NCBI GenBank assembly: GCA_002711565.1
Contig: PARP01000018.1
Location: 1 to 35,788, forward strand
Direction: 5' to 3'
Origin: Bacteroidota bacterium
Lineage (GTDB): Bacteria; Bacteroidota; Bacteroidia; Bacteroidales; GCA-2711565
Length of the DNA: 35,788 nucleotides
Both the position numbers and the translations under genes were made by a program. Positions within the stretch are counted from its first letter, which is position 1. Each line of letters starts with the position of its first letter. This document shows, in pieces, positions 1-35,788 of this stretch. The notes beneath the pieces were generated by a model, which worked only from the letters and a program-made list of their open reading frames with translations, was not told the origin of the DNA and ran no database searches.

Positions 1-18
1 AACTAAAAGGTTGTCGCG

Positions 19-570
19 TTAACCCACGTTTCTGTTAAGCATTTTATCAGATCCTACTTTAAAAATATGACTTTTAATACTACCCCTAAATTTTTTACCA
101 AACATATCTTTCATGTAATCTAAGAATCCTGATTCATTAAAAATGTGTTGAGCACCTTTATGCTTTGGTGAGTTCCCCCAGATTTTAATTCTCTTACCTC
201 TAAATTGCTTTAATTCATTGATTTTAGCTAATAAGAAACTAATTGCACCCTGATCAATCCATACAACACCAGATAAATCAATTTCGACTATAATGTATCC
301 ACGCGTGTTTATCTTTTTTACTTTATCAAGCCTTCTTATTAATTTTATACAAGATTCTGGTTGGTCAAACAATGTAAATGAGGCCTCTGCCACGATACTG
401 ATATTTTCAACTTTACTTGTGTAAGGATTTCTATTAACACGTATTGATTTGGGTTGTGTCCGTGTATATTTTAAAACATTCTGTCCCTTTTTCCATCTTT
501 TACGCTTTCGCAGCCTCTTTAATCGCTTTCCTTCACGATTCTTAAGTATGTTTAACTTTTCGTAGTTCAT
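19..570 (-). CDS. STAS-domain protein with basic N-terminus
   Basis: 183 residues. The first ~45 residues are extremely rich in Lys and Arg (runs such as KRLKRLRKRKRWKK). Residues ~50-150 look like a STAS fold: a beta strand (ISIVAEASFTLF), a strand with IIVEIDLSGVVWIDQGA, a helix (ISFLLAKINELKQ), then IKIWGNSP. In anti-sigma-factor antagonists the phosphorylated Ser/Thr follows the DLSG-type strand; here the equivalent position reads VWIDQGA, with no obvious Ser, so phospho-regulation is uncertain. No signal peptide or membrane segment is seen, and the basic head could bind nucleic acid or membrane (inference). The gene ends 18 bases from the window edge, so a downstream partner such as an HATPase cannot be checked. 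The STAS call is by fold pattern only. Confidence 0.6.
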   Translation of the reverse strand: MNYEKLNILKNREGKRLKRLRKRKRWKKGQNVLKYTRTQPKSIRVNRNPYTSKVENISIVAEASFTLFDQPESCIKLIRRLDKVKKINTRGYIIVEIDLSGVVWIDQGAISFLLAKINELKQFRGKRIKIWGNSPKHKGAQHIFNESGFLDYMKDMFGKKFRGSIKSHIFKVGSDKMLNRNVG

Positions 571-735
571 TTATCTTTTGACCTAAAAGATTTCAAAATA
601 ATGTCAATTTAAGGGGAGTAATTCAAAAAATAAAATTAATAAAAAGAAACTGTAAGTTAAATGCTGAATATCAACAAATCTTATATTGAATATAATATCC
701 GGCAAAACAATACTGCACATTTAAACAAAAAGCAT

Positions 736-772
736 AAAAAAAAGGACGACATCCTCTCGAGGATGTCGTCCT
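736..772 (-). terminator. Rho-independent terminator of glnS
   Basis: A perfect 12-bp stem (743-754 with 761-772, arm AGGACGACATCC) encloses a 6-base loop. On the minus strand it is followed by a run of eight T (736-743 as A on the plus strand). It lies about 20 bases beyond the glnS stop codon. Confidence 0.92.
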
Positions 773-794
773 GTATCTCATTTCAAATTTTTAA

Positions 795-2495
795 CTACTT
801 ATTCATTTTCTTAGCCCAGGAATCTCTCAATGGAACTGTTCTGTTAAACACAAGTTTCTCAGCAGTTGAATCTTTATCAACACAGAAATAACCGGTACGC
901 TCAAACTGAACTTTATCTTCGGCTTTTGCATTTACCATATAAGGCTCAACATAACCTTTAACAACAGATAAAGAATCTGGATTCATATTGGATTTGAAAT
1001 CTTTTCCTTCTTCAGCTACGTCAGGATTTTCAGTTAAGAATAAACGATCATATAGTCTTACATCAGCTTCTAAAGCATGATCAATAGAAACCCAATGGAT
1101 CGTGCCTTTTACTTTACGAGTTGAAGTTCCTGTGCCACTCTTTGTATCTATATCATAGGTACAATGAAGTTCTGTAATATTACCATCTTCATCTTTAATA
1201 ACATCATTACATTTGATGAAGTAAGCATATTTAAGTCTAACTTCTCTATTAGGCGCTAAACGGAAGAATTTCTTAGGAGCATCTTCCATGAAATCACTTC
1301 TTTCGATATATAACTCTCTACCAAAAGGAATGATGCGTGAACCAGCACTTTCATCTTCCGGATTATTGATCGCATGAAGCTCTTCATATTGATCTTCCGG
1401 ATAATTCGTGATCACAACTTTCAATGGATCAAGAACCGCCATCACGCGATTTGCTTTCTTATTCAGGTCCTCACGAACTGCATGTTCCAATAAAGCAACA
1501 TCAATTACATTATCACGTTTTGCAACACCAATTCTATCAGCAAAATTTCGAATAGATTCAGGTGTATAACCTCTTCTTCTGAAACCGGAAATAGTAGGCA
1601 TACGCGGATCATCCCAACCATTCACATGACCTGCTTCAACCAATTGTAAAAGCTTACGTTTACTCATCACTGTATAGGTGATATTCAGGCGTGCAAATTC
1701 TGTCTGTACAGGTCTGTATTCAGTATCAATGATCTGATCCAAATACCAATCGTATAGTGGTCTGTGAACTTCAAATTCTAAGGTACAAATAGAGTTTGTT
1801 ATTCTTTCGATATAATCTGATTGTCCGTGTGCAAAGTCATACATCGGATAAATACACCAATCATCTCCTGTTCTGTGGTGATGTGCATGTTTGATACGAT
1901 ACATCGCCGGATCGCGTAATTGCATATTCGGAGAAGCCATATCAACTTTTGCTCTAAGAACTCTTGCACCATCTTCGAACTCACCTGCTTTCATTCTTGC
2001 GAAAAGATCTAAGTTCTCTTCAATCGAACGATTTCTGTAAGGACTTTCATCACCAGGTTTAGAAGGCGTACCTCTTTGAGCACTGATCTCTTCTGCACTT
2101 TGATCATCAACATAGGCTTTCCCCTCTTTAATGAGTTTAACAGCCCAATCGTATAATTGATCAAAATAATCAGAAGCATAATATAAACGATCTCCCCAAT
2201 CGAAACCAAGCCATTTGATATCTTCCTGAATTGAATCAACGTATTCTACATCTTCTTTCACCGGATTGGTATCATCGAAGCGTAAATTACACAAACCATT
2301 GTATTTCTGGGCTAATCCGAAGTTCAGACAAATTGATTTAGCATGCCCAATATGCAAATAGCCATTAGGTTCCGGTGGGAAACGGGTATGAACTCTACCA
2401 TCATGTTTTCCCTCTGAGATCTCTTTCTCAATGATCTGTTCGATAAAATTCAAAGAAGGCTTTTTAGTTTCTTCTTTTTCGGAATGATTCGTCAT
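795..2495 (-). CDS. glnS: Glutaminyl-tRNA synthetase
   Basis: 566 residues, the usual size for bacterial GlnRS. It charges tRNA-Gln with glutamine in the cytoplasm. The class I HIGH motif is at residues 48-51 in the context [15 protein letters not shown], typical of GlnRS/GluRS. The KMSKS-equivalent is VMSKRKL near residue 280. The PPEPNG start and the long beta-barrel C-terminal anticodon-binding region (from about residue 340) fit GlnRS rather than GluRS. The gene stands alone, with its own terminator downstream and a TAATTTTG promoter box 20 bases upstream. Presence of GlnRS means Gln-tRNA need not be made by the GatCAB route in this organism (inference). Confidence 0.97.
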
Positions 2496-2515
2496 AGTGT
2501 ATTCTTTAAAGCACG

Positions 2516-2547
2516 CAAAATTAGTACTTAATTCAATTCTATGCCAA
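2516..2547 (-). promoter_or_regulatory. Bacteroidota-type promoter of glnS
   Basis: On the minus strand TTG (2545-2547), a 21-base spacer, then TAATTTTG (2516-2523), matching the TAnnTTTG -7 consensus of Bacteroidota. It lies 20 bases upstream of the glnS start codon. Confidence 0.6.
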
Positions 2548-2581
2548 TTTTGGGAATAGAAGTTAGTTGATTGTGAGTTAA

Positions 2582-2740
2582 ATTGATGAATTGCTAAATT
2601 GTTAAACTGTTAAATTGTTGAATTGTCAAATTGTTGAATTGTCAAATTGTTGAATTGTCAAATTGTTAAACTGTTAAATTGCCCAACTGGAATTTATATT
2701 CTAACAATTTAGCAATATAGCAGTTTAGCAATCTAGCAGT
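2582..2740. repeat. 8-bp periodic ATTGnnnn array with inverted right arm
   Basis: From 2582 to about 2693 the tetramer ATTG (sometimes ACTG) recurs every 8 bases, with alternating units such as ATTGTTGA, ATTGTCAA and ATTGTTAA. From 2701 to 2740 the reverse-complement form (CTAACAAT, TTAGCAAT, ATAGCAGT) runs with the same period, so the two arms could fold into an imperfect hairpin. It fills the spacer between glnS and the fructosamine-kinase-family gene. No coding potential is seen. Confidence 0.85.
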
Positions 2741-2748
2741 AAAAACGA

Positions 2749-3627
2749 TTAAAACCTCCTCAAGATCGAACTTATCTGATGAAGATAGCTAGAACCAAAT
2801 AAATTTAAATGAACAAGAAGCGGATACAAATTACAAATATCCATTCTGGATTCCCAGCCTTTTTCTAATGGATAAGTCTCATTATAGAATTTATAAAAAC
2901 CCGAAGAAAATCCTCCGAAAAGACGAGTCATCGCTAAATCCATTTCTCTGTGGCCGTAATAAACTGCAGGATCGATGAGCACAGGATCTCCAACATTATC
3001 TACCATATAATTTCCACTCCATAGATCGCCATGTAACAAGGAAGCGGACTCTTCTGGGAAGATTTCATTCAAGACCTTAAAAAGTCGTTCAAAAGCGCTT
3101 AAAACAGTATTGTCGACCAAGTTTGAATCTTTGGCTAACTTGATCTGTCTGAGAAGCCGTTCTTCAATAAAAAACGAAAGCCAATCATCTTTAAAATCAT
3201 TAAATTGTTTTAGAGAGCCGATATAATTTGAATCATCCAATCCAAATTGATCAGAAGTGTTCATGTGAAGCTTTGCAAGACCACTTCCTAACTTAAACCA
3301 AAAATCACTTTGAGGACGACTCGATTCTAAATATTCCAGAATTAGAAAGGATTTATCCAGATGCTCTCCTTCGAGGATAACCTGAGGGGTTCGGATGCAA
3401 TTTGCCTGTGCCAGAAGCCTGAGTCCTGAAGCCTCCTTAATAAACATTTCCGGATAACGACTAGCACTATTCATCTTCACAAAAAGGGGATAATAATTAG
3501 TTTCAAGCTTATAGGCGGCATTAATATCTCCACCACCAACCGCTCTAAATGAAAAAATCCTGACCTCTTCCTTTAGGGATGAAGTCAGGATCTCTTCGAA
3601 ATATCTAAGGGTATTATCAGTGATCAT
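2749..3627 (-). CDS. Fructosamine/ketosamine-3-kinase family protein
   Basis: 292 residues, typical of the FN3K-related family with an aminoglycoside-phosphotransferase-like fold. Key motifs are the catalytic loop HGDLWSGNYMVD and the metal-binding LIDPAVYYGHREMDLAM. The N-terminal lobe has VGGGDINAAYKLE and a lysine-bearing strand FVKMNS. Family members phosphorylate sugar adducts on protein amines (ketosamines, ribulosamines), which then break down, a deglycation repair role; the bacterial substrate is unproven. The gene starts 23 bases beyond the stop of the small membrane protein, on the same strand as the ECF sigma gene, so co-transcription is possible. Confidence 0.9.
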   Translation of the reverse strand: MITDNTLRYFEEILTSSLKEEVRIFSFRAVGGGDINAAYKLETNYYPLFVKMNSASRYPEMFIKEASGLRLLAQANCIRTPQVILEGEHLDKSFLILEYLESSRPQSDFWFKLGSGLAKLHMNTSDQFGLDDSNYIGSLKQFNDFKDDWLSFFIEERLLRQIKLAKDSNLVDNTVLSAFERLFKVLNEIFPEESASLLHGDLWSGNYMVDNVGDPVLIDPAVYYGHREMDLAMTRLFGGFSSGFYKFYNETYPLEKGWESRMDICNLYPLLVHLNLFGSSYLHQISSILRRF

Positions 3628-3650
3628 CTAACAAACATACAATCTTTTGT

Positions 3651-4082
3651 TTAGAATATAAATAAATGAGTTGTTAGAGGTCTTTTCAGCATTCTGTCTA
3701 AACCGATCAATGACACAATTGCAATTGTTGCAATAACCAAGATCGATGGAATTTGAATTGATGTAAATACACCTTTTACACTTTTTACAATATCAGCTAA
3801 GAAGGTAATTTGGAAGTTTTCGAGCTTAATTTCACCAAATAAACTTCCGAATGAAGGCAGTTGCATTCCGAAAATGATATAGCCTGCAGCTATGAATGCG
3901 ATACCGATCAATGCAAGGTATTTATAGCCAATAATTGGCTGAAATCTTTCTTGTTCTTTAACGGCTTCCTTTTCGATCATTTGCATGACGTTTGCCGTAA
4001 AGCTTGACGATGGTTGATCAAGGTTCTCTTGCTCAAACATGCTTTCGAAGAAAGCGTCGTCTAATTGTTTGTTAGTTCCCAT
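3651..4082 (-). CDS. Small membrane protein, putative anti-sigma partner
   Basis: 143 residues. A soluble N-terminal half (~75 residues, acidic, containing DDAFFESMFEQENLD) is followed by two hydrophobic segments: about residues 53-72 (YLALIGIAFIAAGYIIFG) and 112-128 (ILVIATIAIVSLIGLD). It starts 12 bases after the ECF sigma gene, which suggests it is the cognate anti-sigma or a sigma-controlled membrane factor. No HxxxCxxC zinc anti-sigma motif is visible, so this rests on gene order and topology. The family is not recognised. Confidence 0.6.
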   Translation of the reverse strand: MGTNKQLDDAFFESMFEQENLDQPSSSFTANVMQMIEKEAVKEQERFQPIIGYKYLALIGIAFIAAGYIIFGMQLPSFGSLFGEIKLENFQITFLADIVKSVKGVFTSIQIPSILVIATIAIVSLIGLDRMLKRPLTTHLFIF

Positions 4083-4094
4083 AATTTTCCCTTT

Positions 4095-4670
4095 CTATGT
4101 AAACTCACCGATCCTATGCTTACGCATCGCATCAATGGGTTGATATACTTTTTTCCTGATCCTGTGAAGTTTCACTTTTACGTTACTTGCCGATAATCCG
4201 GTTACCATGCTGATTTCTTCAATTGATTGTTCCTTCAAGTAAAACATGGTCAATAACATACTATCCTCTTCAGGGATCTTCTTCAATGCCGCGTCAAAGT
4301 ATTTCTTTTTATCCTCATAACCGAAGTCTTCACTATGCTCAAAAAGCTCTCCATCAGAATGATTATCTAAAATATGATCATCAATTGCTGATACTTCCAT
4401 TTGCTTCTTTCTGGTTTTTGAAATTGCAGTATTATAGGCAATTCTGTACATCCAGGTTGAGAATTTGGATTCCCTTTTAAACTTTGACAGGGATTGGAAT
4501 GATTTCAAAAAAACGTCTTGTGCAATCTCTTCTGCATCCTCTCTGTTTCGCAGAATTCGGTTGACTATCGTGAAGACCATGTCTTTGTGTCGGTTCACAA
4601 GAACCTCAAAAGCTTTATAGTCTCCTGCGAGTACTTTATCAATATAAAATAAGTCTTCCTGTTGCATCAT
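4095..4670 (-). CDS. ECF-type RNA polymerase sigma-70 factor
   Basis: 191 residues. Region 2 is clear: DMVFTIVNRILRNREDAEEIAQDVF, then KFSTWMYRIAYNTAISKTRKK (residues ~30-90). Region 4 is clear near residues 130-180: ALKKIPEEDSMLLTMFYL, then IEEISMVTGLSASNVKVKLHRIRKK, the helix-turn-helix that reads the -35 element. There is no region 1 or 3, so it belongs to group 4 (ECF). The start has two adjacent Met codons. It is the first gene of a probable sigma / membrane protein / kinase operon. Its upstream GTAACC-N16-GTC element matches one in front of the divergent DUF6249-like gene, suggesting autoregulation and one visible target. Confidence 0.95.
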   Translation of the reverse strand: MMQQEDLFYIDKVLAGDYKAFEVLVNRHKDMVFTIVNRILRNREDAEEIAQDVFLKSFQSLSKFKRESKFSTWMYRIAYNTAISKTRKKQMEVSAIDDHILDNHSDGELFEHSEDFGYEDKKKYFDAALKKIPEEDSMLLTMFYLKEQSIEEISMVTGLSASNVKVKLHRIRKKVYQPIDAMRKHRIGEFT

Positions 4671-4680
4671 CTATCGATTA

Positions 4681-4705
4681 GACCCGAAAATACTGAAAAG
4701 GTTAC
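4681..4705 (-). promoter_or_regulatory. Candidate ECF promoter of the sigma gene (GTAACC-N16-GTC)
   Basis: On the minus strand GTAACC (4700-4705), 16 bases, then GTC (4681-4683), followed by TAATCGATAG and the sigma ATG. The same two blocks with the same spacing precede the gene at 5350. The layout fits ECF promoters (AAC-containing -35, GTC-containing -10). The implied 5' leader would be very short. Confidence 0.55.
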
Positions 4706-4790
4706 ACTACTTATAAGATAAAATCGTGCGAATTTACCCTTTTGATCTTAAAGGTATATTAAATAGGTACTGAAAACAATTTGAAATTTC

Positions 4791-4830
4791 ATTGTTTAAT
4801 TGCTCAATTGTTTCATTGTTAGCTACGCCT
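4791..4830 (-). repeat. 8-bp periodic micro-array, minus-oriented copy
   Basis: ATTG occurs at 4791, 4799, 4807 and 4815, exactly 8 bases apart, and ends in GTTAGCTACGCCTAAC. Read on the minus strand it becomes GCGTAGCTAACAAT followed by nnnnCAAT units, the same design as the plus-strand copies at 4954-4997 and 5177-5221. It lies in the 679-base gene-free stretch 4671-5349, which otherwise holds the two sibling repeats and the two candidate ECF promoters. I saw no gene there. Confidence 0.75.
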
Positions 4831-4921
4831 AACTGTATACTTAAGACATAACAATCAAACAAATGATCAATTATGACTACAACAACATAATATAAACCTT
4901 AATATGCTAGAACTGTTTTAT

Positions 4922-4997
4922 TATTCAATTGTTGATTTATTGTAATACAGATTCAGATACGCGAAGCAACAATGGAACAATGAAGCAATAGAACAGT
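4922..4997 (+). repeat. Repeat copy with CAGATACGCGAAGC core and CAAT array
   Basis: Begins TATTCAATTGTTGATT, then the core CAGATACGCGAAGC (4954-4967), then CAAT at 4970, 4978 and 4986 and CAGT at 4994, all at 8-base period. The same core and flanks recur at 5143-5225. Confidence 0.75.
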
Positions 4998-5142
4998 CCA
5001 GAACTATCAGTACTAATAATTTAACTATCTATAATGCTAAATAAAGTTTTTGTAACCTGAATAAAAATGTTTGCAAGTGTCCAGGTGTGCAGGTCGATCT
5101 GAGATCAAGGGCTTATGAGTTCATCTGTTCAAGTATATTTAA

Positions 5143-5225
5143 TATTCAACTGTTGATTCCTTAATAATTTATGCTACAGATACGCGAAGCTAACAATACA
5201 ACAATATAACAATGTAGCAATACAA
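5143..5225 (+). repeat. Second repeat copy with CAGATACGCGAAGC core and CAAT array
   Basis: Begins TATTCAACTGTTGATT, contains the identical 14-base core CAGATACGCGAAGC (5177-5190), then CAAT at 5194, 5202, 5210 and 5218, exactly 8 bases apart. It is a direct repeat of 4922-4997. Confidence 0.8.
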
Positions 5226-5279
5226 CTTCATAATTTCATACCCCTAGGCTTTGTGTTTTGTCATCTAAATTAAAAATCT

Positions 5280-5304
5280 GTAACCTGTAAAATAACTCTG
5301 CGTC
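5280..5304 (+). promoter_or_regulatory. Candidate ECF promoter of the DUF6249-like gene (GTAACC-N16-GTC)
   Basis: GTAACC (5280-5285), 16 bases, then GTC (5302-5304) within CTGCGTCATA. Motif and spacing match the element before the divergent ECF sigma gene. The gene starts 45 bases downstream. Confidence 0.6.
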
Positions 5305-5349
5305 ATAGTAGTAGAAAACGCGATGTTAAACTTATAAAAACTTAATGTT

Positions 5350-5685
5350 ATGGAACTAGAACCAATTTTGATACTCTCGATTATTTTCGGCTTTGTTTAC
5401 GCCATAATCTACTTAGGAGTAAGAAGAAAAGAAAGAATGGCCCTACTTGAAAAAGGGGTAGACGCCAGCTATTTTGTAGGAAAAACTAAACCTGTTTCAG
5501 GTACACTTAAATTTGGAATGTTGTTCGTAGGAATTGCGATCGGGATCCTTTTAGGAAACATTCTTGAAGTAAGTACAAGATTACAAGAAGAAGTTGCTTA
5601 TTTCTCAATGGTATTCTTGTTCGGAGGATTAGGATTAATCATTAATTACTTCGTAGAAAAGAAACACTTTGATGAGAATAAATAA
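5350..5685 (+). CDS. DUF6249-like small membrane protein
   Basis: 111 residues. Three hydrophobic segments: about residues 5-22 (PILILSIIFGFVYAIIYL), 56-72 (FGMLFVGIAIGILLGNI) and 84-101 (FSMVFLFGGLGLIINYF). After the first segment comes RRKERMALLEKGVDASYF, the signature I associate with the DUF6249 family of Bacteroidota. The function is unknown. It sits opposite the ECF sigma gene, shares that gene's upstream element and has its own terminator, so it may be a member of that sigma factor's regulon (inference). Confidence 0.7.
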   Translation: MELEPILILSIIFGFVYAIIYLGVRRKERMALLEKGVDASYFVGKTKPVSGTLKFGMLFVGIAIGILLGNILEVSTRLQEEVAYFSMVFLFGGLGLIINYFVEKKHFDENK

Positions 5686-5704
5686 TTAATTCCAAATCAA
5701 GATC

Positions 5705-5728
5705 AGGAGGCTTCGGCCTCCTTTTTTT
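5705..5728 (+). terminator. Rho-independent terminator of the DUF6249-like gene
   Basis: AGGAGG (5705-5710), loop CTTCGG, CCTCCT (5717-5722), then seven T. The T tract overlaps the stop codon region of the convergent thpR gene. Confidence 0.9.
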
Positions 5729-6299
5729 ATGTCTTTTTCAAAGGAAATCTTTCAACAATATTATAAACAGCACCACTTCTTTCCAAAATGCTTTCGAATA
5801 ATATGATCTCTTCAACTTTTAAATCTTGAATGAACTCATCCTTATATTCTGAAATAATATCGAAGAACAGTTCTTTATCTTTCAGCTGCTTTATTCTAGT
5901 TACAGTAAGATGAGGCACAAAATTTTGCCTGTCCCTTTTAAGCCCAATAGATTCAAATCCTTTATTAATCGATTCTTCCAACGCTTTTAGTCGTTCATCA
6001 TTTTTAAACCCAAACCACAATACTTTAGGTTGATAGCGACTTCCAAACACCCCAATATTTTGAATGCTTGTCTCAAACTCAAACGTTTCATGCATAGATT
6101 TTCTAATAGCCAGAATAATGTCCTGAATTAGATTAGAATTAGTTTCACCTAAAAAGCGAAGTGTCAAATGTAAATTCTCGATCTTAACCCATTTTAGGTT
6201 TTCATGCGATAATTCATTTTTGAGATCCGAAAATATATCTACAAAATTCTTTTTAGGCTTAATATGAATTGCCAGGAACAATCGTTTTGAATGACTCAT
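5727..6299 (-). CDS. thpR: RNA 2',3'-cyclic phosphodiesterase (2H phosphoesterase)
   Basis: 190 residues, the standard length for the ThpR/LigT group. Both catalytic HxTx motifs are present: HLTL at 44-47 (context NLHLTLRFLGE) and HLTV at 130-133 (context FVPHLTVTRIK), spaced as the family requires. It opens 2',3'-cyclic phosphates on RNA ends to 2'-phosphates; bacterial LigT can also join tRNA half-molecules through 2'-5' bonds. Cytoplasmic, with no signal peptide. The start is 5 bases downstream of the amidase stop on the same strand, so the two are probably co-transcribed, though no functional link is obvious. Confidence 0.93.
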   Translation of the reverse strand: MSHSKRLFLAIHIKPKKNFVDIFSDLKNELSHENLKWVKIENLHLTLRFLGETNSNLIQDIILAIRKSMHETFEFETSIQNIGVFGSRYQPKVLWFGFKNDERLKALEESINKGFESIGLKRDRQNFVPHLTVTRIKQLKDKELFFDIISEYKDEFIQDLKVEEIILFESILERSGAVYNIVERFPLKKT

Positions 6300-6304
6300 A
6301 ACAA

Positions 6305-7309
6305 CTATAGCTTATTTGTTTTGAAATCATGCAATATACCTTCAAACAACCAATTTGCAAGTGCCTGCCTGTTATCTGATTTTATGAATCTCAGCAAATC
6401 TCTTTGATTATTGATATTGCCTAACTCGATGAAAGTAGCTGTTGGGTACGTATTTGCCAAAACATATAGTTCACGAGTTGAAATTGTACCCTGATAGCCT
6501 CTCCCGGGTTGAAACTTTCTATACTTTGCATTGAAAGTATTTAGTAGATTTTGTGAGAACAGTTTCCCTGATTTACTTCTTTTATCATGATAAAAGAACA
6601 CATCAATATTCTCACGTTTTGATCTGGAATCTAGGTGTATAATAAGAACTCTTTGATATTTTGCATTTCTATTTTTTCGGTAAAGGTCATTTACTGCCTT
6701 CGTTCTTTGTTTGAGTCTTTTTAACTGGTTTATTGGTATTCTTTTATTAGGATGACACCTCTCATCTTTATCTGCAGGTAGATAACTTGCATCTCTGATC
6801 CCATCATTCTGATCCTTGGTGATCATGTGCACAGTAGCTCCATGTTGCATAAGATTTCTAGCAAGTCTGAGAGTAACGTCATAGGCATACTCATCCTCAC
6901 AAAGCTTTCTATTTCCATAGTTCCCCACAGCTCCGGGATCCGGACCGCCATGTCCTGCAACCAAATAAAAGATGGCTCCTTTTAATTGATCATCTTCAAT
7001 TTTTACATTTTGATACTTCTTCCCGAAAATTGGTAAAACTAAGGATTTAGCTTTGTTATCTGATGTTTTTGATATAGGAAGCTTATATTTTACACCAATA
7101 AAAAGGGCATTGTTCTTTCCTAGCTTTTGTTTATTCAGACCAATAAATTCCGCTTGATAAGTCTTAGGTGATAGTCCATGCCTAGTCTGTAAAGAAATGA
7201 TTCCATCTCCATTCTGAGCTGTAACAATCTTATGTTTCTCCTGAGCGATCAATTCATTAGTTGATAGCATCTGCATAAGAAGCATTAGAATTATCAAAGA
7301 AGTTCTCAT
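6305..7309 (-). CDS. Exported N-acetylmuramoyl-L-alanine amidase (Amidase_3)
   Basis: The ATG at 7307-7309 is preferred because it directly begins a signal peptide (MRTSLIILMLLMQMLSTNELIAQ). An in-frame ATG 69 bases upstream would put 23 polar residues before it. After the signal comes a LysM-like region (IVTAQNGDGIISLQTRHGLSP) that may bind peptidoglycan. The catalytic domain has the zinc-binding GHGGPDPGA, an acidic LCEDEYAYDVTLRLAR (second ligand Glu), IIHLDSRS (His ligand) and FIELGNINNQRD (catalytic Glu). It cleaves the lactyl-Ala bond of peptidoglycan in the periplasm. It precedes thpR with a 5-base gap. About 334 residues. Confidence 0.88.
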   Translation of the reverse strand: MRTSLIILMLLMQMLSTNELIAQEKHKIVTAQNGDGIISLQTRHGLSPKTYQAEFIGLNKQKLGKNNALFIGVKYKLPISKTSDNKAKSLVLPIFGKKYQNVKIEDDQLKGAIFYLVAGHGGPDPGAVGNYGNRKLCEDEYAYDVTLRLARNLMQHGATVHMITKDQNDGIRDASYLPADKDERCHPNKRIPINQLKRLKQRTKAVNDLYRKNRNAKYQRVLIIHLDSRSKRENIDVFFYHDKRSKSGKLFSQNLLNTFNAKYRKFQPGRGYQGTISTRELYVLANTYPTATFIELGNINNQRDLLRFIKSDNRQALANWLFEGILHDFKTNKL

Positions 7310-7515
7310 ATTCAATTTCAAAAGCTTTTTATTTCCTAAATAAGGATTAAAGGTAAGACCAATAAACACAGAGAGCATAGAATTAGGATAGATCTATTCA
7401 CATTAAATTGTTGAAACTAATTTTTTGATTTAAAAGCAAATAAAGAACTATCTAGGCTTTAGGCCTTCGTATAAGTTATTTCAAATGGGATTTTTTATAT
7501 ATTTGGTCATTCTTT

Positions 7516-7572
7516 GGGGCATTAGCTTCCCGATTTCCCTAAGGTCATCGGGACAGGCAACTTCGCTAATGC
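7516..7572. repeat. Nested palindromic repeat upstream of tRNA-Ala
   Basis: Outer arms GCATTAGC (7519-7526) and GCTAATGC (7565-7572) enclose inner arms TCCCGAT (7528-7534) and ATCGGGA (7547-7553). The 12 bases GGGGCATTAGCT at 7516-7527 equal the first 12 bases of the tRNA-Ala gene 91 bases downstream. The segment CATTAGCwTCCCGA recurs on the minus strand near 24025-24038, indicating a dispersed repeat. Confidence 0.6.
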
Positions 7573-7606
7573 TTATTGTAAAGGACTAAAAAATACAAAT
7601 AATAAA

Positions 7607-7680
7607 GGGGCATTAGCTCAGTTGGCTAGAGCGTTTGACTGGCAGTCAAAAGGTCAGCGGTTCGACTCCGCTATGCTCCA
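7607..7680 (+). tRNA. tRNA-Ala (anticodon GGC)
   Basis: 74 bases. Acceptor arms GGGGCAT and ATGCTCC pair with one G-T wobble. The anticodon stem is TTTGA/TCAAA with loop CTGGCAG, giving anticodon GGC. The T arm contains GGTTCGACTCC. The discriminator base is A and CCA is not encoded. Confidence 0.95.
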
Positions 7681-7852
7681 CAAGCAATAGAGTAAGAATT
7701 ATTGCTATCTCTACACGATGAACCGGGAATTAGAGGGCTCCCACCAACTACATTTTGCTTTGAAATACTTAAATACGAATTGGTTAATTAGATTTTAGCC
7801 ATATATCGTATTATCTTTACGTACAATTGAAAAAAAATGAATCAAATTAATA

Positions 7853-7873
7853 GGGGGCAATGCCCCCATTTTT
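7853..7873 (+). terminator. GC-rich hairpin directly before the M6 protease start
   Basis: GGGGGC AAT GCCCCC followed by ATTTTT. It may terminate tRNA-Ala transcription, but it ends only 11 bases before the ATG at 7885, so it would also sit in the protease mRNA leader if that promoter is the TATCTTTA-like box near 7811. Terminator versus translation-control hairpin is undecided. Confidence 0.55.
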
Positions 7874-7884
7874 AACCTGCGCAT

Positions 7885-10842
7885 ATGAATAAATTTTTAC
7901 GATTTTTAACAATGGCAGTTCTAATTTTCACATTTGCTCAACATGTGAATGCTGCTTATTTGAAAAACGTTCCACAAACGATTACGCAACCTGATGGAAC
8001 AGTAATTAAATGTTTTGCCACAGGGGATGAATTCCATAATTGGCTGCATGATGAAAACAATTATACAATTATTCAAGGACAAGATGGTGTTTACTACTAT
8101 GCTGTGAAGTCTGGAGATCAGATCGTTCCTTCAGAATACGTTGTTGGTAAAACTTTCCTAAAGTCAACACATCTAACACCGGGCGTAAATCTCAGCCCTG
8201 AACAGATCATGGAAAAAAGACGTAGAAAATTTGAAGGATTCCCAGGTTATCAAGGGATTTCTTCAAGCTTGAAGAACTCTAACGACACCTTACGTCTTAA
8301 TAATCTTGTAATATATATTCGTTTTTCAGATGAAAATGAGTTTTCTACAGATACTACCATTTATTCTGATCTAATGAATGACAAAACACCGGGTGCTAAC
8401 TCGATGTATAACTATTATCAGGAAGTGTCTTATGGTAAAGCATTCTTTGATTCTCATCTATTCCCAAGACCATCAACGAATATCACGATTTCCTATCAGG
8501 ATACGAAGCCTAGAGGTTATTTCAGACCTTATAATGCAACAACAAACCCAGATGGTTATGACCCTGATGTTGACTCAGTTAGAAGAAATCGTGAGTTTAA
8601 ATTACTTGAAAGAGCTGTGAAATGGATTGAAGCAAATGAAACCTTACCTAGTGTTGATTTTGACTTTGATAATGATCTTGAAATGGACGTTGTTAGTTTC
8701 ATTATCAAAGGTGAGTCAGATGGATGGAATGACCTATTATGGCCACATAACTGGGCTATTTTTGATCGAACAGTTACATTAAACGGTTTACGAGTCTTTA
8801 ACTTTAACTTCTTCCTGGAAGTCTCTACCAGAGAAAGAGGAAATGGTGTTCTGTCTCATGAAATGGGACACGCAATTGGCTTCCCTGATCTATATCACTA
8901 TGTTTCAGATGGAACACCGGTTGGGCCATGGGATATTATGGCTTCAACGGTTAATCCACCTCAGGGAATTGGAGCATATCTAAAACACTGGAACTTTAGA
9001 AGACCCAATACTCCCAATCCTTGGATTGACACTATCCCGGAAATTACAGAGGCCGGTACCTATTCATTAAATGCATTATCTTCTGACACAAACAATGTTT
9101 ATAAAATAGCCTCTCCATATTCTGAAACCGAATACTTTATTTTAGAATTCAGAAAAAAAGAACCAGGCAAGGCAGATAATAATCTACCTGCAAGCGGACT
9201 TTTAGTTTATAGAATTAACGAAGATGCCGTTACTTATAGAGGTGGAGGAAATTCACAAGGTCCTCCGGATGAGATTTATGTATATCGTCCGAATGGAACG
9301 CTTTCTGCTGATGGCGACATCAATGATGCTGTTTTCTCAAGACAAGCAGGACGACAGGCAATGGATAATACAACAAATCCAAGCCCATTCCTTTCAAATG
9401 GTAAACCGGGTGGTTTATATATTTCAAATGTGGGATCAAGCAATGGAACAAGTATCAGTTTTGATGTAAGCTTTAATCCTGATGCCTTATTTGCAGATTT
9501 TCTTGCCAATAATACACGGGCTAGAGTGCGTGATACTATTAAATTTACAGATGCTTCTGCCGGATCACCTCCAACTTTAGAGTGGACATTCGAAGGCGGT
9601 ATTCCTGCTACATTCACAGGTGTAGGGCCGGTAGATGTTATTTATCCTGATACTGGTACTTTTGATGTTACTTTACGTGTAACATCAAGCGAAGGTACAT
9701 CTACAGAAGTTAAAGAAGATTATATAACCATAAATGAAATCCCAGGTACAATTCCTCCACAAAATACAGGTTACCAAGGAAGCGGTGATGACGTAATCTT
9801 AAACTGGACTGCTCCTTCATTAGTAGGTGCAGAGGCAATATTGCAATGGGATGATAATAATAATGAAGGTAGAGCCATTGGTAATGGAGAGACAGCAGCA
9901 AGCTTTGATGCTTTAAGTTATTGGACTCCTTCTCAAATTGCAAGTTTTGACGGCTGGAATCTGACAAAAATAGCATTTGTCCCGAGTTCCATTGGTGACA
10001 ATACCTCAGTTAAAAACTATAGTTTGAGAGTTTATAATGGAACAAATGCAGTCAATCAAGTTGTTGATCAATCTATTCCCGAAACATCAATACAATTCGG
10101 TCAATGGAATGAATACTCACTAGACATTCCATATACAATTAACGCTAGTGAGGGTTTATATTTTGGTGTTAATAATAATAGCGGTTCAGCACCACAAGGT
10201 TTTCCAATAGGAGTGGATGAAGGTCCTGCTACTACAGATCATGGTGATGTTATCCTTGAAACAGGAACATTAGCAACTTTAACTGGTTATGGCTTAGATC
10301 ATAACTGGAACTTAGCTGCAACGGTTGTAAATCCTTCAGGTACAAAAGCAACAACATTTATCCTGAAAAACCAAGAAGCAATTCTAAAATCAATTCAGGG
10401 TTATAATGTATATCGTAATGAAACAAGGCTGAACTCTACAGTCCTCACAACTACAACTTATACAGATGCTGATGTACCGGATGGTAGCTACATTTACTAT
10501 GTTACAACTGTATTCGCCAGCGGTGAATCTACACCAAGTAATAAACTTGAGATCACTGTAAGCAATGGTACCGTGGGTATTGATGATCTTCCAGTAGAAG
10601 AGATCTCAATCTATCCAAATCCTGTACAAAACACCTTAAGCCTTGCTTTAGGAGAATTGCGTAATCAGGAGATCATTGTAAAGATCTTTGATCAGAATGG
10701 ACGCACAGTATATCTTGAGTCTGAAAACTCATCAGATTCTAAACTGGATATCAATGTAGGCCAGTTGAAAGAAGGATTCTACATTCTGAACCTGATAGGT
10801 GAAGAAGTGATCTATCAAGCAAAATTTATTATCTCGAGATAA
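7885..10842 (+). CDS. Secreted M6-family metalloprotease with T9SS sorting domain
   Basis: 985 residues. A signal peptide (residues 1-23, ending VNAA) leads to an M6 (immune inhibitor A-like) protease domain with the zinc motif HEMGH at 325-329 (context LSHEMGHAIGFPDLY) and the following GPWDIMAS typical of the family. Residues ~535-615 form a PKD-like domain (TIKFTDASAG...WTFEGG...YPDTGTFDVTL). Next is a beta-rich region with a type III-like module (LNWTAP, later YNVYRN...YTDADVPDGSYIYYV). The last ~75 residues (IYPNPVQNTL...LKEGFYILNLIGE) are a type A type IX secretion sorting domain. It probably degrades external protein, exported by Sec and then T9SS. Both the organism's T9SS machinery and the substrate are inferred. 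Confidence 0.95.
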   Translation: MNKFLRFLTMAVLIFTFAQHVNAAYLKNVPQTITQPDGTVIKCFATGDEFHNWLHDENNYTIIQGQDGVYYYAVKSGDQIVPSEYVVGKTFLKSTHLTPGVNLSPEQIMEKRRRKFEGFPGYQGISSSLKNSNDTLRLNNLVIYIRFSDENEFSTDTTIYSDLMNDKTPGANSMYNYYQEVSYGKAFFDSHLFPRPSTNITISYQDTKPRGYFRPYNATTNPDGYDPDVDSVRRNREFKLLERAVKWIEANETLPSVDFDFDNDLEMDVVSFIIKGESDGWNDLLWPHNWAIFDRTVTLNGLRVFNFNFFLEVSTRERGNGVLSHEMGHAIGFPDLYHYVSDGTPVGPWDIMASTVNPPQGIGAYLKHWNFRRPNTPNPWIDTIPEITEAGTYSLNALSSDTNNVYKIASPYSETEYFILEFRKKEPGKADNNLPASGLLVYRINEDAVTYRGGGNSQGPPDEIYVYRPNGTLSADGDINDAVFSRQAGRQAMDNTTNPSPFLSNGKPGGLYISNVGSSNGTSISFDVSFNPDALFADFLANNTRARVRDTIKFTDASAGSPPTLEWTFEGGIPATFTGVGPVDVIYPDTGTFDVTLRVTSSEGTSTEVKEDYITINEIPGTIPPQNTGYQGSGDDVILNWTAPSLVGAEAILQWDDNNNEGRAIGNGETAASFDALSYWTPSQIASFDGWNLTKIAFVPSSIGDNTSVKNYSLRVYNGTNAVNQVVDQSIPETSIQFGQWNEYSLDIPYTINASEGLYFGVNNNSGSAPQGFPIGVDEGPATTDHGDVILETGTLATLTGYGLDHNWNLAATVVNPSGTKATTFILKNQEAILKSIQGYNVYRNETRLNSTVLTTTTYTDADVPDGSYIYYVTTVFASGESTPSNKLEITVSNGTVGIDDLPVEEISIYPNPVQNTLSLALGELRNQEIIVKIFDQNGRTVYLESENSSDSKLDINVGQLKEGFYILNLIGEEVIYQAKFIISR

Positions 10843-10864
10843 ATTGAATCAAACAAATACTAAA

Positions 10865-10902
10865 AACCCCCTCATCCATAACGGTTGAGGGGGTTCTTTT
10901 TT
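10865..10902 (+). terminator. Bidirectional terminator between convergent protease genes
   Basis: AACCCCCTCA (10865-10874) pairs with TGAGGGGGTT (10886-10895). T tracts follow on the plus strand (10897-10902) and on the minus strand (A run at 10862-10866). It serves the M6 protease gene and the convergent S41 gene. Confidence 0.9.
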
Positions 10903-10914
10903 ATAATGATTATT

Positions 10915-12348
10915 CTATTTCTTTTCAATGATCATTTCTTTACTGAAACGATATGCATCCTTACTTGTACTGATCAGATTATCGAAATTTAACGGGATGT
11001 CTTTCTGAGTTGATTGACCTTTAATATGATCTATAGCTGCCTTTAACATTGGTTCGTTAGGATCCCCAAAAGGTAAAACAGCACGATAGTTTTCAGCAGC
11101 AATAACATCAGGTGTAAAGCCATTTACAAAATCAGATACTCCTTGAGAATTAGCAAGCTTAAATACAATTGGTTGTAATGCCCATTTATGATTCGGATTA
11201 ACCACATCTTCACTTATATAATCTTTCAATGTGAATGATCCTACATATTTACCATGTGTATTGGAACCTACTAAAACCACATCAACATAAGGTTTTAATC
11301 CATTAATTACCAACTCACTTGCTGATGCCGAACCATTTGTGGTTAGAAAATAAACTCTTGGTAGATCCAATGTTTGAATAGGCGTTTCTACATCATTCTG
11401 ACTAATATTTTCTCTGAAATAAATATTGAAATAATCAGCTCCATGTTCTTTCTCATAATAGTTATGAAGGAATGTATTGAACTGATAGATCGTAAAGATA
11501 TCCGTATTGGCTGCATCATAGATCATACTCGACATATGGATAGCCGAAGATACATGACCACCTCCATTATATCTAAGATCAATAATCAACTCCTCAATGC
11601 CGGCTGTAGCAAAATCACCCATTACTGTATTAAGCTCTAGGTCATAATTCAATCTGAAGGCATTGTAAACCAAATAACCCACCTTTTTACCGTCAACATC
11701 TATAACCTCTGAATGATGAACAGGATTCTCGTGCACCTCAACTGCTGTTAAACTTACTTCCTTTGCATTAGAAACCAGAATATCATCATCAAAATCTGCG
11801 AAACCTGCAGTATAAGAACTATTGTTATATAGCAGATCCAGATAATTGGTTCTCGTGAGGGTAGTTCCATTAACTCTATTGATGATCTCCCCTCTTTGAA
11901 TTCCTCCAAGATCGGCTGGTCCATCAGGAACAACATATTGCACGTATGCATAAACATCGTTTGAATTATCGATGGCAACAACACCAAAATCATAGCCCAT
12001 AGAAGTGGTAATTCCCTGGAAATACTGCTCTAGAGCTACATAATCATCCACGATCCACGACCACTTATCAATAGAACTTCTGTTATAGATCAAAGATTCA
12101 AAAAATGCTTCATGATCGGTATATGTATTCACATATTCGGCAAGTTTGGCCAGATCTTCATAATCCGCATTATTAAGGTTTGGAATATTGTCAACCCATA
12201 GATAGTAATCCTTCATGGCCTTCCAGATAAATTCATTGATCTCATCGATCTGAACATCTGCTGGCTCATCTTTCCCACATGAAACAACAAAAATTAGCAT
12301 AAAGGCTATCATAATGTGTTTCAAATATTTAAATCCTGAAAATTTCAT
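10915..12348 (-). CDS. S41 (C-terminal processing) peptidase lipoprotein
   Basis: 477 residues. The N-terminus MKFSGFKYLKHIMIAFMLIF leads into lipobox VVSC, so it is a predicted lipoprotein anchored in the envelope. A PDZ domain follows near residues 130-165 (DGPADLGGIQRGEIINRVNG). The protease core has LIIDLRYNGGGHVSSA, then NGSASASELVINGLKP with the catalytic Ser around 340-344, and THGKYVG with the general-base Lys near 367. This Ser-Lys pair is the S41 signature. The family trims or degrades exported proteins; no specific substrate can be inferred. It converges on the M6 protease and shares its terminator. Confidence 0.93.
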   Translation of the reverse strand: MKFSGFKYLKHIMIAFMLIFVVSCGKDEPADVQIDEINEFIWKAMKDYYLWVDNIPNLNNADYEDLAKLAEYVNTYTDHEAFFESLIYNRSSIDKWSWIVDDYVALEQYFQGITTSMGYDFGVVAIDNSNDVYAYVQYVVPDGPADLGGIQRGEIINRVNGTTLTRTNYLDLLYNNSSYTAGFADFDDDILVSNAKEVSLTAVEVHENPVHHSEVIDVDGKKVGYLVYNAFRLNYDLELNTVMGDFATAGIEELIIDLRYNGGGHVSSAIHMSSMIYDAANTDIFTIYQFNTFLHNYYEKEHGADYFNIYFRENISQNDVETPIQTLDLPRVYFLTTNGSASASELVINGLKPYVDVVLVGSNTHGKYVGSFTLKDYISEDVVNPNHKWALQPIVFKLANSQGVSDFVNGFTPDVIAAENYRAVLPFGDPNEPMLKAAIDHIKGQSTQKDIPLNFDNLISTSKDAYRFSKEMIIEKK

Positions 12349-12428
12349 TGTGCTATATATTAAGTTTTACATCTAAATCAACTTGGCAAACTCTTTGTAT
12401 TTTTCTTTAGAAACATAAAACTAAAGCT

Positions 12429-12851
12429 ATGAAAAAATTATCAATATATCTCTCAGTAACTCTAGTGTTTCTATTAATTCACAGTAGTTGCCTCTCACAT
12501 CGACCAAATAGGATGCCAGATTTTAAGATCAAGAAAGCCTACTATCAAAGCTGGCATGCAAGACATCATGCAAGAGGCACTGATGTAGTAATCGTCATTA
12601 AAAAGATCAAACCCGGAATCCACTTTAAATCCATTGTATTCAGAGGCATGGAAGCTCCTGTACAACAACGCATTTATAGAAACAAAATTATTCTGACTGC
12701 AAGATTTAGTGCAGGAAATAGTCCAATCGCCAGACAAACAAGATATAGAAATCAACCTGATCAGTTGATCTATACACATGGCAGACACAAAGAGCGTGTT
12801 TACCTCAACAATTTACAAAGGAAAAGAAATAAATACTATCGAAGGTATTAA
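12429..12851 (+). CDS. Small basic predicted lipoprotein, unknown function
   Basis: 140 residues. A hydrophobic leader (YLSVTLVFLLIHSSC) ends in a plausible lipobox with Cys at residue 21. The mature part is strongly basic, with many Arg, His, Tyr and Lys (YYQSWHARHHARG, YRNKIILTARF, QRKRNKYYRRY), and looks beta-rich. No family is recognised. It runs tail-to-tail into the FG-GAP gene with no intergenic base: this stop ends at 12851 and the neighbour's begins at 12852. Confidence 0.7.
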   Translation: MKKLSIYLSVTLVFLLIHSSCLSHRPNRMPDFKIKKAYYQSWHARHHARGTDVVIVIKKIKPGIHFKSIVFRGMEAPVQQRIYRNKIILTARFSAGNSPIARQTRYRNQPDQLIYTHGRHKERVYLNNLQRKRNKYYRRY

Positions 12852-14405
12852 TTACCAGATGACTTGATTCACTGTGAACCGTTCACTCACATAGTCTTTG
12901 ATAACCTGCTCTCGAGCAGCAACGGCTTCTTCGTAAGTTTCATATCCAATGGAGACTCTGTGGCCGCCGTTAATATCAGCCCAGTTAATTACATCTCTTA
13001 AAATGATTGAATTAAAACGTTCCTGAAGTTCGTGCGTACGTTTCAGAAGGTGAATATTAGAAATGAACACATGATAATCATTATCTCGCTCGATAGCTTC
13101 ATAATATGGATATTCTGAAGGAGCTTTATCCTGAGGATCACAGAAACAACCCGACCAAACAAAGTAATAATATGACTTTCTTTCAGCAAAACTCATATCT
13201 GTTTGAATCCATAAATTGTTTTGTACAACAGGCTTTGCTGGTTCTATATCAATTGCTCTTTCATCGCGGAATAATTTAGCTTCGAAATCATAGCAATCAT
13301 CTAAACCAATTAAGAAAAGATCAAAATCACAATCGTTATCAAAGTCTGCCCAATAGGCGCCACCCATATAAACTCCAGGTAATTGAGTGTTTACATCAAC
13401 AAATTTAAAGTCACCATCATTACGATAAACTTTAGTCATTGGACCGTAAAAAGACTCTCCACTTACAAGAAGATCAATATCGCCATCACAATCAAAATCA
13501 TTAGCTTCAACATTTCCGGAACGCATACCTAACATGCTAGATGGAAGTTCAGTATACTTTCCATTACCATCATTACGATAAAGTCTGGTTACAAGATGAT
13601 TTTGTAAGTTCTCTCCGCATATAAAGATATCAAGGTCATTATCACCATCAAAATCAGCAAATAATGCATCACCTAAACGAATTCCTTCCATAGGAATATT
13701 GGTATCATAGAATGAATTATCGCCTCTGTTTTGATATAATTTGGTTGTAGGTACTCCATGAGCAGTTTCACCACTGATCAAAATATCAAGGTCATTATCA
13801 TTATCATAATCCCCCCATTTAGCTGAGCCATGATAAAGGGGAACTAATCCTGCATTTATATCTTTAAACTGCGCATTTTGAATATTTTGATAAACTCTTG
13901 AATAGACCTGTCCGTTATTCTCACCGATCATTAGTAAATCTGTTCGCCCATCATTATTGAAATCTCCGAAACTAACATCTCCATCTCTAACAGGCATTAC
14001 TCCAAGATCAAAAGAACTGAAATAGCCACGACCATTATTCTTATACATGCGGGCTACAATTCGATGATCAGCCGTTTCACCGCTTACAAACACATCGGAA
14101 TCGCCGTCCTTATCAAAGTCAACCCAATCAACAGCTGAGCGATAGAAATCCAGTATTCCTGAATTCTGACGATAGAATCCGCCTTTTTTATTATTCACAT
14201 ATAAGTGGGTTTTGATGATCTGTTGGTTAGCACTGTATCTTTCACCACTAACGATCAGGTCGGGATACCCATCTTTATTGACATCTATCCAATTGGCATT
14301 GCTTTGAATAAGTCCTTTTATCTCAGTATCTAAATACACATATGGTTGTGCATTAATACCAACATACATAAAGGAGAGCAGAATAATAATTTTGATTGCT
14401 TTCAT
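12852..14405 (-). CDS. FG-GAP/VCBS seven-bladed propeller with SPOR-like tail
   Basis: 517 residues. A signal peptide (residues 1-19, ending GINA) is followed by seven repeats carrying calcium-loop motifs DxDxDGxxD: DVNKDGYPD, DFDKDGDSD, DFNNDGRTD, DYDNDNDLD, DFDGDNDLD, DFDCDGDID and DFDNDCDFD. Each is followed by a hydrophobic strand, mostly ending SGE. Seven repeats fit one integrin-like beta-propeller. The last ~100 residues differ: they hold a Trp/Tyr/Cys-rich strand (YYYFVWSGCFCD) and end in a SPOR-like pattern (HRVSIGYETYEEAVAAREQVIKDYV...VNQVIW). SPOR domains bind denuded peptidoglycan glycans, suggesting cell-wall attachment, but this identification is by pattern only. Exported; function unknown. 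Confidence 0.85.
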   Translation of the reverse strand: MKAIKIIILLSFMYVGINAQPYVYLDTEIKGLIQSNANWIDVNKDGYPDLIVSGERYSANQQIIKTHLYVNNKKGGFYRQNSGILDFYRSAVDWVDFDKDGDSDVFVSGETADHRIVARMYKNNGRGYFSSFDLGVMPVRDGDVSFGDFNNDGRTDLLMIGENNGQVYSRVYQNIQNAQFKDINAGLVPLYHGSAKWGDYDNDNDLDILISGETAHGVPTTKLYQNRGDNSFYDTNIPMEGIRLGDALFADFDGDNDLDIFICGENLQNHLVTRLYRNDGNGKYTELPSSMLGMRSGNVEANDFDCDGDIDLLVSGESFYGPMTKVYRNDGDFKFVDVNTQLPGVYMGGAYWADFDNDCDFDLFLIGLDDCYDFEAKLFRDERAIDIEPAKPVVQNNLWIQTDMSFAERKSYYYFVWSGCFCDPQDKAPSEYPYYEAIERDNDYHVFISNIHLLKRTHELQERFNSIILRDVINWADINGGHRVSIGYETYEEAVAAREQVIKDYVSERFTVNQVIW

Positions 14406-14508
14406 AAAATTAGCTATAAGACTGAACTAAGTTCAGTTATGATAGCTACAAATTAAACGCATAATCAGGCCTTCACGAAAAAAATTCAACTATTTTATTT
14501 ACAACTAA

Positions 14509-14542
14509 TTGTTTAAAAGTATTGTAAAATAATATATCTTTG
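14509..14542 (+). promoter_or_regulatory. Bacteroidota-type promoter of the mce-mmd operon
   Basis: TTG (14509-14511), a 23-base spacer, then TATCTTTG (14535-14542), an exact TAnnTTTG -7 box. The first gene starts 28 bases downstream. Confidence 0.7.
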
Positions 14543-14556
14543 TGAAAATTTTCACA
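14541..14556. promoter_or_regulatory. Palindromic operator candidate at the mmd operon start point
   Basis: A perfect 16-base palindrome, TGTGAAAATTTTCACA. It overlaps the last two bases of the -7 box and covers the expected transcription start, where a bound repressor would block initiation. The regulator is not identifiable in this window. Confidence 0.55.
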
Positions 14557-14570
14557 GCAATTATTTTAAA

Positions 14571-14981
14571 ATGGAACTAACTCATATTGAACACATTGGG
14601 ATTGCAGTTGAGAGCATAGAAGAGAGTATTCCTTATTATGAGAATATCCTTGGATTGAAATGCTATGCAATTGAAGAGGTAAAAGATCAGAAAGTTAAGA
14701 CTGCTTTTTTCAAAATTGGACAAACAAAAATTGAACTTTTAGAGTCGACAGACCCTGAAGGACCGATTGGGAAATTCATTGAGAAAAAAGGACAGGGCGT
14801 TCATCACATCGCATTTGCTGCAAATGGAATTGAAAATGCATTAGCAGAAGCGGAATCTAAAGGCATCCGTTTAATCGATAAAGCTCCACGTAAAGGTGCA
14901 GAAGGATTAGACATTGCATTCTTACACCCGAAAAGCACAGGCGGGGTACTTACAGAACTTTGCGAAGACAAGAATAAGTAA
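14571..14981 (+). CDS. mce: Methylmalonyl-CoA epimerase
   Basis: 136 residues, a vicinal oxygen chelate protein. It interconverts (R)- and (S)-methylmalonyl-CoA, linking methylmalonyl-CoA mutase to the decarboxylase encoded next. Metal-site motifs are HIGIAV (His8), GVHHIAFA (His78/79) and LTELCE (Glu129), in the expected order. The [10 protein letters not shown] and [22 protein letters not shown] blocks are typical. It opens a five-gene operon, with mmdA starting 14 bases after its stop. Confidence 0.95.
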
Positions 14982-14995
14982 ATCTTATATTAAAA

Positions 14996-16555
14996 ATGGC
15001 TATCGAAGATAAAATTCAACAGTTGCTCAATAAACGTGAAGAAGCACGTTTAGGTGGCGGTTTAAAACGTATCGACTCTCAACATAGCAAGGGGAAACTA
15101 ACTGCTCGTGAACGTATCGAGCTGTTACTTGATGAAGGGAGTTTCGAAGAGTTTGACATGTTTGTTACTCACCGTTCCCATGATTTTGGAATGGAAAAAC
15201 AACAATACTTATCTGATGCCGTAGTAACCGGTCATGGTACTATCGACGGAAGAGTAGTATATGTATTCTCACAAGACTTCACCGTATTTGGTGGTAGTTT
15301 ATCAGAAACCTTCTCACAAAAGATCTGTAAAGTTATGGATCAGGCAATGAAGGTGGGTGCACCAATTATCGGAATCAATGATTCTGGTGGAGCACGTATT
15401 CAGGAAGGTGTTAGAAGTTTGGCAGGTTATGCTGAGATTTTCCAGCGTAACATTATGGCTTCAGGGGTAATTCCTCAGATCTCAGCGATCTTTGGTCCTT
15501 GTGCCGGTGGTGCAGTTTATTCACCAGCGCTTACAGACTTCATACTAATGAGTAAAGACACAAGTTATATGTTCGTAACTGGACCAAAAGTTGCGAAAAC
15601 AGTAACCGGTGAAGATATTACAACTGAAGATTTAGGTGGTGCTGAAGTTCACGCACGTAAATCTGGTGTTACACATTTTGTAGCTGAAAATGAGGAAGAA
15701 GGTATCCTATTGCTACGTAAATTATTATCATACCTTCCACAAAATAATCTTGAGGATCCACCACAAACAGAATGTGCTGATCCAATCGATCGTTTAGAAG
15801 ATTATCTTAACGAAATTATCCCGGAAAACCCTAATAAACCTTATGATGTTAAGGACGTTATTTGTGGTATCGTTGATGATGGTGAATTCTTAGAAGTTCA
15901 ACGTTCATATGCACAAAATATTTGTGTAGGTTTTGCAAAATTTGATGGTATGCCTGTAGGTATTGTTGCAAACCAACCAAACTTCTTAGCAGGTGTTCTT
16001 GATATCGATGCTTCAAGAAAAGCAGCAAGGTTCGTTAGATTCTGTGATGCTTTCAATGTACCGATCGTAACACTTGTTGATGTTCCTGGATTCCTTCCTG
16101 GAAGTGCACAAGAATATGGTGGGATCATTATTCACGGTGCGAAATTAATGTTCGCATATGGTGAAGCTACTGTACCAAAGATCACGATCACATTACGTAA
16201 ATCTTATGGAGGTGCTCATGATGTAATGAGTTCAAAACAATTACGTGGTGATATCAATTATGCTTGGCCATCAGCAGAGATCGCAGTAATGGGACCAGCA
16301 GGTGCTATTGAGATCTTAGCGGGTAAAGAAATTGCAGGTATTTCTGATGAAGAGGAAAAACAAAAATTGATCCTTCAGAAAGAGCAAGAATATCGCGATA
16401 AATTTGCGAATCCTTACGAAGCAGCTAAATACGGTTATATTGATGATGTAATTGAGCCAAGAAATACTCGTTTCAGAGTGATCAGAGCTCTACGTACCTT
16501 AGCAACTAAGAAGGATGTTAATCCACCTAAGAAACACTCAAACATTCCATTGTAA
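14996..16555 (+). CDS. mmdA: Methylmalonyl-CoA decarboxylase alpha subunit (carboxyltransferase)
   Basis: 519 residues, the standard length for acyl-CoA carboxyltransferase subunits of the MmdA/PccB family. It moves the carboxyl group from methylmalonyl-CoA to the biotin carrier. Signatures are [19 protein letters not shown] (the N-terminal crotonase-fold oxyanion region), [13 protein letters not shown], and in the C-terminal half [18 protein letters not shown] and [14 protein letters not shown]. The neighbouring OadG-, biotin- and OadB-type genes show it belongs to a sodium pump rather than an ATP-dependent propionyl-CoA carboxylase, since no biotin carboxylase is present. Its stop overlaps the next start by one base (TAATG). 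Confidence 0.95.
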
Positions 16556-16926
16556 TGAATCTACTTATACAAAACCTGTTAATGATCGCCACTCCTGAGA
16601 ATTTCTCAGAAGGATTGGTCATCACTTTGGTTGGGTATTCGATCGTATTCTCTGCATTGGTTACTTTATTCTTTGTATTCAATTCTTTATCTAAAGTTTT
16701 AAATACCAAGATCAGAAACCGATTAAGAAAAGAGGGTAAACATGAGATCGCAGACCTTCCAAATATTGATGTTACCGGCGAAGAGACAGCAGCTGTAGCA
16801 ATGGCGCTGTATTTAATGACTGACGTCCATGACGAAGAATCGGGTGTGATCACTATTAAACGTGACTCTAAAACCTATTCTCCATGGAGTTCTAAAATTT
16901 ATGGTTTAAGAAGATTTTCAAGATAA
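16555..16926 (+). CDS. OadG-type gamma/delta subunit of the Na+-pumping decarboxylase
   Basis: 123 residues. One N-terminal membrane helix (about residues 21-44, GLVITLVGYSIVFSALVTLFFVF) is followed by a basic linker and a short cytoplasmic tail. This fits OadG/MmdD subunits, which hold the carboxyltransferase against the membrane beta subunit. Translation is coupled to mmdA through TAATG. The tail TGEETAAVAMALYLM...DEESGVITIKR is typical of Bacteroidota versions. Confidence 0.85.
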   Translation: MNLLIQNLLMIATPENFSEGLVITLVGYSIVFSALVTLFFVFNSLSKVLNTKIRNRLRKEGKHEIADLPNIDVTGEETAAVAMALYLMTDVHDEESGVITIKRDSKTYSPWSSKIYGLRRFSR

Positions 16927-16937
16927 TTAAAGGAAAA

Positions 16938-17369
16938 ATGAAAAAGTTCAAATTCACAATAAGGGGAAATGAATACGATGTTTTAGTAAAATACTTCGAA
17001 GACGGAGTTGCTAAAGTTGAGGTTAATGGTTCTCCATATCACGTTGAAGTTCAACGTACTGTTCAAGAGTCAAAAACTCCTGTTATCGTGCGTCAGGATG
17101 TGAAAAATCCTAGAAATGCTCATAAGATCAGAAAGAGCGCTTCCGCAGCAGCAGGAATTACTAAAGTTACAGCACCACTTCCTGGTAACATCATGAATTT
17201 CTATGTTAAGGAAGGTGATTCTGTAACCAAAGGTGATAAATTACTTATGTATGAAGCTATGAAGATGGAAAACCTGATCACAGCTGAAAAAGACGGAGTA
17301 ATTAAATCAATCAAAGTTCAACCTGGCGATAACGTATTGCAAGGTGATGTTTTACTTGAAATCGAATAG
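16938..17369 (+). CDS. mmdC: Biotin carrier subunit of methylmalonyl-CoA decarboxylase
   Basis: 143 residues. The C-terminal biotinyl domain has EAMKMEN with the biotinylated Lys at residue 109, preceded by VTAPLPGNIMNFYVKEGDSV and followed by VQPGDNVLQGDVLLEIE. The N-terminal ~60 residues form a beta-rich domain seen in related Bacteroidota carriers, joined by a Lys/Ala-rich linker. It shuttles the carboxyl group from MmdA to the membrane subunit. The next gene starts 2 bases after its stop. Confidence 0.95.
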   Translation: MKKFKFTIRGNEYDVLVKYFEDGVAKVEVNGSPYHVEVQRTVQESKTPVIVRQDVKNPRNAHKIRKSASAAAGITKVTAPLPGNIMNFYVKEGDSVTKGDKLLMYEAMKMENLITAEKDGVIKSIKVQPGDNVLQGDVLLEIE

Positions 17370-17371
17370 GC

Positions 17372-18697
17372 ATGAAACGGTTTAAGTTAGTATTGGGAAT
17401 CATCGCATTCCTAACGATCCTGACCACCGGTTTATCATATGCCGGAGGTTTCGATAAAGCCAATAAGGATCAACAACAAACAGAAGTTGTTAATGATGAT
17501 CTAGAATCAGTTAGAGAAGGCGCCAAACAAGGTGTTCAGAAATTCTTTAGCTACACAGGTTTTGCAAATGCTTCCTGGGGAAATATGATCATGATGATCG
17601 TAGGATTGGTTTTTATCTATCTAGCAATCAAATATGATTACGAACCACTTCTACTGATCCCGATCGGTACCGGAATTATTATCGGTAACGTTCCTTTCTT
17701 TCAGGATGGTGGCATGAACCTTCAGATCGGTATTTATCAAGAAGGTAGTGTTCTAAATTATCTATACTATGGTGTTGTAAAAGGGATCTATCCACCATTG
17801 ATCTTCTTAGGAATTGGAGCTATGACAGACTTTTCTTCACTGATCTCTAATCCACGATTAATGTTATTGGGTGCTGCTGCACAGGTTGGTATTTTTATCA
17901 CTTTCCTAGGATCTTTATTCTTAGGTTTTAATTTACCTGAAGCTGCATCAATTGGTATCATTGGTGGTGCCGATGGCCCAACTGCGATTTTCCTTTCTTC
18001 AAAACTAGCGAATGGAGGACTGGTCAACGGCGTGCAAACAGCCAACCTGATCGGACCTATTGCAATCGCAGCATACTCATACATGGCACTTGTACCGGTA
18101 ATTCAGCCACCAATTATGAGGTTGCTAACATCAAAAAAAGAACGTACAATTCGAATGACTCCTCCACGTTCAGTATCTAAACTGGAGAAGATCATGTTCC
18201 CAATCGTTGGATTATTATTAACAACATTTATTGCACCTTCTGCTCTTCCACTATTAGGAATGTTATTCTTCGGAAACATCCTTAAAGAAAGTGGTGTTAC
18301 AAGAAGACTAGCAGATACAGCCAGAACATCACTTATCGATATTGTTGTTATTCTCCTTGGTCTTACTGTTGGTGCATCAACACAAGCAGATGTATTCTTA
18401 ACGAGCGAATCAATGATGATCTTTGGACTTGGAGCAATCTCATTTATGATTGCAACTGCCGGAGGAATCTTATTTGCTAAGTTCATGAACTTATTCCTTA
18501 AAGGTGATAAGAAAATCAACCCATTAGTTGGTGCAGCAGGTGTTTCTGCAGTTCCGGATAGTGCACGTGTTGTACAACAGGAAGGATTGAAATATGATCC
18601 AACCAACCACTTGTTAATGCACGCCATGGCGCCTAACGTATCTGGTGTAATTGGTTCTGCAGTGGCAGCTGGTATCTTAATTAGCTTTTTATTCTAG
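17372..18697 (+). CDS. mmdB: Na+-translocating decarboxylase beta subunit
   Basis: 441 residues, an integral membrane protein with about nine hydrophobic segments. The family core begins near residue 70 (GNMIMMIVGLVFIYLAIKYDYEPLLLIPIG). The conserved GIIGGADGPTAIF contains the Asp needed for Na+ coupling, and GAAGVSAVPDSARVVQ with APNVSGVIGSAVAAG is the C-terminal signature. It decarboxylates carboxybiotin and exports Na+. The N-terminal ~60 residues are an extension: a hydrophobic leader (KLVLGIIAFLTILTTGLSYAGG) and an acidic linker. It is the last gene of the operon, followed by a strong terminator. Confidence 0.94.
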   Translation: MKRFKLVLGIIAFLTILTTGLSYAGGFDKANKDQQQTEVVNDDLESVREGAKQGVQKFFSYTGFANASWGNMIMMIVGLVFIYLAIKYDYEPLLLIPIGTGIIIGNVPFFQDGGMNLQIGIYQEGSVLNYLYYGVVKGIYPPLIFLGIGAMTDFSSLISNPRLMLLGAAAQVGIFITFLGSLFLGFNLPEAASIGIIGGADGPTAIFLSSKLANGGLVNGVQTANLIGPIAIAAYSYMALVPVIQPPIMRLLTSKKERTIRMTPPRSVSKLEKIMFPIVGLLLTTFIAPSALPLLGMLFFGNILKESGVTRRLADTARTSLIDIVVILLGLTVGASTQADVFLTSESMMIFGLGAISFMIATAGGILFAKFMNLFLKGDKKINPLVGAAGVSAVPDSARVVQQEGLKYDPTNHLLMHAMAPNVSGVIGSAVAAGILISFLF

Positions 18698-18726
18698 TTT
18701 CCAGAATATTTAGATAGTCATTTAAA

Positions 18727-18760
18727 AAGTCCGCTTGGTCTAACAAAGCGGGCTTTTTTT
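18727..18760 (+). terminator. Rho-independent terminator of the mmd operon
   Basis: AAGTCCGCTT (18727-18736) pairs with AAGCGGGCTT (18746-18755), with one G-T pair, followed by seven T. Confidence 0.92.
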
Positions 18761-18835
18761 ATATTTTTTCGCATCTGATAATGATCAGTTTGTGCAAATC
18801 TTTAATTTTATGTCTTCATTAACCCAAGAACCAAT

Positions 18836-20200
18836 ATGAAGAATCAAGTCAACAGAAGAAATTTTCTTAAGAACAGTGCTAAAGCAGGATTAGGAATTGC
18901 TTTAGGAAGCGCAATACTTCCAGCAATGGCAAAATCACCTTTGATTGGTGAAGCACCTGCAATGAAAATTGCAAAACCTATGAAGACCGTAAGAATGGGA
19001 TTCATTGGAGTAGGAGGGATGGGAACTGCACATTTCAGAAATTTTATAAAGATCAAAGGTGTAGAGATCAAAGCAGTTTGCGATGTCGTTAAAAGCAGAA
19101 CTGAAAGAGCACAAAAAATGTGTGAAGATGCCGGTTTACCTAAGCCTGATCTGTATTATAATGGCGAAGAAGATTACAAAAGAATGGTCGACCGCAAAGA
19201 TCTTGACTTGATCTTTATTGCCACTCCATGGAAATGGCATGTGCCAATGTGTTTATACAGTATGAAAGCCGGTAAACATGCAGCTGTTGAAGTTCCTGCA
19301 GCTCTTACAATTGATGAATGCTGGAAGCTTGTTGATGTTTCGGAGAAAACAGGTATGTTTTGTATCATGATGGAGAATTGTAATTATGATCGAGCAGAAA
19401 TGACGATCCTGAATATGGCAAAAAAGGGATTATTCGGGGAAATGACACATGCCGAATGTGGATACCTTCATGATCTGAGAGCTGTAAAACATGATATGGA
19501 TGGAGAAGGTGTATGGAGACGTGCTCACTCATGGACACGCAATGGTGACCTTTATCCTACTCACGGATTAGGTCCGGTTGCTCAATGTTTCGATATCAAT
19601 AGAGGAAACCAGTTCGATTATATCGTTTCAATGGCAAGTAAATCGAGAGGTTTACAATTATTCGCTGAGAAAGAATTCGGAAAAGATAGTCCGCAAGCCC
19701 AGGAAGAATTCGTTCTTGGTGATGTTGTAACTTCTTTGATCAGAACAAAACGTGGAGAAACCATCGTACTTACACATGATACAAGTAGTCCAAGACCTTA
19801 TTCAAGAGATATTCTTGTTCAGGGAACTAATGGTATTGCACAAAAATATCCAAAAGGATTAGTTCATATTGAAGGCCAAAGTCCATCTCACAGATGGGAA
19901 GATCTTAGCAAATGGGAAGCAGAATACAAACATCCGGTATGGACTTCATTAGAAGAAGCATCAAAAGGAGCAGGTCATGGAGGTATGGATTTCATCGAAG
20001 ATTATCGCCTTATCAATGCATTATTAAAAGGAATTGAACCTGATATGGATGTTTATGATGCAGCTGCATTAAGTGTAGTTTGTGAATTAAGTGAACAATC
20101 TATTGCTGCAGGAAGTAAACCAATTGAATTCCCGGATTTCACAAGAGGAAGATGGAAGAAATATCGTGAACTACAAGTAATGAATTTAGAAACAATATAG
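18836..20200 (+). CDS. Tat-exported Gfo/Idh/MocA oxidoreductase, GH109-like glycosidase
   Basis: 454 residues. A twin-arginine signal (N-R-R-N-F-L-K at 6-12, then a hydrophobic stretch) means export folded with cofactor. The Rossmann motif is GFIGVGGMGTAH near residue 54. Blocks PWKWHVPMCLYSM, KHAAVEVPAA, MMENCNYDR, GYLHDLR and NGDLYPTHGLGP match the GH109 group, whose characterised members are NAD-dependent alpha-N-acetylgalactosaminidases that hydrolyse by a transient redox step. The substrate of this protein is not shown, and a plain dehydrogenase remains possible. Uridine kinase follows 3 bases after the stop, suggesting one transcript. Confidence 0.85.
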   Translation: MKNQVNRRNFLKNSAKAGLGIALGSAILPAMAKSPLIGEAPAMKIAKPMKTVRMGFIGVGGMGTAHFRNFIKIKGVEIKAVCDVVKSRTERAQKMCEDAGLPKPDLYYNGEEDYKRMVDRKDLDLIFIATPWKWHVPMCLYSMKAGKHAAVEVPAALTIDECWKLVDVSEKTGMFCIMMENCNYDRAEMTILNMAKKGLFGEMTHAECGYLHDLRAVKHDMDGEGVWRRAHSWTRNGDLYPTHGLGPVAQCFDINRGNQFDYIVSMASKSRGLQLFAEKEFGKDSPQAQEEFVLGDVVTSLIRTKRGETIVLTHDTSSPRPYSRDILVQGTNGIAQKYPKGLVHIEGQSPSHRWEDLSKWEAEYKHPVWTSLEEASKGAGHGGMDFIEDYRLINALLKGIEPDMDVYDAAALSVVCELSEQSIAAGSKPIEFPDFTRGRWKKYRELQVMNLETI

Positions 20201-20203
20201 CTT

Positions 20204-20815
20204 ATGCTGATCATAGGAATAGCCGGCGGATCCGGTTCCGGAAAAACGACCGTTGTAAATAAAATTGTCAAAGGATTACCTAAAAATGAGGTCGCTGTCA
20301 TCTCACAGGATTCCTATTATAAAGACAACGGTCATTTAAGCGCCGAGGAGCGCAAACAGATCAACTTTGATCACCCAGCTTCAATTGAGTTCAAACTACT
20401 CATTAAGCACCTCGATATGCTTCGAGAAGGTCAAACGATCGAAATGCCGATCTATTCCTATGTTACTTGTGCCAGATCTAAAGAAACCATTCCACTTCAT
20501 CCAAAATCCGTGATCATAGTTGAAGGAATATTGGCATTTACAAATGCTAGTTTGAGAGATCGTATGGATATAAAAGCCTATGTTGATGCCGAACCAGATG
20601 AGCGACTAATTCGAATTATCAAAAGAGACATTGAGGAAAGAGGACGTAACTTCAAGGAATGTCTGACTCACTATAAGAAGTATGTGAAATCAATGCATCT
20701 GCAATTCATTGAACCAACAAAACGATATGCCGATATCATCGTTCCACAAGGTGGAAAGAATGAAGTTGCAATTGATATACTTGCTTCGAAAATTAAAATG
20801 AATTTACAGGATTAA
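20204..20815 (+). CDS. udk: Uridine kinase
   Basis: 203 residues, normal for Udk. It phosphorylates uridine and cytidine in pyrimidine salvage in the cytoplasm. The Walker A motif GGSGSGKTT has Lys14. QDSYYKDNGHLS, NFDHPASIE and VIIVEGILAF are the usual substrate and Walker B blocks, followed by RIIKRDIEERGR. The start is 3 bases after the GH109-like gene. Its stop codon overlaps the stop of the convergent LruC lipoprotein by 4 bases, with no terminator visible between them. Confidence 0.94.
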   Translation: MLIIGIAGGSGSGKTTVVNKIVKGLPKNEVAVISQDSYYKDNGHLSAEERKQINFDHPASIEFKLLIKHLDMLREGQTIEMPIYSYVTCARSKETIPLHPKSVIIVEGILAFTNASLRDRMDIKAYVDAEPDERLIRIIKRDIEERGRNFKECLTHYKKYVKSMHLQFIEPTKRYADIIVPQGGKNEVAIDILASKIKMNLQD

Positions 20816-22746
20816 TCGTAGATCACTGAATCATCTCTATACTCGTCCTTATTTTGATACCAATCAGGGAATTGCTCCCCTCCGGACTCAGCCCATGCTG
20901 AAAATCTGAGGTGTGCGAATATGATGTTCGTTTTCTCAATCGGATAAGCAAATGACTCATAGATATTGATTGCCCATGGAAGATTATCTGCAGTTCTGTA
21001 ATACCTGCCTGTAGTAATACTGCTATTATCGTGAATCTGACCAAATACACCAATATTTGCTAACTGTGTAGGTGGATAATCAGCTAAATGCACTTCCATT
21101 CCTCTATCCTGATCGATCATGATAAATGGATTGAAATTCTCCAGTCCTATATCATTACTTGTATAGGTATTCGGAGTGAAAGTCATAACGATTTTCACTG
21201 TATCAGGTTCTGTTACACTTGCGTTAGGATCTGTATTCACACCTAACTCCCCACCAATTCTTGGTAAAATATCAAATGCATTATCAAACACAATGATCGT
21301 TGGGAGACTTTGTCCTGACTCTAACCCATTGGATTGTAATGTCACATAGTTAGCAAGAACACTGTGCCCTGTTACAGTTATGTTAGAACTGTTTATGCTA
21401 TTATTAGGTAATTGGAATCCTAAGCCGTTTTGGAAACTCGCACCAATAGCGCGTACAACAAAATTAGCATAGATCTCGGTTACGAAATTATCTTTATTGG
21501 TCACCGTTCTGAACTGATAATCCACAACAAGATCATTGAAATCATAATCACCTCTTGCTGGCCATAGATCCTCAAAAGCTAAGGTTCCATAGCTTGATGC
21601 CGGGAAGAAATTATTGAATGATCTATCAGCATCATCCGGAAAATCATCATCCGAATTATTGATCCCATCACCATCTAAATCTTCACTGGATACACCACCA
21701 GATGCACCTTGTCCATCATCATTCCATATCGCACCATTGATCTCACCGCTTCGATTATTAGAAGTTTGGTCACTAATTGTAGTTCCTGAACCTTCTTCAA
21801 GCTTCCAATACGCTTCAAGATCCGATTCTGTACCATCAGGTTTATTCTCAAAATAATTGCTTACTTCAGTTGCACTTAATGCTTTACTCCAAACCTGAAC
21901 CTCATCTATTTGTCCGTTAAAATATGATTTCGGACTTCGATCTGCCCATCGTCCAATATTGAATACAGATTGTGTTCTAAAATCTACTTTACGTGTATCG
22001 GTAGCAACCAGCTCACCATCAACGTAGAGTTTTCGATCCTTTTTATCTGCAAAAACACCAACTATCTGATGCCATTCACCATCAGTCATATCAACATTTC
22101 CACCTCTCGAACGTTCTGAACCATTTCTTGCACGGATCATCGCAGCACCATCTTCATCCTCTCCTATATAGATCCCATAATAGCGACTTGTAGATCTGCT
22201 ATCAGCCATACTGAAGATCACCATATCTTCATCATCATCTTCAAAACCAGAAGTTTTGAACCAGGCACTGAAGGTAAATGGATAGTTACTTATAATTCTA
22301 TTATTTGAAGGATTAGATATGCTTACATAATCGTTTTGTCCATCAAAAGTAAGAGAGTTATTTGCTTTTAGTTCTTTTAAAGCTGAAGGTAGGGTAGGAA
22401 GTTCAAATTCAATAATATTAGCACTCAGCTCAACACTTTCACCATTTATAAGCACTGTATCCAGATACATTGGGATACTTACAATGATATGATATCTTGG
22501 TGCGATTCCATTATAATAACCTTTATGGAATACTACCTGTCCATCAGGTGAAGTGATCTGTACCAGTCCCACAGGAGCATTAGTGATATAGAAAGCCACG
22601 TTCAGTGATGTTCTCCAATCGAAGTCGGCGCTAATATTGAGTTGATTAATATCTGTTGGATTATCGGTAATTCCCGTTGTCGTATTCCACTTATGGCATC
22701 CAACGATAAAAATCAATACGACTAATAATAACTTAAATTTCTTCAT
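20812..22746 (-). CDS. LruC-domain lipoprotein with LamG-type domain
   Basis: 644 residues. Lipobox VGC near residue 16 (LVVLIFIVGCHKW) predicts a lipoprotein. Residues ~130-310 form a LamG/concanavalin-like jelly roll (FDGQNDYVSISN, FTFSAWFKTSG, GEWHQIVGVF, LYVDGELVATDTRK, FNGQIDEVQVWSKAL), usually a carbohydrate-binding or adhesion module. A Ca-loop linker (DLDGDGINNSDDDFPDDAD) leads into a LruC domain (GTLAFEDLWPARGDYDFNDLVVDYQF), a Bacteroidota and gammaproteobacterial surface-protein domain. It is probably exposed on the cell surface; the ligand is unknown. Confidence 0.88.
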   Translation of the reverse strand: MKKFKLLLVVLIFIVGCHKWNTTTGITDNPTDINQLNISADFDWRTSLNVAFYITNAPVGLVQITSPDGQVVFHKGYYNGIAPRYHIIVSIPMYLDTVLINGESVELSANIIEFELPTLPSALKELKANNSLTFDGQNDYVSISNPSNNRIISNYPFTFSAWFKTSGFEDDDEDMVIFSMADSRSTSRYYGIYIGEDEDGAAMIRARNGSERSRGGNVDMTDGEWHQIVGVFADKKDRKLYVDGELVATDTRKVDFRTQSVFNIGRWADRSPKSYFNGQIDEVQVWSKALSATEVSNYFENKPDGTESDLEAYWKLEEGSGTTISDQTSNNRSGEINGAIWNDDGQGASGGVSSEDLDGDGINNSDDDFPDDADRSFNNFFPASSYGTLAFEDLWPARGDYDFNDLVVDYQFRTVTNKDNFVTEIYANFVVRAIGASFQNGLGFQLPNNSINSSNITVTGHSVLANYVTLQSNGLESGQSLPTIIVFDNAFDILPRIGGELGVNTDPNASVTEPDTVKIVMTFTPNTYTSNDIGLENFNPFIMIDQDRGMEVHLADYPPTQLANIGVFGQIHDNSSITTGRYYRTADNLPWAINIYESFAYPIEKTNIIFAHLRFSAWAESGGEQFPDWYQNKDEYRDDSVIYD

Positions 22747-22927
22747 CTACAATCAAATTTACAGCTTTGTGCACATTTAACAAAACAGTTGAACCAAGAT
22801 TTACACCATATTTTTATACGTCTGATAATCAGTATAGTTTTTAATTTAACTAAAAAAAATATTCCCAAAAATGGACAGACATTCTAATTCAGATAAATAC
22901 GAATTATGAAAAACTTTCGAAAACTCT

Positions 22928-22935
22928 TAGATTTG
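22928..22935 (+). promoter_or_regulatory. -7 box of the propeller lipoprotein promoter
   Basis: TAGATTTG matches TAnnTTTG and lies 14 bases before the ATG. A convincing -33 element was not found, so this is tentative. Confidence 0.35.
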
Positions 22936-22949
22936 TAAAAAAATGACTC

Positions 22950-23924
22950 ATGATTAACCGTCAATTTTATTACCTCTTATTAGCTGCTTTTCTCTTTATT
23001 TCTGCTTGCGCGAAAAAGTATGTTTTACAGCCTGAAATAAAAGATGATTTCACCGTTTATACAACTGCCAACGGACTTATTAGTAATGAAGTTCAATGTT
23101 TGAAGATAGACCCTCAGGGAAGAATGATCATTGGAACAGCTTTTGGTCTTTCAATTTTTGATGGCACGAACTGGTTAACAGTAAGAGTTCAGGACGGTAT
23201 TATTCATCATGACATTCAAAATATTCATATAGCTCCGGATCAAACGCTTTGGCTAGCAACTCCAAATGGAGCATCTCACTTCAATGGTGTTAGATGGCAT
23301 AATTATTCCAGAACTGAAGGATTGAAGAACAGTACAGTGAATTCTATTGGTGTTGATCAGGTAGGAGCTGTATGGTTTGCAACTCCTGAAGGTGTATCCA
23401 GATTTCATAATAGTGCCTGGGAGCATTTTGTAAAGGCTAACCAAACTGCCTTGGTTCATGATCTTGTTAGAGCAGTATTGGTAGACAGCAATAACAATAA
23501 ATGGTTTGGCACTGAATTCGGAATCTCCCGATATAACGGACAAACCTGGATTACCTATCTTTCAGATATTGCAACAAAAGATTATGTATTTACAATGTTT
23601 GAAGATTCTCAGGGAAGGATCTGGGCAGGTACACTAGGTGGGGTTTCTGTTTTTAACGGTCAGAATTGGGTTACATATACACAAGACAACCAACTCCTTT
23701 TTAATGAAGTAAAAGCAATTGCTGAAGACAAAGAAGGTAATATGTGGTTTGGAACCATTTTCGGAGCTTCAAAATTTGATGGTACAACCTTTACGCACTA
23801 CAACAGAGACAATGGTCTACCAGTTAACAATGTAAGTTCAATTGTAGTTGATGCAGACGACAATATTTGGTTCGGAACTGTAGGTGGTGGACTTGTGAAG
23901 ATGGTTAAGAAAGAAAATCTGTAG
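22950..23924 (+). CDS. Two-component-regulator-type propeller lipoprotein
   Basis: 324 residues. Lipobox ISAC at residues 17-20 follows a hydrophobic leader. The rest is seven ~40-residue repeats of the form VxxIxxDxxGxxWFGTxxGxSxFxGxxWxxY (for example NKWFGTEFGISRYNGQTW and GRIWAGTLGGVSVFNGQNW), the Reg_prop type found in periplasmic sensor halves of hybrid two-component systems. Seven repeats make one closed propeller. Here it is free-standing: no transmembrane, YYY or kinase domain follows, so it may sense or bind a glycan by itself. Followed by a 7-bp array and a terminator. Confidence 0.88.
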   Translation: MINRQFYYLLLAAFLFISACAKKYVLQPEIKDDFTVYTTANGLISNEVQCLKIDPQGRMIIGTAFGLSIFDGTNWLTVRVQDGIIHHDIQNIHIAPDQTLWLATPNGASHFNGVRWHNYSRTEGLKNSTVNSIGVDQVGAVWFATPEGVSRFHNSAWEHFVKANQTALVHDLVRAVLVDSNNNKWFGTEFGISRYNGQTWITYLSDIATKDYVFTMFEDSQGRIWAGTLGGVSVFNGQNWVTYTQDNQLLFNEVKAIAEDKEGNMWFGTIFGASKFDGTTFTHYNRDNGLPVNNVSSIVVDADDNIWFGTVGGGLVKMVKKENL

Positions 23925-23930
23925 GATAGC

Positions 23931-23965
23931 AGATATTAGAAATTAGATAATAGACATTAGATATT
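23931..23965 (+). repeat. 7-bp periodic AGAnATT micro-array
   Basis: AGA occurs at 23931, 23938, 23945, 23952 and 23959, exactly 7 bases apart, in units such as AGATATT, AGAAATT, AGATAAT and AGACATT. It lies between the propeller gene stop and its terminator. An inverted counterpart lies at 25870-25903. Confidence 0.8.
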
Positions 23966-23966
23966 T

Positions 23967-23992
23967 AAAGCCGCATTTCTGCGGCTTTTTTT
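23967..23992 (+). terminator. Rho-independent terminator of the propeller gene
   Basis: AAAGCCGCA (23967-23975) pairs with TGCGGCTTT (23980-23988), within a run of seven T. Confidence 0.9.
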
Positions 23993-24013
23993 TAAAAATC
24001 ATAATTCAGTCAA

Positions 24014-24038
24014 ATCCCGAAACTTCGGGATGCTAATG
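24014..24038 (-). repeat. Palindromic repeat ATCCCGA-AACT-TCGGGAT plus GCTAATG
   Basis: A perfect 7-bp stem with a 4-base loop (24014-24031), followed by GCTAATG. On the minus strand this reads CATTAGCATCCCGA, shared (one base different) with the repeat at 7520-7533. No T tract is present, so it is not a terminator. Confidence 0.6.
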
Positions 24039-24176
24039 ATCTGGTGAAATTTCCCCAACATTATCTACAATTTAAAACTTAACACCTCTGCGATCATTGT
24101 CTGGGTATATTAAGTTTGGAGAAATACTACTTTAGGGGTTGATTAGTATTTCTCATTAATTTATGCATTTCTATTA

Positions 24177-25280
24177 TTAAACGTTTGAAAGTTCAATTGG
24201 TAAGAAGAATTCTCTGCCAACAGAATAAGGAATAATAGATTTCTTTTGCAAACGACCTATTATCATAGCTGGATGAGTACCAAATTTCTTTGCAAAATCA
24301 ATTATGTCTTGTAGAGTTAAACTACCTGCATCTAATGCCTTTATCACTTCTTTCTCTTCCTTGTCACTAAATGTCCATTCTTCAGCAAATTTATTAGCCT
24401 CAGCTTCTTTTTTTGAATCCGCTCCAGAGAATTTTATGCCATCTAACGATATATACTTCTTCCCATGCAGAAGAATATGACCAGCCTCATGGAAGAAAGT
24501 AAACCAGAATCTATCATTTTGCTTATACCGATCAGTTAATTGTATAATTGGGTTATTTTTAATCCATCGAGTAGATCCACTTACTGGTACTTTGGGTAAT
24601 TTCGGTGTATAAACTACTTTAACCCCAGCTTGTAAACAAAGATATTGTAGTTGCTGGAAATAATCCTCAGGATGGTCTGCCATTAGAGCTTTAATATCGG
24701 CAAGGATTTTGCGAAACAACACTTTATCGTAGCTTTTCGACTCAATGGCATCGCTTAATAATTCACCATGTCGAAGCCAAGCTGAAGTAGCATGGGGTTC
24801 TTGAGTAAACTTCAGTGAAGCATAAGCAGCAAGTCTAAGCTTACTTTCCATATAAAGTTTGTTCCAGCCATCATGTGTCGAAACTGCAAAATATTCAAAA
24901 AGATTAATTGTCTTTTCAGTTATTTTACCAGTTTTCTCCACCCAACCTTTATTCGCCATTTGAGCATATGGGAAGCAACGCGCCCATTCTTCAGCTTTTT
25001 CTACATCTAAACTTCTTTTCAATCTTACTTTATATTCAGAATATTTCGACTGCATGGAAATCCAAAACTTAGCAGGTATTCGAGTAACATTTTCAAATAA
25101 CACTGCCATTTCAGAAGTAATGGAACTATCACCCTTAAGAACTGCGATGATAGTTTTCTCAGGTTTATCAGTTCTTAGAGCGAATTCTTTAATAGTCATT
25201 TCCATCTCGTCTAACTTCTCCTTAAGTGTTTCTCCAGGATGTAAAACTTCTTCAGGGTAATATTCAGATATAGTTGCCAT
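24177..25280 (-). CDS. higA: HigA-type antitoxin fused to ImmA/IrrE-like metallopeptidase
   Basis: 367 residues. Residues ~10-75 are a HigA-type helix-turn-helix (HPGETLKEKLDEMEMTIKEFALRTDKPEKTIIAVLKG...FENVTRIPAKFW). A long helical linker leads to a ImmA/IrrE-like domain with HEAGH at 264-268 (context FFHEAGHILLHG) and a downstream EAEANKFAEEW Glu ligand. Antitoxins of this group repress their own operon and neutralise a HigB RNase; the peptidase half may act in regulated cleavage of a repressor. The start lies 3 bases after the end of the higB frame, as expected for a toxin-first operon. Confidence 0.87.
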   Translation of the reverse strand: MATISEYYPEEVLHPGETLKEKLDEMEMTIKEFALRTDKPEKTIIAVLKGDSSITSEMAVLFENVTRIPAKFWISMQSKYSEYKVRLKRSLDVEKAEEWARCFPYAQMANKGWVEKTGKITEKTINLFEYFAVSTHDGWNKLYMESKLRLAAYASLKFTQEPHATSAWLRHGELLSDAIESKSYDKVLFRKILADIKALMADHPEDYFQQLQYLCLQAGVKVVYTPKLPKVPVSGSTRWIKNNPIIQLTDRYKQNDRFWFTFFHEAGHILLHGKKYISLDGIKFSGADSKKEAEANKFAEEWTFSDKEEKEVIKALDAGSLTLQDIIDFAKKFGTHPAMIIGRLQKKSIIPYSVGREFFLPIELSNV

Positions 25281-25283
25281 AAA

Positions 25284-25625
25284 TTATCCTTCCTTGTGGT
25301 AATTAATTACCTCAATTATTACTAATTCGTTAATATCTTTTAAAATCTGTTTGCCATCTTTATCCTTTGGTATAGGATCTACTGCGGGTGCAAATATTTA
25401 TCTATAAGGGGAGTCTAGTTTACATGCCCATTGATCTTTTCTATTATCCTTAAGCTGATGGTAATGTCCTGGTAAGTGTATTAAATCAGTAAAGTTATCA
25501 GCTGCATGTAATTGACCTAGTCTTTGCTTAAAAAGCTTGGCTCTATTTGCTCCCATTTTTTGAATAGCCAAACTATCTTTATTAGCATATTTATGTAACT
25601 TTCTATCTGCAAAGGTAATAATCAT
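25284..25625 (-). pseudogene. higB: HigB toxin gene with one in-frame nonsense codon
   Basis: The frame from the ATG at 25625 encodes a RelE/HigB-like toxin: RKLHKYANKDSLAIQKMGANRAKLF, LGQLHAADNFTDLIHLPGHYHQLK, DNRKDQWACKLDSPYR. It then hits TAA at 25398-25400. The same frame continues beyond with I-F-A-P-A-V-D-P-I-P-K and ends VIIEVINYHKEG before a second TAA at 25284-25286. HigB proteins usually read PYRLIF at this point and end in EIxDYH, so the TAA stands where Leu (TTA) is expected: one T-to-A change. The intact form would be 113 residues. The 75-residue product lacks the last strand and the terminal His, and is probably inactive. A sequencing error is the alternative. Confidence 0.85.
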
Positions 25626-25645
25626 TTCTATAAAATAAAAATTTA

Positions 25646-25664
25646 ACTAACACTTTCTGTTAGT
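25646..25664. promoter_or_regulatory. Candidate higBA operator
   Basis: A perfect inverted repeat ACTAACA-CTTTC-TGTTAGT, 20 bases upstream of the higB start codon, where HigA-type antitoxins bind. The surrounding 25626-25930 stretch (305 bases) otherwise holds no gene that I can see: AT-rich sequence, the 7-bp array at 25870 and the tRNA terminator. Confidence 0.6.
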
Positions 25665-25869
25665 CAAACTTCATGTCATGGTTTGGGGTTAGCAAAAAAG
25701 TTAGTTTTTGAATAATGATTTGGGGAGATTAAAATCAAAAAGACTTAATAAAGGTTAATATAAGGATTATTTAGCTACACAGGACTATACTCCTTGGGCT
25801 TTGATAATTTGGCGAATTCAAAGTGATTTGAATTTAGAGTTAATGGTTAGCAGAACTCAGAAACATCCA

Positions 25870-25903
25870 ATATCTAATATCTATTATCTGATATCTAATA
25901 TCA
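25870..25903 (-). repeat. 7-bp periodic micro-array, inverted relative to 23931
   Basis: TCT occurs at 25873, 25880, 25887 and 25894 (TCA at 25901), exactly 7 bases apart. On the minus strand the units read AGATATT, AGATAAT and AGATATC, the same family as at 23931-23965 in the opposite orientation. Confidence 0.8.
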
Positions 25904-25929
25904 AAAAAGCGACTCTTGGTCGCTTTTTT
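25903..25929 (-). terminator. Rho-independent terminator of tRNA-Arg
   Basis: AAAAAAGCGAC (25903-25913) pairs with GTCGCTTTTTT (25919-25929), loop TCTTG. It begins one base after the tRNA 3' end. T tracts on both strands make it potentially bidirectional. Confidence 0.85.
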
Positions 25930-25930
25930 G

Positions 25931-26002
25931 TAGCCCCGACAAGAATCGAACTTGTATCTAAAGTTTAGGAAACTTCTATTCTATCCATTGAACTACGGGG
26001 CC
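25931..26002 (-). tRNA. tRNA-Arg (anticodon CCT)
   Basis: 72 bases on the minus strand. Acceptor arms GGCCCCG and CGGGGCT pair (one G-T). The anticodon stem is GAAGT/ACTTT with loop TTCCTAA, giving anticodon CCT for AGG codons. T arm ACAAG-TTCGATT-CTTGT. Discriminator A, CCA not encoded. Confidence 0.95.
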
Positions 26003-26012
26003 AGTTTGGATT

Positions 26013-26070
26013 TTGGCTATTAGCTTTTAGTAATTCTTACCAACAGCTAACGGCCAATAGCTAACAGCTA
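26013..26070. repeat. Imperfect hairpin and 7-bp AGCTAAC repeat at the metG 3' end
   Basis: TTGGCTATTAGCT (26013-26025) pairs with AGCTAACGGCCAA (26045-26057) with two mismatches. AGCTAAC, GGCCAAT, AGCTAAC and AGCTA follow each other every 7 bases from 26045, running into the metG stop codon. It may act as a weak metG terminator. Confidence 0.5.
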
Positions 26071-28116
26071 TTTAATCTCGCTGCCCGGTTTAAAATCTTC
26101 CGTTGGTTCAACGAAACAAAGTTCACCTGCAGCATTTTCTGCCATCAATACCATACCTTGAGATTCTACACCTCTAAGCTTTCTTGGTGCAAGGTTTACC
26201 AAAACACTCACTTTTTGTCCAACGATATCTTCGGCTTTATAATATTCGGCGATTCCTGAAACGATGGTTCTTTGATCAATACCGGTATCAACTAAAAGCT
26301 TCATTAACTTTTTGGTTTTTGGCATTTTCTCAGCTTCCAGAATTACTCCTGTGCGAATATCCATTTTAACAAAGTCTTCAAATGCAACATTCTCTTTTTG
26401 AGGATTAGCAGTCGCTTCATTTGCTTCATTCTCTTTCTTCGTATCCAATAACTTCTGAACCTGGCCATCAATTACAGAATCTTCAATCTTCTCAAATAAG
26501 AATTCAGGCTTGTTTAGTTGATGGTCTGCTTTAAGCAGATCTTCATTACCTGCTTCATTCCATTTTAGTTTATCAATACCAAGAATAGAATATAACTTAT
26601 CAGAAGTAAATGGAAGGAATGGCTCAGAAAGAGCAGCCATATTCGCACTGATCTGAAGCGAAATATTCATGATCGTTTTTACTCTTTCAGGATCTGTCTT
26701 GAACACTTTCCAAGGCTCAGTTTCAGTAAGATATTTATTCCCCAAACGTGCCAGATTCATTAACTCTCCTAAGGCCTCACGGAAACGATATTGCTCAATT
26801 GATTTTCCAATTCTATTTGGATATTTTTTAAGCTCAGCAATAGTTTCTTTATCCAGATCTGTTAATTCATTTCTACCAGGAATAACTCCATCAAAATATT
26901 TATGTGTAAGAACTAATGTTCTGTTCACAAAGTTTCCAAAGATCGCCAACAGCTCATTATTATTTCTTGCCTGAAAGTCTTTCCAGGTAAAGTCATTATC
27001 CTTTGTTTCAGGAGCATTAGCACAAAGAACATATCTCAACACATCCTGCTTACCTGGGAATTCTTCCAAATATTCATGTAACCATACAGCCCAGTTTCTG
27101 GAGGTTGAAATCTTATCATTCTCCAGATTCAAAAACTCATTTGAAGGAACATTATCAGGAACGATATAACTGCCTTCTCTCTTTAACATTGAAGGGAAAA
27201 TAATACAATGGAATACGATATTATCTTTTCCGATAAAGTGAACTAATTTACTCTCTTCATCTTTCCAGTATGGTTCCCACTCCTTATTATTTTCTTGTGC
27301 CCATTCTTTAGTTGCTGAGATATATCCGATTGGTGCATCGAACCAAACATAAAGAACTTTTCCTTCAGCACCTTCAACCGGAACTTTTACTCCCCAGTCA
27401 AGGTCACGGGTTACGGCGCGTGGCTGTAATCCCTGATCGATCCAGGATTTACACTGACCGTAAACATTAGGTTTCCAATCATTTTTATGACCATCCACAA
27501 TCCATTCTTTAAGCCAGTCTTCGTATTTATCCAATGGTAAATACCAATGCTTTGTCTCTTTAAGTACAGGAACATTGCCGCTTAAAGCAGATTTCGGGTT
27601 AATCAGATCGGTAGCATTTAAAGAAGTACCGCAATTCTCACACTGATCACCATAAGCTTTTTCATAAGCACAATGTGGGCATGTACCTGTTATGTAACGA
27701 TCTGCTAAAAATTGATTATTCTCCTCATCATAATATTGTTCACTACTGCTTTCTACAAACTCACCTCTATCATAAAGGGTTTTGAAGAATTCAGAAGCCG
27801 TTTCATGATGCATTCTATTGGAAGTTCTGGAATATACATCGAAAGAGATTCCAAGATCTTCAAAAGATTTTTTGATTATTGAATGATAACGATCCACAAT
27901 TTCCTGAGGAGTTACGCCTTCTTTTTGTGCTTTAATAGTGATCGGAACGCCGTGTTCATCAGAACCTCCGATGAATACTACATCCTCATCATTTAAGCGA
28001 AGATATCTTGCATAAATATCAGCAGGAACATATACACCGGCCAGATGTCCGATATGAATTGGGCCATTGGCATAAGGTAAAGCAGAAGTAATTGTGTATC
28101 TCTTAAAGTTTGTCAT
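26068..28116 (-). CDS. metG: Methionyl-tRNA synthetase
   Basis: 682 residues, a full-length MetG with C-terminal tRNA-binding domain. It charges tRNA-Met in the cytoplasm. HIGH is at 21-24 ([14 protein letters not shown]). The KMSKS-equivalent is KISTS near 335-339 ([13 protein letters not shown]). A zinc knuckle CPHC...CENC lies near residues 145-162. The last ~105 residues ([18 protein letters not shown]...[16 protein letters not shown]...[11 protein letters not shown]) are the EMAP/Trbp111-like domain that dimerises the enzyme and binds tRNA. Divergent from the LD-carboxypeptidase gene. Confidence 0.97.
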
Positions 28117-28140
28117 GGATCTGTAATTTCAATAAGCTTG

Positions 28141-28174
28141 CAAAGTTACGGAATACTTTCGTAGAAACGAAAGT
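28141..28174 (-). promoter_or_regulatory. metG promoter containing an 8-bp inverted repeat
   Basis: On the minus strand TTTC (28169-28172), a 20-base spacer, then TAACTTTG (28141-28148), a TAnnTTTG -7 box. A perfect inverted repeat ACTTTCGT-AGAA-ACGAAAGT (28155-28174) overlaps the spacer and -33 element, so it could be an operator. Confidence 0.5.
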
Positions 28175-28232
28175 GATTACTTGCTTGCTAAGGAGAGGAA
28201 ATGTATTTTTGATAATCATTCAAATTCATTCA

Positions 28233-29132
28233 ATGATTCGACCAATATTTCTTAAGGAAGGCGATAAAATTGGCTTAGTTGCCACGGCCAGAAAAATAAA
28301 CCCTATTGAAATAGCTGAAGCTACCGAAACATTTGCGAATTGGGGATTAGAAGTTATACTGGGAGATCATGTATTCGGTCAGGATAATCAGTTTTCCGGT
28401 AGCGATAAAGAAAGAGCATTCGATCTTCAAAACATGATCGATCGCAAAGATATTAAAGCCATTATTTGTGTAAGAGGAGGATATGGAACGGTTAGAGTTG
28501 TAGACAGGATCAATTGGAAAAAACTTTTAGAATCTCCAAAGTGGTTAGTTGGGTTTAGTGATATTACGGTAATTCACTCACATCTGAATAGACAAATCGG
28601 GATGGAAAGCATTCACTCTTTAATGCCACTGAATTTTGAAACTGCTTCACATGCTGCGATCAATAGTTTGCGTAAAGCTCTCTTTGGAAAAGAACTTAAA
28701 TATTCAATTGCTTCTCATAAATTGAACAAAACAGGAAGTTCAGAAGCTGAGATCGTTGGTGGAAACCTTTCCATAATTTATAACTTGACAGGAAGTATTT
28801 CAGATATTGACACAAAAGGTAAGATCCTCTTCCTGGAAGATCTCGATGAATATTTATACCATATCGACAGAATGATGATGAACCTCTGGAGAGCAGGTAA
28901 GCTAGACAAATTGAAAGGTTTGATCATAGGCGGTATGACAGACATGAATGATAATAAGGTTCCTTTTGGGAAGGATGCCTATCAGATAATACATGACATT
29001 GTAAAAGCATATTCCTATCCGGTTTGTTTTAATTTTCCGGCCGGACATTTCCCCGACAACAGAGCCCTCATACTCGGTCGTAAAGTTAAGCTTGAGGTGG
29101 CTTCAAAAGTGAAGCTCACATTTGAGAACTAA
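28233..29132 (+). CDS. ldcA: LD-carboxypeptidase (S66 family)
   Basis: 299 residues with the start at 28233 (MIRPIFLKEGDKIGLVATA). An in-frame ATG at 28110 would add 41 residues unlike the family and overlap metG. It removes the terminal D-Ala from murein tetrapeptides during peptidoglycan recycling. The catalytic triad is visible: Ser109 in GFSDIT, Glu in FLEDLDEYLYHIDRM, and His in NFPAGHFPDNRA. CVRGGYGTVRVVDRINW is the conserved N-terminal block. No signal peptide, hence cytoplasmic. yraN follows 10 bases after the stop. Confidence 0.93.
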   Translation: MIRPIFLKEGDKIGLVATARKINPIEIAEATETFANWGLEVILGDHVFGQDNQFSGSDKERAFDLQNMIDRKDIKAIICVRGGYGTVRVVDRINWKKLLESPKWLVGFSDITVIHSHLNRQIGMESIHSLMPLNFETASHAAINSLRKALFGKELKYSIASHKLNKTGSSEAEIVGGNLSIIYNLTGSISDIDTKGKILFLEDLDEYLYHIDRMMMNLWRAGKLDKLKGLIIGGMTDMNDNKVPFGKDAYQIIHDIVKAYSYPVCFNFPAGHFPDNRALILGRKVKLEVASKVKLTFEN

Positions 29133-29142
29133 AACTTTACAT

Positions 29143-29505
29143 ATGACAGAACACATTGAAACCGGTAATAAGGGCGAAGAGATTGCTCTTAAACATTTAC
29201 GTGCAAAAGGATATAAGATCCTGGCAACAAATTGGAGCTTTGGCAAAGATGAGATCGATATCATTTGCCAACATGAAAATACTTTAGTGATTGCTGAGGT
29301 CAAGACCCGAACATCAACCTATTTTGGAGACCCTGAGATTTTTGTTACTAAGAAAAAACAAGGATTTCTGATAAGAGCGGCCAACTCTTACATTCTAAAA
29401 TATGATCTCGATATTGAATGTAGATTTGATATACTTTCAATAGTGATCGTAAGTGGAAAATCTCGCATCAAACATATAGAAGATGCATTCTATCCAACTT
29501 TATAA
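29143..29505 (+). CDS. yraN: YraN family protein (UPF0102)
   Basis: 120 residues, the normal family length, with the start at 29143. An upstream in-frame ATG (29122) overlaps ldcA by 11 bases and adds 7 residues, so it is less likely. The endonuclease-like fold shows GNKGEEIALKHLRAKGYKILATNW, then KDEIDIICQ and LVIAEVKTRT, the D...ExK pattern of the PD-(D/E)xK superfamily. Biological function remains unsettled; Holliday-junction-resolvase-like nuclease activity is a family inference. Confidence 0.92.
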   Translation: MTEHIETGNKGEEIALKHLRAKGYKILATNWSFGKDEIDIICQHENTLVIAEVKTRTSTYFGDPEIFVTKKKQGFLIRAANSYILKYDLDIECRFDILSIVIVSGKSRIKHIEDAFYPTL

Positions 29506-29539
29506 TTTGCAATTTATCAAAGGAATAGTCTTAACTTTG
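29506..29539 (+). promoter_or_regulatory. Promoter of the pseudouridine synthase gene
   Basis: TTTG (29506-29509), a 22-base spacer, then TAACTTTG (29532-29539), matching TAnnTTTG. The gene starts 17 bases later. The -33 box overlaps the yraN stop region. Confidence 0.6.
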
Positions 29540-29556
29540 CGCACAATTTCAAATTA

Positions 29557-30426
29557 ATGGATCAGAACAAACAAAATAAAGGTGGTGCTAAAAAGCATGG
29601 TAATTTTTCGAAGTTCATTCGAAAGACTAAGCCTAAAACTTCTGTAAAGCCAAAAGAGGATAAGAAAGAAGTCAAGAAAAAGCAGCCACATTCGACCAAT
29701 CGTCCGGTTCAGGATGAGGTAAGGATCAATAAATATATTGCCAATGCAGGTATTTGCTCCCGTCGTGAAGCCGATGCTCTTATTGCGAATGGTGAGATCA
29801 AAGTAAACGGACAAGTGGTTACCGAACTTGGCAGAAAGATCATGCGAGGCGATAAGGTTTCCTATAAAGGCAAACTTCTCAAACCTGAGAAAATGGTCTA
29901 TATCCTTTTAAACAAACCTAAAGGTTATATCACTACCACAGAAGACCCATTCGAGCGTAAGATCGTCATGAATCTGGTATCGAAAGCTTGTGAAGAAAGA
30001 ATTTTCCCTGTTGGCAGACTGGATCGCAATACAACCGGATTGTTATTATTTACGAATGATGGTGATATTGCTAAAAAGCTTACGCATCCAAGTCATAACA
30101 TCAAGAAAATCTATCATGTAGTTTTGGATAAGCCGCTTACTAAGAATGATCTCGTTAAAATTCAGGAAGGTCTTGAATTAGAAGATGGTAGCATCAAGGT
30201 TGATAAAATCGCTTATGCTGAAGAAACTCAGGATAAACGCCAGGTTGGTATAGAGATCCACTCAGGGAAAAACAGAATTGTAAGAAGGATTTTTGAGCAT
30301 TTGGAATACAATGTTGTGCGACTTGATAGAGTATCATTTGCCGGCTTAACGAAGAAAGACATTCCAAGAGGGAAATATCGCTTCTTAAAAGAGTTCGAAA
30401 TCAACCGCTTAAAAATGCTGGGATAG
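29557..30426 (+). CDS. rluB: RluB-type rRNA pseudouridine synthase
   Basis: 289 residues. A Lys-rich N-terminal tail (~50 residues) precedes an S4 RNA-binding domain (RINKYIANAGICSRREADALIANGEIKVNGQVV, residues ~52-85). The RsuA/RluB-type catalytic domain carries FPVGRLDRNTTGLLLFTNDG, where the Asp is the nucleophile, plus LLNKPKGYITT and GKNRIVRRIFEHLEYNVVRLDRV. It makes pseudouridine in 23S rRNA. RluB is favoured over RsuA or RluE by the S4 domain and length, but the target site is not proven. Confidence 0.9.
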   Translation: MDQNKQNKGGAKKHGNFSKFIRKTKPKTSVKPKEDKKEVKKKQPHSTNRPVQDEVRINKYIANAGICSRREADALIANGEIKVNGQVVTELGRKIMRGDKVSYKGKLLKPEKMVYILLNKPKGYITTTEDPFERKIVMNLVSKACEERIFPVGRLDRNTTGLLLFTNDGDIAKKLTHPSHNIKKIYHVVLDKPLTKNDLVKIQEGLELEDGSIKVDKIAYAEETQDKRQVGIEIHSGKNRIVRRIFEHLEYNVVRLDRVSFAGLTKKDIPRGKYRFLKEFEINRLKMLG

Positions 30427-30473
30427 CTATAAACACTGCTATTTCAAAGAATTTGAAAAAAATTAAAAAAATA

Positions 30474-30504
30474 TTTGTCGAATAAAAAACTTATTATATC
30501 TTTG
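30474..30504 (+). promoter_or_regulatory. Promoter of tRNA-Asn
   Basis: TTTG (30474-30477), a 19-base spacer, TATCTTTG (30497-30504): a full match to the Bacteroidota consensus, 11 bases before the mature tRNA 5' end. Confidence 0.8.
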
Positions 30505-30515
30505 CAACCGCAAAT

Positions 30516-30589
30516 TCCTCTTTAGCTCAGCTGGTTAGAGCATCTGACTGTTAATCAGAGGGTCCTTGGTTCGAGTCCAAGAAGAGGAG
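30516..30589 (+). tRNA. tRNA-Asn (anticodon GTT)
   Basis: 74 bases. Acceptor arms TCCTCTT and AAGAGGA pair fully. The anticodon stem is TCTGA/TCAGA with loop CTGTTAA, giving anticodon GTT. The T arm contains GGTTCGAGTCC. Discriminator G, CCA not encoded. Its last 17 bases plus one flanking base recur at 30702-30718, marking it as a mobile-element attachment site. Confidence 0.96.
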
Positions 30590-32227
30590 CATAAAACATG
30601 AAAGGCAGCCGCAAGGTTGCCTTTTTTGTTTTACAGTATTCGAATTCTTGGACGAGAAGTTTATGCTGAGCGATCTCGCGGAACGCGAGAGAGTCGAAGT
30701 AAGTCCAAGAAGAGGAGCCAAATTAGACAGATCGCTATTTTTAGCGGTCTGTTTTTTTATGCCCCTTTCCAAATGCTTGTTATTACTGGTCATTAAGAAG
30801 ATTACCTCATTCATTTTAGCGGTTCGATAATTTTTACCATTAAATATTAGTTTTCCAGGAAATATCGAACCAAGTATCTTTTGCTTAATCTCAACCGTTG
30901 ATTCAAAATAGGTTGTATGTAGATTTGAAAGAATGGTTAATCCCTGATCGATATGCCTTTTTACCTCTTTAGTTAACGACTTTAGTTCAAGAATCTCAAT
31001 TTTCTTTGTCTGAATTAGTTTAGAGTAACGATTAGAGATTTTTTTATAGGCATTATCATCTATAGCATCAGTAATAAGCTTATCCTCTGCCTTCTCAATA
31101 TTCTTTTCAATAGACTTAATCTCCTCATTTAAGGTCTTTATCCGGCTAATGTGGTCTAGATCCTTCTCGTTATACACCTGAAAGAGTATTTGTTTGAAGA
31201 GCTCAACAATCTCGGGTTTAAATTCAAAAGACTGCAACAGTTGATAAAGCTCACCATTACACAAGTCTGCTCTGAACCTAGTCTTACAACCATCTTGACA
31301 ATGGTAATAATCATATCTAGCACCACTTCTACTTCTGGAAGCACTTGCCGTTAAGATACGATCACATTTGGGACATAACAGATAACCTCTAAGGGGGTAT
31401 CTTTCTTGACGTTTTTTAATTAACGGTTGGGTTCTTCTGTTTTGTAACACCTCTTGAACCTTATTGAATAAATGATCATTAATAATAGCTTCATTCAATC
31501 CATCAACAGTCTGTTCTTCTTCTTTACCATGAGGTTTAATAGTTATCTTCCCATTATAAACAGAATTTCGAAGTAAATAGCTGAAATTCTGCTTGTTCAT
31601 TTTCATGCCCTCTGGTCTAAGCCTTCTTCTTACCTCTTCAGCAGTATATATACCTTTGGAAAACAATTTATAAGCCTTTAGAACCAACTTAGCATTATCA
31701 TTAGGCTTGAGACTTGATTTACCTAAGGGAGTTCTACATTTATCATAACCAAATGGAGCCTTTGTAACATGGCACCCTTCTTTTTGAGCTCTACGTTGCC
31801 CATCTATAGTTCTTTCAGAAATCTTATCATTTTCTACTTCAGGAATAGCAAGGTAAATTGCTAATAAAACTTTATTGTCAGAGATTGTTAAGTCTAAGGG
31901 TTGTTCAGCAGCATTAACACTTACACCAAAAGCTTTTAGTTTGCGAATAATAGCATAAGCCTCTTCTTGATTTCGAGAAAAGCGATCCCATTTTGTAAAA
32001 AGGACGAGATCAACATCACCTTTGTTTTCTTTAATAAAATCCATCATTTTGTTAAACTCCGGCCTATTAAAGTCTTTAGCTGAATGATCATCTTCGAAGT
32101 GTCCTATAATATCAATCTTATTGGCTGCACACCAAACTTCAAGAACTTTACTCTGATGTCTAAGGCTATAACCATGTTTAGCTTGCTCATCGGTTGATAC
32201 TCTTGTATAAATAATTGCCCTTTGCAT
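30551..32227 (-). CDS. Large serine recombinase
   Basis: 558 residues. An N-terminal resolvase domain (1-~150) has catalytic Ser11 in YTRVSTDEQ and the Arg-rich FTKWDRFSRN. A recombinase domain follows (~160-265, AQKEGCHVTKAPFGYD, then FSYLLRNSVYNGKI), then a zinc ribbon CPKC...CQDGC (~283-320) and a coiled coil (~345-410). It probably integrates and excises the island. From about residue 504 the frame leaves the element: residues 504-509 (A-P-L-L-G-L) are antisense of the duplicated tRNA end, and the last 12 (from M547) are antisense of the tRNA-Asn gene itself. The C-terminus therefore depends on the integration site. It starts one base after the 44-residue gene upstream. Confidence 0.93.
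   Translation of the reverse strand: MQRAIIYTRVSTDEQAKHGYSLRHQSKVLEVWCAANKIDIIGHFEDDHSAKDFNRPEFNKMMDFIKENKGDVDLVLFTKWDRFSRNQEEAYAIIRKLKAFGVSVNAAEQPLDLTISDNKVLLAIYLAIPEVENDKISERTIDGQRRAQKEGCHVTKAPFGYDKCRTPLGKSSLKPNDNAKLVLKAYKLFSKGIYTAEEVRRRLRPEGMKMNKQNFSYLLRNSVYNGKITIKPHGKEEEQTVDGLNEAIINDHLFNKVQEVLQNRRTQPLIKKRQERYPLRGYLLCPKCDRILTASASRSRSGARYDYYHCQDGCKTRFRADLCNGELYQLLQSFEFKPEIVELFKQILFQVYNEKDLDHISRIKTLNEEIKSIEKNIEKAEDKLITDAIDDNAYKKISNRYSKLIQTKKIEILELKSLTKEVKRHIDQGLTILSNLHTTYFESTVEIKQKILGSIFPGKLIFNGKNYRTAKMNEVIFLMTSNNKHLERGIKKQTAKNSDLSNLAPLLGLTSTLSRSARSLSINFSSKNSNTVKQKRQPCGCLSCFMLLFLDSNQGPSD
30601..30627 (+). terminator. Rho-independent terminator of tRNA-Asn
   Basis: AAAGGCAGCC (30601-30610), loop GCAA, GGTTGCCTTT (30615-30624), within a run of T. 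It begins 11 bases after the tRNA end and lies inside the recombinase reading frame on the other strand. Confidence 0.9.
30645..30718. repeat. Palindromic element ending in a duplicated tRNA-Asn 3' end (candidate att site)
   Basis: AGTCCAAGAAGAGGAGC at 30702-30718 is an exact 17-base copy of 30574-30590, the tRNA-Asn 3' end. Its TCCAAGAA part also pairs with TTCTTGGAC at 30645-30653, and an inner stem CTCGCG-GAA-CGCGAG lies at ~30676-30690. Between them, TGCTGAGCG and GTCGAAGT resemble the arms of palindromic repeats common in Bacteroidota genomes (recalled, not searched). The 17-base copy is the best candidate for the element-side attachment sequence. Confidence 0.65.
30727..30758 (+). terminator. 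Rho-independent terminator after the duplicated tRNA end
   Basis: ACAGATCGCTA (30727-30737), loop TTTT, TAGCGGTCTGT (30742-30752), one G-T pair, then seven T. It follows the second tRNA-end copy by 8 bases, mirroring the terminator after the real tRNA. Confidence 0.85.
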
Positions 32228-32228
32228 A

Positions 32229-32363
32229 TTACTTGGTTTTTAGTCTTACACTTTCAATTTCCGCTAATTCTATTAGCAATTCTCTAATTTTCTTTACTTC
32301 TGCATCTGTGTAGTTATTACCATTTTTATTTAAAATAGCTTTGCATTGTTTTATGGTTAACAT
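32229..32363 (-). CDS. 44-residue protein coupled to the recombinase
   Basis: ATG at 32363 to TAA at 32229. The product starts MLTIKQCKAILNKNGNNY and continues TDAEVKKIRELLIELAEIES, then VRLKTK. It is mostly helical and charged, with no membrane segment. The stop is followed by one T and the recombinase ATG (TAATATG), so the two genes are surely co-transcribed and probably translationally coupled. Short proteins of this pattern often precede serine recombinases in Bacteroidota elements (recalled, unverified); a recombination directionality or accessory factor is a guess. Confidence 0.7.
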   Translation of the reverse strand: MLTIKQCKAILNKNGNNYTDAEVKKIRELLIELAEIESVRLKTK

Positions 32364-32391
32364 GTTTCAACGACATGTGCTTCTTACCTGG

Positions 32392-32440
32392 GTTATTCAG
32401 TGTAAAAGGCGTTTTCACCAAAAGCTCTGAGTTATTCAGT
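32392..32440. repeat. 10-bp direct repeat GTTATTCAGT
   Basis: GTTATTCAGT at 32392-32401 and 32431-32440, 39 bases apart, in the spacer between the MerR-like gene and the 44-residue gene. The first copy runs into a GTGTAA hexamer. Possible regulator site. Confidence 0.5.
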
Positions 32441-32444
32441 AGCA

Positions 32445-33299
32445 TTACTTAATCAATTTATGTTTTATTGACATTTCACAGTATAGGTTCGAGCCATTAC
32501 TCTTGATAACAAGGTCTACATGATCACCTGAACTGAAAATATCCTTTAATCTGTTCTCTATACTAACCTTTGTACTTTTAGTAACCTTTAAACGGTCAGG
32601 TTTTCCATCAACATAGTTTATCTCTATGCTTTTGAGCATATTTAGTCGAAGTAGGTTGAGTACCTTTACTTCTGAATCCTTTAGTACCCCTGATTCCAAA
32701 ATAGATTGAATACTACTATCTTTCTTTAAGTAATCATAAATGATATCTAATAAGGGAATAGCAATATGACAATACTGGAACTTGTTATGGGGATTGACTT
32801 CGATGCAATTATTGCCATCAGGTCCTACAATAAGCCTTATATCTGTTTTATTAAGGATAGAAATAATTAAAGCGTAGGTGAACATATTCTGCTCATAAAT
32901 TCGACCAATAGTTTTGTATTTCTCCTCATATAATCCTTCTTTGTAGACCTTTTTACTTCTAATGTCCACATCAAATAACTTATGTTTAACTCTTTTAATT
33001 TTCTCGATAGAAAGACCAAACTCACGTAATTGTATAATAATCCTTAACCAGAAGAACTCAATATATGATAACTTCTCTGTTTTATTAGCCCTAACAACAG
33101 GCAGCAAGCCTGACTTTTTCCAATGATTATACACCCTTGGAGTTAGACCCTCAATCATCTTTATTGTGAATATTTCTCTGGTAAGTTTCTCTTGTAATAG
33201 TCTTGCGTCTAATGACGTATAATCTTCACTCTGTACAAAATCTAATGAAGGATCTGTATATGCATCTGTAATCTTTTGAATCAATTCACCCTTTTCCAT
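32445..33299 (-). CDS. MerR-like DNA-binding protein
   Basis: 284 residues from ATG 33299; a TTG nine bases upstream in frame is less likely. Residues ~40-110 show a winged-helix pattern of the MerR type: LTPRVYNHWKKSGLLPVVRANKTEKLSYIEFFWLRIIIQLREFGLSIEKIKRVK. The C-terminal ~170 residues are not recognised and contain no Cys-rich metal site, so the signal is unknown. It probably regulates the island; repeated TTACAC/GTGTAA hexamers in the flanking spacers, including two just before its own start, are candidate sites. Confidence 0.7.
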   Translation of the reverse strand: MEKGELIQKITDAYTDPSLDFVQSEDYTSLDARLLQEKLTREIFTIKMIEGLTPRVYNHWKKSGLLPVVRANKTEKLSYIEFFWLRIIIQLREFGLSIEKIKRVKHKLFDVDIRSKKVYKEGLYEEKYKTIGRIYEQNMFTYALIISILNKTDIRLIVGPDGNNCIEVNPHNKFQYCHIAIPLLDIIYDYLKKDSSIQSILESGVLKDSEVKVLNLLRLNMLKSIEINYVDGKPDRLKVTKSTKVSIENRLKDIFSSGDHVDLVIKSNGSNLYCEMSIKHKLIK

Positions 33300-33300
33300 A

Positions 33301-33334
33301 TTACACAATCGTATTATATTTTACACTAATGTAA
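33301..33334. promoter_or_regulatory. TTACA-type palindrome upstream of the MerR-like gene
   Basis: TTACAC at 33301-33306 and a perfect inverted repeat TTACA-CTAA-TGTAA at 33321-33334, immediately upstream of the gene. The related palindrome GTGTAA-TGAG-TTACAC lies at 34619-34634. Confidence 0.45.
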
Positions 33335-33504
33335 CATATGTGGAGTGTCAATGCAAATATTCCTTACTTTTCTTTACATATTTCTTTTGAGAGAGTAAAG
33401 TATGGGCTATCTTAAACGTATGAATATCACATCTTTAAATTAACAGCTATATTAGATAGGTTAACATGTGTTAAGTATAAACTTTACACTGATAATTAGT
33501 AAAA

Positions 33505-34227
33505 TTATTCGCTTTCTTTAAGTTTTCTAACCCTTTTATCATTCTCTTTAATGCGGATAATCTTTCTCTCTCTACTACTTGAACCAAAATAATCCATCCC
33601 TGCAGCTATCATAACCGGAAATACCCTACGAAGATCATTACTGGATCCAGCGCTTGATAAAACAGCTTTCCAATATGCTTTCTCTTTATTAGTTTTTCTA
33701 TAGTATTCATAATCGAATACTGCGATACCAAAATATCGCATGTACATATCATACTGTTGATTTACAACTCTTGATCCTGTTATGCCGTATGATGGTGTTG
33801 AGGTAGTATTTTGACTATAGTTTATATTATTACTATAGACACTGATGTTACCTGAGGTATTTACATTTGAAATACCAGTCACCCCCCATGTAGGTACTAT
33901 TAAGTTTCGTTCATAGGTTTTGGCATCACTCATACCATAATTGATGACTATTAATAGTTTTGCTTCACTAATTGATTGAACCCTAGTATAACCTTTCTCA
34001 GTTAAGGCTTTCTCAAGTATTTCAGAGAACTCAATATACCTAAAGTCACTAGTGTTAATAGTGGAGTCTACAGGCAAGAGGTAGTAACTTTTATCATCAA
34101 TTTTGCTTTCTGAACCATAAGCGTCAACCTCAACTACAAAGTTACCTACTGAAGATTGACTAGATTGAAAAGTTGTACTGCAACCTAAGATTAAGGCTAA
34201 AGAGATAAAGAATATAAACTTTTTCAT
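33505..34227 (-). CDS. Predicted lipoprotein (DUF4136-like)
   Basis: 240 residues with the start at 34227, which directly begins the leader MKKFIFFISLALILGCS; an ATG 27 bases upstream adds nine residues before it. The lipobox is LILGC. The mature part has an alpha/beta pattern (FVVEVDAYGSESKIDDKSYYLLP, YIEFSEILEKALTEKGYTRV, AKLLIVINYGMSDAK) that resembles DUF4136 lipoproteins, followed by a Ser/Asn/Thr-rich low-complexity stretch and a basic C-terminus. The function and the reason for carriage on an integrated element are unknown. Confidence 0.65.
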   Translation of the reverse strand: MKKFIFFISLALILGCSTTFQSSQSSVGNFVVEVDAYGSESKIDDKSYYLLPVDSTINTSDFRYIEFSEILEKALTEKGYTRVQSISEAKLLIVINYGMSDAKTYERNLIVPTWGVTGISNVNTSGNISVYSNNINYSQNTTSTPSYGITGSRVVNQQYDMYMRYFGIAVFDYEYYRKTNKEKAYWKAVLSSAGSSNDLRRVFPVMIAAGMDYFGSSSRERKIIRIKENDKRVRKLKESE

Positions 34228-34289
34228 ATTGATTGTTTTTAGTGCCAATATCATAAGTGGGGAGTAACATCAAATATAATAATAATTCC

Positions 34290-34346
34290 GACTATAGTCT
34301 GTAGATAATGAATCCGTATTAGATGAATTTAGCTAAGACTAAAGTC
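34290..34346 (+). promoter_or_regulatory. Two C-box-like palindromes before the XRE gene
   Basis: GACTATAGTC (34290-34299, followed by TGT) and GACTAAAGTC (34337-34346, followed by GTC) are perfect 10-base palindromes of the GACT-N2-AGTC type. Controller (C) proteins of restriction-modification systems bind GACT...AGTC boxes upstream of their own gene. The first box lies 23 bases before the ATG at 34323; the second lies between that ATG and the alternative ATG at 34353. Confidence 0.6.
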
Positions 34347-34574
34347 GTCAGAATGATAGCTAAAGTATTTGGAGAAGTTTTAAGAGAAATTAGAACAGAG
34401 AAAAAGGTTTCTCAGGAGAAACTTGCAGAGTATTGTGAGCTAGATAGAACCTATATTTCACTACTTGAAAGAGGTTTGAGACAACCTTCTATAACTACCT
34501 TATTCAAGCTATCTAAAGCCCTAGAATGCAACCCTAGTGATATGGTAGAGATGGTCAATAATCGCCTTAAATGA
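34323..34574 (+). CDS. XRE-family regulator, candidate R-M controller protein
   Basis: 83 residues from ATG 34323, or 73 from ATG 34353. The later start gives the classic family beginning MIAKVFGEVLREIR and leaves both C-box palindromes upstream. The helix-turn-helix is SQEKLAEYCELDRTYISLLERGLRQPSITTLFKLSKALE, close to C proteins and related XRE regulators (RTYIS and ERG are typical). The size, palindromes and a downstream R-M enzyme gene argue that it times R-M expression after entry into a new cell (inference). It is divergent from the lipoprotein gene. Confidence 0.85.
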   Translation: MNLAKTKVVRMIAKVFGEVLREIRTEKKVSQEKLAEYCELDRTYISLLERGLRQPSITTLFKLSKALECNPSDMVEMVNNRLK

Positions 34575-34591
34575 CCAAATAATTGTTCAAA

Positions 34592-34676
34592 AAAGCCCAA
34601 ATTGTGTACATATTCTATGTGTAATGAGTTACACTGTTTATAAAAAAATGTACAATTAAACCCTTTAATAGGGCTT
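34592..34676. repeat. Nested inverted repeats downstream of the XRE gene
   Basis: Outer arms AAGCCC (~34593) and GGGCTT (~34671); middle arms AATTGTGTACA and TGTACAATT; centre a perfect GTGTAA-TGAG-TTACAC (34619-34634). The 34575-35077 stretch (503 bases) has no gene I can support. It holds this structure, the GTTACA repeats at 34716 and a hairpin TGGGAG-TATT-CTCCCA (34895-34910) without a T tract. Confidence 0.6.
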
Positions 34677-34682
34677 AGTAAT

Positions 34683-34742
34683 CAGTGCTTTAACAAATAA
34701 TTTAAACACTGACACGTTACAAAAGGGTTACAAGTTGTTACA
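34683..34742 (+). repeat. AT-rich hairpin followed by three phased GTTACA repeats
   Basis: CAGTGCTTTAA (34683-34693) pairs imperfectly with TTTAAACACTG (34701-34711). GTTACA then occurs at 34716, 34727 and 34737, spaced 11 and 10 bases, so all three face the same side of the helix. The layout fits an operator cluster or iteron-like site. Confidence 0.55.
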
Positions 34743-35077
34743 TGTTAAATAAAAGAATTTATGTACTTGTAATCGAGAAGTTTATAAAATGACAAGTGCT
34801 AGAATGTGAACAGTTTTGCATACAATTGGATCAAATTATGTTCAAATTGTTCAGAAAGTGTAAGTACCTATCAGAATACTGAACTATTAACCACTGGGAG
34901 TATTCTCCCACTGAAACCCATATGGACAACCTTAATCATTATGAGTTTTTGTTAGTATCATTAATTGTCCTTCAGGAGTAAAAATGTATATTTACATAAT
35001 ACTTCTATCAAGTTAAACATTGAATAGATGATACTCCCCACATCATAAACCATTAATTACCTCAACTAAAGGATCGG

Positions 35078-35788
35078 ATGAGCATAGAGAACTATATACT
35101 AGAATTAAATAAACGATACAGCACCGGGATATCTACTGAACATACTTTTAGAGCTGACCTTCAAAACCTTATTCAAGAATTAGTGCCAGACGTACTGGTT
35201 ACTAATGAACCTACACGAATAAAGTGTGGTGCACCTGACTATATAATCACAAAAAGGAATATTCCAATAGGATATATAGAGGCTAAAGATATAGGTAAGG
35301 ATCTGAATAGTAAAGAGTATAAGGATCAGTTCAACCGATATAGGAAATCATTACCAAACCTAATTATTACTGACTATTTAACATTTCGTTTGTATGTAGA
35401 TGGTGAGCTGGTAACCTCTATACAGATAGGTGAAATTATAGATAATACCATCCATCCACTAAGCCACAATTTTGAGGCATTTAAAAGGCTTCTTAAAGAC
35501 TTTTGCACCTATGTTGGACAAACTATCCGTTCAAGTTCAAAACTTTCTAAGATGATGGCTAATAAAGCCAGGTTATTATCGGAAGTAATTGAGAAAGCCC
35601 TTACTAGTGATGAGGATAATTATGAGGATAGCTCTCTTAAAGAACAGATGAATGCTTTTAAAGATATTCTCATACATGATATCACGCCTAAAGACTTTGC
35701 AGATATATATGCACAGACCATAGCATATGGTATGTTTGCTGCAAGACTTCATGATCCAACACTAGATGATTTTAGCAGACATGAAGCT
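35078..35788 (+). CDS. N-terminal part of a single-chain restriction-modification enzyme
   Basis: 237 residues from ATG 35078 with no stop before the window end, so the gene is partial. The nuclease motif is APDY (Asp54) followed by YIEAKD (Glu68, Lys70), a PD...ExK site; the surrounding TNEPTRIKCGAPDY and GYIEAKDIGKDL blocks match the N-terminal nuclease domain of large type ISP / type IIG-like enzymes. PKDFADIYAQTIAYGMFAARLHD (~200-225) is the usual lead-in to the N6-adenine methylase domain, expected next but off the window. Such proteins cut foreign DNA and methylate host DNA in one chain. The XRE gene with C-box-like sites lies ~500 bases upstream. Confidence 0.85.
   Translation, partial: MSIENYILELNKRYSTGISTEHTFRADLQNLIQELVPDVLVTNEPTRIKCGAPDYIITKRNIPIGYIEAKDIGKDLNSKEYKDQFNRYRKSLPNLIITDYLTFRLYVDGELVTSIQIGEIIDNTIHPLSHNFEAFKRLLKDFCTYVGQTIRSSSKLSKMMANKARLLSEVIEKALTSDEDNYEDSSLKEQMNAFKDILIHDITPKDFADIYAQTIAYGMFAARLHDPTLDDFSRHEA

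Follow-up and report, generated by a model that had tools for sequence, protein, structure and literature searches.

Controller (C) proteins act as timing switches for restriction-modification (R-M) systems with separate endonuclease and methylase genes. In the textbook C-controlled layout, the methylase gene is divergent and the C gene overlaps the endonuclease gene. The spacers described between the sites of two C dimers are ~4 bp, 18 bp (Csp231I), and 25 bp (EcoO109I) (PMC4321490). The C boxes of the PvuII class have a conserved GT spacer (PMC4824078), and the residues of C.Esp1396I that contact the bases are R35, T36, and R46 (PMC4041747). Whether fused Type IIG enzymes have a like switch has been stated as undetermined (PMC3695507), while Type ISP enzymes are defined with a superfamily 2 helicase-like ATPase (PMC4666363). 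The locus described here, in which a C gene stands upstream of a Type IIG-like gene, is a natural test of whether fused Type IIG enzymes have a C-type switch.

The single-chain enzyme

The window, by which we mean the whole stretch of DNA that was analyzed, covers the first 35788 of the 44225 bases of contig C64, from a genome of 2.07 Mb that is 72% complete. At its right end, on the forward strand (35078..35788), begins the gene of a helicase-less Type IIG restriction-methylase (PADLOC REase_MTase_IIG PDLC03610, 2.1e-77), whose first 237 codons, encoding the N-terminus, are inside the window; the gene is cut because an N at 35789 directly follows the last base of the window. Its PD-(D/E)xK nuclease motif, P53 D54 ... 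E68 A69 K70 (35234..35287, same strand), shows at least 97% conservation when the window copy is aligned with 64 homologues. Past the window, the contig encodes N6_Mtase and Type_ISP_C (recognition) domains, and the gene runs to about contig position 38259. The preliminary description had announced a PD...ExK / N6-methylase single-chain enzyme about 500 bases downstream of an XRE gene, and this was correct, since the enzyme starts at 35078, 503 nt past the XRE stop codon. It had also looked to the sequence beyond 35788 for methylase, helicase, and specificity domains, and the first and last of these are there but the helicase is not.

A Walker A or DEAD-box pattern was found in none of the 64 enzyme homologues. 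The enzyme combines nuclease, methylase, and recognition domains in one chain with no helicase, as is the rule for Type IIG, and its chain lacks the superfamily 2 helicase-like ATPase of Type ISP. Given the missing helicase pattern, we treat it as Type IIG-like and not as Type ISP. A full-length relative (L002) matches the same PADLOC REase_MTase_IIG model with 1099 bits. In the assembly, the window copy is frameshifted near 37489 (the frame changes between contig positions 37453 and 37516), which leaves two frames, of 803 aa and 234 aa, and there are two Ns, at 35789 and 35807.

Two observations were made on other copies of the enzyme. In L112 (8324-9376), a gene of the CoiA_N (competence protein) family lies directly 3' of the enzyme gene. 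A genome of the same genus has an enzyme remnant (G004:C6:22452-22622) in which residues 1-34 and 213-237 abut and the middle is deleted.

The controller gene and its operators

The XRE gene that had been described beside two palindromes is there, as an open reading frame (34323-34574, forward strand) with an HTH_3 match of 7e-16. A three-way alignment of the window with two relatives indicates that its start is most likely ATG 34353 and not ATG 34323, and two further relatives, whose genes start 5-6 nt after the second box, agree with this choice. The gene therefore occupies 34353..34574 on the forward strand and encodes 73 aa. The two boxes are also real: the distal operator, box 1 (34290..34299), reads GACTATAGTC and is followed by TGTAG, and the proximal operator, box 2 (34337..34346), reads GACTAAAGTC and ends 6 nt before the start codon. 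With the start at 34353, the two boxes both precede the gene, whereas they had been thought to bracket its start.

In a profile search, the best match of the 73-aa product is PADLOC Control_protein (2.7e-17), and a search of PDB sequences returned C.BclI (6e-11), C.AhdI (1e-10), and also C.Esp1396I. Residues R32, T33, and R43 align with the three base-contacting residues of C.Esp1396I and are invariant among relatives.

Relatives of the C gene were retrieved by protein similarity, ignoring the boxes. They are L028 (a Mariniphaga MAG), G069, G549, and two near-identical viral-collection contigs, L318 and L319. G069 and G549 are ~96% identical over the C-gene region, so we count three independent lineages besides the window. 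L318 and L319 carry a complete system made up of a divergent methylase, the C gene, and an overlapping BamHI-family endonuclease (M<- / C-> R). In L318, where this BamHI-type R-M system spans 3694-5805, the endonuclease belongs to the BamHI family (PF02923, 3.8e-58), the Type II methylase match is 2.8e-145, and both boxes are located between the divergent methylase and the C gene; the contig also encodes an integrase-like protein. The gene order of L318 recurs on the Desulfocapsa sulfexigens plasmid NC_020305, where GACTATAGTC is at -69. The C genes of G069 and G549 have no R-M genes beside them, and their neighbors form what we take to be a Bacteroidota integrative element. Searches of the window island and of L028, G069, and G549 with tblastn found no remnants of either enzyme of the BamHI-type system, endonuclease or methylase.

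Box 1 is identical in L028, G069, G549, and L318/L319, and in each of them it is 47 bp from box 2, so that the relatives have GACTATAGTC and, 47 bp on, GACTAAAGTC or TACTAAAGTC adjoining the start codon. The box 2 position reads KACTAAAGTC in all five sequences (window and relatives), and box 1 is followed in them by YGTRG, which recalls the GT spacer of the PvuII-class boxes. The gap between the boxes is 37 bp in all five sequences, not the ~4 bp of the PvuII-class double operator, and no second box is recognizable directly after box 1, where the PvuII class would have it. In more distant plasmid C genes (Paenibacillus, Lysinibacillus, Desulfocapsa), box 1 recurs unchanged at -60 to -72, and box 2 is missing at the corresponding place. 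The operators of this C subfamily, fixed at 47 bp, are thus wider apart than the spacings reported for the classes considered here (~4, 18, and 25 bp), and we regard this wide, fixed spacing as the most solid new element of our analysis.

Because the operator pair is present in all close relatives, one of these relatives is a BamHI-type system, and the DNA-reading residues are kept, we conclude from sequence comparison that the XRE product is a genuine C protein of the BamHI-type clade with operators unusually far apart. The proposal of controller-type regulation is supported by the same comparison, the protein being of the C family with its base-reading residues kept and the operator pair occurring in every close relative, including the BamHI-type system. 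Usually an endonuclease gene is directly downstream of a C gene and overlaps it. Here the next gene is the Type IIG gene after 503 nt, so the protein is a member of the C-protein family but stands outside the standard C-R operon.

Linkage between the controller gene and the enzyme gene

The gap between the C gene and the enzyme gene (34575..35077, 503 nt) has no long open frame. No intrinsic terminator was found in it, so read-through into the enzyme gene would be possible. It contains one weak Bacteroidota-type promoter match, at 34965, and sigma-70-like promoters are at shuffle level only. Compared with the upstream regions of other enzyme homologues, the gap shows no similarity beyond two matches of 28-30 bp. 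A CRISPR-repeat match at 34679-34715 was under the Rfam threshold and was set aside.

We surveyed 118 enzyme homologues for which the sequence extends at least 1.3 kb upstream, and the window is the only one of these loci with a C gene close upstream (within 1.5 kb) on the same strand. In L010, a more distant XRE is 1.36 kb from an enzyme homologue. A second adjacent pair of C gene and enzyme was not found, the nearest case being L028, where the C gene is ~1.5 kb from an enzyme homologue, divergent, with its boxes intact. Across ~200 sampled relatives, the enzyme occurs commonly (in 46 genomes) and close C relatives occur rarely. Since a C gene is near so few of the 118 loci and close C relatives are so rare, the pairing is not a conserved module.

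It is conceivable, but on balance unlikely, that the C protein controls the Type IIG gene, with a transcript from the C promoter reading through the 503-nt gap so that the enzyme level follows the activation-repression circuit. For a single-chain enzyme this would mean that the whole enzyme is delayed and capped, or that its dose is adjusted, and not that restriction is timed after methylation. Such control would suit two genes on the same strand that are separated by a gap in which neither a terminator nor another open reading frame was found, an enzyme gene with no clear promoter of its own, and the presence of both families within 1.5 kb in L028; a multifunctional (Type I) operon under C-type control is known in Mycoplasma gallisepticum (PMC5282649). 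However, the two genes are 503 nt apart where those of the BamHI-type relative overlap, the pairing is missing in nearly all of the 118 enzyme loci, the C relatives in G069 and G549 are solitary, and the enzyme reading frame is broken in the present assembly. We therefore depart from the preliminary description in its claim that the single-chain enzyme is under C control, as the C gene is missing upstream of nearly all enzyme homologues, occurs elsewhere without the enzyme, and is found here at a distance of 503 nt, in a segment that looks inserted. Control through read-through is possible, but it is not backed by conservation.

The controller gene segment as a possible insertion

A 785-bp segment with 15-bp inverted ends contains the C gene together with most of the gap. 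The left terminal inverted repeat, GTGGGGAGTAACATC (34257..34271, forward strand), is complementary at 14/15 positions to its partner on the right, GATGATACTCCCCAC (35027..35041, reverse strand). Both are abutted by a 7-bp direct repeat, ATCATAA, at 34250..34256 on the left and at 35042..35048 on the right, which is a putative target duplication. The C-gene segment is the only one of the 23 inverted pairs in the window with an abutting direct repeat of at least 4 bp, and we estimate the chance of this repeat pattern at ~0.002 (7 matching bases, AT-rich DNA, 23 trials) for a pattern that was noticed after the fact.

Terminal inverted repeats with an abutting target duplication are what a transposable element would have. 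A non-autonomous element is also expected to have further copies or a related transposase, and neither was found: the segment has no further copy in its own genome, its paired ends occur in none of 295 genomes of the order (single chance-level matches only), and the inverted-repeat unit is missing at the other C loci. At this one locus, the repeats suggest that the C gene arrived as a small separate insertion. Against this, the lipoprotein-like and enzyme genes would formerly have been only ~60 bp apart, which is tight for two divergent promoters. The segment also contains a hairpin, TGGGAGTATTCTCCCA (34895-34910), in which GGGAGTA, the core of the terminal repeats, recurs.

The island

Immediately left of the C-gene segment is a divergent lipoprotein-like gene (33505..34254, reverse strand) with a likely start at ATG 34227 and weak TraT and lipoprotein-site matches. 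Further left is a large serine recombinase (30551..32227, reverse strand; Resolvase 5.2e-29, Recombinase 6.6e-9) whose 3' end runs into tRNA-Asn(GTT) (30516..30590, forward strand). We presume this tRNA to be the left island border, and genomes of the same genus have the same order of rluB-like gene and tRNA. In L048 (Psychroserpens mesophilus), a 38% identical recombinase is ~2 kb from an enzyme homologue. The island is plausibly recombinase-borne, as the preliminary description held; the serine recombinase ending inside tRNA-Asn speaks for this part.

An 18-bp direct repeat, TTCTTGGACGAGAAGTTT, is present at 30645-30662 in the window and at 40462-40479 in contig C64. The ~9.8 kb enclosed by the two copies, which are possible island ends, contain the C gene and the enzyme as well as the recombinase. 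The 3' end of tRNA-Asn also occurs a second time, as AGTCCAAGAAGAGGAGC (30702-30718), ~130 bp past the tRNA, at the point where the recombinase ceases to resemble its relative; this copy is a possible attachment core. Use of the TTCTTGGACGAGAAGTTT repeats as att sites is possible, in competition with the copy of the tRNA 3' end. A third copy of TTCTTGGACGAGAAGTTT, on contig C55, is merely the product of an overlap of 5306 identical bases between C64 (38920-44225) and C55 (1-5306), which makes the two contigs joinable in sequence.

We consider it quite improbable that the XRE gene encodes a regulator that controls its own expression and has come to serve the mobile island (the recombinase and the divergent lipoprotein gene) and not a restriction gene. 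Box 1 does sit in the space between the divergent gene (33505-34254) and the C gene, and in G069 and G549 the gene is found amid typical integrative-element genes, but the profile match, the operator, and the context in L318 are those of the C-protein family, and the divergent gene has no relative beside other C genes.

Occurrence of the palindromes elsewhere

The window contains exactly two GACTNNAGTC sites, at 34290-34299 and 34337-34346, compared with a mean of 0.25 in shuffled windows, where two sites were reached in 2/100 shuffles. The genome as a whole (2.07 Mb) has 11. Canonical GACTNNNAGTC sites are not enriched in the window. The pair GACTATAGTC-N30..50-ACTAAAGTC has no other match among 395 sampled genomes of the class. 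A scan of the viral collection for the specific pair returned 6 contigs, only two of which have a C gene, these being near-identical and BamHI-type, and the other 4 have none. Other genomes of the order contain GACTNNAGTC pairs as well, which among the sequences listed are mostly tandem or dispersed repeats. In several of these genomes (e.g. G017:C26, G144:C5, G204:C4, G142:C14), GACTTAAGTCTGGGGTTA...GGACTTTAGTC form dispersed intergenic elements, which have no relation to XRE genes as far as seen.

Pairs do arise by chance, as in a 57-bp span inside a coding gene of two near-identical phage contigs, and tandem GACTNNAGTC repeats are present in many genomes, but we dismiss chance as the origin of the two palindromes upstream of the XRE gene, since identical boxes, spacing, and start-codon distance recur in three other lineages found through protein similarity alone.

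Interpretation

The best explanation of the locus, which we believe to be probably correct while keeping appreciable doubt, is a solitary, self-regulating C gene that lacks the endonuclease and methylase of its system and was inserted between the lipoprotein-like gene and the helicase-less Type IIG gene on a serine-recombinase island. The family, the conserved operator pair, the BamHI-type relatives, and the lack of linkage to the enzyme family are observed. We infer the history of insertion as well as a scheme of binding, activation, and repression that is modeled on C.PvuII and C.Esp1396I. C dimers at box 1 would activate the gene's own promoter, and C dimers at box 2, where they would cover the bases immediately preceding the start codon, would repress it. 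The two dimers would be 47 bp apart from center to center and not side by side. At that distance they could not touch in the known side-by-side contact, so they would bind independently or, if there is any cooperativity, would require looping of the DNA.

Read-through transcription from the C gene might reach the enzyme gene. In a one-chain enzyme, transcription cannot time methylation and cutting separately, so that C control, if any, would set the dose of the whole enzyme and its onset. A more general idea, which we put forward as speculation with a low probability of being right, is that there is a class of C proteins that uses two operators fixed at 47 bp (~4.5 helical turns) and whose gene is mobile as a tiny cassette. 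Placed upstream of a Type IIG enzyme, such a cassette would put the enzyme under a bistable activation-repression circuit that controls dose and onset but not the sequence in which methylation and restriction occur. Provided that the insertion reading holds, controllers can spread apart from the enzymes they control.

Comparison with known systems

The enzyme has its N6 methylase and Type_ISP_C domains in common with the Type ISP enzymes LlaBIII and LlaGI. In contrast to these, it has no helicase domain and is ~1050 aa long, where they have 1406-1578. HsdC of Mycoplasma gallisepticum (Type I operon, PMC5282649) is likewise a C-family protein beside a system without separate free restriction and modification enzymes, although its gene is within the hsd operon and the protein binds GTGTTA direct repeats.

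Close counterparts of the C gene itself are in BamHI-type systems with a C gene, L318 having a C gene of the same subfamily (~72% identity) and the Desulfocapsa plasmid one of a near subfamily (~53%), both with the same box 1. These systems have a divergent methylase gene and a BamHI-family endonuclease gene with which the C gene overlaps, whereas the window locus has neither gene. The C.Csp231I / C.EcoO109I class (PMC4321490) also has a C gene preceded by two palindromic operators that are well apart, but with spacers of 18 and 25 bp where ours is 37 bp, a different recognition sequence (CTAAG-N5-CTTAG), and a larger protein. With the PvuII/AhdI/Esp1396I class, in which the structures of C.BclI, C.AhdI, and C.Esp1396I have been solved, our protein shares the XRE fold, the GACT/AGTC operators upstream of the protein's own gene, the conserved GT after box 1, and the R-T-R contacts. 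The spacer within the box is 2 here (GACT-AT-AGTC) and 3 in that class, and the second operator, which is ~4 bp off in the PvuII/AhdI/Esp1396I class, is 37 bp off in a gene that has no attached endonuclease gene.
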